From: Ramlibacter sp.
Lineage (GTDB): Bacteria > Pseudomonadota > Gammaproteobacteria > Burkholderiales > Burkholderiaceae_C
Reading direction: 5' to 3'
Assembly: GCA_019635415.1 (NCBI GenBank)
Contig: JAHBZN010000001.1
Span: 310,001-374,000, forward strand
DNA: 64,000 nucleotides
This document shows positions 1-64,000 of this stretch, piece by piece (within the stretch, counting starts at the first letter, position 1; the number at the start of each line of letters is the position of its first letter). The notes beneath the pieces were generated by a model. The model was given only the letters and a program-made list of their open reading frames with translations, did not search any database and was not told where the DNA came from. A program made the position numbers and the translations under genes.

Positions 1-1046
1 ACCTGCTGGGCAACGCCATCAAGTTCACCGCCGCGGGCAAGGTGACCTTCAGGCTGCGCTACGCGCGTGAGATGGCCACCATCGAGATCGAAGACACCGG
101 CCCGGGCCTGAGTGCGCAGGAGCTGGCCCAGATCTTCGAGCCCTTCGCGCGCGGCGAAGCGCCATCCAGTCATGCCGCGCCGGGTGCGGGCCTGGGCCTG
201 ACCATTGCCAAGATGCTCACCGACCTCATGGGGGGCGAACTGAGCGCCACGGGCCGGCCGGGCCAGGGGTCGGTGTTCCGCGTCAAGCTGTTCCTGCCGG
301 AAGTCCACAACCCGGCCCTGGGGGGCACCACGGAGCGCGCCGCGCCACTGCCGCGCCGGGGCTACGAGGGCGTGCGGCGCAAGGTACTGGTGGTCGACAA
401 CGAGGAAGCCGACCGCACGCTGCTGGTTCATCTGCTGGGACCGCTGGGCTTTGAACTGCGTACCGCCGCCAGCGGGCATGACGCGCTGGACCTGTTGGCC
501 GCCGGCTACCGGCCCGACGCCATCCTGATGGACCTGGCCATGCCGGGCATTGATGGCTGGGAAACCATCCGGCGGGTGCGGCGCCTGGAGTCGGCGTTGC
601 CTGTGGCCGCCGGGTACCCTGCAGCCCGCGTTGCCATCGTGTCGGCCAACGCCTTTGACAAGGGGCTCGACAACGACGTGGGGGTCCGGCCCGAGGACTT
701 CATTCTCAAACCCGTGCGGCACAGCGAACTGCTGGACTGGCTGGAGCGCCAGCTCGGGCTGGTCTGGCTGGAGCAGCCGGCGGCCGCCGCGCCGGTGGCC
801 GTGCCGCTGCCGGTGGGGGCGGCCCTGGTCTGGCCCGCGCGGGCGCAGGTGGCGGCGCTGCAGGAGGTGGTGCAGCTGGGGTACTACCGGGGCATCATGA
901 ACCTGCTGGAGCAGATCGAGACCGATCAACCCGAGTGCGCAGGCGTGGTGGCACAACTGCGCACGCTGGCCCGACAATTCCAGTTCGAAGCCATGGGCCG
1001 CCTGCTGGCGCCCGTGCTGGAATCCTCCGCAGCGACGCCACCATGA
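1..1046 (+). CDS. Hybrid sensor histidine kinase, C-terminal part (gene truncated by window edge)
   Basis: The reading frame is open from the first bases, so the N-terminal sensor and dimerisation domains lie outside the window. The visible part starts in the N box of a HATPase domain (LLGNAIKFT), continues through the G1 box (DTGPGLS) and G2 box (GAGLGLTIAK), and then has a receiver domain starting at KVLVVDNEEAD. The probable phospho-acceptor Asp is in LMDLAMPGIDGW and the conserved Lys in FILKPVR. About 100 residues follow without a clear family; they could be a degenerate Hpt-like tail. The TGA stop overlaps the ATG of the next gene (ATGA), so kinase and response regulator are probably translated together and work as one phosphorelay. 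The signal sensed cannot be read from this fragment. Confidence 0.9.
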   Translation, partial: LLGNAIKFTAAGKVTFRLRYAREMATIEIEDTGPGLSAQELAQIFEPFARGEAPSSHAAPGAGLGLTIAKMLTDLMGGELSATGRPGQGSVFRVKLFLPEVHNPALGGTTERAAPLPRRGYEGVRRKVLVVDNEEADRTLLVHLLGPLGFELRTAASGHDALDLLAAGYRPDAILMDLAMPGIDGWETIRRVRRLESALPVAAGYPAARVAIVSANAFDKGLDNDVGVRPEDFILKPVRHSELLDWLERQLGLVWLEQPAAAAPVAVPLPVGAALVWPARAQVAALQEVVQLGYYRGIMNLLEQIETDQPECAGVVAQLRTLARQFQFEAMGRLLAPVLESSAATPP

Positions 1047-2005
1047 ATACCAATCCCCTCGACCACACGCTGGACCGCGCCAACAGTGACGTGGTGCTGA
1101 TCGTCGACGACGTGCCCGACAACCTCTCGGTGCTGCACGACGCGCTCGACGAGTCAGGCTACACGGTACTGGTGGCCACGGGTGGCGAGGCGGCCCTGCA
1201 GCGCGCGCAGCAGGCGCTACCCGACATCGTCCTGCTTGACGCCATGATGCCCGGCATGGACGGCTTCGAGGTGGCCAAGCGCCTCAAGGCCACGCCCCAG
1301 ACGGCGCACATCCCCATCATCTTCATGACTGGCCTGACGGAGACCGAGCACCTCGTGGCGGCGCTGGACGCCGGCGGGGTGGACTATGTCACCAAGCCCA
1401 TCAAGCCCAAGGAGGTGCTGGCGCGCATGAACGTGCACATGCAGGGCGCACGCCAGGCGCGGCAGACCCGCAACGCGCTCGATGCCTTCGGCTATGCCAG
1501 CATCACCGTGCGCGCCAGCGACGGCAAGCTCATGTGGCAGACCCCCCTGGCGCGCGACTTGTTGCAGGTCTATTTCGGCACGGCCGCGCCGCAGGCCCCG
1601 CAGCCGGTGGTCGACTGGCTGCGCAGGCACCTGAAGGAGGCCGAGCAGCAGATCGAGCCGCCCCGCCTCATGGCCGAGCAGGGCGCGCGCCGGCTGACCT
1701 TCCGGCTCCACCAGCAGACGGGTGACGACGACTGGCTGATCGTCATGCGGGAGGTGTCCGACACCGCCGTGATCGAGGCCATGAGCCTGTCCTTCAAGCT
1801 CACGGCGCGCGAGGCCGAGGTGCTTTACTGGGTGGTCAAGGGCAAGATCAACCGCGATATCGGCGACATCCTGGGCGCCAGCCCGGCCACCGTGAAAAAG
1901 CACCTGGAGCGCGTGTTTGCCAAACTGGGCGTGGAGACGCGTACCTCGGCCGCCGCCATGGCGATGAACCGCATCCGCCAGCTGCATCCACAGTTCGAGT
2001 CCTAG
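1043..2005 (+). CDS. Response regulator, REC plus LuxR-type helix-turn-helix
   Basis: A 320-residue response regulator. The N-terminal receiver domain has the acidic pair in LIVDDVPDN, the phospho-acceptor Asp in VLLDAMMPGMDGF and the Lys in YVTKPIKP. A middle segment of about 100 residues is not assigned. The C-terminal LuxR/NarL HTH shows LTAREAEVLYWVVKGKIN followed by a recognition helix around ASPATVKKHLERVFAKLGV. I chose the ATG that overlaps the stop of the upstream kinase by four bases, because it gives a normal receiver N-terminus (a longer upstream extension would be Arg/Gly-rich and without homology). It is most likely the output partner of that kinase; target genes are unknown. Confidence 0.93.
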   Translation: MNTNPLDHTLDRANSDVVLIVDDVPDNLSVLHDALDESGYTVLVATGGEAALQRAQQALPDIVLLDAMMPGMDGFEVAKRLKATPQTAHIPIIFMTGLTETEHLVAALDAGGVDYVTKPIKPKEVLARMNVHMQGARQARQTRNALDAFGYASITVRASDGKLMWQTPLARDLLQVYFGTAAPQAPQPVVDWLRRHLKEAEQQIEPPRLMAEQGARRLTFRLHQQTGDDDWLIVMREVSDTAVIEAMSLSFKLTAREAEVLYWVVKGKINRDIGDILGASPATVKKHLERVFAKLGVETRTSAAAMAMNRIRQLHPQFES

Positions 2006-2014
2006 GCATCTGGG

Positions 2015-3325
2015 TCAGGCAAGCCGCAGGATCCGCTTCAGACGCTGGGGCCAGGATCGCTGCGGCTCGTCCACCAGCCGCCGCAGCGCGCTGGCGTAGT
2101 CGAGCAGGAAACCCGGCGTCCAGCTCATGGCCGTGGCGCGGCTGCGAATCGCCGAAGCGGCCCACATGTCCGGTTCGAGCAGCAGCGCCATCAGGCGCCG
2201 CCACGGCCTGGGCGAGGCCAGGGCACCCTCGAGGGCGGCGTCCAGGGCGGCCACGACCAGCGTGGAGCAATTGCGGTTCGACAGGTTGTAGGTGCTGTCC
2301 TGGCGGTACCCGGCCCAGAATGCGCGCAAGCGGCGCTCGCTGTACGTGTGTAGCGAGATCTGAACCTCCGACGGGCACCAGTCGGCCACTTCCTCGGGGT
2401 AGGACGGGAGGAAGCGACCCTCCATGTCGTTCTCGCGGCCTGAGTTCAACAGGGACAACAGGTTGTCGCCCGGCTGCCCCAGATCGCGCCCCGGGTAGTG
2501 GCTGATGTAAAGATCGGGTAGCAGTTCCAGCGACACGTGGCCCGTGGACACCGTGCCGTTGCGGGCAAATGCGACGACATAGCGGTTGATGACGGGCAGG
2601 CGTTCCACGGGTGCGCCGGCCGCGCCTTCCGGCGTCCAGATATAGAGGGTCATCGGCTTCTCGTGGCGCTGTGGCGCCGAGCCGGTGTCATTCACCAGGA
2701 TGGGGGCGTGGTCATACCAGCCTCGTCGCGAGAACACGGGCAGCAGCAGGATCGCGGCCTCTTCCTCCAGCGTGCGCAGCATCAGCCCGACCCGCAGCAG
2801 GATCCATCCGGACACCGCCAGGACCAGGCCGACGCCAACGGGCGCCATGCGTGCGGCAGACAGGGGCCAGCTGGCCAGGATCATGGCCGCCAGGGCCAGC
2901 TCCGCTGCGCCATACAGCGCCGACAATCTCCAGGCGCCCACCTTGAAGACAAAGGCCGCCGCAAAACGGTTCAGACCAACCAGCCCCATCGCCAGGCCGA
3001 CCAGGATCGCGGTCGCCACCATCCAGCCGTCGATCAGGACGGAGATCAGGATCAGGGTACCGACGGCCACGCAGGTCACCCCGTTGACGATGGTGAAGCC
3101 CCGGCGGGAGTCCGTCGGCACGCGCAGCTCTCCCAGCGCGAGTACGAGGCCCACGCCCAGCAGGCTGATCCCGATCGCGAGATAGACGCTCACGGTGAGG
3201 ATCGGGGAGACCCCCGCAATCAGTGCCGCAGCCACCGCCATCAGCAACGCCCCGGCGATCGCCAGTACATGCCATTGCGAGCGGAAGGCGGCAGGCCCGA
3301 TCAGCAGGAAAGCGATCTTCAGCAC
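2015..3325 (-). CDS. Membrane protein: HdeD-like transmembrane region fused to a papain-like (permuted NlpC/P60-type) domain
   Basis: 436 residues from a GTG start. Residues 1 to about 200 contain six or seven hydrophobic helices with the Gly/Ala/Leu character of HdeD/DUF308 proteins. The soluble C-terminal half contains a His in TGHVSLEL and, further on, a Cys in NRNCSTLVV. His before Cys is the order found in circularly permuted NlpC/P60 (LRAT/YiiX-type) cysteine hydrolases, so I infer a papain-like catalytic or degenerate domain; this is an inference from two motifs. The gene is convergent with the response-regulator gene (9 bp between stops) and 57 bp downstream of the STAS gene. There is no clear Shine-Dalgarno, so the exact start is uncertain. 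Function unknown. Confidence 0.75.
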   Translation of the reverse strand: MLKIAFLLIGPAAFRSQWHVLAIAGALLMAVAAALIAGVSPILTVSVYLAIGISLLGVGLVLALGELRVPTDSRRGFTIVNGVTCVAVGTLILISVLIDGWMVATAILVGLAMGLVGLNRFAAAFVFKVGAWRLSALYGAAELALAAMILASWPLSAARMAPVGVGLVLAVSGWILLRVGLMLRTLEEEAAILLLPVFSRRGWYDHAPILVNDTGSAPQRHEKPMTLYIWTPEGAAGAPVERLPVINRYVVAFARNGTVSTGHVSLELLPDLYISHYPGRDLGQPGDNLLSLLNSGRENDMEGRFLPSYPEEVADWCPSEVQISLHTYSERRLRAFWAGYRQDSTYNLSNRNCSTLVVAALDAALEGALASPRPWRRLMALLLEPDMWAASAIRSRATAMSWTPGFLLDYASALRRLVDEPQRSWPQRLKRILRLA

Positions 3326-3382
3326 GCGGGGTTTGTGGGCCGATGGAGCCCCTGCAACCAGGCTGTCTCCACGGCGCTCCCT

Positions 3383-3667
3383 TCAGCCTTGCACCTGGAG
3401 AATGGTGTCGAACCCGCTGATGGTGAGCACTTCCAGGATGGCGGGTTTCGGGGCCCGCAAAACCACGCTACCGCCGCGCGCCTTGGCCGCCTTGGCGACG
3501 ATCAACAAGGTGCGCAGCCCCATGCTGCTGACATAGTCGAGCTGGGAAAGATCCATCACCAGGGATTGCACGCCACCATCGATGAGTGCCAGTAGCGCCT
3601 CCTGATGTCCGGCCGAGGTGACGCCGTCGAGGCGCCCCTGGAGCTGGTAGCTGGTGTTGGTATCCAC
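3383..3667 (-). CDS. STAS-domain protein (anti-sigma factor antagonist type)
   Basis: A single-domain protein of 94 residues with the STAS pattern: LQGRLDGVTS near the N-terminus and LVMDLSQLDYVSSMGLRTLL in the middle. The Ser pair at residues 47-48 occupies the region where anti-sigma antagonists are phosphorylated. No partner kinase (HATPase_c anti-sigma factor) or phosphatase is next to it, so its partner lies elsewhere. It starts with GTG and has no convincing ribosome binding site; expression may depend on read-through from the operon upstream (the ferritin-like gene ends 120 bp before) or on an unseen promoter. Confidence 0.85.
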   Translation of the reverse strand: MDTNTSYQLQGRLDGVTSAGHQEALLALIDGGVQSLVMDLSQLDYVSSMGLRTLLIVAKAAKARGGSVVLRAPKPAILEVLTISGFDTILQVQG

Positions 3668-3787
3668 GAGAGCGGTCGTATCGGTAAGCGGGTACGGGAG
3701 TCTGAGGGCATTGTAGGGGAGCCGTCTCGCTGGCGTTGTTGAGCCGGGAGTTCAGGGAACTCCCGGTTTCCCGCCGCCGCGTCACGG

Positions 3788-4831
3788 TCACGGATTGACC
3801 GGCTGGTACTCGAAACTGGGGCCGGTGAGCACCGCGGGGTCGGGAATGCCCGCCATCATGGCGCGGGCCTGCCCCTTGAGCGACATCATGAGCCCGATGG
3901 CGACGTCCATCTGGTCCTGTGTCGCTTGCCCGCTGAACAGCGCGTTCAATGCGAGCAGCAGGCTGGTGTAGGTGTAGTTGAAGTTGTTGTTGGCGAAGGC
4001 CTGGGCCGAGCCGAGGGGATAGCCGGCGGCTGACGGGTTGGTGGGGACGGCGTAGACGCCGCCCGCGTCGAAGGGGATGGCTGCGCCGGTGTAGGCGTAC
4101 TGCGGCGCGGGGGGCACGGCGTGAGGCAGCCGGACGAGCCGATGCCCTTTCTGGATCTGCATGAACCGGTAGTAGTGCGCATAGCCCTTGCCGACGACCT
4201 CCTCAGGCGAGGTGGTGGTGCCCTCGCCCTGCTCGATGATGGTGTTGATGGCCTGTTGGGCCGTGGTCACGTCCACCACCACCACCGACTCCGGCATCAG
4301 GGCCGGCCCCACCTGATTGCGAGGCGGATTCACAAAGGCGCCGTTGCCCAGTACGGCAATCGCATCGGAGATCGCGGTGTAGAACTGGCCGATGGTGATG
4401 GGGGCACCCGGCGCTGCGGCGAGGCTCTTGAACTCGATCGGGTCCTCGGGCTGCTCGATGTCCAGGAAGGTCTGCAGCTGGGCCATCGAGAACGGCGCCA
4501 GGTTGACGACCAGCCCGCTTTCCACGCCGCCCGGTAGCGGTCCGGGGTAGGTGGGCATGAAGCGGGGGGTGCCCACCATCGAGGTGCCGCCCAGTGCGTT
4601 GAGCACGTTGGACGCCAGGGTCATGTGGAGCATTTCCTCGACCACCACCGACTGGAGGATGGCAGCGATCTCGGCGTTGCGCGTCGTGTCGAGCGAATAC
4701 AGCGCGTAGAGGTATACCGGGATGGTGGCGTGCTCGAGTTCGACGGCCTGCTGCAGCGCCGCGATGACGGCGGCCACGGCAGGTTGCGGGCCTTGCAGGC
4801 CCTCGATCATTGAACGTTGGAGGCGGATCAT
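3788..4831 (-). CDS. Ferritin-like protein related to the C-terminal domain of VioB/RebD (iminophenyl-pyruvate dimer synthase-type)
   Basis: 347 residues, matching the ferritin-like domain family (PF12902) found at the C-terminus of VioB and RebD/StaD, which couple two oxidised indole-pyruvate imines. Visible features are a first helix with LEHATIPVYLYALYSL (E33, H34), a second with VVVEEMLHMTLASNVL (E66xxH69, a carboxylate-bridged metal signature) and a later helix with HYYRFMQIQKG. At the place where I recall a Glu in most relatives this protein has Gln (Q223), so the metal site may be altered. The start has a good GGGGAG site at 8 bp. It follows the VioB-N-like gene by 18 bp and is the last gene of the receptor operon. 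Substrate unknown. Confidence 0.8.
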   Translation of the reverse strand: MIRLQRSMIEGLQGPQPAVAAVIAALQQAVELEHATIPVYLYALYSLDTTRNAEIAAILQSVVVEEMLHMTLASNVLNALGGTSMVGTPRFMPTYPGPLPGGVESGLVVNLAPFSMAQLQTFLDIEQPEDPIEFKSLAAAPGAPITIGQFYTAISDAIAVLGNGAFVNPPRNQVGPALMPESVVVVDVTTAQQAINTIIEQGEGTTTSPEEVVGKGYAHYYRFMQIQKGHRLVRLPHAVPPAPQYAYTGAAIPFDAGGVYAVPTNPSAAGYPLGSAQAFANNNFNYTYTSLLLALNALFSGQATQDQMDVAIGLMMSLKGQARAMMAGIPDPAVLTGPSFEYQPVNP

Positions 4832-4849
4832 GGCGAAGTCTCCCCGGGG

Positions 4850-6745
4850 CTATTGCAGGATCAGGCGACGGGCCGCGGCGGCGGCCTTGCCCCCGCGCGC
4901 AGAAGGCGCGGCGGGTGTGGCGGGCGCTCTCGCGGCGTTCCCGGGAGCGGTCGCGGCCGGAGCCGAGCGCGCGAGGGGAGGACTGCCCGGCAAGGGGTTC
5001 TTGAGCCACGACAGGATGGCGGCCCGCTTGGCGGGCGACAGGTCGCGCGTCACCGGCATCGCATTCGGGTTGGCGGGATCGAGACCGAACGCGAGCAGCA
5101 GCAGGCCGGCATGGCTCACCACCGAGGTGTAGTCACCCAGGTTCAGGAACCGGTTCATCACGGGATACAGGTTGGCGTACTGCTGGAAGATGGGTTGCAG
5201 GTCGTTCCAGGTCACCGGATGCGCGGGCTTGAAGCCACTCCACAGCAGGATGCTGACGAAATTCCACTGGTTGACCGGCCCACTGAGGGCGGGATCGGCA
5301 AAAGCCGGGCGCACGCCGTAGACCTGTCCATCGATGCCGTAGTCCTGGCCATTGTTGAACCAGCGCGGCGTGCCCGGGTCGCTGGCGTCCAGCGTCAGGA
5401 CCGCGCGCCCGTCGCTGCCTGTCTCGGCGGTGGCATTGAAGGCGAGTGCCTCGGCCGGCGTGGCCACGGGGGGACTGGGGCACACGTAGGGGAAGCCACT
5501 GCCGGGCTGGAGCTGTGACGCATCGGCCGTGAAGCCCACGCTGACCCCCGCCAGTGGTTGACCCCATTGCATCGCCAGCACCGGAACCTGCACCGAATCG
5601 CCCGGGCTCAAGCGGTAGACGAAGGTGTCGGCGCGCACGAACGCACCGCTGTCCCACTCGCTGATCGAGATGGAAGGTGGGCCCGCGAGGACCAGTGGCG
5701 CGCGAGCCACCGCCTGCAGCTGCGCGGGGCTGAGCGGCAGGGCGACGATACCCGCCGTCTGGCCGTACCACGCGGCGTTGCTCGCGTACCCGTGGCTGCC
5801 CCGGGAGGGGATGGTGCCCAGGGGCACCACGCTGCCGGCGGGCCGGCCGGGCGTGGCCGTGGGGGCGTACACGCCCAGGGTCAGGTCACCGAGGTCGTTG
5901 AGTGTGCCGCCGGGTGAGGAGGTGGACAGTGCATTGCCCAGGTCGAGGTAGATGCAGCCGGCGGTGTCGTCGACGACGCCGGCGCAGAAATTGAGCCCAC
6001 CCACTGGCGTGAAGAAATTGCCCCCGGCCGCGGCGCTGGCCATGAACTGGCGACCCATGACCAGATGCCGGGGCTCCGTGGGCGTGGCGGGGCCGATGGT
6101 GCCCACGATGCGGCCGCACATGAAGCTGGGTGAAGTGAAGTCCATGTTCAGGCCATCGACGTTGAACTTGATGGACAGCAGACCGTCCGCCGCGGCGGCT
6201 TTCAGCGCCGTGAGGAACGGCGAGGCCGAGACATCCGCCCATTGCAGGCGGGTTAGCACCGACTGGTACATCGCGCCAGCACCGATATCACCTCCCGCGC
6301 CCGAGCCGGTGGCACGGTCCCAGATGTCGGCAAAGGCGGCGGGCTCGAAGTCGCCGCGCATCAGGGTGTTGCCGTTGTCGTCGGCGATGCGCACCTCGAG
6401 GCCCCAGATTTCCGAGACGAGTTGCTGCTCGCTGTCCAGGTCCACGAGTTTGGCGGGCACCTGCCCGTCGGAGTCGGCGACGATGTATTGAAGCACCGGG
6501 TCGCTGGCCGTCACGGCGCCCGACGGCATCCAGGCTGCCGTGACGGTGCACCCGAGGAATCGCCAGGCGGCGTCACCCTGCGGGTTGAACCAGCCATTGG
6601 GGGGCACCATCTGGGCACCCTGCATCTTCTGGTAGCTGGGTTTGAACGAGGCGTTGTCAAAGTGCCCGGGGTCGTTGTTGACGGTGGATACGTTGGCCTG
6701 GAACTGGCCGGCGAAATGAAGGCGCAGGGCGTTGAGGTAGCTCAT
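4850..6745 (-). CDS. Protein resembling the N-terminal portion of VioB (chromopyrrolate-synthase family)
   Basis: 631 residues. The N-terminus reads LRLHFAGQFQANVSTVNNDP, which fits the pattern R-[LI]-H-F-x-G...N-x-x-T-x-N-x-D-P that I recall from the start of VioB. Near residue 540 it has YANLYPVMNRFLNLGD, similar to the VioB segment just before its ferritin-like domain. It therefore looks like VioB without that domain, which here is the next gene. The protein ends in an Ala/Pro/Arg-rich low-complexity tail, so the split appears real rather than a frameshift. No signal peptide was seen. The ATG overlaps the stop of the upstream membrane-protein gene (ATGA). The relation to VioB rests on remembered sequence, not a database search. 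Confidence 0.65.
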   Translation of the reverse strand: MSYLNALRLHFAGQFQANVSTVNNDPGHFDNASFKPSYQKMQGAQMVPPNGWFNPQGDAAWRFLGCTVTAAWMPSGAVTASDPVLQYIVADSDGQVPAKLVDLDSEQQLVSEIWGLEVRIADDNGNTLMRGDFEPAAFADIWDRATGSGAGGDIGAGAMYQSVLTRLQWADVSASPFLTALKAAAADGLLSIKFNVDGLNMDFTSPSFMCGRIVGTIGPATPTEPRHLVMGRQFMASAAAGGNFFTPVGGLNFCAGVVDDTAGCIYLDLGNALSTSSPGGTLNDLGDLTLGVYAPTATPGRPAGSVVPLGTIPSRGSHGYASNAAWYGQTAGIVALPLSPAQLQAVARAPLVLAGPPSISISEWDSGAFVRADTFVYRLSPGDSVQVPVLAMQWGQPLAGVSVGFTADASQLQPGSGFPYVCPSPPVATPAEALAFNATAETGSDGRAVLTLDASDPGTPRWFNNGQDYGIDGQVYGVRPAFADPALSGPVNQWNFVSILLWSGFKPAHPVTWNDLQPIFQQYANLYPVMNRFLNLGDYTSVVSHAGLLLLAFGLDPANPNAMPVTRDLSPAKRAAILSWLKNPLPGSPPLARSAPAATAPGNAARAPATPAAPSARGGKAAAAARRLILQ

Positions 6746-7455
6746 GTCGGTGTCTCGCTCGAGTCGGGGGTGGAGTGATGCGGCAGGCGGCCCACCACCC
6801 ATCGGTGGAGGAGCCAGGTCAGTGCGGGAAGCGCCATCGTGGCCAGCAAGGTGACGGCCATGCCCGGTTCGTTGGTGCCGAACCAGGCGCTGGCCGCGTA
6901 CAGCGCCGCCACGCCGCAGGACGACAGGGCCGCCATCAGCATCGCCGGCAGCACCGGCACCCGCCAGACACCGGCCAGCAGGGCGCTCATTTCCGCCAGC
7001 ACCGGCAGGGCGCGCGCCGCCACAATCCACCACAGCGCCCGGTGGCGTGCGCGCTCGCGTACGCGGTCCCAGAGTGCGGCGCCCACCCAGCGGCGCAGCT
7101 GGGGCTCCGGCACCAGGCGGCCCAGGGCGTAACCGAAGGCGAACGACAGGGTCAGGCCGAGTGCCAGCGCGCCACCGCCCCAGGCCGGTCCGAGCGTCCA
7201 GCACAAGGCCATGCCCACCACGCTGCTTGGCACGGGCAGCAGCACGTCGGCCACCAGCAGGGCCACGCCCAGTGTCGCGATCCAGACCGCATGGTCGGCG
7301 TAGCCGATCCAGTGCGGGGCGGCGCGGTCCATGGCCTCGCCCCACAAAGCGAAGGGGATCAGGATGCACAGCAGGACGGCCAGCAGGGCGGCCGTCATCC
7401 GCAGCCACGGCCCGAGGCGGCGCGGGGAAGCGGGCCAGGTCGGTTCCGGTGTCAT
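6742..7455 (-). CDS. VTT/DedA-type inner-membrane protein
   Basis: 237 residues with about five hydrophobic segments and the VTT (SNARE-associated, DedA/TVP38) core: LLVADVLLPVPSSVVGMAL followed by a Gly-rich helix and FGYALGRLVPEP. Members of this superfamily act in membrane lipid handling or solute transport, mostly undefined. It sits inside an operon: its ATG overlaps the stop of the TonB-dependent receptor gene by one base, and its stop overlaps the ATG of the VioB-N-like gene. That coupling suggests it works with the receptor or with the product of the two downstream enzymes, for example at the inner membrane. I cannot tell import from export. Confidence 0.82.
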   Translation of the reverse strand: MTPEPTWPASPRRLGPWLRMTAALLAVLLCILIPFALWGEAMDRAAPHWIGYADHAVWIATLGVALLVADVLLPVPSSVVGMALCWTLGPAWGGGALALGLTLSFAFGYALGRLVPEPQLRRWVGAALWDRVRERARHRALWWIVAARALPVLAEMSALLAGVWRVPVLPAMLMAALSSCGVAALYAASAWFGTNEPGMAVTLLATMALPALTWLLHRWVVGRLPHHSTPDSSETPT

Positions 7456-9386
7456 CACAGGCTCCAGTTCAGGGCCAGGTGCAGGCGTCGCGCCGGCTGT
7501 GGCGTGCCAATGCTTTCTGCGCCGCGGCTGCCGGCCAGGTTGTCGATGGCCAGGGTCGCCATGGCCGCGCCCCAGGGCATGCGCGCCACGACGTCCAGGG
7601 TGTTCATGGCCGGCAACTCCTGATCGCCAGTCGGGATGGACGAGTCCAGGCGGCGCCCGATGTGCCGGGCCATCAATGTGAACTCGCGGCGGCTCCCCCA
7701 GGGCAGGCTGAACCGCGCGCTCCACTGGCTGCGGGGGCGCTGGCGCAGTGCAGCGCCCCCTGACGGATCGCGCACCTTCATCCAGGCGCCGTCCAGTTGC
7801 AGCCGCCATCCCGCGGCCGACGCGTGGCGGGTACGCCACTCGATGCCGTCGGCATGGATGCGGGCGCGGTTGACCAGTTGAGGAGGCGGGCCCGCGTCGA
7901 AGTCGATCAGGTCCCGGTAGCGGGCGCTGAACAGGGTCACGCGCAGGGGCCAGGGCGAGGCCGCCGAACTGGCGTAGTAAAGCTCGCGGTGCGTGGCGCG
8001 CTCGGTCCGCAGTTGCGGATTGCCGACCAGGGGATGGCCCAGCGCATAGAAACTGGGCGGCTTGGTGGCTCGCGAGATCGAGGCGCCCCACTGGCCCCCG
8101 CCTTCGAGCGAACGCTGGACCGACAGCATCGGATGGGTGGCTGGGTCGCCGTCGTCCGGGTGGTCGTGGCGCAGACCGGCTTGCAGCGTCCAGGCGCCCC
8201 ACGGGTAACGGGCTTCGGCCAGCAGGCTGGTGGTGCGCCGCGTCCGGCTGAAGGCCGCCGGCAAGGCAAGGGCGCCGAAGTGGATGCGGCTGTCCAGGGT
8301 GCCGCTCTCGCGCTGGTGCTCAACCCCCAGGGTGAGCAGCAGGTCGCGGTCCACCGGCGGCATCCACAGGGCCTGGAGGTCATGGTGGCGGTAGTCGGTG
8401 TGCGTGTCCATGGCCGGCAGGCCCGCAGGGTCGCGCAGGCCTGGCGCGACGCCGGGGTTGGCTTCCGTGCCGTCGCGTGACAGCGTCGTGGCCTGCAACT
8501 CGATGCGGCCCGCGCCGGCGGTGTTGAGGGCAGCGCGCGCCGAGAGCTGACGGCTGTCGGCGCGGCGTGACTCCAGCGTGCGACGCACCGCCCGTTGGGT
8601 CCCACCGCTGTCATCGGGGAACGCCAGGTTGAGGCTGCTCGACAGCCGGGCGGAGAGGCTCACCGCACCTTGCCGGTCCAGCCCTTGCTCCCACGCGCCA
8701 TTGACGCTCTGGGTGCGATTGAATCCCCGGTCAGGGTCCCCCTCCTCACGATGGCTGATGCTGGCGCGCAGGTGTTCGCGTGCCAGGCCGGCCTGCGCCG
8801 CACGCAGCCCGGTGCCGCCAGTGGCCACCCCCCCGTAGCCCGTGCCGGGCGCCCGCCGCGTGAAGATGTGGATCACCCCCGCCAAGGCCTGTGCGTGCAC
8901 CACGCTCACGTTGCCGCGCACGATCTCGATGCGCTCCACGTCGCCGGTGGACAGCGTGTTCAGGTCGACGGCGCTGCCGCGTGAAGAAAGAGGGTCGTTC
9001 TGCCGGACATGGTCGACCAGCACGACGACGTGGCTCGGGTCGGCACCGCGCAGGTAGAGCGAGCCATAGCCACCGCTGCGCGGGCTGCGGTCCACCACCA
9101 CGCCGGCCTGCAGGGCCAGGGCCTGGGCCACGCTCAGGTCGCCCAGGGCCGCAAGGTCGTCACGGGTCAGCACCGTCACATGCTGGCTGGCCGCTGCGGC
9201 CGTGATCGGCAACGCGCTGGCGCTGATGCGCACTTCGGGCAACGCCTTGGCGGTCTGGGCGCCCGCCGCGGGCAGGCCCGCAAGGATCAACCACGCCGGG
9301 CTGCGGGCCCAAGGCCCTGCCAGCCACGGCGTGTGACCACGATGAGGGGCCCTCCAGCCCCCTTCCCCCTTTGGTGTCTGCTTCAA
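7455..9386 (-). CDS. TonB-dependent outer-membrane receptor, BtuB-like
   Basis: 643 residues. A hydrophobic N-terminal segment ending in GLPAAGAQT looks like a signal peptide. The plug domain (roughly residues 55-165) contains SASALPITAAAASQHVTVLT, LYLRGADPSHVVVLVD, NDPLSS and VERIEIVRGNVS; the rest is an aromatic-rich beta-barrel ending in LHLALNWSL, a typical outer-membrane terminal strand. The plug resembles the BtuB/vitamin B12 group, but I found no cobalamin riboswitch upstream. It is the first gene of a four-gene operon with the VTT protein and the two VioB-like proteins, so its ligand may be a substrate or product of those enzymes. Start codon choice is only moderately secure. Confidence 0.88.
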   Translation of the reverse strand: MKQTPKGEGGWRAPHRGHTPWLAGPWARSPAWLILAGLPAAGAQTAKALPEVRISASALPITAAAASQHVTVLTRDDLAALGDLSVAQALALQAGVVVDRSPRSGGYGSLYLRGADPSHVVVLVDHVRQNDPLSSRGSAVDLNTLSTGDVERIEIVRGNVSVVHAQALAGVIHIFTRRAPGTGYGGVATGGTGLRAAQAGLAREHLRASISHREEGDPDRGFNRTQSVNGAWEQGLDRQGAVSLSARLSSSLNLAFPDDSGGTQRAVRRTLESRRADSRQLSARAALNTAGAGRIELQATTLSRDGTEANPGVAPGLRDPAGLPAMDTHTDYRHHDLQALWMPPVDRDLLLTLGVEHQRESGTLDSRIHFGALALPAAFSRTRRTTSLLAEARYPWGAWTLQAGLRHDHPDDGDPATHPMLSVQRSLEGGGQWGASISRATKPPSFYALGHPLVGNPQLRTERATHRELYYASSAASPWPLRVTLFSARYRDLIDFDAGPPPQLVNRARIHADGIEWRTRHASAAGWRLQLDGAWMKVRDPSGGAALRQRPRSQWSARFSLPWGSRREFTLMARHIGRRLDSSIPTGDQELPAMNTLDVVARMPWGAAMATLAIDNLAGSRGAESIGTPQPARRLHLALNWSL

Positions 9387-9820
9387 CGGCAGCTCCAGTT
9401 ACCTTGTGTGACGTCTTGGATTGTCTGGAGCGCCTCGGGGCGCATCAACCTGTCAAAGCTGACAGGCGAGGGCCGGGGTTGCGCCGGGTGGCCGTGCCGA
9501 ATCGTGACCGGGCAAGGTCGAAAAATCCCTGCCGAATCAAGGACTTGAGTACGGGAAAGGGTGGTGATCCGGGGCTGCGCGAATTACCAGCCGGGGGCCT
9601 CGTCGGTGGGGCCTAGTCGCAAAAAAATCACACAAAAGTACCGGGCCTTCCCGCCGGCCCGGGTGGGCCCCGGGGCGTCGCAGCGTACGCCATGCGGCGT
9701 ATTTCCCGGGCTTGGGGTTCTCCCTAGGATCAAACCGTCCGCATCAGAGGCGTTCCGCAAGGGGCGGGGATGGGGCGATTTCAGGTTTGTCTCAGGTTTT
9801 GTCTCACTGGAGAAGCACAC
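9387..9820. other. Divergent intergenic region between the TonB-receptor operon and urtA
   Basis: 434 bp without a convincing gene. It must carry promoters for both operons. Visible features are an inverted repeat TACGCC-ATGC-GGCGTA at 9686-9701, GC-rich palindromic runs around 9655-9675, and a short direct repeat TCAGGTTT(T)GTC at 9781-9803 just before the urtA ribosome binding site. I looked for a sigma-54 TGGCAC-N5-TTGC motif before urtA and for a cobalamin box before the receptor and saw neither. Confidence 0.6.
9686..9701. promoter_or_regulatory. Inverted repeat upstream of urtA, candidate operator
   Basis: TACGCC and GGCGTA form perfect 6-bp arms around ATGC. It lies 120 bp before the urtA start, a reasonable place for an activator or repressor site, but no second copy was found in the window and the binding protein is unknown. 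Confidence 0.3.
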
Positions 9821-11080
9821 ATGCAACGTCGTTTTACTCTCAAGGCGCTCACTGCCGCCGTCGCCCTGGCTGGCCTCACGGTCGTGCCAGCCCATGCTGC
9901 CGACACCATCAAGGTGGGCGTGCTGCACAGCCTGTCGGGCACCATGGCCATCTCCGAAACCGTGTTGAAAGACACGGTGCTGATGGCGATTGACGAAATC
10001 AACGCCAAGGGTGGCGTGATGGGCAAGAAGCTCGAGCCCGTCGTGGTCGACCCGGCCTCCAACTGGCCGCTGTTTGCCGAAAAGACCAAGCAGCTGCTGA
10101 CGCAGGACAAGGTCGCCGTGATCTTCGGCTGCTGGACGTCGGTGTCGCGCAAGTCGGTGCTGCCGGTCGTGGAAGAACTCAACGGCCTGCTGTTCTACCC
10201 CGTGCAGTACGAGGGTGAAGAGCTGTCCAAGAACGTGTTCTACACGGGTGCGGCCCCCAACCAGCAGGCCATTCCCGCCGTGGACTACCTGATGAGCAAG
10301 GACGGCGGCGCCGCCAAGCGCTGGGTCCTGCTGGGCACCGACTACGTGTACCCCCGCACCACCAACAAGATCCTGCGCGCCTACCTCAAGAGCAAGGGCG
10401 TGAAGGAAAGTGACATCGACGAGAAGTACACCCCGTTCGGCCACTCCGACTACCAGACCATCGTGGCTGACATCAAGAAGTTCAGCGCCGGTGGCAAGAC
10501 GGCCGTGGTGTCGACCATCAACGGCGACTCCAACGTGCCTTTCTACAAGGAACTGGGCAATGCCGGCCTGAAGGCCAAGGACGTGCCGGTGGTTGCCTTC
10601 TCGGTGGGCGAAGAGGAACTGCGTGGCGTGGACACCAAGCCGCTGGTAGGCCACCTGGCCGCCTGGAACTATTTCATGTCGATCAAGAACCCGACCAACG
10701 ACGAGTTCATCAAGAAGTGGTCGGCCTATGCCAAGGCCAAGAAGCTGCCCGGCTCCGACAAGCCCCTGACCAACGATCCGATGGAAGCCACCTGGATCGG
10801 CATCCACATGTGGAAGCAGGCCGTCGAGAAGGCCAAGTCCACCGACGTGGACAAGGTCATCGCCGCCATGGCCGGCCAGACCTTCAAGGCTCCCTCGGGC
10901 ATCGTGAGCAAGATGGACGAGAAGAACCACCACCTGCACAAGTCGGTGTTCATCGGCGAAGTCAAGGCCGACGGCCAGTTCAACGTGGTCTGGAAGACCC
11001 CGGGTCCGGTCAAGGCCAAGCCGTGGTCTCCGTACATCGAAGGCAACGACAAGAAGCCCGACGAGCCGGCGAAGAAGTAA
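9821..11080 (+). CDS. urtA: Urea ABC transporter, periplasmic substrate-binding protein UrtA
   Basis: 419 residues with a signal peptide (MQRRFTLKALTAAVALAGL...AHA|ADTIKVG). The mature protein has the UrtA/FmdD-type sequence IKVGVLHSLSGTMAISE, VVDPASNWPLFAEK, FGCWTSVSRKSVLPVVEE and LFYPVQYEGEE, typical of urea/short-chain amide binding proteins of the branched-chain amino acid family. It captures urea in the periplasm for the UrtBCDE complex. The ATG was chosen because it begins the signal peptide and has GGAG about 9 bp upstream; longer versions are implausible. First gene of urtABCDE, separated from urtB by 97 bp that can form hairpins, which may help keep the binding protein more abundant than the membrane parts. 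Confidence 0.96.
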   Translation: MQRRFTLKALTAAVALAGLTVVPAHAADTIKVGVLHSLSGTMAISETVLKDTVLMAIDEINAKGGVMGKKLEPVVVDPASNWPLFAEKTKQLLTQDKVAVIFGCWTSVSRKSVLPVVEELNGLLFYPVQYEGEELSKNVFYTGAAPNQQAIPAVDYLMSKDGGAAKRWVLLGTDYVYPRTTNKILRAYLKSKGVKESDIDEKYTPFGHSDYQTIVADIKKFSAGGKTAVVSTINGDSNVPFYKELGNAGLKAKDVPVVAFSVGEEELRGVDTKPLVGHLAAWNYFMSIKNPTNDEFIKKWSAYAKAKKLPGSDKPLTNDPMEATWIGIHMWKQAVEKAKSTDVDKVIAAMAGQTFKAPSGIVSKMDEKNHHLHKSVFIGEVKADGQFNVVWKTPGPVKAKPWSPYIEGNDKKPDEPAKK

Positions 11081-11086
11081 TCGTCT

Positions 11087-11120
11087 GAAGCGGTCTCCGG
11101 CCGCTTCTCCCCTCGGGGAG
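11087..11120 (+). other. Hairpin-forming spacer between urtA and urtB
   Basis: GAAGCGG (11087) pairs with CCGCTTC (11101), and the following CTCCCC/GGGGAG can form a second, competing hairpin. There is no T-run, so it is not a simple terminator; mRNA stabilisation of the urtA message or partial attenuation is possible. Confidence 0.4.
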
Positions 11121-11177
11121 GAGCGGTCCAGGGGCCTGCAGGGTGGGCAACGTGTTGGTCACCCTACAGGTTCTTTC

Positions 11178-12752
11178 ATGATCATTCGCTACTTTCTCAT
11201 TGTCCTGGCCCTGTGCGCGGGCCATGCCGCACACGCGTTGACGGCCGCCGAAGCCAAAGCCATCGTGACCGGCGACACCGACGCCCGGATCGAGGCGCTG
11301 AACAAGGCCGTGGCTTCGGCAGACGACCGCACCGCAGCTTTCATCCAGGCGCTGGTGGACGATGCGGTGAAGGTGGCCGGCGAGCAGGTCCTCATCGTGG
11401 TCGACGACAAGGCCACCGACCCGGTGACCGGCGCCAGCGTGGCCTTGCCCGACAGCGCCGAAGACGTGATCAACAACAACCGCATGCGTGGCGAGCTCGA
11501 CACGGCCATGGCGTCGCTGCGGCTGTTTTCCAGGGACGAGAAGCTGCGCCGCGCGGCGGTGCAGACGCTGCAAAGCGAGGCCGATGAGGCGCGCCTGCCG
11601 CTCATCGAAAAAGCCTACGCGGCGGAGACCAACGCCGAGATCAAGGCCCAGCTCGGCCTGGTTCGCGCGGCGGCCCTGCTGGGCAGCGCCGACCGGTCGC
11701 GGCGGCTGTCGGCCGCGAAGCTGCTGGCCTCCAGCGGCGACCCGAGCACCAAGACCGTGCTGCTGGAGCGCATCCGCAGCGAGTCGGACCCCGAGGTCAA
11801 GGGGGCGCTGCAGGCCTCGCTGCGCGCCGTGGAGGCCACGCTGGCCTGGGGCGACCGGCTGGGGGCGGCGTTCTCGGGCATCAGCCTGGGCTCCATCCTG
11901 CTGCTGGTCGCGCTGGGCCTGGCCATCACCTACGGCCTGATGGGCGTGATCAACATGGCCCATGGCGAGCTCATGATGATTGGCGCCTACGCCACCTATG
12001 TGGTGCAGGGCCTGTTCCAGAAATACCTGCCGGGGGCATTCGACTGGTACCTCGTGGCGGCCGTGCCGGCGGCGTTCATGGCCTCGGCCCTCATGGGGGC
12101 CGTGCTGGAGCGCAGTGTGATCCGTTTCCTCTATGGCCGGCCCCTTGAAACGCTGCTGGCCACCTGGGGCATCAGCCTGATGCTGCAGCAACTGGTGCGC
12201 TCGATCTTCGGCGCGCAGAACGTGGGGGTCGAAAATCCGGTCTGGATGAGTGGGGGCGTGGCGGTGATGGGCAACCTGCAACTGCCCTGGAACCGCATCA
12301 TCATCATCGGCTTCGCCTTCGCCGTTCTGCTGGGCATGGCCTTCCTGATCGGCCGGACGCGCCTGGGCCTGTTCGTGCGCGGCGTCACGCAGAACCGGCC
12401 CATTGCCTCCTGCATGGGCGTGAACACGGCGCGCATCGACACCTACGCGTTCGCGCTGGGCTCGGGCATCGCCGGGCTGGCGGGCTGTGCGCTCAGCCAG
12501 GTCGGCAACGTGGGGCCGGACCTGGGGCAGGGCTACATCGTGGACTCGTTCATGGTCGTGGTGCTGGGTGGCGTGGGCCAGCTCGCGGGCACCGTGTATG
12601 CGGCCCTAGGGCTGGGCGTGCTCAACAAGTTCCTCGAAGGCTGGGCGGGTGCCGTTCTGGCCAAGATCGCGGTACTGGTCTTCATCATCATCTTCATCCA
12701 GAAGCGTCCGCAAGGCATTTTTGCCATGAAGGGCCGCAGCGCCGAGGCATGA
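11178..12752 (+). CDS. urtB: Urea ABC transporter permease UrtB
   Basis: 524 residues. As usual for UrtB there is a signal-like start and a long soluble N-terminal region (about residues 20-230, with repeated Ala/Leu/Glu helices) before the LivH-type permease domain, which begins near SGISLGSILLLVALGLAITYGLMGVINMAHGE. Transmembrane helices continue to the C-terminus, with PIASCMGVN in the cytoplasmic loop that contacts the ATPase. It forms the membrane channel with UrtC. The last bases ATGA overlap the urtC start, indicating translational coupling. Confidence 0.95.
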   Translation: MIIRYFLIVLALCAGHAAHALTAAEAKAIVTGDTDARIEALNKAVASADDRTAAFIQALVDDAVKVAGEQVLIVVDDKATDPVTGASVALPDSAEDVINNNRMRGELDTAMASLRLFSRDEKLRRAAVQTLQSEADEARLPLIEKAYAAETNAEIKAQLGLVRAAALLGSADRSRRLSAAKLLASSGDPSTKTVLLERIRSESDPEVKGALQASLRAVEATLAWGDRLGAAFSGISLGSILLLVALGLAITYGLMGVINMAHGELMMIGAYATYVVQGLFQKYLPGAFDWYLVAAVPAAFMASALMGAVLERSVIRFLYGRPLETLLATWGISLMLQQLVRSIFGAQNVGVENPVWMSGGVAVMGNLQLPWNRIIIIGFAFAVLLGMAFLIGRTRLGLFVRGVTQNRPIASCMGVNTARIDTYAFALGSGIAGLAGCALSQVGNVGPDLGQGYIVDSFMVVVLGGVGQLAGTVYAALGLGVLNKFLEGWAGAVLAKIAVLVFIIIFIQKRPQGIFAMKGRSAEA

Positions 12753-13858
12753 GCATCGTGGTCACACTTCCTTCCCGTCCTGCCGTGCTGTCGCGCGCCG
12801 GCTGGAGCGCCTTCGTCGTGGCGCTGATCCTGGTGTGCGCGGTGGCGCCGCTGCTCAATCTCGTGGTGCCGCAGGGCAGCGTCTTCCACATGAGCGACTA
12901 TGCCGTGGCGCTGGTCGGCAAGATCATGTGCTACGCCATCTGCGCCCTGGCCATGGACCTGATCTGGGGTTACACGGGCATTCTGAGCCTGGGCCACGGC
13001 CTGTTCTTTGCGCTGGGCGGCTACGTCATGGGCATGTACCTGATGCGCCAGATCGGGCGCGACGGCAACTACAAGAGCGACCTGCCCGACTTCATGGTGT
13101 TCCTGGACTGGAAGGAAATGCCCTGGCACTGGGCGCTGTCCGACAGCTTCATCGCCACCCTGATCCTGATCGTGGCCGTGCCGGGGCTGGTGGCTTTCGT
13201 GTTCGGGTACTTCGCGTTCCGCTCGCGCATCAAGGGCGTGTACTTCTCCATCATCACCCAGGCCATGACGTTCGCCGCCATGCTGCTGTTCTTCCGCAAC
13301 GAAACCGGCTTTGGCGGCAACAACGGCTTCACCGACTTCAAGCGCATCCTGGGCATTGCCATCGCCACGCCGTCCATGCGCATGGTGCTGTTCGTCCTGA
13401 CCGGGCTGACGCTGCTGGGCTTCTTCCTGTTCGCGCGCTGGCTCGTGGCCAGCAAGTTCGGCCGCGTGCTGCAGGCCATCCGCGACGCCGAGAGCCGTGT
13501 CATGTTCAGCGGCTACAACCCCATTGGCTACAAGCTCACCATCTGGGTCATCTCCGCGATCATGTGCGGTGTGGCGGGAGCGCTGTATGTGCCGCAGGTG
13601 GGCATCATCAACCCCAGCGAGATGAGCCCCGCCAACTCGATCGAGATCGCCATCTGGGCGGCCGTGGGCGGGCGGGCCTCGCTGGTGGGGCCCGTGGTGG
13701 GGGCCTTCATCGTCAATGGCGCCAAGAGCTGGCTCACGGTGACGGCGCCCGAGTACTGGCTGTATTTCCTGGGCGCGCTGTTCATTGGCGTGACGCTGTT
13801 CCTGCCCCAGGGCGTGGTGGGGCTGGTGAAGAAGTTGCGCAAGGGAGATGCGGCATGA
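12749..13858 (+). CDS. urtC: Urea ABC transporter permease UrtC
   Basis: 369 residues, LivM-type permease with about ten hydrophobic segments. Conserved parts include YAICALAMDLIWGYTGILSLGHG, the loop ESRVMFSGYNPIGYKL that faces the ATPase, and GGRASLVGPVVGAFIVNGAKSW near the C-terminus. It pairs with UrtB to form the urea channel. Both ends overlap neighbours by four bases (ATGA), so urtB, urtC and urtD are coupled. Confidence 0.95.
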   Translation: MSIVVTLPSRPAVLSRAGWSAFVVALILVCAVAPLLNLVVPQGSVFHMSDYAVALVGKIMCYAICALAMDLIWGYTGILSLGHGLFFALGGYVMGMYLMRQIGRDGNYKSDLPDFMVFLDWKEMPWHWALSDSFIATLILIVAVPGLVAFVFGYFAFRSRIKGVYFSIITQAMTFAAMLLFFRNETGFGGNNGFTDFKRILGIAIATPSMRMVLFVLTGLTLLGFFLFARWLVASKFGRVLQAIRDAESRVMFSGYNPIGYKLTIWVISAIMCGVAGALYVPQVGIINPSEMSPANSIEIAIWAAVGGRASLVGPVVGAFIVNGAKSWLTVTAPEYWLYFLGALFIGVTLFLPQGVVGLVKKLRKGDAA

Positions 13859-14730
13859 CGCCCGACCTGCTGGACGACGGCGCGCGCCGTGTCGAGGCCC
13901 ACGCCCAACGTGGCGAGGCCGGCAAGACCGAATCCGGCGGCCGCGCGGCCGGCTTCTCGCGTCTGGCCACGCCGGGCGAAGTGGACACCACGCACGGCCG
14001 CATCCTGTACCTGGAAGACGTCAGCGTGAGCTTTGATGGCTTCAAGGCCATCAACAAGCTGAGCCTGGACATTGCTCCCGGCGAGCTGCGCTGCATCATC
14101 GGCCCCAACGGGGCCGGCAAGACCACGATGATGGACATCATCACCGGCAAGACCCGGCCCGACGAGGGCACGGTGTTCTTCGGCTCCACCATCGATCTGC
14201 TGCGCTACAAGGAAGCCGAGATCGCCCAGATGGGCATTGGCCGCAAGTTCCAGAAGCCCACGGTGTTCGAGCAGCTCACCGTGTTCGAGAATCTGGAGCT
14301 CGCGCTGAAGACCAACAAGGGCGTGAAGTCTTCCATGTTCTTCCGTCTGGACAGCGGTCAGAGCGACCGGCTGGCCGAGATCCTGCACACCATTCACCTG
14401 GCCGACAGCGTGACGCGGCTCGCGGGCAACCTGAGCCACGGCCAGAAGCAGTGGCTGGAGATCGGGATGCTGCTGATGCAGGACCCCAAGCTGCTGCTGC
14501 TGGACGAGCCGGTGGCCGGCATGACCGACGAGGAGACCGCGCGCACCGCCGAACTCTTCCTGACCCTCAAGGGGCGGCACAGCCTGATGGTGGTGGAGCA
14601 CGACATGAGCTTCATCAAGACCATCTCCGAGATCGTCACCGTGCTGTGCGATGGTTCAGTGCTGGCGCAGGGCACGCTGGATCAGGTGCAAAGCGATGAG
14701 CGCGTCATCGAGGTGTACTTGGGGAGATGA
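13855..14730 (+). CDS. urtD: Urea ABC transporter ATP-binding protein UrtD
   Basis: 291 residues with Walker A GPNGAGKTT, a signature sequence LSHGQKQWLEIGM, Walker B LLLLDEPVAGM and the switch His in MVVEHDM. The ABC signature is LSHGQ rather than LSGGQ, as in LivG/UrtD-type subunits. About 45 N-terminal residues before ILYLEDVSVSF are polar and not conserved in my recollection; a shorter protein could start further in, but the ATG overlapping the urtC stop is the natural start. Works with UrtE as the ATPase pair of the urea importer. Confidence 0.94.
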   Translation: MTPDLLDDGARRVEAHAQRGEAGKTESGGRAAGFSRLATPGEVDTTHGRILYLEDVSVSFDGFKAINKLSLDIAPGELRCIIGPNGAGKTTMMDIITGKTRPDEGTVFFGSTIDLLRYKEAEIAQMGIGRKFQKPTVFEQLTVFENLELALKTNKGVKSSMFFRLDSGQSDRLAEILHTIHLADSVTRLAGNLSHGQKQWLEIGMLLMQDPKLLLLDEPVAGMTDEETARTAELFLTLKGRHSLMVVEHDMSFIKTISEIVTVLCDGSVLAQGTLDQVQSDERVIEVYLGR

Positions 14731-15425
14731 GCATGCTGACCGTCAAGAACGTCAACCAGTATTACGGCGGCTCGCACATCCTGCGCGACGTGAGCCTGCA
14801 GGCCCACCTGGGCAAGGTCACGGTGCTGCTGGGCCGCAACGGCGTGGGCAAGACCACGCTGCTCAAGAGCCTCATGGGGCTGGTGCCCATCAAGACCGGC
14901 TCGATCGAATTCGACGGCAAGGCTATCCACGCCGCCACACCGTATGAGCGGGCCCGTGCGGGCATCGGCTTCGTGCCGCAGGGGCGCGAGATCTTCGCAC
15001 GCCTGACCGTGGAAGAAAACCTGCGCATGGGCCTGGCCTACAAGAGTGCCAGCACGCCCATTCCGGCCGAGCTCTACGAGCTGTTCCCGGTGCTCAAGCA
15101 GATGCTGGGCCGCCGCGGTGGCGACCTGTCGGGCGGCCAGCAGCAGCAACTGGCCATTGCGCGTGCGCTGGCGGCCAAGCCCAAGCTGCTGATCCTGGAC
15201 GAACCGACCGAGGGCATCCAGCCCAGCATCATCAAGGACATCGGCCGCGTGATCCGCATGCTGGCCGACCGGGGCGACATGGCGATCCTGCTGGTCGAGC
15301 AGTACTACGACTTTGCCGAAGAGCTTGCCGATGACTACCTCGTGATGGAGCGCGGCGAGTTCATTGCGCGCGGCGAAGGCAAGGACATGGAAGCCAACGG
15401 CGTGCGCGGGCTCGTGGCGATCTGA
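14727..15425 (+). CDS. urtE: Urea ABC transporter ATP-binding protein UrtE
   Basis: 232 residues, LivF-type ATPase with Walker A GRNGVGKTT, signature LSGGQQQQLAIARAL, Walker B LLILDEPTEGIQPSI and the switch His replaced by Gln in LLVEQYYDF, which is usual for the LivF/UrtE family. Last gene of urtABCDE, overlapping urtD by four bases. The operon imports urea (or short amides) and here complements the purine-degradation genes 24 kb downstream, whose pathway can release urea. Confidence 0.95.
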   Translation: MSMLTVKNVNQYYGGSHILRDVSLQAHLGKVTVLLGRNGVGKTTLLKSLMGLVPIKTGSIEFDGKAIHAATPYERARAGIGFVPQGREIFARLTVEENLRMGLAYKSASTPIPAELYELFPVLKQMLGRRGGDLSGGQQQQLAIARALAAKPKLLILDEPTEGIQPSIIKDIGRVIRMLADRGDMAILLVEQYYDFAEELADDYLVMERGEFIARGEGKDMEANGVRGLVAI

Positions 15426-15436
15426 CGGGACGCGGC

Positions 15437-15454
15437 GGTAGGCGCGTGCCTACC
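15437..15454 (+). terminator. Hairpin just behind urtE, possible terminator without T-run
   Basis: GGTAGGC and GCCTACC form a perfect 7-bp stem with a 4-base loop, 11 bases after the urtE stop. No T-run follows, so intrinsic termination would be weak; it may instead protect the 3' end of the mRNA. Confidence 0.35.
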
Positions 15455-15538
15455 CTGGCAGGCGACGCTGTCGCGCAATCCGCGGCGGGTGGGGGGCTTA
15501 AGGTGGAGTCATCCATTCACCACCTACCGGAGATTCAC

Positions 15539-15613
15539 ATGCCCATCATTGCCTGGCTTCTTGGCGTTCCCCTCAGCGTTGTCCTGCTCCTCATGCTGCT
15601 GGGGGTGTTCTGA
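15539..15613 (+). CDS. Probable 24-residue hydrophobic membrane peptide
   Basis: A short reading frame, ATG to TGA, encoding 24 residues that begin MPIIAWLLGV and end LLGVF. Apart from one Trp, two Pro and a Ser it is entirely aliphatic, long enough for a single membrane helix. It has a well placed GGAG six bases before the ATG, which is better than many real genes in this window. It stands alone between urtE and a dispersed repeat. I do not recognise a named family; single-helix peptides of this size often modify a transporter or sensor. Whether it is translated cannot be decided here. Confidence 0.5.
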   Translation: MPIIAWLLGVPLSVVLLLMLLGVF

Positions 15614-15625
15614 CGCTGGATTTCA

Positions 15626-15684
15626 ATCAAATTGGCCTGTAGCCCATGCCGGACGGCCACAGTGTGCTCCTGAAAAGATAGCAA
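15626..15684 (-). repeat. Dispersed ~55-bp repeat, copy 1 (reverse orientation)
   Basis: Read on the minus strand it runs ATTGCTATC...GTCCGGCATGGGCTACAGGCCAATTT. The element shares the blocks GATAGC/GTAGC, a central [AG]TCCGG-like block and GGGCTACAGGCC with copies at 31266, 31487, 54614, 56525 and 62839. Located between the small membrane peptide and the carbonic-anhydrase-like gene. Confidence 0.6.
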
Positions 15685-15749
15685 TCCGGATGACGCCCAT
15701 GCCCGGCTGTCCGGGGCGCCGATAATCAGGCGCGCTACCAGGAGTGCCC

Positions 15750-16352
15750 ATGCTGTTGACCCACGCCGGCGGTTCGCCGCAGATCGATCCCACGGCCTTC
15801 GTGGCGCCCAACGCCATGGTCTGCGGCGATGTCCGCATCGGCCCGGGCAGCCGCATCATGTATGGGGCCCAGGTCATTGCCGAAAGCGGCACCATCGAAA
15901 TCGGTCGCAATGTGATCGTCATGGAGAACGCGGTGCTGCGCAGTTCGCTGACCCACCCGTTGTCGATCGGCGATCACTGCCTCATCGGACCGCAGGCCCA
16001 TGTCGTGGGCTGCACGGTGGAAGACGAGGTGTTCATCGCCACCGGCGCTGCCGTGTTTCACGGGGCCCGCCTCGGTCGCGGCAGCGAGGTGCGGATCCAC
16101 GCAGTGGTGCATATCCGCAGCGTGGTGGCGCCGGGGGAGTTCGTGCCGATCGGCTGGGTGGCGGTGGGGAGTCCGGCCGCCATCCTGCCGCCGCAGGCCC
16201 ACGACCAGATCTGGGCCCAGCAGGAGTCACTGAACTTTCCGCTCACCGTCTACGGGCTGGACCGCGGCGAAGCCAGCATGCCCGCCATCACGCAGCGCCT
16301 GTCCAGGCAACTGGGCTCGCACCAGCCGCCGCCCGACAGCACGCCGCCCTGA
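15750..16352 (+). CDS. Gamma-carbonic-anhydrase-like left-handed beta-helix protein
   Basis: 200 residues with hexapeptide repeats (for example IDPTAFVAPNAMVCGDVRIG and IGDHCLIGPQAHVVGC), the hallmark of the trimeric left-handed beta-helix. His residues in SLTHP and GPQAHVVGC lie where gamma-carbonic anhydrases bind metal. The C-terminal part, with WVAVGSPAAILPPQAHDQIW, matches the YrdA/CaiE-type group, so activity could be carbonic anhydrase or none. I chose the ATG five bases after AGGAG; the in-frame GTG two codons earlier lies inside that ribosome binding site. Monocistronic by appearance. Confidence 0.85.
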   Translation: MLLTHAGGSPQIDPTAFVAPNAMVCGDVRIGPGSRIMYGAQVIAESGTIEIGRNVIVMENAVLRSSLTHPLSIGDHCLIGPQAHVVGCTVEDEVFIATGAAVFHGARLGRGSEVRIHAVVHIRSVVAPGEFVPIGWVAVGSPAAILPPQAHDQIWAQQESLNFPLTVYGLDRGEASMPAITQRLSRQLGSHQPPPDSTPP

Positions 16353-16362
16353 AGTCCCGAGC

Positions 16363-17085
16363 TCAGCAGCCCAGGCGGTCCGCCAGGGCCGTCAGGCTGG
16401 CGGCATGCAGGTCGTTGCCGGGCTGCGGTGACACGTCCTTGGGCTGGGCGGCGCCGAACTCCAGCGGCCGCTCGATGTAGGCCGTGCGCAGGCCACAGGC
16501 GCGGGCGCCGGCCAAGTCGTCGTGATGGGCCGCCACCAGCATCACCTGTTCAGGCGGCAGGTCGAACACCCGGGCCACGCCCAGGTAGGTGGCCGGGTCG
16601 GGTTTGTAGGCACGGAACACCTCGGCGCTCAGCACGCAGTCCCAGGGCAGGCCGGCGCGCTTGGCCATGCGCGTCAGCAGCCCGATGTTGCCGTTGGACA
16701 GCGAGCAGATGGTGAACTTCTTCTTCAGCCGCATCAGGCCCTCCACGCTGTCGGGCCAGGGGTCCAGCCGGTGCCAGGCGCGGTTGAGTTCGCGGCGCTG
16801 TGCTTCGTCCAGTGACTGGAGCCCGAAGTCCGGGAGGATCTGGTCGAGGATCATGCGGTGCAGGTCGTCGATCAGGGTCCAGCCCAACTCCCCGCGCATC
16901 ACGCGCGCCATGGCGGGCTTGTAGCCAGCGCGCCAGGCCAGCGCAAAGGCGTTGCCGTCCACGCCGGGAAAGCGCGTTTCGACTTCGCGCCGGATGCTGC
17001 CGTGCCAGTCGACCACGGTGCCAAAGATGTCGAAGGCCAGCACCTGGACGGTGCCGGGGAGGTTGTCGGGTGAGGGGTGTGTCAT
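16363..17085 (-). CDS. Haloacid dehalogenase type II-like hydrolase
   Basis: 240 residues of the HAD superfamily. Motif I is LAFDIFGTVVDWHGSI, with the nucleophile Asp and the FGT-VVDW pattern of L-2-haloacid dehalogenases; motif II is CSLSNGN; motif III/IV is KPDPATYLG and MLVAAHHDDLAGARACGL. The family includes true 2-haloacid dehalogenases and many phosphatases, and the substrate cannot be set from sequence. An upstream in-frame start would add 17 residues without family similarity, so I took the later ATG. Convergent with the carbonic-anhydrase-like gene (10 bp apart). Confidence 0.87.
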   Translation of the reverse strand: MTHPSPDNLPGTVQVLAFDIFGTVVDWHGSIRREVETRFPGVDGNAFALAWRAGYKPAMARVMRGELGWTLIDDLHRMILDQILPDFGLQSLDEAQRRELNRAWHRLDPWPDSVEGLMRLKKKFTICSLSNGNIGLLTRMAKRAGLPWDCVLSAEVFRAYKPDPATYLGVARVFDLPPEQVMLVAAHHDDLAGARACGLRTAYIERPLEFGAAQPKDVSPQPGNDLHAASLTALADRLGC

Positions 17086-17118
17086 GCTGCCATCGTAGGG
17101 GATCACGGCCACGCGGCC

Positions 17119-17153
17119 AAAAAAAGAGGCCGGCACCTGTGACAGTGCCGGCC
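17119..17153 (-). terminator. Rho-independent terminator of the tctBA operon
   Basis: On the minus strand a 9-bp stem GGCCGGCAC / GTGCCGGCC (17128-17136 with 17145-17153) is followed by CTC and a run of seven T. It lies 45 bp behind the tctA stop and ends transcription before the dehalogenase gene. Confidence 0.8.
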
Positions 17154-17197
17154 AAGGCCGGGAGGGATGAACCCGGCGTACTCAGACTTCCACTAGC

Positions 17198-18709
17198 TCA
17201 CTCTTCCACAAACGCCACTTCACGACCTTTCTTGACGGCGGGCAGCAACACCACCAGCAACAGCAGCACCGCGGCCGCCAGCAGGCCGGCCGACAGCGGG
17301 CGCGTGACGAACACGCTCCAGTCGCCGCGTGACAGCAGCATGGCGCGCCGCAGGTTCTCTTCCATCATCGGGCCGAGGATGAAGCCCAGCAGCAGCGGCG
17401 CGGGTTCGCAGCCGAGCTTGACGAAGAGGTAGCCGATGAACCCGAACAGGCCGACCATCCAGACGTCGAACGTGTTGTTGTTGGTGGTGTAGACCCCCAC
17501 CGCGCAGAACAGCACGATGGCCGGGAACAGCCAGCGGTAGGGCACGGTAAGCAGCTTGATCCAGATGCCGATCAGCGGCAGGTTCAGGATCACCAGCATG
17601 AGGTTGCCGATCCACATGGACGCGATCAGGCCCCAGAACAGCTCGGGGTTGCTGGTCATGACCTGCGGGCCGGGCTGGATGTTGTGGATGGTCATGGCAC
17701 CGACCATCAGCGCCATGACGGCATTGGGCGGAATGCCCAGCGTGAGCAGCGGAATGAACGAGGTCTGCGAGCCCGCGTTGTTGGCCGATTCGGGCGAGGC
17801 CACGCCACGGATGTTGCCGCGGCCGAACGGGATTTCCCCGGGCTTGCTCTTGACCTTCTTTTCGACCGTGTAGGCCGCGAACGAGGCCAGCAGCGCCCCG
17901 CCGCCGGGCAGGATGCCCAGCACCGAGCCCAGCGCGGTGCCGCGCAGGATGGCCGGGGTCATGTCCTTGAAGTCCTGCCGCGTGGGCCACAGGCCCTGCA
18001 CCTTGGCCGTGAAGACTTCGCGCTCGTCCTCGGGCTGCGACAGGTTGCTGATGATCTCGCCGTAGCCGAACACACCCATGGCGATCACCACGAAGCCGAT
18101 GCCGTCGGTCAGTTCGGGGATGTCAAAAGCATAGCGCGCCACGCCGGAGTTGACGTCGGTGCCCACCAGCCCCAGCAGCAGGCCCAGCACGATCATCGAG
18201 ATTGCCTTGATCAGCGAGCCCGAGGCCAGCACCACCGCGCCGATCAGGCCCAGGATCATCAGCGAGAAGTACTCGGCGGGGCCGAACTTGAACGCCACCT
18301 CGGTCAGCGGCGCGGCAAAGGCCGCCAGGATCAGCGTGCCCACGCAGCCGGCAAAGAACGAACCCAGGCCCGCTGCCGCCAGCGCCGGGCCGGCGCGGCC
18401 CTGGCGCGCCATCTGGTAGCCATCGATGCAGGTCACGACCGAGGACGACTCGCCCGGCAGGTTGACCAGAATGGCCGTGGTGGAACCGCCGTACTGCGCG
18501 CCGTAGTAGATGCCCGCCAGCATGATCAGGGCCGACACGGGCGGCAGCGCGTAAGTGGCCGGCAACAGCATGGCGATGGTGGCCACCGGGCCGATGCCCG
18601 GCAGCACGCCGATGAGTGTGCCCAGCAGGCAGCCGATGAAGGCATAGAGCAGGTTGATCGGCGTGAAGGCGACACCGAAGCCGGTGGCGAGATTGGCAAT
18701 GAGGTCCAT
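17198..18709 (-). CDS. tctA: Tripartite tricarboxylate transporter, large membrane subunit TctA
   Basis: 503 residues, highly hydrophobic with about twelve helices. It has the TctA signatures IGCLLGTLIGVLPGIGPVAT near the N-terminus, GGSTTAILVNLPGESSSVVT, and LGSVLGILPGGGALLASF, the duplicated Gly/Pro motif of the family. It forms the sodium-dependent solute channel with TctB. The start lies 13 bp after tctB; the longer upstream frame gives a Ser-rich, non-homologous extension. No gene for the periplasmic binding protein TctC is adjacent. Confidence 0.94.
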   Translation of the reverse strand: MDLIANLATGFGVAFTPINLLYAFIGCLLGTLIGVLPGIGPVATIAMLLPATYALPPVSALIMLAGIYYGAQYGGSTTAILVNLPGESSSVVTCIDGYQMARQGRAGPALAAAGLGSFFAGCVGTLILAAFAAPLTEVAFKFGPAEYFSLMILGLIGAVVLASGSLIKAISMIVLGLLLGLVGTDVNSGVARYAFDIPELTDGIGFVVIAMGVFGYGEIISNLSQPEDEREVFTAKVQGLWPTRQDFKDMTPAILRGTALGSVLGILPGGGALLASFAAYTVEKKVKSKPGEIPFGRGNIRGVASPESANNAGSQTSFIPLLTLGIPPNAVMALMVGAMTIHNIQPGPQVMTSNPELFWGLIASMWIGNLMLVILNLPLIGIWIKLLTVPYRWLFPAIVLFCAVGVYTTNNNTFDVWMVGLFGFIGYLFVKLGCEPAPLLLGFILGPMMEENLRRAMLLSRGDWSVFVTRPLSAGLLAAAVLLLLVVLLPAVKKGREVAFVEE

Positions 18710-18722
18710 GGTGCTGCTCTCT

Positions 18723-19211
18723 TCAGCCGCTGATGAAGGTGGGCCAGACGGGGATCTGGAGCTTGAGCAACAGGACGAAAGCCACATAGCTGCCGGCGGC
18801 CAGGACGGCCGCCAGGATCAGGACCTCCTTGAGGTTGAAACTGTCGCCCGCCAGGCTGGACAGCAGCGTGAGGCCGAAGATCGCGATCACCAGCCCCATG
18901 GCCGGCAGTCCCAGGCTGGGCAGGCCGCCGATCAGCACGCCGAAGGCAAGGTTGGCGGCAATGACGTATGCCAGGGGCTTCCAGGCCCAGGCGCCGATGG
19001 GGTCGCCATCCTCGGTTTCGACCACCAGGGCGCGGAACATGATGGCCCCCCCCAGCAGCGCCAGCACCACGCCCAGCAGCAGCGGGAAATAGCCGGGGCC
19101 CATGCGGGCTCCTTCGCCCACGGTGTAGGTGGTGGCGCCGCCGGCAAAGGCGGCGCCGATGGCGCTGAACATGACGCCCGAGAAGAAATCCTTCTGGCTC
19201 TTGATTTTCAT
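18723..19211 (-). CDS. tctB: Tripartite tricarboxylate transporter, small membrane subunit TctB
   Basis: 162 residues with four hydrophobic helices. MKIKSQKDFFSGVMFSAIGAAF followed by YTVGEGARMGPGYFP (written here as two segments) is the standard start of TctB proteins. First gene of the tctBA operon, divergent from tctD with 148 bp between the starts, where regulation by TctD is expected. No strong Shine-Dalgarno precedes this ATG, but the family N-terminus supports it. Confidence 0.92.
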   Translation of the reverse strand: MKIKSQKDFFSGVMFSAIGAAFAGGATTYTVGEGARMGPGYFPLLLGVVLALLGGAIMFRALVVETEDGDPIGAWAWKPLAYVIAANLAFGVLIGGLPSLGLPAMGLVIAIFGLTLLSSLAGDSFNLKEVLILAAVLAAGSYVAFVLLLKLQIPVWPTFISG

Positions 19212-19359
19212 GATGGGTTGCGGGTGGACGGAAGCCCCGTTTATCGGCCTCGCGCGCTGACCGCTGGCTGACCCACGATCTACGCAGAAACGCCAATCGG
19301 GTTGCTCCGTACGTGGTTCCCGGCGGGCCTGGCGGGGCGCTTGCCGCAGAATCACGCCC

Positions 19360-20061
19360 ATGCGAATCCTTCTGGTGGAAGACGACCGGGTGCTGCGTGA
19401 CGTGATGGTCCGCAGCCTGAGCGATGCCGGCCACCGCGTGGACGTGGCCGAAACCGTGGAACAGGCGGAGCATTTCTGGCGGGTGCAACCGTTTGACGCC
19501 GTGCTGCTGGACCTGAACCTGCCGGTGTCGTCGGCGCCGCACAGCGGGCTGGGCAGCGGCCTGCGCGCGCTGCGCACCGCGCGCGCGCGCGGAGACCGCA
19601 CGCCGGTGCTGGTCCTGACTGCGCGCAACCGCACCGAGGAGCGCATTGCCGGGCTGGACGCCGGCGCCGATGACTACCTGGGCAAGCCCTTTGATCTGGA
19701 CGAGGTGGAGGCCCGCCTGCGTGCGCTGGAGCGCCGCGCCCAGGGGACGGACGACCAGACCCTCATGGGTGAACTCCGGCTGGATCGCAAGGCACGCCGC
19801 TTCCACATGCTGGGGCAGCCGATGGACCTGCCCGCGCGCGAGTTCGAGGTGTTGTGGGAACTCATGACCCCACCGGGGCGGGTTGTCAGCAAGCGCACGC
19901 TCTCGCAAAAGCTGTCGGAGTTCGACGACGCGCTGGGCGACAACGCGCTCGAGGCCTTCATCTCCCGCCTGCGCAAGAAGCTGGCCGGTTCGGGCGCGCG
20001 CATTCGCACACTGCGAGGGCTGGGCTACGTGCTGGAGGCCGGGCCCGATGCCACCGCCTGA
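19360..20061 (+). CDS. tctD: Response regulator TctD, OmpR type
   Basis: 233 residues: receiver domain with LLVEDDRVLRD, phospho-acceptor Asp in AVLLDLNLP, and Lys in YLGKPFDLDE; C-terminal winged helix with LPAREFEVLWELM and SRLRKKLAGSGARIRTLRGLGYVLE. A stretch after the phospho-acceptor (SSAPHSGLGSGL) is longer than in most OmpR regulators. Divergent from tctBA and overlapping the sensor gene by 14 bp, so it most likely activates the tricarboxylate transporter genes when TctE senses the substrate. Confidence 0.92.
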   Translation: MRILLVEDDRVLRDVMVRSLSDAGHRVDVAETVEQAEHFWRVQPFDAVLLDLNLPVSSAPHSGLGSGLRALRTARARGDRTPVLVLTARNRTEERIAGLDAGADDYLGKPFDLDEVEARLRALERRAQGTDDQTLMGELRLDRKARRFHMLGQPMDLPAREFEVLWELMTPPGRVVSKRTLSQKLSEFDDALGDNALEAFISRLRKKLAGSGARIRTLRGLGYVLEAGPDATA

Positions 20062-21505
20062 GGCGCCCGCCGCCGCCGCACTCCCGCCGGCCAAACCCAC
20101 GCTGCGCGCCCACCTGCTGCGGCACGTGATGCTGCCGCTGGCGTTGACCTGGGCGGCGGGCACGGTGGTGGCCCTGGCCGTGGCCAGCTACTTCACGCAG
20201 CAGGCCTTTGATCGCTCGCTGCTGGACGACGCTTACCTCATGGCGTCCAACGTCCGGTTCGAGGGCGATGGCGTGGCGCTGGCCCTGACCCCCCATGAGG
20301 TCCGCACCGTGCTGTTCGACCAGACCGAGGCGGTCTTCTTCTCACTGCACGATGCCGATGGCCATCTGATCGCCGGCAGCGACGGGCTGCACGCGCCGCC
20401 TCCCGTGGGGGCCAGCTCCTACCGTTTTTCGTACGTGAGTTTCAAGGGGCGCAACCTGCGCGCGGTCACCCTGCGCCGCGATCAGCCCGCGCCGTTCACC
20501 GTGGTCATGGCCCAGACCACGCTCACGCGGCGTGGCCTGCTGCAGCGGCTGCTGGTCTATTCGGTGGCGCCGCAGGTGCTGTTGCTTGTGCTGCTGGCGG
20601 CGTGGCTGCGGCGTGCCATTGCGCGTGACATGCAGCCGCTGGTGGCGCTGCAGCAGGCCGTGCAGCAACGGGACGCGCGCGACCTGATGCCGCTGCCCAT
20701 GGATGCCAGCACCAGCGACATTGAAAACCTGGGCAACGCGCTCAACCAGCTGCTGGGCCGTCTGGCGCAAAGCGTGCGCGCGCAGCGCGAGTTTGCGGGC
20801 AACGTGGCCCACGAGCTGCGCACGCCGCTGGCGGGCATCCGTGCGCTGGCGGCCTATGGATTGACCCGCGGCGAGGCCGAGGTCTGGCGCCAGCAGCTGG
20901 AGCGGATTGCCAGCAGCGAGGCCCGAGCCAGCCGGCTGGTGGATCAACTGCTGCTGCTGGCGTTTGCCGATGAAGCGCGCACGGGTGTGCAGCTTCAGGA
21001 TGTGGCACTGGACGAAGTGGTGCGCGATGCCGTGCTGGCCTTTTTGCCGTCCGCAGACGCGCTGGGGGTGGACCTGGGCGCGCAGGGGGCCGAGGAGACT
21101 GTCACCGTCTGGGGCAACCGCACCTTGCTGGAAGGCTGTGTCAACAACCTGCTGGACAACGCACTGCGCTATGGCAAGCCGTCCGACCCGGCGGTGGCGC
21201 CGCGCGTCACCGTGGGCATCGAATGCGAAGCCTCGGGTGTCCGCCTCGTGGTCAGCGACAACGGCCCGGGCCTCCCGGCCGGCATGGCCAGCCAGCTGTT
21301 GCACCGCTGGACCCAGGGCGAGCAGGGCCACACGCTGGGCCAGGGCGCCGGCCTCGGGCTGGCCATCATTGCGCAATACGCGGGCCTGCTGAACGCCCGG
21401 CTGGATGTGAGCCAGGGCCCACCCGAGCGCGGGTTGAGCGTCAGCCTCACGCTGGCGCGGGCCGCGCAGGGCCGGCCCGCGACCAACCAGACGCCGCCGG
21501 CTTAG
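20048..21505 (+). CDS. tctE: Sensor histidine kinase TctE
   Basis: 485 residues. After a Pro/Ala-rich start there is one membrane helix (VMLPLALTWAAGTVVALAVA), a periplasmic sensor region (2CSK_N type, with SLLDDAYLMASNVRF), a second helix (VLLLVLLAAWLRRA), then a HAMP-like linker, the His box EFAGNVAHELRTPLAGI, N box NNLLDNALRYGK, G1 DNGPGLP and G2 GAGLGLAII. It should phosphorylate TctD. The ATG lies inside the end of tctD, giving tight coupling. Convergent with the next gene, overlapping its stop by four bases. Confidence 0.92.
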   Translation: MPPPEAPAAAALPPAKPTLRAHLLRHVMLPLALTWAAGTVVALAVASYFTQQAFDRSLLDDAYLMASNVRFEGDGVALALTPHEVRTVLFDQTEAVFFSLHDADGHLIAGSDGLHAPPPVGASSYRFSYVSFKGRNLRAVTLRRDQPAPFTVVMAQTTLTRRGLLQRLLVYSVAPQVLLLVLLAAWLRRAIARDMQPLVALQQAVQQRDARDLMPLPMDASTSDIENLGNALNQLLGRLAQSVRAQREFAGNVAHELRTPLAGIRALAAYGLTRGEAEVWRQQLERIASSEARASRLVDQLLLLAFADEARTGVQLQDVALDEVVRDAVLAFLPSADALGVDLGAQGAEETVTVWGNRTLLEGCVNNLLDNALRYGKPSDPAVAPRVTVGIECEASGVRLVVSDNGPGLPAGMASQLLHRWTQGEQGHTLGQGAGLGLAIIAQYAGLLNARLDVSQGPPERGLSVSLTLARAAQGRPATNQTPPA

Positions 21506-21975
21506 CGCGCGGGCTGGATCACCAGCACCGGGTCATCGGTCTGGGGTTCGATGGTCACGCTGGTGGCTCGCGCCGGCACGGCCACCGTCTCGATCTGGCG
21601 GATCACGCCACCACCGGCCACGCTTCCGTCGGTGCTGCCGTACCCCACGACGCGGGCCTGGCAGGCGATCTTGTCTTCGCCCATCAGCACCTCGCAGCGC
21701 TGCACGGCGTTGGCGGCGTAGTTTTCACCGGGGTTGTCCAGCACGCCGCGCTTCTTGTCGGCGGCAGCGTTGTTGGCTTCCTTGAGGCAGGTGGCGGTGT
21801 CCTGCTGCGTCAGGCCGCTGAGGCATTTGGACTTTTCAACCTGCGTGTTGCCGGAGGCGTCGATGCCCGTCGTGCCGGTGGCCACCTGGGCTGTGGCGGC
21901 GGTGGCCGTCAGCAGCACCGCGGCGGAGAAGGAAAGAAAGCCCGTTCGGGCGGCCATGGAAGAGGCGCGTTTCAT
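21502..21975 (-). CDS. Secreted protein of unknown function
   Basis: 157 residues with a signal peptide (MKRASSMAARTGFLSFSAAVLL, cleavage after ATAATA). The mature part has four Cys (in SKCLSG, ATCLKEA, QRCEVL and IACQAR), likely forming two disulfides, and a C-terminal segment rich in Val and Pro. I do not recognise the family, though similar small periplasmic proteins are frequent in comamonads. Located where ureA would be expected behind ureD, but unrelated to urease. Confidence 0.7.
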   Translation of the reverse strand: MKRASSMAARTGFLSFSAAVLLTATAATAQVATGTTGIDASGNTQVEKSKCLSGLTQQDTATCLKEANNAAADKKRGVLDNPGENYAANAVQRCEVLMGEDKIACQARVVGYGSTDGSVAGGGVIRQIETVAVPARATSVTIEPQTDDPVLVIQPAR

Positions 21976-22100
21976 GGTTGACTCCTGGAATGGATGGGAT
22001 GAATCCAGTCTAGGTGCCGGGCCGCGGCAGCGATGACCGACAGCGCGCCCGGCGCGCGCGGGCCGAGGCTGACCCCTGCGTAGGAGAACGCCGCCTGCGC

Positions 22101-22931
22101 CTACAGCGCCCAGATGCGCGGCAGCGTGCCGGGCAGGTTCCACAAGCCCTGCCGCCATGCGCCGCGAATGGCGCGCAGCAACCCCATGGCCGGCTCCACC
22201 ACCGGTGCCAGCACCCGGACCATGACGGTGCGGTCGTTTGGCGCGGTGGCGCCCGCGGTGCTTTCCAGTGCGTGCCCGGTGGTGACCTCGCGGGCCAGGT
22301 CCAGGAGTTGTTCACGCTGCGGGCGCGGCATTTCGCTGCCCGTCACGAAGAACAGGCTGGCCAGGCAGCGGTGGCCGGCCAGGCCGAGGCGACCGTTCAT
22401 CAGCAGCGCATCGGCCGCGTCCACGCGCCCGCGCTCCAGCCAGTGACCGGGCACCTCGATGTGCTGTTGCAGGCTGCCCGCAACAAACGGCTGGTCGGCC
22501 AGCGGCAACCCGAAGGCGGCCACGTCCCAGCCGATCAGCTGCGCGCCGGGCTGCAGGTCCATGGTGAGGTGGTTGTGTGCCTGGCAGCCGCTGTAGCACA
22601 GGGCCTCCAGCGGCAGCCATTCAAGCCGTGCGTCACGGGCCAGCAGAATCCGCGTGCGTTGCAGGGCGGGCTCGCCATCTGAGCGGTAGAAGCGGCTGGC
22701 GCCGGGCGTGGTGATCAGGCCATGCGCGCCGGCATCGGCCTTGACCGTGATGTCCAGCGTGTCGCCACCCACCAGCCCGCCCGGGGGGTGAACCAGCACG
22801 TTGTGGCAGATGCCGGTGCCCTCGGGGTAGAGGCTCTGCAGGATGCGCAGCGGCCCCTCGTGGCTGAAGTGGGCGTTGGTGCGGTCGGCCTGCAGCCGGT
22901 AGTCAAGGTTCAGTCGGGCGTGCCAGGGCAT
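22101..22931 (-). CDS. ureD: Urease accessory protein UreD
   Basis: 276 residues with the UreD/UreH pattern: LRILQSLYPEG, HPPGGLVGGDTLDI, ITTPGASRFYRS, LEWLPLEALCYSGC and GWDVAAFGLP. UreD is part of the UreDFG complex that loads nickel into urease in the cytoplasm. It lies 27 bp behind the ABC transporter permease gene and is probably cotranscribed with it. No ureA, ureB, ureC, ureE, ureF or ureG is found in the window, so it either serves a urease encoded elsewhere or is the remnant of a rearranged operon. Confidence 0.92.
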   Translation of the reverse strand: MPWHARLNLDYRLQADRTNAHFSHEGPLRILQSLYPEGTGICHNVLVHPPGGLVGGDTLDITVKADAGAHGLITTPGASRFYRSDGEPALQRTRILLARDARLEWLPLEALCYSGCQAHNHLTMDLQPGAQLIGWDVAAFGLPLADQPFVAGSLQQHIEVPGHWLERGRVDAADALLMNGRLGLAGHRCLASLFFVTGSEMPRPQREQLLDLAREVTTGHALESTAGATAPNDRTVMVRVLAPVVEPAMGLLRAIRGAWRQGLWNLPGTLPRIWAL

Positions 22932-22958
22932 GCGCTGAGTTTACGGGGCCGCAAGGGC

Positions 22959-23729
22959 TCAGTGCCCCTGCGAACCCCGGTGTGCCCAGGCGGTGGTGTG
23001 CTTCTCGATGGCGCTGAACAGCTCGTACATGGCCATCGCCATGGCGCCGATGATCACCAGCCCCGCGAAGGCCAGCGGCAGGCGCTGCTGGGAGCCCGCG
23101 GTCTGCATCAGGTAGCCGATGCCGGAGTCGCCCGCCGTCATCTCGGCCAGCACGGTCCCCACGAACGCCAGCGTGATGGCGACCTTGAGCGAGCCATAGA
23201 AATACGGCATGGACCGCGGCAGCCCCACCTTCATCAACACGTCCCAGCGTTTGGCGCCCAGCACCCGCAGCACGTCCTCCAGTTCGGGCTCCAGCGTGGC
23301 CAGCCCGGTGGCGATGTTGACCGTGATCGGGAAGAACGAGATCAGGAACGCGGTGAGGATGCCTGGCCCCAGGCCAATGCCGAACCAGACCACCAGAATG
23401 GGGGTGATCGCGGCCTTGGGCACGGCATTGAAGGCCGTCATGAGCGGGTAGAACGCCGCGTAGGCCAGCCGCGAGGAGCCCACCAGAAAGCCTAGCAGCA
23501 CGCCCACCACGATGGAAATGCCAAAGCCCAGCAGGGTGACCCAGAAGGTCTTCCACGCGGCTTCCAGCAGCGGGCCCTTGAACTCGGCGAACTGCTTGGC
23601 GATTTCCCAGGGGCTGGGGAAGATGAACTCCGGCACGCTGAACGCCATGACCCCGATCTGCCAGATCAGCAGCGTGACGACCAGCACAATGACCGGCGCC
23701 CAGCGCTCCAGGTTGCGGTTGCGGGTCAT
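22959..23729 (-). CDS. ABC transporter permease, SsuC/TauC/ThiX type
   Basis: 256 residues with six membrane helices and the EAA loop LRVLGAKRWDVLMKVGLPRSMPYF (given as two contiguous parts: LRVLGAKRW and KVGLPRSMPYF). N-terminal PEFIFPSPWEIAKQF is typical for permeases of nitrate/sulfonate/taurine/pyrimidine-precursor importers. Its ATG overlaps the ATPase stop by four bases. The substrate is not determined; linkage to ureD suggests a nitrogen source. Confidence 0.9.
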   Translation of the reverse strand: MTRNRNLERWAPVIVLVVTLLIWQIGVMAFSVPEFIFPSPWEIAKQFAEFKGPLLEAAWKTFWVTLLGFGISIVVGVLLGFLVGSSRLAYAAFYPLMTAFNAVPKAAITPILVVWFGIGLGPGILTAFLISFFPITVNIATGLATLEPELEDVLRVLGAKRWDVLMKVGLPRSMPYFYGSLKVAITLAFVGTVLAEMTAGDSGIGYLMQTAGSQQRLPLAFAGLVIIGAMAMAMYELFSAIEKHTTAWAHRGSQGH

Positions 23730-24574
23730 TGCACGGCTCCCGCGGCTTCATGGCCCTGTTTGCGCATGGCGCCGATGTGCCCGCGCAGCTCGTGAACGAT
23801 GTCGCTGAACTCCTTGGTGTAGGTCAGCTCCAGATCGCGCGGGCGCGGCAGCTCGATCTCGCGCCGGACCACGAAGCGGCCCGGGCTCTTGCTCATCACG
23901 TACACGGTGTCAGCCAGGAACACACTTTCCCGCAGGTCGTGCGTGACCAGGATGACGTTGAACTTCTGCTCGGTCCAAAGGTCGCGCAGGATGCACCACA
24001 GTTCCTCGCGCGTGAACGCGTCGAGCGCACCGAACGGTTCGTCCAGCAGCAGCATCTTGGGCTCGTGGATCAGTGCGCGGCAGATGCTGGCCCGCTGCTG
24101 CATGCCGCCGGACAGCTGCCAAGGAAACTTGTCTTCGTAGCCGCCCAGGCCCACCTTCTGCAACAGCTTGCGGGCACGTTCTTCATATTCCTTGCGCCTG
24201 GCCTTGAAGCTGGAGCGGTAGGGCTCCACGATCTCCAGCGGCAGCAGCACGTTGTCCACCGTGGTACGCCAGGGCAGCAGGCTGGGCGCCTGGAAGGCCA
24301 TGCCGCTGATCTTCAGCGGCCCGGTCACGGGCTGGCCGTCGATGAGGATCCGGCCCATCGACGGCATTTTCAGCCCGGTGGTGAGCTTCATGAAGGTGGA
24401 CTTGCCGCAGCCCGAGGGGCCGACGATGGCGATGAACTCGCCCTGTCGCACCTTGAGGTCAATGGCTTCGACCGCAAAGTGGTTCTGGGCCAGCAACTCG
24501 TCGTTGTAGGCCAGCCAGACGTCGCGGAAATCGACGAAATGGCTGCCCGGGTCTGCGTCTGCCACGGCGGCCAT
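23726..24574 (-). CDS. ABC transporter ATP-binding protein, SsuB/TauB type
   Basis: 282 residues with Walker A GPSGCGKST, Q-loop FQAPSLLPWRTT, signature LSGGMQQRASICRAL, Walker B MLLLDEPFGALD and switch His in VTHDLRES. These fit the nitrate/sulfonate/taurine ATPase group. It shares its first base with the end of the binding-protein gene and overlaps the permease gene by four bases, so the three transporter genes form one unit. Confidence 0.92.
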   Translation of the reverse strand: MAAVADADPGSHFVDFRDVWLAYNDELLAQNHFAVEAIDLKVRQGEFIAIVGPSGCGKSTFMKLTTGLKMPSMGRILIDGQPVTGPLKISGMAFQAPSLLPWRTTVDNVLLPLEIVEPYRSSFKARRKEYEERARKLLQKVGLGGYEDKFPWQLSGGMQQRASICRALIHEPKMLLLDEPFGALDAFTREELWCILRDLWTEQKFNVILVTHDLRESVFLADTVYVMSKSPGRFVVRREIELPRPRDLELTYTKEFSDIVHELRGHIGAMRKQGHEAAGAVQ

Positions 24575-25611
24575 TACTTCTTGGCTGCCGGCAGGACGTT
24601 GAGCTCGGCCTTGGCGGGCAGGAAGGCCGGGTTCCATACGGTGTCCGGGTTCACGCGCGTCTTGGTGTTGAAGGCGTCCGACACCTGCGAGGCCATCAGC
24701 GACAGGCGGCCCGGCACGACCTGGCCAAAGCCTTCGGCGCGGGCGTCGGGGCTGTTGATGACCGTGTCGATCGCCAGCTTGAGGCGGCGCGTTTCGAGCG
24801 CGGTGTTGATGATGCCGTCACGCGCCTTGACGGTCTCGATGGCGGCCTCGGGCTTGGCGATCACGTCCTTGATGCCCTTGGCAAAGGCCGAGAGGAAGGC
24901 CTTGACGGCGGCCGGGTTCTCCTTGATCAGCTTGGGCGAGGCAATGATCACGTTGCCATAGAGCTTCACGCCGTAGTCGGGGTAGGGCAGCACCACCACG
25001 TCCTCGGCCTTGACGCCGCGCGCCTCCAGGTTCAGCAGCGAGGTGAAGGTGAAGCCGGTGATGGCGTCCACGTCGCCGCGGACCAGCATGGTTTCGCGCA
25101 GCGGCGGGTCCATGGCCGTCCATTGCACGCCGCTGATGCTGTTGGCCTTGGCAAAGATCGGGAAAGCGCGGCGGCCGGCGTCGAACACCGGAGCGCCGAG
25201 CTTCTTGCCGTTCAGGTCGGCTGGGGTCTTGATGCCCGACTTCTTGAGCGCCATGACCGAAGCCGGCGTGTTGTTGTAGACCATCATCACCGCCACGGGC
25301 TTGTTGGGCGCGTCGGGGTTGTTGGCGTGGAATTCCATCAGCGCGGCCAGGTCGGCAAAGCCCATGTCGTAGGTGCCCGAAGCCACCCGTGTGACCGTGC
25401 CGCCCGAGCCGTTGCCCGCGTCAATCGACACGTCGAGCTTGGCGTCCTTGAAATAGCCCTTGGCGGCGGGCACCAGGAACAGCGAGGCCGGCCCCTCAAA
25501 CCGCCAGTCGAGCTGGAACTTGATCGGCGTGGTCTGGGCGCTGGCCGTGCCAACAAAAGCGGCAGCAGCGGCCAGCGCGGCCGTGGTCTTGAGGAAAACG
25601 CGTTTTTTCAT
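24574..25611 (-). CDS. ABC transporter substrate-binding protein, SsuA/THI5-like
   Basis: 345 residues with a signal peptide ending TASA|QTTPIKF. The mature protein has the NMT1/THI5-like fold signatures FQLDWRFEGPASLFLVPAAKGYFKDA and YDMGFADLAALMEF (each quoted only in part: FQLDWRFEG, KGYFKDA, YDMGFADL). THI5-like proteins bind pyrimidines, sulfonates or similar small molecules. Start chosen for the signal peptide and the GGAG eight bases upstream. First gene of the transporter-ureD operon; the 185 bp upstream are shared with the divergent Rhs gene. Confidence 0.88.
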   Translation of the reverse strand: MKKRVFLKTTAALAAAAAFVGTASAQTTPIKFQLDWRFEGPASLFLVPAAKGYFKDAKLDVSIDAGNGSGGTVTRVASGTYDMGFADLAALMEFHANNPDAPNKPVAVMMVYNNTPASVMALKKSGIKTPADLNGKKLGAPVFDAGRRAFPIFAKANSISGVQWTAMDPPLRETMLVRGDVDAITGFTFTSLLNLEARGVKAEDVVVLPYPDYGVKLYGNVIIASPKLIKENPAAVKAFLSAFAKGIKDVIAKPEAAIETVKARDGIINTALETRRLKLAIDTVINSPDARAEGFGQVVPGRLSLMASQVSDAFNTKTRVNPDTVWNPAFLPAKAELNVLPAAKK

Positions 25612-25741
25612 GGGAAAGCTCCAGACAGAACAGGGAAATACAACCAAGAGGCTCAAAGCAAATTTGGTGCCTGTGGCGTCACTAATCACAGCACAGGTAG
25701 GTGGACATGGCGCGGAGATGAGACAAGGCGCGTAATTCAAA

Positions 25742-25770
25742 TTGACTAGTTGCGCTTATGTCGCTAAATT
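25742..25770 (+). promoter_or_regulatory. Sigma-70-like promoter for the Rhs gene
   Basis: TTGACT at 25742 and TAAATT at 25765 are separated by exactly 17 bp, and the Rhs ATG lies 26 bp further. Both hexamers are close to consensus, unusual in such GC-rich DNA. Prediction from sequence only. Confidence 0.5.
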
Positions 25771-25796
25771 GCGCCGGCTACTAACAGGGTGGGGCT

Positions 25797-28700
25797 ATGT
25801 TTGCCATTTTCGGACGTTTTCTAAGACGCGGTTTCGCGTGCACAGGGCTAGTATTGCTTTGTATCGCCATGATGCCGGGCCATGCTGAGGCCACGACGAT
25901 TAAAAGTTACCCCAATACCAGCCTTACGGCATGTCCGAGCGGCGAGACCCTCAAGTATTTCTTTAACAGTTGGTCTGGCATTGGCGACACCCCTGTGGTA
26001 CGGGGAGCTTCGTGGTGTGCGGCGGCTGCGACCGCAGTTGCCTATGCCAATACCATTGATACCGTGCAGTGGCACAAGCCCTATTTGCTGGAGAGTTGCA
26101 CGGCGGGGGTATCTTGGTCGTATTCCCATGCCAATCAGGACGGATCTCGTTTCTATAGTCCAGCGTATAGGGACATCACGTTGGTGTGCGAGATTCAGCC
26201 CTATAACATTTCACTGTCTGGCCCAACGCAAGCCAAGCCGCTCGATGCGAACGGGAGTGTTCTGGAGTTGGTCGCCACGGTGACGCAAAACGGCTCTGCT
26301 GCTCCGGGTGTCGCTGTCGGGGTCACCTTTCAAGCGGGCGCGGGAGGGCATGTTGCTGCGTTGTCGGGTGCCACTGACGCGAATGGTCGAGTGGTGCTGA
26401 ACTACAGCCCCCCGCAAACACTCATGGGTGAATCCAAGGTCGATCTGGTTCGCGCTGATTGCGGTGGTTGCGCGGCGTCGGCGAACTTGGCGATTCAAGT
26501 ACAGGGAACCCCGCTTTCTCCGGCCACTCCACAGACCTGTCCCGCCAGCCCTGGTCTGGCAACTGGGCACCCCATCCTGCCGGCCACAGGGACCAAAATC
26601 CTGGCCGAGCGCGACTGGCAAGACCTGGGGGCGCATCCATTGACCCTGGTCCGGCATTACGCGAGTCGCTGGAGCGTTCAACCCGAAGCAGGCCTGGGTT
26701 TGACCTGGAGTCACAACCACGCCCATCGAGTCCTTGGCGTCGGGAGTCCGGCCCGCCCCAGCCGTACGGTCATTTTCGGCGACGGTAGCGTGAGTCAGTT
26801 TGTCAATACCGCACCCGTTGCCTATGTCGATCCCAATGCGGGCGGTGTGTGGCAATGTGCGCCCAACACTTGGTGTACTCCCGCCCAACCCGTTGTTGAT
26901 CCCAATCTGTATCCCCCGGCTTGGACGGCTTCTGGCAGCCTCGACTCCATGAGCGATACGGCGGAGGGCATTGTGTTGCATCGAGCCAGCGACGACAGCA
27001 CCTGGCTTTTCGACAAAACGACCGGACAGGCCCTGCGCGCGCAGCAGCGCAATGGTTGGTCGCTCCAGTACGCGTACGCAGGGGGCAGATTGAGCCAGGT
27101 GACCAACGCCTTCGGCCGCAGCCTGCAATTCGCGTACAACGCCCAAGGCCAACTGATCAGCGTCACCACGCCCGACGGGCAGGTCATCAGCTACCAATTT
27201 GATAGCGCATCGCGGTTGATTGGCGCGGGCTATCCGGACAATTCATCCAAAACCTACGTTTACGAAAACGCTGGCTGGCCTCAGTACGTGACGGGCATTG
27301 TGGACGAGCAGGGCGGTCGTTATTCCACCTACAACTACGACTCCCAAGGTCGTGCCGTGTTGAGCGAGCTGGCAGGTGGCGCAGACCGCACAGCCGTCGC
27401 ATACGGCGCAGGCGCCTCCGCCGTGACCGACGCGCTGGGCATGACGCGTAGCTATGAGTATCAGGCCATGAGCGGAAGCGCCAGTGGCATGGATACCCGA
27501 CAAGCCAGTGCGATGGGTGCAGACGGAAACAGCATAGCTGCCCAAGTGTTTGATCCCAACAGCTTGCTCCAGAGCCAAACCGACTTCCTAGGCATCACCA
27601 CCCTGTTCACCTGGGACACTGCGCGGCGCCTGAAGACCAGTGAAACCCGAGCCGCCAGCCGCCCCGAAGCCCAGACCGTGCAGACCCAGTGGTACCCCGT
27701 GTTCCGCCTGCCCGTGCTGGTGACCGAGGCCGGGCGCAGCACCGCCTACACCTATGACGCGCTGGGCAACAAACTCAGCGAAACCGTCACTGACCTGTCG
27801 AGCGGGCAGGCCCGCAGCTGGGCCTGGACCTACACTCCTCAGGGCCTGGTGGCCAGCCACACCGACCCGCGCGGCGCCGTGTGGAGCTACACCTACGACG
27901 CCCAGGGCAACCGCCTGAGCCAGACCAACCCCCTGGGCCACGTCACCGCCTGGCAATACGACGGCGCCGGCCGCCCCACCCAGCAGACCGAGCCCAACGG
28001 CCTCGTCACCACCTACAGCTACGACCTGCGCGGACGCCTCACCAGCGCCAGCCGCGGTGATGAAACCAGCACCTACACCTGGACCCCCACCGGCCTGCTG
28101 GCCAGCGCCAGCCTGCCCAGCGGCCAGGCCACCAGCTACCAGTACGACGCCGCCCAGCGCCTCATTGGCGCCACCGACAACCGCGGCAACAGCGTGGCCT
28201 ACACCCTGGATGCCATGGGCAACCGCATCCGCGAGGAAGTGCGCGACGCCGGCGGCGCCATCGCCCAGGCCACCAGCCGCGCCATCAACAGCCTGAACCG
28301 CGTCAGCGCCATCAGCGGCGCCGTCGGCCAGACCACCCAGCTGGGCTATGACGCCAACGGCGAAGCCATCAGCCAGACCGACCCGCTGAACCAGACCACC
28401 CGCCAGAGCCTGGACGCGCTGCGCCGTCCCGTGGCCACCACCTTGCCGGACAACGCCGCCGCCACCCAGGCCTGGAACGCGCTGGACCAGCTCACCCAGG
28501 TCACCGACCCCAAGGGCGTGGCCACCCAGTACAGCCGCAACGCCTTTGGCGAAGTGGTGAGCGAAACCAGCCCCGACATCGGCACCCAGAGCTACCAGCG
28601 CGACGCCGCCGGTGACATCGCGGCCATCACCGACGCCCGGGGCATCACCACCCAGATCACCCGCGACACCTTGGGCCGGCCCGTGCAGGTCACCCGCGGG

Positions 28701-30788
28701 GCCCAGCACCAGACCGTCTACACCTGGGACCAGGGCCAGACCGGCTACCTGAGCCAGATCGAAGACCCGTCGGGCGTCACCAGCTACACCCGCGATGCGC
28801 TGGGCCGCATCCTCAGCAAAGCCCAGACCGTCAACGACAACCCCGCCAACCCGGCCAGCTTCACCACCCGCTACAGCTACCAGGGCGGCGAACTGGCCAG
28901 CATCGAGTACCCCAGCGGGCTCAAGCTGTTCTACCAGCGCAGCGCCGCCGGCCAGATCACCGGCCTGGCCACCCAGCTGCCCGGCGGCACCGTCAAGAAG
29001 CCCAAGCCCGTCGTGCCCTTCGTCAGCAACCTCACCCACACCGCCCTGGGCCAGCCCAAGGCCTGGAGCTGGGCCAATGGCGACAGCGCCAGCCGCAGCT
29101 TTGACAGCGACGGGCGCATGACGGCCAATGAATTTGCCAGCTATGGCTACGACGCCGCCAGCCGCATCACCAGCCTGACCCAGAACCTGTGGGCCAGCGC
29201 CGCCACAACGGGCACGGGCACGGGCACAGCCACCGGCACCGTCACCCTCTACACCACCCCTTTGAGCTGGACCATCGGCTACGACAGCCGCAACCGCCTC
29301 ACCAGCTTCAACCGCAACGGCAGCGAGGCCAGCTACACCTACGACGCCAACAGCAACCGCCTCACCGCCATCGACAAAACCACCAGCGACACCGACCTGG
29401 ACGGTGACTTTGACGACAGCGACTTCTCCAAATCCACCGCCCAGGCCCTGAACGTGGACCCCGCCAGCAACAAGCTGCTGGGCTTCACCCAGACCCTCAC
29501 CAAGGTCAGGGGCACCAAGACCGTCAGCACCGTGAGCAGCAACGTCGCCTACAGCCTGGACGCGGCCGCCAACCTCACCAGCGACGGCCTGCGCGGCTTT
29601 GACTACGACAACGCCAACCGCCTGAGCCAGGTCAGCATCGTCAAAGACGGCGAAGCCGCCCAAGTGCGCTACCTGCACAACGCGCTGGGCCAAAGAACCT
29701 TCAAGAGCGAACCGGAGGCCCAGCAAACCCTGCCCAGCGAAACCGAGCTGGGCCAGGACTTCATCAGCTGGCTCAAGAGCAACTTCAAGTGGCTGTTTGC
29801 CCAGGCCCAGGCCAACACCAGCATCGGCACCGGCTACACCTTTGCCGACGGCCACCTGCCCGAATGGGCCGTGCTGGGTGAATACGACAACGGCTCAGCC
29901 GCCGGCAAGGGAAGAAGCGAGTACCTGTGGCTACCCACCGACGACGGCCAAGCCATCCCGGTCGGGATGTTCCGCAACGGCAAATTCTTCGCCATCCACA
30001 CCGATCACCTGGGCACGCCCCGGCTGATGACCAACGAGGCTAACCAACCCGTGTGGCAGTGGCCGTACAGCGCCTTTGGCAACAACAAGCCCACGGGCAT
30101 CCTGAAAGCCACGCCCAACCCCAAGGCAGCGATCACCAACCAGCCGGTGCTACTGAAAGCGACCGCACCCACCGAGATGAACCTGCGGTTCCCGGGGCAA
30201 TATGCGGACGATGAGGCGGGCAGTTTCTACAACTACCAGCGCAGCTACCTTGCCAGTCAGGGGAGGTACACGCAGAATGATCCGATTGGGTTGGCGGGGG
30301 GCATTAATACCTATGGATATGTGGGCGGGAATCCGCTGATGTACACGGATCCCACTGGGGAGTTCATCTTCGTACCCGGTGCAATTGTCGGGGGCATTGT
30401 TGGCGGGGTTACTGCCGCTGCAACGGGGCAGTCGATATTGGGAGGTGCAATCAGCGGCGCTATCGGAGGAGCATTTCCCGGCGGCGGTATTCTCATCAAT
30501 GCTGCTATCGGTGCCGCAGCAGGCGTCGCTGGATACCTGGCTGATCCAGGGTGCCCAGATGGGATGGCACCAACCTTCGGCGCGATGCTCCAAAACGCAG
30601 CGCTTGGTGGACTAGGCGGCGCAGTTGGAAGGGGTATTGGTTTTGGCAATGGCCTGCAAGCAGTCAGACGAGGCGCAGGCGGCGCGAGTGCCGTCAGCCG
30701 CAGCTACTATGCTCAAGCGAGCGGCGGTGCAATTTATGGTGCATCTTTGACTTACGCGGTACCGTCGCCAAACTGTACGTGCCGTTGA
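25797..30788 (+). CDS. Rhs/YD-repeat protein with variable C-terminal tip
   Basis: 1663 residues. A signal peptide (residues 1-31, ending GHAEA) is followed by a Cys-containing region, an Ig-like (Big-1-type) domain around residues 140-240, the Rhs N-terminal cap (GHPILPATGTKILAERDW), then many YD repeats (for example YTYDALGNKLSET, YTYDAQGNRLSQT) and the Rhs core ending at DPIGLAGGINTYGYVGGNPL and YTDPTGEF near residue 1520. The last ~140 residues are a Gly/Ala-rich hydrophobic tip with no recognised toxin motif. The middle is GC-rich, the two ends are clearly less so, as expected for tip exchange. Rhs proteins are contact-dependent effectors or surface proteins; the next gene may be its immunity protein. 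Confidence 0.92.
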   Translation: MFAIFGRFLRRGFACTGLVLLCIAMMPGHAEATTIKSYPNTSLTACPSGETLKYFFNSWSGIGDTPVVRGASWCAAAATAVAYANTIDTVQWHKPYLLESCTAGVSWSYSHANQDGSRFYSPAYRDITLVCEIQPYNISLSGPTQAKPLDANGSVLELVATVTQNGSAAPGVAVGVTFQAGAGGHVAALSGATDANGRVVLNYSPPQTLMGESKVDLVRADCGGCAASANLAIQVQGTPLSPATPQTCPASPGLATGHPILPATGTKILAERDWQDLGAHPLTLVRHYASRWSVQPEAGLGLTWSHNHAHRVLGVGSPARPSRTVIFGDGSVSQFVNTAPVAYVDPNAGGVWQCAPNTWCTPAQPVVDPNLYPPAWTASGSLDSMSDTAEGIVLHRASDDSTWLFDKTTGQALRAQQRNGWSLQYAYAGGRLSQVTNAFGRSLQFAYNAQGQLISVTTPDGQVISYQFDSASRLIGAGYPDNSSKTYVYENAGWPQYVTGIVDEQGGRYSTYNYDSQGRAVLSELAGGADRTAVAYGAGASAVTDALGMTRSYEYQAMSGSASGMDTRQASAMGADGNSIAAQVFDPNSLLQSQTDFLGITTLFTWDTARRLKTSETRAASRPEAQTVQTQWYPVFRLPVLVTEAGRSTAYTYDALGNKLSETVTDLSSGQARSWAWTYTPQGLVASHTDPRGAVWSYTYDAQGNRLSQTNPLGHVTAWQYDGAGRPTQQTEPNGLVTTYSYDLRGRLTSASRGDETSTYTWTPTGLLASASLPSGQATSYQYDAAQRLIGATDNRGNSVAYTLDAMGNRIREEVRDAGGAIAQATSRAINSLNRVSAISGAVGQTTQLGYDANGEAISQTDPLNQTTRQSLDALRRPVATTLPDNAAATQAWNALDQLTQVTDPKGVATQYSRNAFGEVVSETSPDIGTQSYQRDAAGDIAAITDARGITTQITRDTLGRPVQVTRGAQHQTVYTWDQGQTGYLSQIEDPSGVTSYTRDALGRILSKAQTVNDNPANPASFTTRYSYQGGELASIEYPSGLKLFYQRSAAGQITGLATQLPGGTVKKPKPVVPFVSNLTHTALGQPKAWSWANGDSASRSFDSDGRMTANEFASYGYDAASRITSLTQNLWASAATTGTGTGTATGTVTLYTTPLSWTIGYDSRNRLTSFNRNGSEASYTYDANSNRLTAIDKTTSDTDLDGDFDDSDFSKSTAQALNVDPASNKLLGFTQTLTKVRGTKTVSTVSSNVAYSLDAAANLTSDGLRGFDYDNANRLSQVSIVKDGEAAQVRYLHNALGQRTFKSEPEAQQTLPSETELGQDFISWLKSNFKWLFAQAQANTSIGTGYTFADGHLPEWAVLGEYDNGSAAGKGRSEYLWLPTDDGQAIPVGMFRNGKFFAIHTDHLGTPRLMTNEANQPVWQWPYSAFGNNKPTGILKATPNPKAAITNQPVLLKATAPTEMNLRFPGQYADDEAGSFYNYQRSYLASQGRYTQNDPIGLAGGINTYGYVGGNPLMYTDPTGEFIFVPGAIVGGIVGGVTAAATGQSILGGAISGAIGGAFPGGGILINAAIGAAAGVAGYLADPGCPDGMAPTFGAMLQNAALGGLGGAVGRGIGFGNGLQAVRRGAGGASAVSRSYYAQASGGAIYGASLTYAVPSPNCTCR

Positions 30789-30792
30789 GACT

Positions 30793-31038
30793 ATGCGCGA
30801 CTGGTTGTTAACTTTGGTGATTGGATCGGGTGCGCTTGGCCTGCTTTTGACAGCCGTATTACGAAGCTTCCCGAAAAGTTTTGCAAATAAACCGGGGCAG
30901 TCAGTTAATCGCAGAGGTATTTATCCTGACATTGACCATGGGTATTTAAGCCGAACTGGTCGATTAATTAGTTACGTTAGATACCTAGCCTTTTTTGTGT
31001 TTGTGCTTGGTCTGATCTTTGGCGCCGTTCTGGAGTGA
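30793..31038 (+). CDS. Small two-helix membrane protein, candidate Rhs immunity protein
   Basis: 81 residues, starting four bases after the Rhs stop. There are two hydrophobic helices (LLTLVIGSGALGLLLTAVL near the N-terminus and YLAFFVFVLGLIFGAVL at the C-terminus) joined by a charged loop of about 40 residues. Base composition is AT-richer than the surrounding genome, like the Rhs tip. Position directly behind a variable Rhs C-terminus, before a terminator, is where immunity proteins are encoded, and a membrane location would suit a membrane-active tip. No family recognised; the function is inference from context. Confidence 0.6.
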   Translation: MRDWLLTLVIGSGALGLLLTAVLRSFPKSFANKPGQSVNRRGIYPDIDHGYLSRTGRLISYVRYLAFFVFVLGLIFGAVLE

Positions 31039-31102
31039 ATCAATTTTAGTTTTGGAGTTTTAGAGTTTGCAGCTGACGCTGTTCTAGCGTCTCTTATAGA
31101 AA

Positions 31103-31165
31103 AGAAAGCCATCTACAACCCCTGCCAGCCGCTAAAGCTGTGGGGTTCCGGGTGGCTTCTCTTTT
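31103..31165 (+). terminator. Terminator-like hairpin behind the Rhs and small-protein genes
   Basis: Outer arms AGAAAGCCA (31103) and TGGCTTCT (31153) enclose inner arms AACCCC/GGGGTT and CAGC/GCTG, followed by CTTTT. It lies 65 bp after the small-protein stop and could end the Rhs transcript. Confidence 0.55.
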
Positions 31166-31194
31166 AGCCGCTGGGGTTGCGCACTACGTCCTCG

Positions 31195-31230
31195 GGGGAA
31201 TTGAGGGGGGAATTGAGGGGGGAATTGAGG
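31195..31230. repeat. Tandem repeat, three perfect copies of a 12-bp unit
   Basis: GGGGAATTGAGG occurs three times in direct succession without a mismatch. The unit length is a multiple of three, so copy-number change would not shift a reading frame, but no supported gene covers it. Confidence 0.85.
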
Positions 31231-31265
31231 GTCGGATTCGAATTTTTGAGTTCGATCTTCTTTAA

Positions 31266-31320
31266 ATGCTACAACTTTAATAGCTTAAAGCGACCATCCG
31301 GAAAGGGCTACAGCCCAATT
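31266..31320 (+). repeat. Dispersed ~55-bp repeat, copy 2
   Basis: Runs ATGCTACAACTTTAATAGC ... CGACCATCCGG ... GGGCTACAGCCCAATT. It shares GCTAC-N-TAGC, GACCATCCGG and GGGCTACAG with the copy inside puuD at 54614. Confidence 0.65.
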
Positions 31321-31486
31321 CACTCCCTACCCCTCGCGGCCAATACACCCCTTCACCGTCACCAGGCGAGTACACAGCGGAGACTGCAACACGGGGTCTA
31401 CGCAGTTGAATAGGCATCGACTCAGGTCTTCTGGCGAGTCCTGCGCTTTCTAAGACCGGCAGGCCCCAGTATTCAGCCAGCGGATT

Positions 31487-31542
31487 TTGCTACCAAGTTT
31501 GTAGCGCAAAGTGACCGCTCCTCCTGGGCTCCAGCCACTTTT
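31487..31542 (+). repeat. Dispersed ~55-bp repeat, copy 3 (diverged)
   Basis: TTGCTACCAAGTTTGTAGC at its start forms a GCTAC/GTAGC hairpin, then AGTGACCGCTCC and GGGCTCCAGCCACTTTT. Position and order of blocks match the other copies, but the central part has diverged. Confidence 0.5.
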
Positions 31543-31563
31543 CATTCAAAACCACCCTCAAAA

Positions 31564-32646
31564 TCACGGCACGATGGTCGTGAACAGGTACACCGCAAAA
31601 ATCACCAGGTGCACCACGCCCTGCAGCACGGTGGTGCGGCCGGTGCCCAGTGACAGGGTGGCCACCATGAGCGAGAGCACCAGCAGCACCAGGGACTTGC
31701 TGTCGATGCCCAGCGCCAGTGTCCAGCCCGTGGCCAGCGAGACGACCGCCACCGTGGGGATGGTGAGGCCGATGCTGGCCAGCGCCGAGCCCAGCGCCAG
31801 GTTCAGGCTGGTCTGCAGCCGGTTGGCGCGCGCGGCGCGCACGGCGGCCAGGCCTTCGGGCATGAGCACCACGGCGGCAATGATGATGCCCACCAGCGCC
31901 GCCGGCGCACCCAGGGCCGCCACCACGCGCTCGATGAGCGGCGCCAGCGCCTTGCCCAGCAGCACCACGGCCACCAGCGAGGCCAGCAGCAGCGCGCCGC
32001 TGGCCAGCGCCGCGCGGGTGCTGGGCGGCGCGGCGTGGGTTTCCTTGCGCACGTCGGCATCGGCGGGCAGAAAGTAGCCACGGTGGCGCACGGTTTGCAC
32101 GAGGATGAAGGTGCCATACAGCACCAGCGAGACCACCGCAATGAAGGCCAGCTGGCTGGCGCTGTAGACCGGGCCTGGCGCGCTGGACGTGAAGTTGGGC
32201 AGCACCAGTGTGAGCGTGACGATGGCGGCCAGCGTGGCCAGCGACGCGCTCACGCCCGACTGGGTGAAAGTCTGCTCGCCATGCCGGTGCGCCCCCACCA
32301 GCAGGCACAGGCCCATCATGCCGTTGAGGATGATCATCACGGCGGCAAACACGGTGTCGCGCGCCAGCGCGGCCGTGGCCTCGCCGCCGCTGAGCATCAG
32401 CGAAACGATCAGCGCCACCTCGATCACGGTGACCGACACCGCCAGCACCAGCGTGCCGTAGGGCTCGCCCACGCGATGCGCAACCACCTCGGCGTGATGC
32501 ACCGCGGCCTGCACGCAGCCCAGCAGCCCGGCAGCCATCAGCAGGGCGTACCAGCCGCCCAGGCCCAGCAGCGTGCCACCCAGCAGCAGCCAGCCGGCAG
32601 CGGGCGCGGCGAGGGTCCAGAGCGGTTGGGAGGAAGCGGCTTTCAT
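31564..32646 (-). CDS. chaA: Calcium/sodium:proton antiporter, ChaA type
   Basis: 360 residues with about eleven membrane helices and the two CaCA-type alpha repeats: GEPYGTLVLAVSVTVIEVAL in the first half and NLALGSALASIGLTIPTV in the second, including the conserved acidic residue of the first repeat. ChaA exchanges cytoplasmic Ca2+, Na+ or K+ for external protons at alkaline pH. Single gene; its stop is followed by the dispersed repeat copy 3. Family assignment is firm, the ion preference is not. Confidence 0.9.
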   Translation of the reverse strand: MKAASSQPLWTLAAPAAGWLLLGGTLLGLGGWYALLMAAGLLGCVQAAVHHAEVVAHRVGEPYGTLVLAVSVTVIEVALIVSLMLSGGEATAALARDTVFAAVMIILNGMMGLCLLVGAHRHGEQTFTQSGVSASLATLAAIVTLTLVLPNFTSSAPGPVYSASQLAFIAVVSLVLYGTFILVQTVRHRGYFLPADADVRKETHAAPPSTRAALASGALLLASLVAVVLLGKALAPLIERVVAALGAPAALVGIIIAAVVLMPEGLAAVRAARANRLQTSLNLALGSALASIGLTIPTVAVVSLATGWTLALGIDSKSLVLLVLSLMVATLSLGTGRTTVLQGVVHLVIFAVYLFTTIVP

Positions 32647-32700
32647 GATGGATGGATATTAGTGGCTACGCGTGCCAGTTTCAGGTCCAAAGCACCTGCC

Positions 32701-34770
32701 TTACGGCTTCTGCATCAAGCTCAGCGTGCTGTGCAACACGGTGTCAGCCTGAAAACGGCTGCCGGCGACCGACAAGTGATTGTCATCGGCGTACAGAAGG
32801 TTGCCGTTGGCGTCGAAGGCACGGCAGGTTCCATGGGGACAAAAGCTGTCCAACGAATGAATGACCTTGACGTTCTTGAGCTGGGTAAGAAGGGTCAGGT
32901 AGCTCTTCTGCCGGGTCATGACGTCGGACAGGCTGACATCGCAGGTTTTCTTCTCCCACCGCATGGGCCTGGGCATGCACGATCGCGGTGAATCCAGCAA
33001 CTCTGGGTTCTCGGCAACGTACGCCACCGACTTGCCGGCCCGCTGGAGCAGATCAACTGTGTTCTGCAGAGAGGATTCGAACACTGAGGGCGGAATCAAC
33101 GGCTCGCCATCCCCGCCCGTCTTGCTGTTGATGCCGGGAGACCTCTGGCTCGTCACATAGGCCGCCCCACGCGAGAAAATGAGGACATCCCGAATGTCTT
33201 TCTTGTCGCTGACCTTGCGAAGAATCTGCTCTATTTGCCGCCTGCAATTGTTTCGCTCGTGTTCCGAGGCGCCATACTCAGCACCGACAAACGGGGGGCA
33301 ACCGCTGTTGGCGAACAGGACGGTGTTGACCCCCGCTTCCGCCAGTGTCCGTGCGATGCCCTCGTACGCCGTGTGGGCGTGGCTGTCCCCGATCACAGCG
33401 ACTGTCTTTTGGCCTCCAGCATCGGTGTACCGGCAGTAGGGGAAAACGGGTCTCTCACTGCCCGCATAGACAAGGCATGCCTCGTCGATTTCAGCGGTTC
33501 GCAGAAGCTGGCTTTGGTTCTGCCGGAATGACTTGACGGCAGGTCGGGACCCGACCCCTTCTGCGTGATAGACGGCGTAGCCCGAAAGCCCCGCAATGAC
33601 CATCAAACTGCATAAGATCTTGACAGCGTGTGGCGCGCCTCCTCTGGACCGGATTGGTCGCTCAATCAATAAATAGGTTAACTGGGCAAGAAGCAGGGCT
33701 GCCGCGATGGCCAGGCCTCTGACCGGCAGGCTGGGGGTATCGCTGTCAATGATCCGCAGAAACGAAAGAATGGGCCAGTGCCAGAGATACAGTGGGAAGC
33801 TGATCAGGCCAACCCACACCATTGGCTTGCTGGCGAGGATCTTCCGGTTCAACCAGGTGCGCTCATCTGCAGAGAGGAGCAGCACGGTTCCGAGCACCGG
33901 CAACAGTGCAATGAAGCCCGGAAACGGCGAGCGCTTCGAAACAGCGAGAAACCCCGCTATCAAGAAAAAAGCACCGAGAAAAGAGCGAAAAGAATCAGCA
34001 GAAAACGGTCCGATCCTGCCGAGGGTGGACGGGCTGAAACTGGAGGCCTGGCCCGGAGTGGTCAGGGTGACCGTATCGGAGTTCGTGCCTTGCGTCATAT
34101 GGAAATGAGCGAGCATGGCCCCACAAAGCAACTCCCATATCCTCGTTTGGGGTGAGTAGAACGTCGCGACGGAATCAATGCGAAACGTGGCGATGTTCAG
34201 GAGAAAGGAGGACGATGCAATTAGCAATGAAATCGCCAGAAGGCTCAGGCGCTGCCGCCATGCCAGCCACAGAAAAAGCGGCCAGCACAGGTAGAACTGC
34301 TCCTCGACACCCAGGCTCCACAAGTGCAGCAGCGGTTTGGTTTCTGCGGTGTTGTCAAAGTACCCGCTTTCGTTCCAAAGCAGAAAGTTTGAAATGAAAG
34401 TGGCTCCGCCCAGGACATGCTTGCCCAATTGCTTGTACTCGTCGGCCAGGAGCGCGAACCAGCCAAACGCGAGGCAACTGATCATGACGATCAACAACGC
34501 CGGGAAAATCCGGCGTACCCGGCGTGCATAGAACTCCAGAATCCGGAAGGACGCCTGATTGAGCTGACCATAGATGATTCTGGAGATGAGGTAACCAGAG
34601 ATGACGAAGAAGATGTCAACGCCGATAAAACCACCCTTGAGCCACGACGGAAAGGCGTGAAATCCGACCACGGCCAGAACTGCCAGAGCGCGCAACCCGT
34701 CGATGTCGGCTCGGTAGTTCTGATGCTCTGCTGATGCGGTCTTGTTGACTTCTGAGAAGGGAGCGCTCAT
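32701..34770 (-). CDS. Membrane O-acyltransferase with SGNH domain (OafA/YrhL type)
   Basis: 689 residues. The N-terminal acyltransferase-3 domain (residues ~20-370) starts YRADIDGLRALAVLAVVGFHAF and has GGFIGVDIFFVISGYLIS, with about ten helices. The C-terminal periplasmic SGNH hydrolase-like domain has VIGDSHAHTAYEG (the Ser of block I) and DDNHLSVAG (the Asp-x-x-His block). Such fusions O-acetylate lipopolysaccharide O-antigen or other surface glycans. Single gene; base composition is less GC-rich than its neighbours, which fits an exchangeable surface-modification gene. Confidence 0.92.
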   Translation of the reverse strand: MSAPFSEVNKTASAEHQNYRADIDGLRALAVLAVVGFHAFPSWLKGGFIGVDIFFVISGYLISRIIYGQLNQASFRILEFYARRVRRIFPALLIVMISCLAFGWFALLADEYKQLGKHVLGGATFISNFLLWNESGYFDNTAETKPLLHLWSLGVEEQFYLCWPLFLWLAWRQRLSLLAISLLIASSSFLLNIATFRIDSVATFYSPQTRIWELLCGAMLAHFHMTQGTNSDTVTLTTPGQASSFSPSTLGRIGPFSADSFRSFLGAFFLIAGFLAVSKRSPFPGFIALLPVLGTVLLLSADERTWLNRKILASKPMVWVGLISFPLYLWHWPILSFLRIIDSDTPSLPVRGLAIAAALLLAQLTYLLIERPIRSRGGAPHAVKILCSLMVIAGLSGYAVYHAEGVGSRPAVKSFRQNQSQLLRTAEIDEACLVYAGSERPVFPYCRYTDAGGQKTVAVIGDSHAHTAYEGIARTLAEAGVNTVLFANSGCPPFVGAEYGASEHERNNCRRQIEQILRKVSDKKDIRDVLIFSRGAAYVTSQRSPGINSKTGGDGEPLIPPSVFESSLQNTVDLLQRAGKSVAYVAENPELLDSPRSCMPRPMRWEKKTCDVSLSDVMTRQKSYLTLLTQLKNVKVIHSLDSFCPHGTCRAFDANGNLLYADDNHLSVAGSRFQADTVLHSTLSLMQKP

Positions 34771-34937
34771 CTGGAAAAGGGGGGCGGGGATCGTCAGGAT
34801 TGAGGGTCCTTCCTTGAGAGCAGTCTACTTGAGGCGGGACGGCGTTCAGCTTGCCCCCTGAATTCCAGTGACATATCTCCATGGCGCCCCGCCCCTGCCC
34901 GCCGAATAATCAAAGCCGGTTTTCACAAGGAGGCAAC

Positions 34938-36590
34938 ATGGCAGGCAAGAACAAATCCCCAGCGGCTGCACAGTGCGACATCGCCATCGTGGGGGGCGGT
35001 GTGTCGGGCGTCTACAGCGCCTGGCGGCTCAAGGCCCGGTACCCGCGCAAGAAGATCGTGCTGATCGAGGGTTCGGACCACATCGGCGGGCGGCTGCTGT
35101 CGGTGGTGCCGCCGGGCATTCCCAACATGGTGGCCGAGCTGGGCGGCATGCGCATCCTGCCCAAGACCCAGCCACTGATCGTGGCCCTGCTCAAGGAGCT
35201 GAACAAAGCGCTGCCCAAGAGCCAGGCCATCGAGACCTACCCGTTCCCGGTGGACCAGCCGCAAAACATTGCGTTTTTGCGCGGCACGCATCTGCGCCTG
35301 TCGGATTTCACGCAAGACCCCGACAAGGTGCCTTACCGGCTCTCGTTTCTGGAGCGGGGCAGCAGCTCGGGCGTGATCATGGTCAACGCGATCGAGCAGA
35401 TCGTGCCCGGCATCACGGCCAAGGGCCTGACCAACGAACAGCGCCACAGGATGGCGCGCGAGGCCAGCTTCGATGGCCAGCCGCTGTACCAGCTCGGCTT
35501 CTGGAACCTGCTGTTGCGCGTGATCACGGGCGAGGCCTACCAGCTGGGGCTGGACGCTGGCGGTTATGAGAGCGTGGTGTCCAACTGGAACGCGGCCGAC
35601 GCGATTCCCTGGTTCCTGTCGGACTTTGGCATCGACCCCGAGTATTTCGGGTTCAAGAAGGGCTTTCAGCAGGTGCCGCTGTCGCTGGCCGAGCTGTTCA
35701 GGAAGCAGGGCGGCGAGATCCGGCTCGAGACGCGGTTGCAGGGCTTCGAGCACAACGGCGGCCGATTCACGCTGACGCTGGGCGGCGGTGCCCGGCTGGT
35801 GGCCGACACGCTGATCCTGGCCATGCCGCGCCGCTCGCTCGATCTGGTGGCCCCCAGCGCCCCCTTGTTGCGGCAAGCCCCCGTGGCCAGGCTGATTGCC
35901 AGCGTCACGCCGCAGCCGTTGTTCAAGCTGTTCACTACCTATGCCAACCCGTGGTGGCGCGCCGCGGGTTACTACAACAACGCGAAGAAAGAGTTCGTGC
36001 CTGTGGAAAGCGGCCGCACCGTCACCAGCCTGCCGGTGCGCCAGACCTACTACTGGCCCACCTCGGAGGGCAAGCCCGCCCAAAGCGGTCCAGCCATGCT
36101 GATGGCCAGCTATGACGACGGCTCCAACATCGGCTTCTGGGACGGCCTGCGCCCGCAGCGGCGGCAGGCCTGGCGCCAGGGGCTGGAAGTGCCCGTCCCG
36201 CGCCATCCGTTCGAGCCCACGGCCACGCCGACCCTTCTCAAGAGCGGCAAGAAGAGTGGCGCTGCGGGGGCCCCCAGCACCTGGAGCCGGTATCAGGCGA
36301 GTGACGAGATGGTGGACGAAGTGGCGCGCCAGCTGGGCAGCATCCACGGCCTGAGCTACTCGCCCACCGTGGAGCAGGCCGCTTTCCGGGACTGGGGCGA
36401 CGACCCGTTTGGCGGCGGCTGGAACAGCTGGAACATCGGCGTCAAGAGCTGGGAGGTCAAGGACCAGATCACCCAGCCGCTGGCCAGCGTGCCGCTGTTC
36501 ATCTGCGGCGAGGCCTACTCCAGCGCCCAGGGCTGGGTCGAGGGCGCGCTCGAGACGGCCGACATCATGCTCAAGAAGCTCCTCAGGTAG
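34938..36590 (+). CDS. FAD-dependent amine oxidase
   Basis: 550 residues. The N-terminal FAD-binding motif is IAIVGGGVSGVYSAWRL, followed by GSDHIGGRLLSV and ELGGMRILPK; near the C-terminus FICGEAYSSAQGWVEGALETA is the typical FAD-contact segment of flavin amine oxidases. The middle has KLFTTYANPWWRAAGYY, resembling L-amino-acid (including tryptophan) oxidases such as VioA more than classical MAO by my recollection. There is no signal peptide. AAGGAGG lies just before the chosen ATG, which settles the start. It overlaps the malic-enzyme stop by eight bases on the other strand. Substrate unknown. Confidence 0.85.
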   Translation: MAGKNKSPAAAQCDIAIVGGGVSGVYSAWRLKARYPRKKIVLIEGSDHIGGRLLSVVPPGIPNMVAELGGMRILPKTQPLIVALLKELNKALPKSQAIETYPFPVDQPQNIAFLRGTHLRLSDFTQDPDKVPYRLSFLERGSSSGVIMVNAIEQIVPGITAKGLTNEQRHRMAREASFDGQPLYQLGFWNLLLRVITGEAYQLGLDAGGYESVVSNWNAADAIPWFLSDFGIDPEYFGFKKGFQQVPLSLAELFRKQGGEIRLETRLQGFEHNGGRFTLTLGGGARLVADTLILAMPRRSLDLVAPSAPLLRQAPVARLIASVTPQPLFKLFTTYANPWWRAAGYYNNAKKEFVPVESGRTVTSLPVRQTYYWPTSEGKPAQSGPAMLMASYDDGSNIGFWDGLRPQRRQAWRQGLEVPVPRHPFEPTATPTLLKSGKKSGAAGAPSTWSRYQASDEMVDEVARQLGSIHGLSYSPTVEQAAFRDWGDDPFGGGWNSWNIGVKSWEVKDQITQPLASVPLFICGEAYSSAQGWVEGALETADIMLKKLLR

Positions 36591-38880
36591 CCTGCTTCGC
36601 CTTGGCCACCGCCAGCGCCGTCATGTTGACCACGCGGCGCACGGTGGCCGAGGTGGTCAGCACATGGGCCGAGGCGGCCGCGCCCAGCAGCATGGGCCCC
36701 ACCGTCACGCCGTGTCCGCTGGTCATCTTGAGCACGTTGAACAGGATGTTGGCCGAGTCCAGGTTGGGGCAGATCAGCAGGTTGGCCTCGCCGCTGAGCG
36801 TGGTTTCGGGCAGTGATGCGCGGCGGATCTCGTCTGACAGGGCGGCGTCGCCGTGCATCTCGCCGTCACATTCGACGTCAGGCGCCATCTGCACGAACAG
36901 GTCGCGTGCCAGCCGCATCTTGCGCGCCGAGGCCCGGCCCGACGAACCGTAGTGGGAGTGGGAGAGGAACGCCACCTTGGGCGGCAGGCCAAAGCGGCGC
37001 ACTTCCTCGGCGGCCATCACCGCGATGCTGGCGAGCAGCTCGGCGCTCGGGTCTTCGTTGACAAAGGTGTCCGCGATGAACAGGGTGCGGTTGTCCAGCA
37101 TGAGCGCGTTGAGCGTGGCCAGGCCAGGGGCGCCCCGCTGCACGCCCAGCACTTCCTGCAAATGGTTCAGATGGGCATCGAACCGGCCCACCAGCCCGCA
37201 CAGCATGGCGTCGGCGTCACCCAGGTGCACCATCAGCGCCGCGATCGTGGTGTTGGAGCGGCGCACCGCGGCCTTGGCCGCTTCGGGCGTGAAGCCGCGC
37301 CGGCCCATCAGCCGGTGGTAGGCCTCCCAGTAGGTGCGAAAGCGCGGGTCGTCCTCAGGGTTGACGTTCTGCACCTCCTGGCCCAGGCGGATGCGCAAGC
37401 CGGCCTTGCGGATGCGCATCTCGATCACGTCGGGCCGCCCGATCAGGATGGGCTGGGCCAGGCCTTCGTCCACCGCCAGCTGGGCGGCGCGCAGCACGCG
37501 CTCATCCTCGCCCTCGGCATAGGCCACGCGCTTGGCGCTGGCCGCCTTGGCCGAGGCAAAGACGGGCCGCATGAACATGCCGGTCTGGTAGACAAAGCGT
37601 GACAGGCTCTGGCGGTACAACTCGAGGTCCTTGATGGGGCGTGTGGCCACGCCAGACTCCTCCGCCGCGCGCGCCACGGCAGGCGCAATGCGCAGGATCA
37701 GGCGCGAGTCAAACGGCTTGGGGATGATGTAGTCGGCGCCAAAGGCCAGCTCCTGTCCGGCGTAGGCGGTGGCCACTTCCTCGCTGATGTCGGCCTTGGT
37801 CAGCTCGGCGATCTCACGCACGCAGGCGAGCTTCATGGCCTCGGTGATCTTCGTGGCGCCGCAGTCCAGCGCGCCACGGAAGATGTACGGAAAGCACAGC
37901 ACGTTGTTGACCTGGTTCGGGTAGTCCGACCGGCCGGTGGCCACGATGCAGTCCGGCCGAACGGCCTTCGCCAGCTCGGGGCGGATCTCGGGTTCGGGGT
38001 TGGCCAGGGCCAGGATGATGGGGCGGGGTGCCATGGTCTGCACCATGTCCTGCGTGAGCACGCCGGGCGCCGAGCAGCCCAGGAACACGTCGGCATCCTT
38101 CACCACGTCGGCCAGGGTGCGGGCCTCGGTGGTTTGGGCGTAGCGCTGCTTGGACTCGTCGAACCCGCCGGGGCGGCCGTGGTAGATCACCCCCTTGGAA
38201 TCCACGGCATAGATGTTCCCTGGCCGCGCGCCCAGGCCCACCATCACATCCAGGCAGGCAATGGCCGCTGCGCCGGCGCCGGACACGGCGATCTTCACGT
38301 CACCAATCTGCTTGCCCACCAGCTCCAGCCCGTTGAGCAGCGCTGCCGAAGAAATGATGGCCGTGCCGTGCTGGTCGTCATGAAAGACCGGAATGTTCAT
38401 GCGCTCGCGCAGCTTCTTCTCGACATAGAAGCATTCGGGGGCCTTGATGTCTTCCAGGTTGATGCCGCCCAGCGTGGGCTCCATGGCGGCAATGATCTCG
38501 ACCAGGCGGTCCGGGTCCTTCTCTGCCAGCTCGATGTCGAACACGTCGATGCCGGCAAACTTCTTGAACAGGCAACCTTTGCCTTCCATCACCGGCTTGC
38601 TGGCGAGGGGGCCGATGTCGCCCAGGCCCAGCACGGCCGTGCCATTGGTGATCACGCCCACCAGGTTGCCGCGAGAGGTGTAGTCCGCTGCCAGGGCCGG
38701 GTCGGCCTCGATGTCCAGGCACGGGTAGGCCACGCCGGGTGAATAGGCGAGCGAGAGGTCGCGCTGGTTGATCAGCGTCTTGGTCGGGGTGACGGAAATC
38801 TTGCCGCGGGTGGGTTCGCGGTGGTACTCGCGCGCGGCTTCGCGCAGGGCCTGCTCGGCCGGCGAGAGGGTCTTGTCCAT
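36583..38880 (-). CDS. maeB: NADP-dependent malic enzyme with phosphotransacetylase-like domain
   Basis: 765 residues. The malic-enzyme half (residues ~1-430) has [37 protein letters not shown] (quoted in part), HDDQHGTAI and [14 protein letters not shown] for NAD(P) binding. The second half is the inactive phosphotransacetylase-like domain common to MaeB. The enzyme oxidatively decarboxylates malate to pyruvate, supplying NADPH. I chose the inner ATG five codons in because GGAGA sits five bases before it; the outer ATG has no such site. Convergent with the amine oxidase gene. Confidence 0.95.
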
Positions 38881-39012
38881 GGGGGTCTCCTGCATTTCTG
38901 GGTTCGCTCAAGCGTACTGCAAGCAGGAATAGGGAAGGCCCCTTGAAACACAATCCTGTTTTGCCTTGCGGGGCTGCAATGGTCCCGCAAGGACGGGGCT
39001 GTTCCCATGCCG

Positions 39013-39915
39013 TTACGGCATGACCTGATGCGCGGCCAGTGCTTCCACGGCCGTCACCAGGGCCGAGTGATCGGCCTGCCCGTGGCCGAGCGCCGCGCAA
39101 GCCTGCATGAGCTGGGCCACACCCGCCGTCTGCGGCAGGGCCATGCCCAGACGGCGCGCGCCCTGCAGCGCCAGGTTCAGGTCCTTCTGGTGCAAAGCCA
39201 TGCGAAATCCGGGCTCGAAGTTGCGCCGGATCATGCGTTCGCCATGCACGTCCAGCACGCGGCTGGACGCGAAGCCGCCCATCAGCGCGCTGCGCACGCG
39301 TGCCGGGTCGGCGCCCGCCTTGCTGGCGAACACCAGGGCCTCGCTCACGGCCGCAATGTTCAGTGCCACGATGATCTGGTTGGCCACCTTGCAGACCTGC
39401 CCCGCACCCGTGTCACCCACCCGGGTGATGTTTTTGCCCATCAGCTCAAGCAAGGGCTTCACGCGCTCGAACACGGCGGTGTCTCCGCCGACCATGATGG
39501 TCAGGCTCGCGGCCTTGGCGCCCACCTCTCCGCCGGACACCGGTGCGTCCAGGTAGTCGGCGCCGGCCTGCTGGATGCGCCTTGCGAACTCGCGTGTGGC
39601 GAGCGGGTCGATCGAGCTCATGTCCACCACCACCTTGCCGCTGGACCCCTTGAGTCCGGCGGCCACGCCATTGGCGCCGAACAGCACCTGGTCCACGTCG
39701 GGTGTGTCGGGCAGCATGAGGAAGAGGATGTCTGCGCGCTGGGCCACGCCTTGCGCGGTCGTGCACAGCGTGGCGCCGCCATCGGCCAGGGCCTGGGGGA
39801 CCTGGCTGCGGGTGTTGACGAACAGGGTATGGCCCGCGTGCATCAGGTGCTGGGCCATGGGGCTGCCCATAAGGCCCAGGCCAATGAAGCCGAGCTGAAG
39901 TCCGGATTGGGTCAT
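39013..39915 (-). CDS. glxR: Tartronate semialdehyde reductase (2-hydroxy-3-oxopropionate reductase)
   Basis: 300 residues, beta-hydroxyacid dehydrogenase family: N-terminal dinucleotide motif LGFIGLGLMGSPMAQHL, substrate-site segment DAPVSGGEVGAKA, and catalytic Lys in GQVCKVANQI. It reduces tartronate semialdehyde to D-glycerate with NAD(P)H in the glyoxylate-to-glycerate route. Third gene after gcl and hyi on the same strand, 30 bp behind hyi, which fixes the specific role within this broad family. Confidence 0.92.
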   Translation of the reverse strand: MTQSGLQLGFIGLGLMGSPMAQHLMHAGHTLFVNTRSQVPQALADGGATLCTTAQGVAQRADILFLMLPDTPDVDQVLFGANGVAAGLKGSSGKVVVDMSSIDPLATREFARRIQQAGADYLDAPVSGGEVGAKAASLTIMVGGDTAVFERVKPLLELMGKNITRVGDTGAGQVCKVANQIIVALNIAAVSEALVFASKAGADPARVRSALMGGFASSRVLDVHGERMIRRNFEPGFRMALHQKDLNLALQGARRLGMALPQTAGVAQLMQACAALGHGQADHSALVTAVEALAAHQVMP

Positions 39916-39945
39916 GATTTGGGTTTGAGGTTCAGGTTGGCGGGC

Positions 39946-40722
39946 TCAGGAGAGCGCGGTGCGCCAGCCCAGGCCGTCGGTGGTGTGGCCGCGGGGCTTG
40001 TACTCGCAGCCAATGTGGCCGCGCCAGCCCAGCGCGTCGATGTGCCGGAACAGCCAGCGGTAGTTGATCTCGCCCGTGCCGGGCTCATGGCGTCCGGGGT
40101 TGTCGGCCAGCTGGATATGGCCGATGCGCGCCAGGTGCCGCTGCAAGGTGGCGCCCAGCTCACCCTCCATGCGCTGGGCATGGTAGATGTCGTACTGCAC
40201 AAACAGGTTGTCGCTGCCCACTTCGTCGATCAGCGCGAGCGCCTGCGCGGTGTGCGTCAGAAAGAAGCCGGGGATGTCGAAGTGGTTGACCGGTTCGATC
40301 AGCAGGCGGATGCCCGCGGCCTGCAACGCCGCCGCGGCGTAGCGCAGGTTGCCCACCAGTGTGATGTGCGCGTGCTCCCGTGCCACACCCGCAGGCAGCC
40401 GGCCGGCCAGGCAGTTGAGCTGCGGACACTGCAGCGCGGTGGCGTAGTCCAGGGCCTGCGCCACCCCGGCGCGGAACTCCGCCACGCGGTCGGGGTGGCA
40501 GGCAATGCCGCGCTCGCCGGCATCCCAGTCGCCCGCGGGCAGGTTGTGCAGCACCTGGCGCAGGCCGTTGGCCTGCAGTGCGGCGGCCAGTTCGTCACGG
40601 GGCCATGCATAGGGGAACAGGTACTCCACGGCATCAAAGCCCGCAGAGCGGGCGGCGGCGAAGCGCTGCATGAAAGGCAGCTCGGTGAAGAGCATGCTGA
40701 GGTTGGCGGCGAATTGGGGCAT
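39946..40722 (-). CDS. hyi: Hydroxypyruvate isomerase
   Basis: 258 residues of the xylose-isomerase-like TIM-barrel family. It has NLSMLFTELPFMQRFAAA at the N-terminus, a metal-binding Glu in LLIEPVNHFDIPGFFL, and another in CEYKPRG near the C-terminus, as in Hyi. It interconverts hydroxypyruvate and tartronate semialdehyde. GAGGAGG precedes the ATG by six bases, a strong start. It follows gcl by 11 bp in a gcl-hyi-glxR operon. Confidence 0.93.
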   Translation of the reverse strand: MPQFAANLSMLFTELPFMQRFAAARSAGFDAVEYLFPYAWPRDELAAALQANGLRQVLHNLPAGDWDAGERGIACHPDRVAEFRAGVAQALDYATALQCPQLNCLAGRLPAGVAREHAHITLVGNLRYAAAALQAAGIRLLIEPVNHFDIPGFFLTHTAQALALIDEVGSDNLFVQYDIYHAQRMEGELGATLQRHLARIGHIQLADNPGRHEPGTGEINYRWLFRHIDALGWRGHIGCEYKPRGHTTDGLGWRTALS

Positions 40723-40733
40723 GCGGAACCTCC

Positions 40734-42524
<1,791 letters not shown>

Positions 42525-42602
42525 GACTGACTCCTTGTGTTCGAGTCATGACTGTAGGAATCAACGCGTCATTGAAGAAGAGGGCAGCGGACCATAACAT
42601 TC

Positions 42603-42617
42603 ATTCCACAGTGGAAT
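42603..42617. promoter_or_regulatory. LysR-type palindrome between gcl and its divergent regulator
   Basis: ATTCCAC-A-GTGGAAT is a perfect 15-bp inverted repeat, 13 bp before the LysR ATG and 79 bp before gcl. It contains the T-N11-A core typical for LysR recognition, so it is a likely autoregulatory and gcl control site. Confidence 0.55.
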
Positions 42618-42629
42618 AGGTGGATCGCA

Positions 42630-43544
42630 ATGGACCGTTTGCAGGCCATGGAGATGTTTGTGCGCGTGGTGGAAACCGGCAGCTTTTCCAGGGCGGCCCG
42701 GGAGTTCGCCACCACGCAGCCCACGGTGACCAAGCAGGTTGCCGCCACGGAGGCGCGCCTCAAGGTGCGCCTGCTGAACCGCAACACCCGCGGCGTGAGC
42801 CTGACCGAGCCCGGCGCGCTGTACTACGAGAAGTGCAAGCTCATCGTTCGTGAGGCCGAGGAGGCCGACACCGTGGTCCGTCTGCGCCAGAGTCAGGCGC
42901 AGGGGCTGCTGCGCATTGGCACCTCGGTGGCTTTTGGCCGGCGCGTGCTGGTGCCCCTGGCCCTGGACTTCATGGCGCTGCATCCGCAGGTGCAGGTGGA
43001 CCTGAGCTTCGAGGACCGCTACACCGACCTGGTGGCACAGGGCATGGACGTGGCGGTGCGCATGGGCAAGCTCGCCGACTCGGCGCTGGGCGCCCGCTTT
43101 CTGGGCTTGAACCCGTGGGTGCTGGTGGCGGCGCCCAAGTACCTGCGTAAGCTCGGAACGCCGCGGCGGCCGCAGGACCTGGGCGAACACAACGCACTGG
43201 TCTACAGCAGTGTTCAGGGCGACGATGTGTGGCGCCTGCTCGGCCCGCGCGGCGAACCGGTGACCGTGCCCGTCACGGGGCGGCTGCGCTCCAACAACCT
43301 GTCGGCGGTGCTGGCCGCCGCGCGCGCGGGGCTGGGTGTCGCGGCATTGCCGCGCTATGTGGCCGCTGATTCGCTGGCGTCAGGCCATGTGACGGAGGTG
43401 CTCAAGGACCACGCCCTGCCCGAACAGGAAATCCACGCCGTGTTTCCCTCTCCCAAGCTCGTGCCAGGCAAGGTCCAGGCATTCATTGCTTTCCTGCAGG
43501 GGCGATTCGGCGCGCGCTGGTGGGAGACCCTGCCTCGCGCCTGA
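42630..43544 (+). CDS. LysR-family regulator divergent from gcl
   Basis: 304 residues. The N-terminal winged HTH reads MEMFVRVVETGSFSRAAREF with TQPTVTKQVAATEARL and LLNRNTRGVSLTEPG; the rest is a LysR substrate-binding domain starting at GLLRIGTSVAFGRRVLVP. Divergent to gcl with a 105-bp gap containing a perfect palindrome, so it probably controls the glyoxylate genes. The inducer may be glyoxylate, tartronate semialdehyde or an allantoin intermediate. This differs from E. coli, where an IclR-type protein (AllR) does this job. Confidence 0.9.
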   Translation: MDRLQAMEMFVRVVETGSFSRAAREFATTQPTVTKQVAATEARLKVRLLNRNTRGVSLTEPGALYYEKCKLIVREAEEADTVVRLRQSQAQGLLRIGTSVAFGRRVLVPLALDFMALHPQVQVDLSFEDRYTDLVAQGMDVAVRMGKLADSALGARFLGLNPWVLVAAPKYLRKLGTPRRPQDLGEHNALVYSSVQGDDVWRLLGPRGEPVTVPVTGRLRSNNLSAVLAAARAGLGVAALPRYVAADSLASGHVTEVLKDHALPEQEIHAVFPSPKLVPGKVQAFIAFLQGRFGARWWETLPRA

Positions 43545-43555
43545 CCGGTGGCCCC

Positions 43556-45037
43556 TCAGTGGGCATCGGCCTCCCGTGCGGCGGCGACAGCGGCGGCCCG
43601 GTCGCCGTGGGCGCCGTTGAAATACAGATTGAGCAGCACGGCGCTGAGGGAGGCCAGCAGGATGCCGGATTCGATCAGCGGATGCAGTCCGTGCGGGAGC
43701 CATTGCTTGAACTGGGGCGCCACCAGCGGGACCATGCCCACGCCAATGGAAATCGCCACGATGAAGAGGTTGTTGCGGTTGGACTTGAAGTCCACGTTGG
43801 CCAGGATGCGGATGCCGGTGGCCGCCACCATGCCGAACATCACGATGCCGGCGCCGCCGAGCACAAAGGTCGGAAGGGATTCCACCAGCGCCGCCATTTT
43901 GGGCAGCAAGCCCAGCACCATCAGGATCACCCCGCCGGCCACGCAGACGAAGCGGCTCTTGACACCCGTGACACCGACGAGGCCGACGTTCTGCGAGAAG
44001 CTGGTGTAAGGGAAGGTGTTGAAGATGCCACCGATCAGGGTGCCCAGGCCATCAGTGCGCAGGCCGCGGGCAAGGTCGGGCTGCTCTACCTTGCGGCCCG
44101 TCATCTCGCCCAGCGCGAGGAACATCCCGGTGGATTCGATCATCACGACAATCATGACCAGGGTCATGGTGAGGATCAGGATGGGGTCGAACACCGGCGT
44201 GGCGATCTCGAACGGCAGCACCACGTCGAACCAGCTGGCACGCGCCACCTTGTCGAAGCTCATCAGCCCGGCTCCGGCCGCGATCACGCCACCGATGACA
44301 ATGCCCAGCAACACCGAAATGTTCGCAACGAAGCCCCTGGCGTACTTGGCGATCAGCAGGATGGAAGCCAGTACCACCGCCGCGATGCCCACATGCGCCA
44401 GCGGGGCGTACCGGGGATTGGGCACGGTGCCGACCAGCGCCAGGCCGGGCGGTACCGGGGGAACGGATCCGCTGGCAGCCAGGCCGTTCATGCTGGCGAG
44501 CCACTGCGCATGCTCGGGGCTGACCATGCTGGGCGCAGTGGGGCCAAAAGGGTTGCCGAAGATCCAGTTGATGCCGATGCGCATCAGGCTGATCCCGATC
44601 ACCGCAATGATGGTGCCCGTGACCACGGGTGGGAAGTACCTCAGCATGCGGCTGACCAGTGGCGCGATCAGGATCGAGAGCATCCCGGCACCAATGATGG
44701 CGCCGAAGATCAGGCCGGCGCCGGCCACGCCAGGGTGACTGTTGGCCATGGCCACCATCGGCGCCACGGAGGCAAAAGTGACGCCCATCATCACCGGCAG
44801 CTTGATGCCGAACCACTGCGTGGCCCCCAATGACTGGATGAGGGTGACCAGGCCGCAGCAGAAGAGGTCGGCCGAGATGAGCATGGCCACCTGCTCGGGG
44901 CTGAGCTTCAGTGCCCGGCCCACGATGAGCGGCACCGCCACGGCGCCCGCGTACATCACCAGCACGTGTTGCAGCCCCAGGGCCGTGAGCCTGCCCGCGG
45001 GCAGCTTTTCATCAACGGGGTGGAGGGTAGAAGTCAT
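43556..45037 (-). CDS. Purine permease, NCS2 family (urate/xanthine type)
   Basis: 493 residues with about fourteen membrane helices. NCS2 signatures include GLQHVLVMYAGAVAVPLIVG at the N-terminus, VMIESTGMFLALGEMTGRKV with the conserved Glu, and QNVGLVGVTGVKSR. The last motif places it in the nucleobase-ascorbate group that moves xanthine or uric acid with protons (XanQ, UacT). A TGTATACA site 37 bp before its start links it to the GntR regulon. Neighbouring genes degrade urate, so urate or xanthine is the likely substrate. Confidence 0.9.
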   Translation of the reverse strand: MTSTLHPVDEKLPAGRLTALGLQHVLVMYAGAVAVPLIVGRALKLSPEQVAMLISADLFCCGLVTLIQSLGATQWFGIKLPVMMGVTFASVAPMVAMANSHPGVAGAGLIFGAIIGAGMLSILIAPLVSRMLRYFPPVVTGTIIAVIGISLMRIGINWIFGNPFGPTAPSMVSPEHAQWLASMNGLAASGSVPPVPPGLALVGTVPNPRYAPLAHVGIAAVVLASILLIAKYARGFVANISVLLGIVIGGVIAAGAGLMSFDKVARASWFDVVLPFEIATPVFDPILILTMTLVMIVVMIESTGMFLALGEMTGRKVEQPDLARGLRTDGLGTLIGGIFNTFPYTSFSQNVGLVGVTGVKSRFVCVAGGVILMVLGLLPKMAALVESLPTFVLGGAGIVMFGMVAATGIRILANVDFKSNRNNLFIVAISIGVGMVPLVAPQFKQWLPHGLHPLIESGILLASLSAVLLNLYFNGAHGDRAAAVAAAREADAH

Positions 45038-45073
45038 GGCGGCTCCGGTTGTGGACTTTGCTGTTTACCAAAC

Positions 45074-45081
45074 TGTATACA
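45074..45081. promoter_or_regulatory. TGTATACA operator upstream of the purine permease
   Basis: Palindrome TGTATACA in the context AACTGTATACACATT, 37 bp before the permease ATG. It shares its 8-bp core with two perfect 14-bp copies at 52207 and 53538. Candidate site for the GntR protein encoded at 51514-52188. Confidence 0.6.
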
Positions 45082-45201
45082 CATTAGTGACAAAGCTGAA
45101 TAGAAGCGAACCCGCATCCTTGTGGCGAATGGCGGGTGGCTCAGTTTTGACCTGTGTGCGGGTAATGCGCGGCGTGTCGCACAGGGGTACCATGGCGCGG
45201 C

Positions 45202-47586
45202 ATGAGCCTGGTTGATGAGCCTTCGACACCGGTCTGCACGGTCGCCGTGCGGGCGCTGTGCGAGTTCGTGGCCCGCCAGGGGGACCTGGACCTGCGGTTC
45301 ACGCCGGCACCCACGGCGCTGCAGGGCCAGGAGGGGCATGCGCTGGTGGCCCGTCGGCGCGGGCCGGGGCATGAGGCCGAGGTCAGCCTGTCCGGCGACT
45401 TCCGGGGCCTGCGCGTTCGGGGTCGGGCGGATGGCTATGACGCGGGCCGCAATGAGCTCGAGGAAGTCAAGACTTTTCGTGGCCGCGTCGAGGCCATTGC
45501 CTGGAACCATCAGGCCCTGCACTGGGCCCAGGTCAAGGTCTACGGGTGGCTGATGTGCCAGGCGCGGGGGCTTACGTCGATCACGCTGACACTGGTGTAC
45601 TTCGATGTCATGGCGCAGACCGAGCACCCTTTCAGCGAGTCCTTTGATGCGCTGACGCTCCAGTCGTTCTTCGAGTCCCTGTGCGGCCGCTACCTCCATT
45701 GGGCGCAGGGCGAGGCGCGACACCGCCACCAGCGCGATGCGGCGCTGGAATCCCTGGACTTTCCGCAGAAGCCCTTCAGGCCTGGACAACGCGACATGGC
45801 GGCGGGCGTCTACCGCGCCTGTGTGCAGTCGCGGCCGCTGCTGGTGCAGGCGCCCACAGGCATCGGAAAGACACTGGGCACTGTGTACCCGGCGCTGCGG
45901 GCCATGCCCGTGCGCGGCACCGACAAGCTCTTCTTCCTGACCGCCAAGACACCCGGCCGGCGGGTGGCGCTGGAGGCGCTGCAGCGAGTGCGCGCGACGC
46001 GCCATGGGTTCCCGTTGCGTGTGCTCGAGCTGGTGGCCCGCGACAAGGCCTGCGAGCACAAGGACAAGGCCTGCCACGGACAGTCCTGTCCCCTGGCCCA
46101 GGGCTTTTATGACCGGCTGCCGGCCGCGCGTGAAGCTGCCGCTCAGGCGCAGTGGCTGGACCAGGCCGCGCTGAGGGATATTGCGCGCGCCCACCAGGTC
46201 TGTCCGTACTACCTCGGCCACGATATGGCGCGCTGGGCTGACGTGGTGGTGGGCGACTACAACTATTACTTCGACCGGTCGGCGATGCTGTATGCGCTGA
46301 CCGCCGAGTCCGCCTGGCGGGTCAGCGTGCTGGTGGATGAGGCCCACAACCTCTACAGCCGCGCCTGCGCCATGTACAGCGCGGACCTGAGCCAGGCGGA
46401 GGCGCTGGAGACCCGTTCGCTGGTTCCCGCGTCGATCCGCCCGCGGGTGGACGAGCTTCTGAATCAGTGGCAACTGTTGCTGGAGGCCCGGAGGCGCGCA
46501 GCGCCGGACAGTGCCTGGCAGGTCCTCGATGAGCTGCCGGAGGCTTGGATCCGGACGCTGCAAAGGTTCAACAGCGCGGTGGGCGAGTACCTGAACGATC
46601 ACCCGACCGATGCCCATGGCGCGCTGCTGCCGCTGTACTTCCGAACGCTGTCGTTTGCGGGGCTGGCCGCCGAACTGGGTGACCATTCGCTGTGCGAGCT
46701 GGACATCTCCACATCCCGGCCCGCACTGGCAGCGGCTGCGCCGTCGCCGCAGCTGGCCTTGGGCGATCCCCTGTTCGACCCCGCGAGCACCGGCCCCGGC
46801 ATGCTCACGCTGCGCAACATCGTGCCTGCGCCGTTCCTGGCGCCGCGCCTCAAGGCGGCAGACGCCATGATCCTGTTCTCGGCCACGCTGAACCCGAGCG
46901 ACTACTACATTGACCTGCTGGGCCTGCCGGACGGCACGCAGCGGCTGGACATTCCTTCGGTGTTCCGGGCGGAGCAGCTGGAGGTGCGCGTCGTTCCCTT
47001 GTCCACACGGCGCGACGACCGTGCCGCTTCGCTGGACACCCTGGTGCAGGCGCTGGGCGAGCAGGCCCGGCGCGCGCCCGGCAACTACATGGCGTTTTTC
47101 AGCAGCTTTGACTACATGGAGATGGTGTTGCGGGCCGTACAGGCCCGCTGGCCGGAACTGCCGGTGTGGTCGCAGGCCCGCCAGATGGACGAGGAGAGCC
47201 GGCAGCGGTGGCTGCAACGCTTCGACACCGATGGCCACGGCGTCGGATTTGCGGTGCTCGGAGGGGTGTTCAGCGAGGGGGTCGACCTGCCCGGCCGGCG
47301 CCTTGTCGGTGCCTTCATCGCCACGTTGGGGTTGCCCCAGTTTGATGACATCAACCGGACCATCAGTGAGCGCATGCAGGCGCGCTTCGGCCGCGGCCAT
47401 GACTACACCTATGTGTTCCCCGGACTGCAGAAGGTGGTTCAGGCGGCCGGCCGGGTGATCCGTACCGAGACCGACACGGGCACCGTGCTGCTGATGGACG
47501 AGCGCTACCTGGAGCGGCGCTACCGCGTCCTGCTGCCCGACTGGTGGCGCGTCAGGCCAGCAGGTCCGCCAGGGTCCGCGCAATGA
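45202..47586 (+). CDS. Rad3/XPD-like DNA helicase with N-terminal PD-(D/E)XK-type nuclease domain
   Basis: 794 residues. The first ~170 contain GRADGYDAG and ELEEVKTFRG followed by HQALHWAQVKVYGW, matching Asp...Glu-x-Lys...Gln of PD-(D/E)XK nucleases. The helicase part has Walker A APTGIGKT, four Cys for a likely 4Fe-4S cluster (KACEH, KACHG, QSCPL, QVCPYY), the box VLVDEAHNL, LFSATLNPSDYY, and the final box QAAGRVIRTETD. This is the DinG/XPD superfamily-2 type, 5'-3' polarity expected. It is probably involved in DNA repair or removal of structures. No good ribosome binding site is visible. Its 3' end overlaps the M20 gene by 35 bp. Confidence 0.88.
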   Translation: MSLVDEPSTPVCTVAVRALCEFVARQGDLDLRFTPAPTALQGQEGHALVARRRGPGHEAEVSLSGDFRGLRVRGRADGYDAGRNELEEVKTFRGRVEAIAWNHQALHWAQVKVYGWLMCQARGLTSITLTLVYFDVMAQTEHPFSESFDALTLQSFFESLCGRYLHWAQGEARHRHQRDAALESLDFPQKPFRPGQRDMAAGVYRACVQSRPLLVQAPTGIGKTLGTVYPALRAMPVRGTDKLFFLTAKTPGRRVALEALQRVRATRHGFPLRVLELVARDKACEHKDKACHGQSCPLAQGFYDRLPAAREAAAQAQWLDQAALRDIARAHQVCPYYLGHDMARWADVVVGDYNYYFDRSAMLYALTAESAWRVSVLVDEAHNLYSRACAMYSADLSQAEALETRSLVPASIRPRVDELLNQWQLLLEARRRAAPDSAWQVLDELPEAWIRTLQRFNSAVGEYLNDHPTDAHGALLPLYFRTLSFAGLAAELGDHSLCELDISTSRPALAAAAPSPQLALGDPLFDPASTGPGMLTLRNIVPAPFLAPRLKAADAMILFSATLNPSDYYIDLLGLPDGTQRLDIPSVFRAEQLEVRVVPLSTRRDDRAASLDTLVQALGEQARRAPGNYMAFFSSFDYMEMVLRAVQARWPELPVWSQARQMDEESRQRWLQRFDTDGHGVGFAVLGGVFSEGVDLPGRRLVGAFIATLGLPQFDDINRTISERMQARFGRGHDYTYVFPGLQKVVQAAGRVIRTETDTGTVLLMDERYLERRYRVLLPDWWRVRPAGPPGSAQ

Positions 47587-48775
47587 CCTTGGTGGCGCGC
47601 CGCAGATCCTGCAAGTCCAGCCGCTCGTCCGCGCGCTTGGCGTGGCTCTCCAGCACGGTCCGCGGGCCGGCGCCGTAGATCACGCCGGGGATGCCTGCCT
47701 CAGCGTACAGCCGGACATCGGTGTACAGCGGCGTGCCCATCGCCGGAATGGCCTCGCCGAAGATCTGCTGGCCGTGCTTCTGGAGGGCCTCGACCAGCGG
47801 TTGGTTGCCCGCCAGCGGCTTCATGGCGTGGGCCAGCAGCAGGCGCCTGATGTCCACGCGGATGCCAGGGCAGGCCGCGGCCGCTTCGGCGATCACCTGT
47901 CGGATGCTGGCTTCCACCTCGGCGGGGTTCTCCTCAGGGATCATGCGCCGGTCCAGCTTGAACACCACGGTGCCCGGCACCACGTTCGTGTTGGTGCCGC
48001 CCTCGATGCGCCCCACATTCAGGTACGGGTGGTTGATGCCCTTGACCTGCGAACTGATCCGTTTGTAGAGCGCGTTCTGTGCATACAGGGCATTGAGGAT
48101 CTGCACCGCCCCCTGCAGCGCGTCCACGCCGGTGTCGGGCACGGCGGCGTGGGCCATCTTGCCGTGAACGGTCACTTCCATTTGCAGGCAGCCGTTGTGC
48201 GCGGTGACCACCTCGTAGCTGAATCCGGCTGCAATCATCAGGTCGGGGCGCGTCAGCCCCTTGTCGAGCAGCCAGCCGGGTCCCATCTCGCCACCAAATT
48301 CTTCGTCGTAGGTGAAGTGCAGCTCCACGGTGCCCTTGCGCGGGGCATCGAGCGCTTCCAGCGCGCGCACCGCGAAGGTGAAGGTGGCAAAGTCGGACTT
48401 GCTCACGGCCGTGGCACGGCCGTACATCCTGCCATCCACGATGTCGGCGCCATACGGGTCATGCGTCCAGCCCTCGCCGGGCGGGACGACATCGCCATGC
48501 GCGTTGAGCGCAATGGTGGGGCCGTCGCCGTAGCGCCGGCGCACGATCAGGTTGGTGATGGACTGCAGGCCATAGGCCCGCACCTCGGCTTCGGGCACTG
48601 CATGTCGCTCGGCCTCAAATCCGAAGGGCTTGAGCAGTTCGGCGGTGCGCTCGGCATGGGGCGCGTTGTTGCCGGGCGGGGTGGGCGTGGGCACGCGCAC
48701 CAGCTCCTGTAGAAAGCGCACCTCTTCGTCAAAGTGGGCGTCGACCCAGGCGTCGAGTTGTTCGTAGTGGTTCAT
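47552..48775 (-). CDS. M20-family metal-dependent amidohydrolase, probably acting on a ureide
   Basis: 407 residues of the ArgE/DapE/carboxypeptidase G2 family. Zinc-ligand segments are NAHGDVVPPGEGW, the Asp in AVSKSDFA (normally GGA-DMK), the Glu pair in FTYDEEFGGEMG, and dimerisation-domain HGKMAHAAVPDTGVDA. It starts five bases after the UraD-AllC stop on the same strand, so it is the last gene of the allantoin operon. That placement suggests a step on a ureide or amino acid derivative (ureidoglycolate, ureidoglycine, N-carbamoyl compound) rather than arginine synthesis. The sequence alone does not define the substrate. Confidence 0.83.
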   Translation of the reverse strand: MNHYEQLDAWVDAHFDEEVRFLQELVRVPTPTPPGNNAPHAERTAELLKPFGFEAERHAVPEAEVRAYGLQSITNLIVRRRYGDGPTIALNAHGDVVPPGEGWTHDPYGADIVDGRMYGRATAVSKSDFATFTFAVRALEALDAPRKGTVELHFTYDEEFGGEMGPGWLLDKGLTRPDLMIAAGFSYEVVTAHNGCLQMEVTVHGKMAHAAVPDTGVDALQGAVQILNALYAQNALYKRISSQVKGINHPYLNVGRIEGGTNTNVVPGTVVFKLDRRMIPEENPAEVEASIRQVIAEAAAACPGIRVDIRRLLLAHAMKPLAGNQPLVEALQKHGQQIFGEAIPAMGTPLYTDVRLYAEAGIPGVIYGAGPRTVLESHAKRADERLDLQDLRRATKVIARTLADLLA

Positions 48776-48780
48776 GAAGG

Positions 48781-50562
48781 TCAGCGCGGTCCGGTGGTCA
48801 GGTTGTCGAGCAGGTGCTGGAAGGCGTCCACCGCAAGCTGCATGTCGTCGCAGGTGGTGCTTTCCAGAGGGTTGTGGCTGATGCCGGCGTTCAGGCCGCG
48901 CACGAACAGCATGGCCTGCGGCATGACTTCGTGCAGCTTCATGGCGTCGTGGCCGGCGCCGCTGGGCATGCGAAACAGTGGCACGCCCAGGGCCTGCACG
49001 GCGTGTTCCCAGCGCTGCTGCCAGGCGGGGGCGCTCGGGGCCGCTGCGGCACGCATGGTTTCCTCCACGCTGTGGCTCAGGCCGCGGCGCTCGCAGATGG
49101 CCGTCAGCTCGGCCAGCACATCGGCGGTGAGTGCATCGCGCTGTGCGTCGGTGGGGGCGCGCAGGTCCAGCGTGAACTGGCAGCGGCCAGGCACCACGTT
49201 GGTGGAGCCCCCGGGCACGTTCCAGATGCCGATGGTGCCCACCGAGTCGCCATCGGCGGCCGCGCGCTTCTCAATGAAGAGGGCCAGTTCGGCCACAGCG
49301 CTGGCGGCGTCGCGCCGGCGGTTCATCGGGGTGGTGCCGGCGTGGCTGGCCATGCCCACGACTTCACACAGGAAACGCAGGCCACCGTTGATCGAGGTCA
49401 CGATGCCCAGTGGCAGGTCCAGCTCGTTGAGCACCGGGCCCTGTTCGATGTGAACCTCCACAAAGCCAAGGTAGTCGGCCGGGTTGCGCTGCAAGGCGCC
49501 GATGGCTTCCACCGTGGCGGGCAGGCCCGCTTGCTGCATGGCTTCGCGCATGCTGATACCGTCGGCATCCTTCTGCTCCAGCCAGGCCGGATTGAACTGC
49601 CCGATGAGGGCGCCCGAGCCCAGGAAGGTGGCCTTGTAGCGCTGGCCTTCCTCCTCCGCGAAGCCCACCACTTCGAAGTCGAAGGGCAGGCGCCGACCGG
49701 CGCTGGCCAGTTGCTTCACGCACGCCATGGGCGTGAAGATGCCGAGCCGGCCATCGTACTTGCCGCCGTTGCGCACGGTGTCGTAGTGGCTGCCCGTCAT
49801 CAGGGTGGGGGCGCCGGGGTGGGCGGCCTTGTAGCGGCCCACCACGTTGCCCACGGCGTCGAGCGTCACTTCGTCAAATCCGCATTCGCGCATGGTGCTG
49901 GCGATGAAGGCGGCGCAGGCCCGGTGGGCGTCGGTGAGGTAGGTGACCGTGAGCTGCCCCTTCTCGGCAAAGCCGGGGTCACTGTGCTGGGCCAACTGCT
50001 CCTGCCAGTCCCAGACCTGCTGCCCCAGCAGGGGCGATACGCCGAACTTGTCGTTGAGGCGGATTTCGGCGATGCGGTGGATGTTGCGCAGGGCTTCGGC
50101 CCGCTCGAAGTCCGGATGGTTGGCCAGCCTCCGGGCGAAGGTGTCGATGATTTCCTGCCGCGGCAGCCCGGTCCCCCGGGGGCCACGCACGGCCAGAATG
50201 AACGGGAAGCCGAAGCGGGCGTTGTACTCCGCGTTGAGCTGCTGGATGCGCGCAAATTCCGCGGGCGTGCAATCGGTGAGGCCGGCCTTGCCCTGCTCGT
50301 GGGTGGACTCGGCGGTCAGGGTCTTGCTCACCATGGCCTTGCCGGCCAGTTCAGGGTGGGCGCGGATCAGCGCGAGCTGCCGCTGCGGCGCAGCCTCGGC
50401 CACGATGCGGGCCATGGCGTGTTTGAGGTGGGCGAGCGACTGGAAGGGCCGCTGGCCCAGCGCCGCTTCCACGATCCAGGGTGAGTGCTCGTACAGGCCG
50501 TCGAGCGCCAGCGAGGCGTCGGCCGCGGCGGCGGTGTTGAAGGCTTCAAGCGTGAGTGTCAT
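48781..50562 (-). CDS. uraD-allC: Fusion of OHCU decarboxylase (UraD) and allantoate amidohydrolase
   Basis: 593 residues. Residues 1 to ~165 are UraD: LYEHSPWIVEAALGQRPF, the catalytic His in LIRAHPELAGK (about H69), and GFPFILAVRG. Residues ~185-590 are an M20 hydrolase of the allantoate amidohydrolase/beta-ureidopropionase group, with GSHYDTVRNGGKYDGRLG, FAEEEGQRY, FVEVHIEQGPVL and SGAGHDAMKL. The protein would decarboxylate OHCU to S-allantoin and also hydrolyse allantoate; allantoinase between these steps is the overlapping neighbour puuE. The start was set at MTLTLEAF, which overlaps the puuE stop (ATGA). Confidence 0.9.
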   Translation of the reverse strand: MTLTLEAFNTAAAADASLALDGLYEHSPWIVEAALGQRPFQSLAHLKHAMARIVAEAAPQRQLALIRAHPELAGKAMVSKTLTAESTHEQGKAGLTDCTPAEFARIQQLNAEYNARFGFPFILAVRGPRGTGLPRQEIIDTFARRLANHPDFERAEALRNIHRIAEIRLNDKFGVSPLLGQQVWDWQEQLAQHSDPGFAEKGQLTVTYLTDAHRACAAFIASTMRECGFDEVTLDAVGNVVGRYKAAHPGAPTLMTGSHYDTVRNGGKYDGRLGIFTPMACVKQLASAGRRLPFDFEVVGFAEEEGQRYKATFLGSGALIGQFNPAWLEQKDADGISMREAMQQAGLPATVEAIGALQRNPADYLGFVEVHIEQGPVLNELDLPLGIVTSINGGLRFLCEVVGMASHAGTTPMNRRRDAASAVAELALFIEKRAAADGDSVGTIGIWNVPGGSTNVVPGRCQFTLDLRAPTDAQRDALTADVLAELTAICERRGLSHSVEETMRAAAAPSAPAWQQRWEHAVQALGVPLFRMPSGAGHDAMKLHEVMPQAMLFVRGLNAGISHNPLESTTCDDMQLAVDAFQHLLDNLTTGPR

Positions 50563-51500
50563 GCCGGTTCCTGAAAGGGATGGACCTGTTTCCAGTGGCG
50601 CGCGATATCGATGCGGCGGCACACCCAGACGCGGTCGTGCTGCGCGATGTGGTCCAGGAAGCGCTGCAACGCCACGATGCGCCCGGGCCTTCCGAGCAGG
50701 CGGCAGTGCATGCCGATGCTCAGCATCCTGGGGGTGTCGGCGCCCTCGGCGTAGAGCGCGTCGAAGCTGTCTCGCAGGTAGATGAAGAAATCCTCGGCCT
50801 GGGCAAACCCCTGGGGCAGGGAGAACCGCATGTCGTTGGTGTCCAGCGTGTAGGGCACGACCAGATGTGGCACGACGGTGCCGTCGGTCTTCTGGACCTT
50901 CATCCAGAAGGGCAGGTCGTCGCCGTAGTAGTCGCTGTCGTACTCGAAGCCGCCGTCATCCACCACCAACCGGCGCGTGCGCGGACTGTCGCGCCCGGTG
51001 TACCAGCCCAGCGGACGCTGCCCGGTGAGCTGCTCGATGGCCTGCAGGCCCAGGCGCATGTGCTCGCGCTCGGTGGCTTCGTCGGTGGTCTGGTAATGGA
51101 TCCAGCGCCAGCCGTGGCAGGCGATTTCATGGCCCAGTTCCGTGAAAGCCCGGGTCAGTTCGGGGTGACGCTGCAGCGCCATGCCCACGCCGAACACCGT
51201 CAGCGGCAGGTCGCGCTTCTCGAATTCGCGCAGGATGCGCCAGACCCCGGCGCGCGAGCCGTATTCGTAGATGCCTTCCATGCTCAGGTGGCGGTCGGGG
51301 TAGCTCGCCGGATTGAACATCTCGGACAGGAACTGTTCGGACCCGGCGTCACCGTGCAGCACCGCGTTCTCGCCCCCTTCCTCGTAGTTCAGCACGAACT
51401 GCACGGCAATGCGGGCGTTGCCGGGCCATCGGGCCTGGGGCGGGTTGCGGCCGTAGCCCACGAGGTCGCGGGGATAGGGCAGGGTGGTGTCGTAGGTCAT
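50559..51500 (-). CDS. puuE: Allantoinase PuuE, polysaccharide-deacetylase fold
   Basis: 313 residues. It has YPRDLVGYGRNPP at the N-terminus, FVLNYEEGGEN, the strongly conserved GHEIACHGWRWIHYQ, and GWYTGRDSPRTRRLV, all typical of metal-independent PuuE allantoinases, which are related to NodB deacetylases rather than to cyclic amidohydrolases. It opens S-allantoin to allantoate. It lies 13 bp downstream of the GntR gene and overlaps uraD-allC by four bases. The inner ATG was selected because the longer frame adds an Arg/Pro-rich extension. Confidence 0.94.
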   Translation of the reverse strand: MTYDTTLPYPRDLVGYGRNPPQARWPGNARIAVQFVLNYEEGGENAVLHGDAGSEQFLSEMFNPASYPDRHLSMEGIYEYGSRAGVWRILREFEKRDLPLTVFGVGMALQRHPELTRAFTELGHEIACHGWRWIHYQTTDEATEREHMRLGLQAIEQLTGQRPLGWYTGRDSPRTRRLVVDDGGFEYDSDYYGDDLPFWMKVQKTDGTVVPHLVVPYTLDTNDMRFSLPQGFAQAEDFFIYLRDSFDALYAEGADTPRMLSIGMHCRLLGRPGRIVALQRFLDHIAQHDRVWVCRRIDIARHWKQVHPFQEPA

Positions 51501-51513
51501 GGCGGGGCAGCGC

Positions 51514-52188
51514 TCAGGCAAGCGCCATCGAGATGTCATTGGTGGGGACCTGGCGGTCAAAGGTCAGCGCGGCTTCGACGTGCTGCAGGTGTTCGTCCAT
51601 CAGGCGCACGGCGCGCGCTTCGTCGCGCGCGGCCAGGGCCTTGACGATTTCCGCATGCTCGTCGTTCGAGTGCTCGGCGGCGCTGGCGGTCTGGTACATC
51701 AGCGTGATCAGGGCGCAGCGCGAGATCAGCTCGCCCAGCATCTGGGCCAGCACTTCATTGCCCATGAGTTCGGCCATGCGCACGTGGAAGTCGCCCAGCA
51801 GCTCAGTGCGGCCGGGCACGTCGTCCTTTTCCACCGCGGCCTTCTCCTGGGCCACATGCTCCTTGAGCGCGCGGATCTTGGCGGGCGTCACCTCGCGCAC
51901 GAAAGCGCGTGTCATCTCTGCCTCCAGCATGCGCCGCACGGCGAACACCTGGCGTGCCTCGCTGGCCGAGGGCGCGGCCACAAACGCGCCGCGCGCGGGC
52001 TCGAGCCGGATCAGGCGGTTCTGCGCGAGCTGGAACAGCGCCTGGCGCACCAGCGTGCGCGACACGCCAAAGTGGTCGGCCAGCTTCTGTTCGGCCAGCT
52101 TGGTGCCCGGCTGCAGGCGGTGGTCAACAATGGCGCGGGTCAGCGACTCGACGATGAAACTCGTGGTGGAGGATTCCATGCGGGGCAT
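51514..52188 (-). CDS. GntR/FadR-type regulator of the purine-degradation genes
   Basis: 224 residues. The winged HTH is IVESLTRAIVDHRLQPGTKL with GVSRTLVRQALFQLAQNRLI; the C-terminal FCD domain has VRRMLEAEMTRAFV, DFHVRMAELMGNEVL and NDEHAEIVKALAARD with metal-binding His residues. It is followed by puuE and uraD-allC on the same strand. A perfect AAGTGTATACACTT palindrome lies 19 bp before its start, and the same core precedes the permease and puuD, so it probably represses these genes and itself until a purine intermediate is present. Of two possible ATGs three codons apart I chose the one with AGG upstream. Confidence 0.9.
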   Translation of the reverse strand: MPRMESSTTSFIVESLTRAIVDHRLQPGTKLAEQKLADHFGVSRTLVRQALFQLAQNRLIRLEPARGAFVAAPSASEARQVFAVRRMLEAEMTRAFVREVTPAKIRALKEHVAQEKAAVEKDDVPGRTELLGDFHVRMAELMGNEVLAQMLGELISRCALITLMYQTASAAEHSNDEHAEIVKALAARDEARAVRLMDEHLQHVEAALTFDRQVPTNDISMALA

Positions 52189-52206
52189 GATAGCCTGAAA
52201 TCCAAA

Positions 52207-52220
52207 AAGTGTATACACTT
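52207..52220. promoter_or_regulatory. Perfect GntR-type operator between gntR and uraH
   Basis: AAGTGTATACACTT is a perfect 14-bp palindrome in the 130-bp divergent gap. It can control both gntR-puuE-uraD/allC and uraH-xdhC. Confidence 0.75.
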
Positions 52221-52318
52221 CTGTCGACCAACAGGAGCGACTGGCTGTCCCGTGCCGTTGTCACGGGCGGGCCGACGCACACTCCTCCGACTGCACGAGC
52301 CATAGCCAAGGAACCAAG

Positions 52319-52672
52319 ATGGGATTGAGCACACATGTCCTGGACACCGCCCACGGCTGCCCCGCCGCCGGCATGGCGGTGGCGCTGTACACCGTTGAAG
52401 GCGACCAGGCCACACTGGTGCGGCGGTTCACGCTGAACGCCGATGGCCGCAATCCCGACGGCCCGCTGTACGACAACGCCAGCCTCCGAACCGGTACCTA
52501 CCGCCTGGTGTTCGAGGTGGCGGCGTATTTCCGCGGGCGCGGCGTGGTCCTGCCCGAGCCGCCATTTCTGGACCGCGTGAGCCTTGACTTTGGCGTGGCC
52601 CATGCCGACCAGCACTACCACGTGCCGCTGGTCTGCACGCCCTGGACCTACAGCACCTACCGCGGCTCCTGA
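52319..52672 (+). CDS. uraH: 5-hydroxyisourate hydrolase UraH
   Basis: 117 residues of the transthyretin-related family. It starts LSTHVLDTAHGCPAAGM, contains FRGRGVVLPEPPFLDRV (partial) and ADQHYHVPLVCTPWTYSTY, and ends in YRGS, the invariant C-terminal tetrapeptide of HIU hydrolases. It hydrolyses 5-hydroxyisourate, the product of urate oxidation, to OHCU. AAGGA precedes the ATG. Divergent from gntR, 14 bp before xdhC. Confidence 0.97.
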   Translation: MGLSTHVLDTAHGCPAAGMAVALYTVEGDQATLVRRFTLNADGRNPDGPLYDNASLRTGTYRLVFEVAAYFRGRGVVLPEPPFLDRVSLDFGVAHADQHYHVPLVCTPWTYSTYRGS

Positions 52673-52686
52673 CGCCGATTGCTGTC

Positions 52687-53511
52687 GTGAGCCACCGACA
52701 CCTGCACCAGTTGCTCCGGGTCCTGAGGAACGGGCCTGCGGTGCTGGTCACGGTGCACGCGGTTCAGGGGTCGGGCCCGCGCGAGGTGGGCGCGTGGATG
52801 GCGCTCACACCGGGCGAGTTCATCAACACCATCGGCGGAGGCCACCTGGAATTCCAGGCGATCGACGAGGCGCGGCGCAAGCCGCCGGGCACCGGCGCCG
52901 ACCTGCGACGCTACCCGCTCGGCCCGAGCCTGGGCCAGTGTTGCGGCGGCGTGGTGCATCTGCAATTCGAGTGGGTCACGCTCGACGACGCGGCCGCACT
53001 GCAGGCACGGCTGTGCGCCAGCCTGACGCCTGTGGCGCTGTTTGGCGGCGGCCACGTGGGTCAGGCCCTGGTGCATCTGCTGGGCACGCTGCCGCTTGCC
53101 GTGCGCTGGATCGACAGCCGCGACGGGATCTTTCCCAATGACGTGCCGCTGAATGTCCATTGCGAGCACTCGGACCCGGTCCAGGCGGCCGTGGCGGACC
53201 TGGCCCCGGGTTCGCATGTGCTCATCATGAGCTTCAGCCACGCCGAAGACCTCGACGTGGTGGCGGCCTGCCTGACGCGCCGGCGCACGGCGGGCGACCT
53301 GCCCTACATCGGCCTGATCGGCAGCAAGAGCAAGTGGGCCACCTTCCGCCATCGGCTCGAGGCCCGGGGCTTTTCAGAGGCCGAACTGGCGGGCGTCACC
53401 AGCCCGATCGGCCTGGCGGGCATCACCGGCAAGCAGCCCGAGGTGATCGCTGTCAGCGTCGCGGCACAGTTGTTGCTCACCTTGCCCACCCCCGTCACGG
53501 GAAAACCCTGA
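52687..53511 (+). CDS. xdhC: Xanthine dehydrogenase accessory protein XdhC
   Basis: 274 residues from a GTG start 14 bp after uraH. The N-terminal XdhC/CoxI domain has VTVHAVQGSGPREVGAWM, FINTIGGGHLEFQA and the Cys pair in SLGQCCGGVVHLQFE; the C-terminal Rossmann part has VALFGGGHVGQALVHLL and LIGSKSKWATF. XdhC inserts the sulfurated molybdenum cofactor into xanthine dehydrogenase. The enzyme subunits xdhA and xdhB are not in the window, so they must be encoded elsewhere. Confidence 0.93.
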   Translation: MSHRHLHQLLRVLRNGPAVLVTVHAVQGSGPREVGAWMALTPGEFINTIGGGHLEFQAIDEARRKPPGTGADLRRYPLGPSLGQCCGGVVHLQFEWVTLDDAAALQARLCASLTPVALFGGGHVGQALVHLLGTLPLAVRWIDSRDGIFPNDVPLNVHCEHSDPVQAAVADLAPGSHVLIMSFSHAEDLDVVAACLTRRRTAGDLPYIGLIGSKSKWATFRHRLEARGFSEAELAGVTSPIGLAGITGKQPEVIAVSVAAQLLLTLPTPVTGKP

Positions 53512-53537
53512 ATCTCGAGGCTGGCATGACGTCATCA

Positions 53538-53551
53538 AAGTGTATACACTT
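53538..53551. promoter_or_regulatory. Perfect GntR-type operator upstream of puuD
   Basis: AAGTGTATACACTT, identical to the copy at 52207, lies 106 bp before the puuD ATG in the 146-bp gap behind xdhC. The match extends to AAAGTGTATACACTTC. Confidence 0.75.
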
Positions 53552-53657
53552 CAGTGGACAGGTCGCAGCGGAGCCGGGCAACATCAATGTTCCCTTGTTC
53601 GCGGCCCAATTTCTGCTCAGAGCGCCCGCAGTGGTGAGCAGGCTTGAAGGTTGAGAC

Positions 53658-54905
53658 ATGGAAAGCTACCTCCTCGACTGGGCCAACCTGCTGCTGCGCT
53701 GGGTCCACGTCATCACCGCCATCGCCTGGGTCGGTTCCTCGTTCTATTTTGTCTTTCTGGACAGCAGCCTCACGCCGCCGGTCGATGACGACCTGAAGAA
53801 GCAGGGCGTGAGCGGCGAGCTGTGGGCCGTGCACGGCGGCGGCTTCTACCACCCGGTCAAGTTCAATGTGTCGCCTCCCCGGCTGCCCGAGCACCTGCAC
53901 TGGTTCTTCTGGGAGAGCTACAGCACCTGGCTCAGTGGCTTTGCCCTGTTCACGGTGTCCTACCTCTGGAGCGCCAGCACCTACCTGATCGACAAATCGC
54001 TCATGAACTGGTCGCCCGGCGCGGCCATCAGCGTTGCGGTGGCCTTTCTGGTGGTGTTCTGGATGCTGTACGACGCCATCTGCCAGCTCTTCGGCCAGAA
54101 GAAAAACGGTGATGCCATCGTGGGCGGCCTGGTGCTGGTGCTGGTGTGCGTGGCGGCTTGGCTGGCCTGCCACTGGTTTGCCGGGCGCGCGGCGTTCTTG
54201 CTGATGGGCGCGATGATCGCCACCAGCATGAGCGCCAACGTGTTCTTCTGGATCATCCCGGGGCAGAAGAAGGTCATCGCCGCCATCAAGGCCGGCCAGC
54301 CGGTGGACCCGGTCCATGGCCAGCGCGGCAAGCAGCGCAGCGTGCACAACACCTACTTCACGCTGCCGGTGCTGTTTGCCATGCTCAGCAACCACTACAG
54401 CTTCACCTACAGCCACCCGCAGAACTGGCTGGTGCTGATCCTGATGATGTTTGCCGGCGCGGCCATCCGCCAGTTCTTCGTGATGCGCCATGGCTGGAAG
54501 CTGGGGCGCAACAAGCACCCGCTGCCCTACGCGCTGGTGGGCGTGGCGGTGATCGTGGGCGTGATCGTGTGGCTGCAGCCCGCGCCCGTGGCGCCGCGCG
54601 TCGCAATACCGAATGCTACAAATTCTGTAGCGAATGGTGACCATCCGGCGGGGGCTACAGGCCCATCGAGCTACGAATCCGTGCGAAAAGTGCTGGCCCA
54701 GCGCTGCTACATGTGCCACGGCGAGCAGGTGCAGATGAAGAACGTGCGGCTGGACTCGCCCGAGGCCCTCAAGCTGCACGCCCAGGCGGTCTACCAGCAG
54801 GCCGTGGTCACCAAGGTCATGCCCATGAACAACGCCACCGGTATCACGGACGAAGAGCGGGCCCTGATCGGGCAGTGGTTTCAGGACGGCGCCAAGGTGG
54901 AGTGA
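53658..54905 (+). CDS. puuD: Membrane urate oxidase PuuD with C-terminal cytochrome c domain
   Basis: 415 residues. The membrane part (residues ~1-315) has about eight helices and the PuuD N-terminus LLLRWVHVITAIAWVGSSFYF plus HWFFWESYSTWLSGF (partial quotes). A C-terminal cytochrome c domain carries the haem motif CYMCH at about residues 349-353 and the axial Met region KVMPMNNATGI. It oxidises urate to 5-hydroxyisourate, passing electrons to the respiratory chain through the haem. The linker at residues ~319-336 is encoded by a copy of the dispersed repeat. Preceded by the GntR operator. Confidence 0.93.
   Translation: MESYLLDWANLLLRWVHVITAIAWVGSSFYFVFLDSSLTPPVDDDLKKQGVSGELWAVHGGGFYHPVKFNVSPPRLPEHLHWFFWESYSTWLSGFALFTVSYLWSASTYLIDKSLMNWSPGAAISVAVAFLVVFWMLYDAICQLFGQKKNGDAIVGGLVLVLVCVAAWLACHWFAGRAAFLLMGAMIATSMSANVFFWIIPGQKKVIAAIKAGQPVDPVHGQRGKQRSVHNTYFTLPVLFAMLSNHYSFTYSHPQNWLVLILMMFAGAAIRQFFVMRHGWKLGRNKHPLPYALVGVAVIVGVIVWLQPAPVAPRVAIPNATNSVANGDHPAGATGPSSYESVRKVLAQRCYMCHGEQVQMKNVRLDSPEALKLHAQAVYQQAVVTKVMPMNNATGITDEERALIGQWFQDGAKVE
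54614..54664 (+). repeat. Dispersed ~55-bp repeat, copy 4, inside puuD
   Basis: TGCTACAAATTCTGTAGC forms a hairpin with GCTACA/TGTAGC arms, then GGTGACCATCCGG and GGGGGCTACAGGCCC. It is in frame within puuD and supplies the linker between the membrane and cytochrome domains (NATNSVANGDHPAGATG). Confidence 0.75.
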
Positions 54906-54947
54906 GTGCGGGCGCGCTAAAGTGGCGTTCCCCCAAGGAACGCGCCC

Positions 54948-55778
54948 ATGACCGCCACCCCCCAATCGAAAGCCCTGCGCCTGCAGGCCCTGCACCAATC
55001 CGGCAACGCCTTCATCCTCCCCAACGCTTGGGACGCCGGTTCGGCCCGGCTGCTGGCCGGGCTGGGCTTTGAGGCGCTGGCCACCTCCAGCGGTGCGGCG
55101 GCCATGGCGCTGGGCCGGCGCGACGGGCAGATCACGCGGGCCGAGGCACTGGCCCATGCGCGCGCCGTGGCTGATTCCACCGATCTGCCGGTGTCCGCCG
55201 ACCTGGAGAACGGCTTTGGCCACACGCCCGAAGCCGCCGCCGAAACCATTCGCCTCGCAGGGGAAGCGGGCCTGGCCGGCGGCTCGATCGAGGACGCCAC
55301 CGGCCGCCCGGATCAGCCGCTGTACAGCCTGAGCGAGGCGGCCGAGCGCGTGGCCGCGGCCGCGGAGGCCGCTCGGGCCCTGCCTTTTGCTTTCCAGCTC
55401 ACGGCCCGCGCTGAAAACTTCCTGCACGGCAAGGCCGACCTCGATGACACCGTGGCACGGCTGCAGGCGTTCGAGAAGGCCGGTGCCGATGTCCTGTTCG
55501 CGCCGGGCCTGCCCAGCCTCGACGCGGTGCGCACGGTCTGCAGCGCGGTCCGCAGGCCCGTCAATTTCATGGTGGCCATTCCGGGCAAATCGTTCAGCGT
55601 GGCCGAACTGCAGGCCGCGGGGGTTCGGCGCATCAGCCTGGCCACCTCGCTGTACCGCGCGGCCATGGCGGGCCTGCTGGATGCCGCGCATGAGGTCCAG
55701 CAGCAGGGCACGTTCGCCTACCTGGCCCGCGCCACGCCCACGGGCGAACTGGTCAAGCTCATGGCGGTGGGGCGCTGA
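54948..55778 (+). CDS. Isocitrate lyase/PEP mutase superfamily protein
   Basis: 276 residues, TIM barrel of the PEP mutase/isocitrate lyase superfamily: NAWDAGSARLLAGLGFEALA, SSGAAAMALGRRDG, VSADLENGFGHTPE and LTARAENFLHG. The Mg-binding pattern is present, but the Cys loop of true isocitrate lyases (KKCGH) is absent and an LENG motif stands there, as in oxaloacetate decarboxylase or oxaloacetate hydrolase-type members. The substrate is unknown. It lies 42 bp behind puuD on the same strand and is followed directly by a phosphatase gene. Confidence 0.82.
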   Translation: MTATPQSKALRLQALHQSGNAFILPNAWDAGSARLLAGLGFEALATSSGAAAMALGRRDGQITRAEALAHARAVADSTDLPVSADLENGFGHTPEAAAETIRLAGEAGLAGGSIEDATGRPDQPLYSLSEAAERVAAAAEAARALPFAFQLTARAENFLHGKADLDDTVARLQAFEKAGADVLFAPGLPSLDAVRTVCSAVRRPVNFMVAIPGKSFSVAELQAAGVRRISLATSLYRAAMAGLLDAAHEVQQQGTFAYLARATPTGELVKLMAVGR

Positions 55779-56519
55779 GTGGCCCCGGCTGCGACGCTGG
55801 CGGGCATCCGCAACCCGAGCAATTTCCGTGACCTGGGCGGCCACCGGGCGGCGGGTGGCCGCCCCCTGCGGGCCGGGCGGCTCTACCGCTCGGACCATCT
55901 GGGAGCGCTCACCCCGGACGAGGCGGCGGCCGTATCGGCGCTGGGCATCGACCGTGTGCTGGACCTGCGCGGCGCCACCGAGCGCTGCGCGGCGCCCTGC
56001 GTGCTGACCGGGGTGACCGTGCATTCACTCGCGATCGAGCCCACCATCGTGCAGGTGCTGACCGAACTCATCGCGGCCGGCCAGACCCTCACCACGGCCG
56101 ACGTCGTGGCGCACATGCAGGACACCTACCGCGGTTTCGTGCGTCACAACACCCCCCGTTTTGCCGAGCTGTTCCGCCACCTCCTGGAAGCCGATGCGCC
56201 GCTGGTGTTCCACTGCACGGCGGGCAAGGACCGCACCGGCTTTGCCGCGGCGCTGATCCTGCACGCGCTGGGCGTGGGGGCGGACGACGTGATGCGCGAC
56301 TACCTGCTCACCAACGAACGGCTGAGGCCGCCCGAGGGCGACCGGCATGGCCTCGCGCCCGAGGTGGCCCGGGTGCTGTGGCGCGTGCAACCCGAATTCC
56401 TGAATGCGGCGTTCGACGCCGTGCAGCAAGACCATGGCGGGCTGGAGAACTACCTGCAGGACGCCCTGGGCCTGGGCCTGCGGGAGCGCGAACGGCTGGC
56501 CCGCCAGTATCTCGGATAG
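55779..56519 (+). CDS. Tyrosine-protein phosphatase-like protein
   Basis: 246 residues from a GTG directly after the preceding stop. It has the segment NPSNFRDLGGHRAAGGR, which is characteristic of PF13350-type phosphatases, and the catalytic loop VFHCTAGKDRTGFAAALIL (Cys nucleophile, Arg), followed by DDVMRDYLLTNERL. Such proteins act on phosphotyrosine or phosphoinositides. No partner is evident; it is probably cotranscribed with the PEP-mutase-like gene. Confidence 0.88.
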   Translation: MAPAATLAGIRNPSNFRDLGGHRAAGGRPLRAGRLYRSDHLGALTPDEAAAVSALGIDRVLDLRGATERCAAPCVLTGVTVHSLAIEPTIVQVLTELIAAGQTLTTADVVAHMQDTYRGFVRHNTPRFAELFRHLLEADAPLVFHCTAGKDRTGFAAALILHALGVGADDVMRDYLLTNERLRPPEGDRHGLAPEVARVLWRVQPEFLNAAFDAVQQDHGGLENYLQDALGLGLRERERLARQYLG

Positions 56520-56524
56520 CTCAC

Positions 56525-56574
56525 TTTTTGATAGCGGGTGGTGGCCGTTCCATAAGGGCTGCAGACCGATTTGG
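56525..56574 (+). repeat. Dispersed ~55-bp repeat, copy 5
   Basis: TTTTTGATAGCGGGTGGTGGCCGTTCCATAAGGGCTGCAG...TTTGG (written with gap). The TTGATAGC and GGGCTGCAG blocks match the family, with a diverged middle. Located six bases behind the phosphatase stop. Confidence 0.5.
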
Positions 56575-56652
56575 CTGAGGTTCTGGCAGTTTTGACCGGG
56601 CGTGCCGGTTACCAGCCGGTTACCACGTCACAATGCACGCCGGAGACTTTCG

Positions 56653-57990
56653 ATGACCGCCATGCCCCCCCCCAACCCCGCCGACTCACCGCGCGAATTC
56701 CTCGAGTACCTGTACCAGACCGCCGTGCGCCGGGCGTTGCCGCTGCACACCACGGCCGCCTGCCTGCCCCCGCCGCCTGCGCCGGGCAGCGGGGGCCGCA
56801 CGCTGGTGCTGGGGGCCGGCAAGGCCGGGGGATCGATGGCCCAGGCGGTTGAGGCCCTGTGGCCCGCCGACGCGCCGCTCAGCGGGCTCGTGGTCACGCG
56901 CTACGACCACATTCCGCCCCGGCCCGAGGGCCTGCCCCAGCGCATCGAGATCGTCGAGGCCTCGCACCCCGTGCCCGACGCGGCCGGGCTGGAAGCCGCC
57001 GAACGCATCCTCGCGCTCACCGAGGGTCTGACCGCCAACGACCTTGTTTTGTGCCTGATCTCGGGCGGAGGCTCGGCCTTGCTCACGCTGCCGGCCGAGG
57101 GCCTGACGCTGGCCGACAAGCAGCGCATCAACAAGGAGCTGCTGAACAGCGGCGCCAACATCAGCGAGATGAATTGCGTGCGCAAGCACCTTTCGCGCAT
57201 CAAGGGCGGCCGGCTGGCCGCGGCCTGCGCGCCGGCCCGTGTGGTCACGCTCACCATCAGCGACGTGCCCGGCGATGACCCGTCCATCATCGCCAGCGGC
57301 CCCACAGTGCCCGACGCCACCACCTGCGCCGATGCGCTGGCCATCCTCAAGCGCTATGGCATCGAGGTGCCCGCCCCGGTGGCGGCCGCGCTGAACAGCG
57401 GCGCGCTGGAAACGCCCAAGCCCGGTGACGCGGTCTTTGCCGGCCACGAGGTGCACCTGATGGCCACGCCCCAGCAGTCGCTCGAAGCCGCGACCGAGGC
57501 CGCACGCGCCGCGGGACTGACGGCGTACATCCTCAGCGACGAGATCGAGGGCGAGTCCCGTGAGGTAGGCAGGGTGCACGCCGCAATGGCCCGCGCCGCC
57601 GCGCGGGGCACGGGGGCATTTCAAAAGCCCTGCGTGATCCTCAGTGGCGGCGAGACCACGGTGACCATCCGCAAGCAGCCTGAAGGCACGCCGCGCGGGC
57701 GCGGCGGCCGGGCGGGGGAGTTCTGCCTGGGCCTGGCGCAGGCGCTGCAGGGCCAGGCCGGTGTGTGGGCACTGGCCGCCGACACTGACGGCATTGACGG
57801 GGTGGAGGACAACGCCGGTGCCTTCGTGGCGCCCGACACGCTGCAGCGCGCCCGGTCGCTGGGCATGAAGGTCGACGCCTTCATGGACCGCAACGACGCC
57901 TATGGCTACTTTGAACCGTTGGGTGGCCTGGTCGTGACCGGCCCGACCCACACCAACGTGAACGACTTTCGCGCCTTACTTGTTTTGTGA
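56653..57990 (+). CDS. Glycerate 2-kinase, GckA/TtuD type (MOFRL family)
   Basis: 445 residues. The N-terminal kinase domain has VLGAGKAGGSMAQAVE, EASHPVPDAAGL, CLISGGGSALLTLPAEGL, ANISEMNCVRKHLSRIKGG (partial) and SDVPGDDPSIIASGPT; the C-terminal MOFRL part has GGETTVTIR, GRGGRAGEFCLGLA and ADTDGIDGVEDNAGAF. It phosphorylates D-glycerate to 2-phosphoglycerate, the exit step of the Gcl/Hyi/GlxR route 14 kb away. GGAG before the ATG supports the start; its end overlaps the next convergent gene by 15 bp. Confidence 0.93.
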   Translation: MTAMPPPNPADSPREFLEYLYQTAVRRALPLHTTAACLPPPPAPGSGGRTLVLGAGKAGGSMAQAVEALWPADAPLSGLVVTRYDHIPPRPEGLPQRIEIVEASHPVPDAAGLEAAERILALTEGLTANDLVLCLISGGGSALLTLPAEGLTLADKQRINKELLNSGANISEMNCVRKHLSRIKGGRLAAACAPARVVTLTISDVPGDDPSIIASGPTVPDATTCADALAILKRYGIEVPAPVAAALNSGALETPKPGDAVFAGHEVHLMATPQQSLEAATEAARAAGLTAYILSDEIEGESREVGRVHAAMARAAARGTGAFQKPCVILSGGETTVTIRKQPEGTPRGRGGRAGEFCLGLAQALQGQAGVWALAADTDGIDGVEDNAGAFVAPDTLQRARSLGMKVDAFMDRNDAYGYFEPLGGLVVTGPTHTNVNDFRALLVL

Positions 57991-58485
57991 GGCGGCGGCC
58001 GCGGGCGCGGGTGCGGGTGCGGTGGTCCCCGCCGCGATGCGCTCGAACTTGCGGCGCTGCAGGGCGGCGCCGGGTTCGGCCTCGTCCTGGCCGGCCGGCG
58101 CGGCGGCCGCGAACAGGTCATCGCCGATCTGATAGAAATTGGCGCAGTTGCCGCGGTCGTCGGCCGGGGCCTTGGGCATGTGGGTGCAGAACAGGCCGCC
58201 CTTGCCCACGGTCCATGAACCTTTGACAGGAGACATCCACTCGGGCGTCCAGGCGTTGCCGGCCAACCCGCCGCCCGGGGCGAGATCGAACGCAAACGTG
58301 AACGACTTGTTGTTGGGCTGGTAGGCCACGCCGGTGAGGGTGGCGCCGGAGGCCATTTTCTTGATCTGGTCGGTGCTCAGCTTCTTGCCCCCCTTGTCGA
58401 GGAGCTCCTTGACCGAGGTCTGGGCCTGCGAGCCGAGTGCGGTCAATCCGAGAAACAGGAATACGGCAACTGCTTTTCTAGACAT
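57976..58485 (-). CDS. Small secreted protein, possibly DUF995-like
   Basis: 169 residues with a signal peptide (MSRKAVAVFLFLGLTALGSQAQ). The mature part contains STDQIKKMASGATLTGVAY, PEWMSPVKGSWTVGKGGLFC and a second Cys in NCANFYQIGDD, and ends in an Ala/Pro-rich tail. The two Cys may form a disulfide. The general pattern recalls DUF995 periplasmic proteins, but I cannot confirm it. Convergent with the glycerate kinase gene. Confidence 0.65.
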   Translation of the reverse strand: MSRKAVAVFLFLGLTALGSQAQTSVKELLDKGGKKLSTDQIKKMASGATLTGVAYQPNNKSFTFAFDLAPGGGLAGNAWTPEWMSPVKGSWTVGKGGLFCTHMPKAPADDRGNCANFYQIGDDLFAAAAPAGQDEAEPGAALQRRKFERIAAGTTAPAPAPAAAASQNK

Positions 58486-58586
58486 GATGGCTGTATGGGC
58501 GTGAGAAAGAAAAAAAGTTCCCGGCGCGGCCCCTGGCCCGCCGGACGACAACCCCCAAGTGTCTCACGGCCGCCCTGTCCCCGGGC

Positions 58587-59045
58587 CTACTGGCACATCT
58601 CGCGCAGGGCCTGTGGGATGGGCACGGCCCGGATTGCCGTGGCCTCGCCCTCGCGCCGGGCCGCGAAGATGCGCACCTCATCGCACTCCATGATGAGATC
58701 GGCCGGGCCATCGGCGCGTGCGCGCTCGATCCGGTAGCGCTGGACAAAGCTCTTGCTGCGCCACTCGGCAATGTGGACGTGAATCTGCAGCACGTCGCCA
58801 TAGCTGGCGGTCTGCACGAAGCGCGCGTGCGTGTCCACCAGCGGCGTGCCGATGATGCCCAGCGTGGCTTCGGTCTCGTGCCAGGGCGGCAGCCCGCAGC
58901 CCACGAAGAAGTGGCGCGAGGCGGCATCGATCCAGCGGAAGAAGTTGGGAAACCACACGATGCGCGCAGGGTCGCAGTCGCCAAACTCCACGTTGACGGT
59001 GTGGACCACGGTGCGGGGAGCGGAGGGAGAAACAGCGTCGGTCAT
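58587..59045 (-). CDS. Acyl-CoA thioesterase, hot-dog fold (4-hydroxybenzoyl-CoA thioesterase type)
   Basis: 152 residues. The 4HBT signature VNVEFGDCDPARIVWFPNFF includes the catalytic Asp, followed by FRWIDAASRHFF. The mid-part IGTPLVDTHARFVQTASYGD is typical of the substrate-binding strand. It hydrolyses a CoA thioester, perhaps aromatic. Divergent from the alpha/beta hydrolase gene with only 20 bp between the starts, which means overlapping promoters and a possible link. Confidence 0.88.
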   Translation of the reverse strand: MTDAVSPSAPRTVVHTVNVEFGDCDPARIVWFPNFFRWIDAASRHFFVGCGLPPWHETEATLGIIGTPLVDTHARFVQTASYGDVLQIHVHIAEWRSKSFVQRYRIERARADGPADLIMECDEVRIFAARREGEATAIRAVPIPQALREMCQ

Positions 59046-59065
59046 GCCCCCGATAATCGCACCAA

Positions 59066-60214
59066 ATGACCGTCTCCCTGCCCGAACTCCAGCTCGCCGT
59101 CATCGATGTCCAGCCCGGCGCCGCCATGGAAAGCCAGTCGGGCCTGCAACTGCTGCGCCCGCGCATCTACGGCGCCTGGCGTGCTGCGGCCGGCGCGCAG
59201 AAGGTGGCCGCCATCGTCATGCACCCCACCAGCAACTTCATGGGGCACTACCTGATCGCGCCGTTGGCCGCACGCGGCGTGGCCTGCATGGGTCTGAACT
59301 CGCGCTACGCCGGCAACGACACGCTGCTGCTCATGGAGCGCGTGATCCAGGACCTGGGCGCGGGCGTCCAGTTCCTGCGCGCGCAGGGCTATGACAAGGT
59401 GGTGTTGATCGGCAACTCGGGCGGGGCCTCGCTTGCGGCGCTGTACCAGGCACAGGCCGAGCAGCTCACGATTGAACGCATGCTCGATGGCGACCCGGCC
59501 GGCCTGTCACCCGCCGACCTGCCGCCCGTGGACGGCCTGGCCCTGTGCGCTGCGCACGAGGGCCGCGCGACGCTGATGCGGCGCTGGATCGACCCGTCGG
59601 TCACCGATGAACACGACCCGCTCGGCGTGGACCCGGCGCTGGACATGTACGACCCGGCCAACCAGCCGTTCACGGCTGATTTTCTGCAGTGCTTCAAGGC
59701 GGCCCAGCAGGCCCGGCTGCAGCGCATCGAGGACTGGGTGGCGCAACGCCTGGCGCTGCTTCGCTCGCAGACGGCGGCGGGCAGTCCGCGCGACCAGGTG
59801 TTCGTGATCCACCGCACGCATGCTGATCCGCGCTGCGTGGACCTGAGCCTGGATGCCAATGACCGCGAGCCGGGCAGCGTCTGGGGCCAGGGCGCGGCCG
59901 GCGCACGCGCCGTCAACTACGCGGCCAGCCAGATGGGGCGCATCACCTCGCTCACGGCCTTCCTGTCGCAATGGTCGTCGCAAAGCCGCGCCGACGGTCC
60001 GTCCAACCTCGCGCGCACCCAGGTGCCGGCGTTGCTGTGCACGCATACCGCCGACCAGAGCACCTTCCCCAGCACGCGCGAAGCCTGGCTGAGGGCCGGG
60101 GGCACGCGCATCCGCAATGTCGACATCGTGGGCGGCAACCACTACCTTGCGGGCCAGCCAGCGCTGGTGGAGCAGCTGGCTGACGAAATGGCGGCGTGGA
60201 TGCACGCGCTCTAG
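59066..60214 (+). CDS. Alpha/beta hydrolase
   Basis: 382 residues. The nucleophile elbow is VVLIGNSGGASLAAL (Ser in GNSGG) and the His at the end is in VGGNHYLAGQPALVEQ. Early in the sequence IVMHPTSNFMGHYL corresponds to the oxyanion region. There is no signal peptide. The middle insertion of about 170 residues with WIDPSVTDEHDPLG is unusual for a simple esterase. Substrate unknown; the thioesterase next door suggests an acyl or aromatic compound. Its TAG stop shares the CTAG with the stop of the next gene on the opposite strand. Confidence 0.8.
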   Translation: MTVSLPELQLAVIDVQPGAAMESQSGLQLLRPRIYGAWRAAAGAQKVAAIVMHPTSNFMGHYLIAPLAARGVACMGLNSRYAGNDTLLLMERVIQDLGAGVQFLRAQGYDKVVLIGNSGGASLAALYQAQAEQLTIERMLDGDPAGLSPADLPPVDGLALCAAHEGRATLMRRWIDPSVTDEHDPLGVDPALDMYDPANQPFTADFLQCFKAAQQARLQRIEDWVAQRLALLRSQTAAGSPRDQVFVIHRTHADPRCVDLSLDANDREPGSVWGQGAAGARAVNYAASQMGRITSLTAFLSQWSSQSRADGPSNLARTQVPALLCTHTADQSTFPSTREAWLRAGGTRIRNVDIVGGNHYLAGQPALVEQLADEMAAWMHAL

Positions 60215-60459
60215 CCGGCAGCCGCCGGCCCGAGCCGCTCGAGCGCTTCTTCCCGCCAGTACGCCACAGCCGCATACCAGCCTTCCCAGACGCAGCCATT
60301 GCAGCCGCGGCCGCAACAGGTGGTGGGTTCGGGTGGCGCGGCCCGCAGCGCCACGCCATGCGACCGGGCCAGCGCCTGGCCGTGGGCGAGCAGGGCGCGG
60401 GCCGACGCCAGGTCCGTCACGGGGTCGCAGGGCCAGCTGTCGGCGCTCGGGGGAGTCAA
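60211..60459 (-). CDS. Small oxidoreductase-like protein with CCxxxCxxC motif
   Basis: 82 residues from a probable TTG start. The core PPEPTTCCGRGCNGCVWEGW matches the oxidoreductase-like domain (PF09791), with four conserved Cys (48, 49, 53, 56) that could bind metal or be redox-active. The rest, YAAVAYWREEALERL, fits the C-terminal helix. A shorter version may start at an in-frame GTG at residue 14. It lies five bases downstream of marR on the same strand. Confidence 0.7.
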   Translation of the reverse strand: MTPPSADSWPCDPVTDLASARALLAHGQALARSHGVALRAAPPEPTTCCGRGCNGCVWEGWYAAVAYWREEALERLGPAAAG

Positions 60460-60463
60460 AAGG

Positions 60464-60961
60464 TCAGGCCCCGCCCGCCTGGGGGCGTGCGCAGGCGACC
60501 TTGTGCAGCAACTCGATCAGGAGGGTCCGCTCGCCCAGGCTCAGATGAGCCAGTGCCTGCTTTTCCGCCGCCAGGATCTGCCCCGTCGCGCGGCGGGCCA
60601 ACTCGGCGCCGCGCGGCGTGGTGTGCAGCACCTGAGAGCGGCGGTCGTTCTCGCTTTGGCTGCGTTCAACCCAGCCCCGCGCTTCCAGCCGGTCCACCAC
60701 GGCCGTGATGTTGGGCGCCGTCACCGCCAGCGCGCGCGCCAGCCGCACCAGCGAACCGCCGGGGTTCTCGTCGATCAGCGTCAGCACCGTGTACTCCACG
60801 GGCCGCATGCCGAAAGGCTCGCCCGCATGCTCCTGGTAGACCTGCTGGGTGACGATGGTGGCCTGGGCCAGCTGGTAGCCCAGCACATGGTGCAGGCAGG
60901 CCTCGCTGAGTTTGCCGGCGGGGGTGACATCGCTGCGGGGGGGAGGGCGTTTGGCGGGCAT
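60464..60961 (-). CDS. MarR-family regulator
   Basis: 165 residues. The winged HTH reads MRPVEYTVLTLIDENPGGSL, RLARALAVTAPNITAVVDRL and GWVERSQSENDRRSQVLHTT (each 20 or fewer). It is divergent from the tannase-family gene, so it is likely to repress it (and itself) until a phenolic ligand is bound, the usual behaviour of MarR proteins near aromatic ester hydrolases. Ligand and operator have not been identified. Confidence 0.9.
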   Translation of the reverse strand: MPAKRPPPRSDVTPAGKLSEACLHHVLGYQLAQATIVTQQVYQEHAGEPFGMRPVEYTVLTLIDENPGGSLVRLARALAVTAPNITAVVDRLEARGWVERSQSENDRRSQVLHTTPRGAELARRATGQILAAEKQALAHLSLGERTLLIELLHKVACARPQAGGA

Positions 60962-61113
60962 GGCCGTTATTGTGCCAAGCCGCCTGATGCCGGCTAATTG
61001 ATAAGTAACTAAATTAAATAAACTGAATAAATAGGGGAATCACGGAGAATTTTTCGTTATAAAAGTTAAGTTAATGAACAATACTGCGAGCCTTCAACAA
61101 CGAGGAGACACGC
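60962..61113. promoter_or_regulatory. AT-rich divergent control region between marR and the tannase-family gene
   Basis: About 150 bp containing the longest AT-rich stretch of the window (around 60993-61075, with repeated TAAAT/AATAAA). It must hold both promoters and the probable MarR site. GAGGAG before the tannase ATG is a strong ribosome binding site. No single perfect palindrome stands out. Confidence 0.5.
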
Positions 61114-62829
61114 ATGACAAGCATTCCCGGATATTTCAGGTGGGCCCTGCCCGCGGGTGTGGCGGCGGCTGCGCTGGTGGCTTGCGGCGGAGGTGGTGGC
61201 AACAGTGCCGCTGCCCTGCCGCAGCTGGCACCCGCCTCACCGGCCGCGCTGGCCTTCACCTGCGCCGAACTGCCGGGCAAGCTCACGGGGCTGGCCAACA
61301 CCACCATCACCTCATCCACCCTCGTCGCGGCCGGCACGCTCAGTGTCGGCGGCGAGCCGGTGCCGGAGCACTGCCTTGTCACCGGCAGCATGTTCAACCG
61401 CACCAGCACCGTGGATGGCAACGCCTATGCCATCGGCTTTGAAATGCGTCTGCCGGTGGTGTGGAACGGACGCTTCTTCCACCAGGGCAATGGCGGCATT
61501 GACGGCAGCGTGGTCACGGCCACCGGCCAGTTCGGCGGTGGCCCGCTCACCGGTGCCCTCAAGCAGGGTTTTGCCGTGCTGAGTTCGGATGCGGGCCATG
61601 CCGGCGCGCTGGGCCCGACCTTCGGCATCGACCCGCAGGCGCGGCTGGACTATGGCTACCAGGCCGTGGGCAAGCTGACTCCGATGGCCAAGAGCCTGAT
61701 CAAGACGGCCTACGCCAAGGGACCGGACCGCTCCTACTTTGGCGGCTGCTCCAACGGCGGGCGCCACGCGATGATCGCCGCCACGCGCTACGCCGCCGAC
61801 TATGACGGCGTGCTGGCCGGCGCCCCGGGCTACAACCTGCCCAGGGCCGCCATTGCCAGCATCGCCGGCGGCCAGCTCTATGCCAGCGTGGCCACCAACC
61901 CGGCCGACCTGTCCACCGGCTTCACCACCGCCGAGCGCACCCTGGTGGCCAACGCGGTGCTGGCCAAGTGCGATGCCCTGGACGGCGCGACCGACGGCCT
62001 GGTGCAGGACGTGGCGGCCTGCCAGGCGGCGTTCGACCTGCAGCGCGACGTGCCCTCGTGCACCGGCGCGCGCGACGGCACCTGCCTGAGCGATGCGCAG
62101 AAGACGGCCATCGGCAAGATCTACAGCGGCCCCAGGACCAGCAGCGGCGCGCTGGTGTATGCGAGCTTCCCGTATGACGCGGGAGTGTCGGGGTCGGGCA
62201 TTCCGTTCTGGGAGTTCACGGCGCCGCTGGCGCTGGATTCCGGAGCGGTCGGCATGATCTTCAAGGTGCCGCCGGTGGCCGCCGCGGGCTTCAATGGCCC
62301 GGCGTTCACCCTGGGTGCCAACATCGACGATCTCGTGGCGCAGGTCAATGCGACCAACGCCACCTACGTCGAGTCGGGCATGAGCCTGATGACGCCGCCC
62401 ACCCCGTCCAACATGAGCACCCTGAAGAACCGCGGCGGCAAGATCATCGTCTACCACGGCGTGAGCGATCCGATCTTCTCGGTCAATGACTCGCAGGCGT
62501 GGTACCAGGGCCTGCAGGCCGCCAACAATGGCGACGCGTCGGACTTTGCGCGCTTCTACCGCATCCCCGGCATGGGCCACTGCTCGGGCGGCCCGGCCAC
62601 CGACCAGTTCGACGCGCTCTCGGCGCTGGTCAGCTGGGTTGAAAAGGGCGACGCTCCGGGCGCGCTGGTCGCTTCGGCGCGTGGCGCGGGCAATGCGGGC
62701 GGCGTCAACGCTGACGTTCCGGCCAGTTGGTCAGCCACGCGCACCCGGCCGCTGTGTCCCTACCCGCAGGTGGCGCGTTACAACGGCACCGGCAGCCTGG
62801 AGGCGGCCAGCAGCTTCAGCTGCAAATAG
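61114..62829 (+). CDS. Tannase/feruloyl esterase family lipoprotein
   Basis: 571 residues. A lipoprotein signal ends in ALVACGGG (lipid-anchored Cys). The catalytic domain has FGGCSNGGRHAMIAATRY, with the nucleophilic Ser in GCSNGG and an adjacent Cys, the late Asp in YHGVSDPIFSVND and the His in GMGHCSGGPATDQFDA; the two Cys bracket the catalytic residues as in tannases and feruloyl esterases. It would cleave gallate- or hydroxycinnamate-type esters at the cell surface or in the periplasm. Controlled by the divergent MarR gene. Confidence 0.92.
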   Translation: MTSIPGYFRWALPAGVAAAALVACGGGGGNSAAALPQLAPASPAALAFTCAELPGKLTGLANTTITSSTLVAAGTLSVGGEPVPEHCLVTGSMFNRTSTVDGNAYAIGFEMRLPVVWNGRFFHQGNGGIDGSVVTATGQFGGGPLTGALKQGFAVLSSDAGHAGALGPTFGIDPQARLDYGYQAVGKLTPMAKSLIKTAYAKGPDRSYFGGCSNGGRHAMIAATRYAADYDGVLAGAPGYNLPRAAIASIAGGQLYASVATNPADLSTGFTTAERTLVANAVLAKCDALDGATDGLVQDVAACQAAFDLQRDVPSCTGARDGTCLSDAQKTAIGKIYSGPRTSSGALVYASFPYDAGVSGSGIPFWEFTAPLALDSGAVGMIFKVPPVAAAGFNGPAFTLGANIDDLVAQVNATNATYVESGMSLMTPPTPSNMSTLKNRGGKIIVYHGVSDPIFSVNDSQAWYQGLQAANNGDASDFARFYRIPGMGHCSGGPATDQFDALSALVSWVEKGDAPGALVASARGAGNAGGVNADVPASWSATRTRPLCPYPQVARYNGTGSLEAASSFSCK

Positions 62830-62838
62830 CCCCAGCCT

Positions 62839-62893
62839 GCTCTGATTTTGATAGCTGCCAGTGGCCACGGGGCGTGGACTGGCGGCTTTTTCT
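62839..62893 (+). repeat. Dispersed ~55-bp repeat, copy 6, acting as terminator region
   Basis: GCTCTGATTTTGATAGC followed by GCCAGTGGCCACG and a GGCGGCTTTTT end. The first part matches copy 5 (TTTTGATAGC); the second half has become a strong hairpin (see the terminator entry). Confidence 0.45.
62854..62891 (+). terminator. Rho-independent terminator behind the tannase-family gene
   Basis: Stem GCTGCCAGT / ACTGGCGGC with an inner CCACG / CGTGG stem and a GGG loop, followed by five T. It begins 25 bp after the stop and partly consists of the dispersed repeat. Confidence 0.75.
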
Positions 62894-63788
62894 ATGGAAA
62901 TTTGACGAGTTCGAGCACGGCCTCGGCAAACACCTGGGGCGCTTCCTGCGGCAGGTTGTGTCCCACGCCCGGCACGATGCGGTGGCTGCGCGGGCCGCTG
63001 AACCGGTGGGCGTGCGCGCGTGCATCGGCCGGCGGCCGCACGCCGTCATCGGCCCCGTCAAAGGTGATGCAGGGCACGCTGATCACGGGCTGCGCTGCCA
63101 GCCGGGCCTCGATGCCGGCCAGCGCCGGGTCGCCTGGCACCAGGCCAAAGCGGTGGCGGTAGGACTGGATCACCACGTCGACAAAATCAGGGTTGTCAAA
63201 CGCCGGCGCCGAGCGTTCGAAGGTCGCGTCGTCAAAGGCCCAGGTGGGCGACCACAGGCGCCACAGCAGCTTGACCAGGCTGCGCCGGTCCCGCGCCAGA
63301 CCCGCGCGGCCGCGCTCGGAGTGGAAGTAGTACTGGTACCAGAGGCTGTGCTCGTTGGCGGGCGTGTCGGGCTCCATCGCGCGCGCGATGTCCTGGATGT
63401 TGTAGCTGTTGAGCGAGACCAGGCCCGCGCAGCGCTCGGGCCACAGTGCGGCCACCACGCAGGCTGCGCGCCCGCCCCAGTCGTAGCCGGCCAGCACCGC
63501 GCGTGGGAGGGCCAGCGCGTCCATCAGCGCCAGCAGGTCGGCGCCCAGCGCGGCCTGCTCGCCCGAACGCGGTGTGGCCTCAGACAGGAAGCGCGTGGGC
63601 CCGAAGCCGCGCAGGTAGGGCACGATGACGCGGCAGCCCGCAGCAGCCAGCCGCGGCATGACCTCTTCATAGGTGTGGATGTCGTACGGAAAGCCGTGCA
63701 TCAGGAACACGGGGGGACCGTTGACCAGGCCGGACTCGGCGTAGGCGATGGACAGCGGGCCGGCGGTGATATGGTGAAGGGGCTGCAT
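62892..63788 (-). CDS. Alpha/beta hydrolase, epoxide-hydrolase-like
   Basis: 298 residues. The HG motif is FLMHGFPYDIHTYEEVMPRL, the nucleophile elbow LAGYDWGGRAACVVAALWP with Asp (G-Y-D-W-G-G) as in epoxide hydrolases and haloalkane dehalogenases, and the His at the end in VPGVGHNLPQEAP. The Asp nucleophile favours epoxide hydrolase over esterase activity. I took the ATG nearest the conserved start (LHHITAGPLSIAYAE); a longer version from 63869 is possible. Convergent with the tannase-family gene. Confidence 0.82.
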   Translation of the reverse strand: MQPLHHITAGPLSIAYAESGLVNGPPVFLMHGFPYDIHTYEEVMPRLAAAGCRVIVPYLRGFGPTRFLSEATPRSGEQAALGADLLALMDALALPRAVLAGYDWGGRAACVVAALWPERCAGLVSLNSYNIQDIARAMEPDTPANEHSLWYQYYFHSERGRAGLARDRRSLVKLLWRLWSPTWAFDDATFERSAPAFDNPDFVDVVIQSYRHRFGLVPGDPALAGIEARLAAQPVISVPCITFDGADDGVRPPADARAHAHRFSGPRSHRIVPGVGHNLPQEAPQVFAEAVLELVKFP

Positions 63789-64000
63789 GCGGTGGAATGC
63801 TAACAAGCTGGCATCATTCACGGATGCATGGAAGTCAGGATAGGCAGCAGGGGAGAAGCTCTTTGTCACACTCGGCGCGTGTCAGGCGCATGTCGGTTCG
63901 TCCCTCGTGGCGGGCCGCGGGCCCGGGGGGCTGCGATGGCGCATAGGGTGATACCACCGCCCCCGAACACCCAGGGGAGGTTGCGTCCCCAGACCGTGAC
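63789..64000. other. Right edge of window, no gene supported
   Basis: 212 bp upstream of the epoxide-hydrolase-like gene. GC-rich, with a short GC palindrome near 63915-63930. No start codon with a ribosome binding site or recognisable protein was seen, and it probably carries the hydrolase promoter and the end or control region of the next locus. Confidence 0.5.

Follow-up and report, generated by a model that had tools for sequence, protein, structure and literature searches.

What does a VioB-like enzyme that is divided over two genes make, and what do the outer-membrane receptor and the VTT membrane protein encoded beside it carry? The question is raised by four minus-strand genes at positions 3788–9386 of a 64,000-nucleotide stretch of a Ramlibacter sp. 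genome (this whole stretch is called the window here). VioB joins two amino-acid units in the making of the purple pigment violacein. We propose, with a probability of about 0.5, that the array encodes a split, cytosolic iron oxidase of the VioB/RebD type that would couple imines to a dimeric aromatic product, and that this product would be carried by the VTT protein and the receptor.

Layout of the gene array

The four genes overlap or nearly touch, and the spacing given in the original prediction was confirmed at each junction. The gene for the TonB-dependent receptor (7455..9386, minus strand, 643 aa; TTG start with GGAG upstream) shares one base, via TGATG, with that for the VTT (DedA-like) membrane protein (6742..7455, minus strand, 237 aa), which in turn overlaps by four bases, via ATGA, with the gene for a 631-aa protein, the VioB N-terminal-like subunit VioBN (4850..6745, minus strand). 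An 18-bp gap (4832..4849, minus strand) with a ribosome-binding-like stretch, GGGGAG, separates the latter from the gene for the ferritin-like subunit (3788..4831, minus strand, 347 aa). The four genes are probably transcribed as one operon. Consensus scans found no sigma-70-like promoter upstream of the array and one terminator-like hairpin (9641..9662, minus strand) that lies upstream of the receptor gene, between it and divergent plus-strand genes; this is a weak signal, as 0.4 such hairpins were expected.

Both enzyme genes match parts of VioB

Judged by profile–profile comparison, the 631-aa protein is homologous to the whole N-terminal part of VioB, as had been suspected from a few motifs. 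Its family (67 of 78 rows used) aligned collinearly with VioB residues 1–600 (118 rows in the VioB profile) over 555 columns, with Prob 99.6 and E 1.6e-23, compared with Prob 0.5 for a control profile of the VioB C-terminal part and Prob 0.1 for reversed columns. This strong match required divergent relatives in the profile: single-sequence BLASTP against VioB was weak (E 0.022), and a first shallow profile gave E 0.0085 and Prob 4.7. The protein has at least 1504 homologues. The two families have 48 conserved positions in common. Residues R8, F11, G13, T21, M530, M563, P564 and R567 were 100% conserved in both the 631-aa family (78 rows) and the VioB family (38 of 118 rows), and H10 was conserved at 100% in the former and 92% in the latter. 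The N-terminal R-x-H-F-x-G motif that the original prediction compared with VioB is real, as is a later M...MPxTR block, and the Y-P-x-M segment named there is YPVM at 527–530. Predicted secondary structures of the 631-aa protein and VioB agreed at 77% of 504 aligned positions (mapped via P0123, which is 82% identical to the modelled VioB), compared with 40–45% in eight shifted controls. Structure searches with the 631-aa protein and with VioB returned Ig-like pieces. The 631-aa protein matched no Pfam family, neither NCBIfam nor the PDB yielded a useful sequence match for it, and a hydrophobicity scan detected no hydrophobic stretch in it.

The ferritin-like domain is indeed a separate protein. 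The 347-aa chain scored 200.6 bits against PF12902 in Pfam (cut-off 22.3) and matched the ferritin-like part of VioB in BLASTP (6e-11). Six ligand-type residues (E33, E66, H69, E126, E203 and H219) together with Y40 and Y151 were invariant in 41/41 split-family rows and in 27/27 VioB-family rows, the latter sampled from 118. The six Glu/His residues may hold a di-iron centre. The ferritin-like protein 3hl1 resembles the chain in PF12902 and in the E, E-x-x-H, E and QGEG positions of the alignment, but matched it at 44.4 bits only; 3hl1 is given as a Caulobacter protein in PMC9705886. VioB and its kin are described as heme proteins, and VioB as having catalase activity (PMC9705886, PMC10851217). 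Heme in VioB kin is not on its own a reason to expect a di-iron site.

The split pair is related to, but separate from, VioB

VioB is iminophenyl-pyruvate dimer synthase, and RebD and StaD are chromopyrrolic acid synthases; the family couples two indole-3-pyruvate imines and contains heme. Like these enzymes, the window pair has the N-terminal region (about 550–600 residues), homologous end to end, followed in the same order by a PF12902 region with the shared Glu/His residues; the six positions are the same in VioB and its listed relatives, a comparison made within the VioB family rather than with RebD and StaD themselves. VioB, RebD and StaD differ from the pair in being single chains of about 1000 residues, whereas the window has two genes, with neither an adjoining L-tryptophan oxidase gene nor VioC, VioD or VioE in the array. 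Against the VioB equivalog model TIGR04492 the ferritin-like chain scored 27.6 bits (cut-off 1250) and the 631-aa chain was unlisted, and the split pair forms a clade separate from VioB. By these comparisons the pair is a relative of VioB but not VioB, and the earlier view that the array does not serve violacein itself stands.

The two enzyme genes were found together in all 35 genome loci (30 as split neighbours, four fused, one with a truncated first gene) and in all eight plasmid records, and relatives of the pair co-occur in nine bacterial phyla. The four natural fusions (888–958 aa) form one nested clade; that of L053 matched the VioB model well across the junction (1.5e-11), the only good match beside 0.0012 for L052, 0.019 for L054 and 0.2 for L051. 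The two chains likely associate into one enzyme. The claim of a split VioB-like pair was upheld by the homology of both halves and by their co-occurrence in 35/35 loci. Conservation of all four genes together, on which the original prediction was also staked, held for this pair, but the full set was present in 5/35 loci.

The receptor and the VTT protein accompany the pair in a subset of genomes

With Pfam Plug (65.3 bits) and barrel (76 bits) matches, the receptor qualifies as a TonB-dependent receptor. Its best NCBIfam model was the B12 receptor TIGR01779, at 136.1 bits against a cut-off of 599.7, so it was not assigned to the B12 receptors. It resembles BtuB-type receptors in Plug, barrel and best model, and differs from them in this score and in that no Rfam family, such as a cobalamin riboswitch, was found in the window. 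The VTT protein has four hydrophobic stretches and, like DedA/VTT proteins, exceeds the PF09335 cut-off (41.1 bits vs 33.9; the frame scanned against Pfam and NCBIfam was two residues longer at its N-terminus, 6742–7461). Undecaprenyl-phosphate flippases are described as having acidic and basic residues in re-entrant helices (PMC10127716).

A search of 399 genomes of the order with the VTT protein gave matches at E ≤ 1e-10 in its own genome and in a single further genome, the latter at 31% identity. Among 369 genomes of the class, searched with the receptor blind to the pair and with three scored candidates per genome, one other genome exceeded 55% identity, G986 (58%), in which receptor, VTT protein, a further protein, VioBN and the ferritin-like gene stand in a row. 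Receptor and VTT protein were found with the pair in the five loci mentioned above, in the window genome (G000), in its genus mate (G001) and in G986; further genes lie between the four in the five loci, and none in the window genome and genus mate. Their position ahead of the enzyme genes is shared by Ramlibacter, Lysobacter and other Lysobacterales. At L030, L034, L043 and L105 a protein with no assigned family, with a start that by eye is signal-peptide-like, lies between the VTT and enzyme genes. Stop-to-stop frames underlie the numbers given for receptor, VTT, ABM-glyoxalase, ebo and Lod-type genes; a neighbour match was counted when it covered at least 40% of the query at E ≤ 1e-5.

Elsewhere the pair adjoins ebo genes

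The ebo cluster (EboA–F) serves metabolite traffic, including scytonemin precursor movement in Nostoc. Genes of this cluster flank the pair in 5/35 genome loci and in five of the eight plasmid pair records, with the cluster after the pair in four and TatD and dehydroquinate-synthase genes before it in the fifth. The split pair stands directly beside ebo genes in several phyla. This flanking is new here, as is the absence of EboE from seven receptor–VTT carriers. EboE occurred anywhere in the genome in 17/35 pair genomes, and in 0/7 carriers vs 17/30 other pair genomes (p 0.009, with related genomes, including many MAGs, counted as independent and the carrier G986 outside the test). In the window genome, searches for EboE (family model), EboF (one protein query) and the ABM-glyoxalase-type protein (one query) gave no match; receptor and VTT protein are present there instead of EboE and EboF. 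The ebo genes also occur independently of the pair: among 47 plasmid records with EboE, five carry the pair as well, the pair was absent at four ebo plasmid loci examined among these 47 (H9, H10, H22 and H33), and on Azospirillum pAB510b the ebo locus lies ~410 kb from the pair. EboE was carried by five relatives, none of them among the three with a pair match. The ebo papers searched for these terms contained neither VioB nor ferritin, and literature searches pairing ebo with ferritin-like proteins or VioB listed no relevant paper that joins them.

Amino-acid oxidases beside the pair and in the window

Neighbours of the amino-acid-oxidase type are a minority, at 4/35 loci, or 6/35 when loci with only a LodB/GoxB-like gene are included. 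Flavin-amine-oxidase-like genes stand beside the pair in 3/35 loci (L042 by Pfam, L041 and L045 by clustering; no NCBIfam model matched the L041 neighbour). The array contains no amino-acid oxidase gene; the window has one for an L-amino-acid oxidase (34881..36590, plus strand; 8jhe_A match, 791.9 bits) 25 kb from the array, whose product is 67% identical to the oxidase beside the pair in Hymenobacter (L042). It is also present in two relatives without the pair (G110 and G121). As it had no match in Ramlibacter WS9, a carrier of the array, it was lowered from the enzyme partner to a possibility: it could supply the imines. This oxidase and the ebo, amino-acid-oxidase and ABM-glyoxalase links are additions to the first account of the locus.

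Proposed function and alternatives

The matches to both VioB halves, the pairing in nine phyla and the ebo adjacency together suggest that the pair likely makes a dimeric aromatic compound. The two chains would associate as one cytosolic iron oxidase with the six Glu/His residues as its predicted di-iron site; this oxidase would couple oxidised amino-acid imines to yield a dimeric aromatic product, which the VTT protein may help across the inner membrane and the TonB-dependent receptor across the outer membrane. Since TonB-dependent receptors normally import, an export role for this one would be unusual. The pair stands beside ebo or amino-acid-oxidase-type genes elsewhere, so receptor and VTT protein would be one of several ways to transport a single type of product. 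A wider reading is more doubtful, namely that a widespread class of two-subunit VioB-like di-iron oxidases in at least nine phyla produces dimeric aromatic compounds and feeds a subset of ebo clusters, and that receptor and VTT protein replace ebo in Ramlibacter and Lysobacterales. The VTT protein in that wider reading is a lipid-scramblase-type protein, and the receptor is of the TonB type.

The original prediction suggested an aromatic or metal-binding compound that is taken up or used at the surface; this is an inference, with the receptor below the B12-receptor cut-off and no Fur-box-like site in the window. In a rival scheme an aromatic compound from outside would enter by way of receptor and VTT protein and be oxidised or cleaved by the pair, which the import habit of such receptors would suit. 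ABM and glyoxalase folds are used by monooxygenases and ring-cleaving enzymes, and an ABM-glyoxalase-type protein was the commonest neighbour of the pair, at 16/35 loci (by Pfam for L021, L026 and L031, by BLAST for the rest); L036 adds PQQ-propeller and lipocalin genes. However, those relatives that have been characterised, VioB, RebD and StaD, serve biosynthesis, the four-gene array has no further degradation gene, and the pair adjoins ebo clusters, for which the one studied role is the outward movement of a made precursor (PMC6282210). We consider uptake and breakdown unlikely.

Less likely again is iron or metal handling, in which the receptor would recognise a metal complex, the ferritin-like protein would serve in iron storage, release or oxidation, and the VioB-like chain would be a scaffold. 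The ferritin-like fold, its six invariant ligand-type residues and the receptor's siderophore-type side matches in NCBIfam would fit, but the chain scored 17.1 bits against ferritin PF00210 (cut-off 24.5), the window has no Fur-box-like site at ≤3 mismatches, the annotated neighbour groups, which are part of all groups, include no iron-uptake gene, and the VioB-like chain is conserved to a similar degree as the ferritin-like one.

Slightly lower still we place protein maturation. LodB and GoxB mature the quinoproteins LodA and GoxA, and the pair might likewise act on a partner protein, forming or cross-linking an aromatic cofactor within it. LodA/GoxA-like genes (3/35 loci) and LodB/GoxB-like genes (5/35) are found beside the pair, including at L042, L045 and L046, and on two Mycetohabitans plasmids; the signal-peptide-like protein between VTT and enzyme genes could be a partner at its four loci; and PF12902 genes near lodA/lodB were already reported in five fungal cases (PMC4417212). 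Against this, 32/35 loci have no LodA/GoxA-like gene, the window array has no such partner gene, and the kin of VioB act on small molecules. That receptor and VTT protein are mere chance neighbours is very improbable: 30/35 pair loci do not have them in the stretch examined (some end at a contig end), but the genes overlap, the order recurs in Ramlibacter, Lysobacter and other Lysobacterales, and relatives with more than 55% (receptor) or 50% (VTT) identity were, within the samples searched, seen only alongside the pair.

The proposed split, imine-coupling oxidase bears on two questions, which cargo ebo moves in organisms other than cyanobacteria and the mechanism of VioB-type enzymes. These enzymes are described as having no structure and largely unknown catalytic properties (PMC9705886). 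With the halves as separate, smaller proteins, each can be made and mutated alone, and the genomic linkage of a dimerising-type oxidase with ebo, or here with receptor and VTT protein, allows a concrete guess about the type of cargo.

Relation of the two proteins to VioB

The 631-residue protein (VioBN), which the original prediction had linked to VioB by an N-terminal pattern and a Y-P-x-M segment, had at least 1504 homologues, with scoring covering the 7998 candidates richest in common words, and was assigned to no family by Pfam and NCBIfam searches. The top protein match, at 99%, was from a Ramlibacter MAG. The reference VioB (L056) matched TIGR04492 with 1746.7 bits and was flanked by ORFs read as vioA and vioC; the best 120 of its 213 relatives were taken, minus two shorter than 900 residues. 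Using hhalign, 67 of the 78 rows of the 631-residue family were compared with the 118 VioB-family rows trimmed at residue 600, which bore out the VioB reading: the profiles matched with a probability of 99.6 and an E-value of 1.6e-23 over 555 collinear columns, E-values from such a single comparison being rough. In the controls, the VioB C-terminal part and a reversed alignment gave probabilities of 0.5 and 0.1, respectively. Forty-eight positions reached 80% conservation or more in the 78 rows of the one family as well as in 38 of the 118 VioB-family rows. AlphaFold2 models of the 631-residue protein and VioB (pLDDT 76.5 and 81.0, respectively) agreed in secondary structure at 77% of 504 aligned positions, compared with 40–45% for eight shifted controls, and a structure search with either model found no clear solved full-length relative.

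The neighboring 347-residue protein, predicted to be the ferritin-like part of VioB as a separate chain, matched PF12902 at 200.6 bits and indeed aligned with VioB by BLASTP (6e-11). Residues E33, E66, H69, E126, E203 and H219, together with Y40 and Y151, were invariant in 41/41 rows of the split family (leaving out matches whose alignment fell short of 250 residues, as well as L003, a repeat of the window's own locus) and in 27/27 VioB-family rows sampled from the 118. The di-iron site of ferritin-like enzymes is usually built from four glutamates and two histidines in such an order, and the six Glu/His positions form a putative di-iron site. The window pair represents a two-gene VioB-like family and is not VioB. 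A second PF12902 protein of 603 residues is encoded elsewhere in the window genome (near 398218 of contig C1; L002 463–2274, minus strand); it has a Cys-rich C-terminal stretch and is followed by an ORF (2–466, minus strand) presumably resembling a DUF692/MNIO enzyme, of which it is possibly a substrate.

Pairing and spread of the enzyme genes

Pair loci were collected in one genome scan with alignment; the scan misses relatives because it used two short peptide patterns. The two genes were adjacent in 30 of the 35 loci, four loci (L051–L054) had both halves in one chain of 888–958 residues, and one (L055) had a truncated first gene before the ferritin-like gene. In this last locus (7905–9186) some 80 residues of the first gene are left; the ferritin-like gene immediately behind it is intact and is followed in turn by a gene related to the PQQ-propeller gene of L036. 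Among plasmids, an annotated "ferritin-like protein" came immediately after the first gene in all eight records carrying that gene. VioBN and ferritin-like genes are thus a unit. Record titles, often those of MAGs, and tree labels place the pair in Pseudomonadota, Bacteroidota, Verrucomicrobiota, Acidobacteriota, Myxococcota, Actinomycetota, Planctomycetota, Chlorobiota and Cyanobacteriota. When 68 ferritin-like domains were placed in a tree, a 100/100 branch divided the split family from the VioB/cyanobacterial group; one long row, the second copy from L053, had an uncertain position. Since the four fusions form a single nested clade, gene fusion looks secondary within the split family.

Partner genes of the pair

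A protein with ABM and glyoxalase domains adjoined the pair in 16/35 loci (L021–L024, L026–L034, L037, L038, L043), and ebo metabolite-traffic genes did so in 5/35, with relatives of all six L028 ebo genes in L028, L029, L031 and L038, and EboE in L053. Among the L028 genes, cut-offs were exceeded for the EboA domain (156.7 against 50) and EboE (407.9 against 250) but not for the EboA family model (174 against 320) or EboC (73.7 against 250). The names EboD and EboF come from PF01761 and PF01663, and EboB was named only from its position. Flavin-amine-oxidase-like genes adjoined the pair in 3/35 loci (L041, L042, L045), LodA/GoxA-like genes in 3/35 (L042, L045, L046) and LodB/GoxB-like genes in 5/35 (L040, L042, L045, L046, L051); the L042 GoxA (450.4 of 750) and GoxB (222.1 of 400) models were under cut-off. 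In L050 (523–2652), a protein encoded near the pair carries the Pfam domains APH and HopA1, and a 26% relative lies near the pair in L042 (682–1806); these domains occur in peptide-natural-product clusters.

Four plasmid records, three from Mycetohabitans and one from Aureibacter, had an annotated ebo cluster after the pair, and in a Gloeothece record the pair was preceded by genes for TatD and 3-dehydroquinate synthase. On two plasmids of Azospirillum B510 and one of A. oryzae, no gene annotated as ebo lay closer than 10 kb to the pair; the plasmid gene table used is incomplete. EboE was found in 17/35 pair genomes compared with 5/149 relatives of the window genome; only 5/47 plasmid records with EboE were pair records, so EboE does not imply the pair.

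The window also holds an orphan L-amino-acid oxidase gene (34881–36590), between ORFs that look like an acyltransferase and a malic enzyme. Its product matched the ancestral enzyme 8jhe with 791.9 bits, was 67% identical to a Hymenobacter oxidase encoded directly ahead of the pair, and was 96% identical to a copy in G001, a genus mate. Relatives above 55% occurred in 3/35 pair genomes and 4/149 relatives (the window genome G000, G001, the violacein-gene carrier G110 and G121), and Ramlibacter WS9 had the array without an oxidase relative. The oxidase is a candidate imine supplier for the pair.

The receptor and VTT genes

The four genes predicted to form an operon at 3788–9386 do lie on one strand (minus): TonB-dependent receptor (9386–7455), VTT protein (7455–6742), VioBN (6745–4850) and ferritin-like protein (4831–3788), with overlaps of 1 and 4 bases at the first two junctions and 18 bp between the last two genes. 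The upstream plus strand carries, from 9770 onward, ORFs that we take to be urea-ABC-transporter genes. Downstream lies a STAS gene (3667–3383, minus strand), adjoined by a gene for a 436-residue protein (2015–3325, minus strand) with hydrophobic-looking stretches and a weak Lnb_N match only; a 1663-residue protein (25797–30788) has YD/RHS-like repeats, judged by eye.

Real in the window, the array is restricted elsewhere: receptor and VTT genes precede the pair in 5/35 loci (L021, L030, L034, L036, L043), besides G001 and the window, the latter two having all four genes without intervening genes. In L030 and L043, a second enzyme pair, 38–43% identical to that of the window, sits between the VTT gene and the first pair, and L036 has a second ferritin-like gene. 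These tandem pairs (L030 4486–7592 and 7953–11002; L043 3963–7594 and 7626–10987) differ in type, the second grouping with Acidobacteriota and Myxococcota copies. When 369 class genomes were searched with the receptor by itself (E ≤ 1e-60, no more than three candidates scored per genome), a single other genome, G986, exceeded 55% identity (58%), followed by three at 31–33%; the gene order in G986 is receptor, VTT, a protein whose start resembles a signal peptide, VioBN (38%) and ferritin-like protein (43%). The VTT search of 399 order genomes returned its own genome and one at 31%. A protein of about 330 residues with a signal-peptide-like start and conserved Cys is encoded near the pair in L030 (3498–4505), L031 (11018–11989), L034, L043 and L105 (9625–10512); neither Pfam nor NCBIfam matched it, and the PDB search gave nothing convincing. 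In G105, a 31–35% identical VTT gene lies close to a PQQ-propeller-like match (L108 4020–6973), in an 8.5 kb stretch with no match to the VioB-like pair.

EboE was absent from all seven receptor-VTT carriers searched (G588, G597, G601, G603, G610, G000 and G001), compared with its presence in 17/30 other pair genomes (Fisher p 0.009); this contrast is a hint because related genomes were counted singly, many are drafts, and the eighth carrier, G986, lay outside the test. Klicki and others propose that ebo makes a lipid carrier helping the scytonemin monomer reach the periplasm (PMC6282210), and DedA/VTT proteins are regarded as flippases or scramblases of lipids (PMC10127716). The chemistry, complex formation and transport ascribed to the array's products are predictions; the VTT protein and receptor would stand in for ebo.
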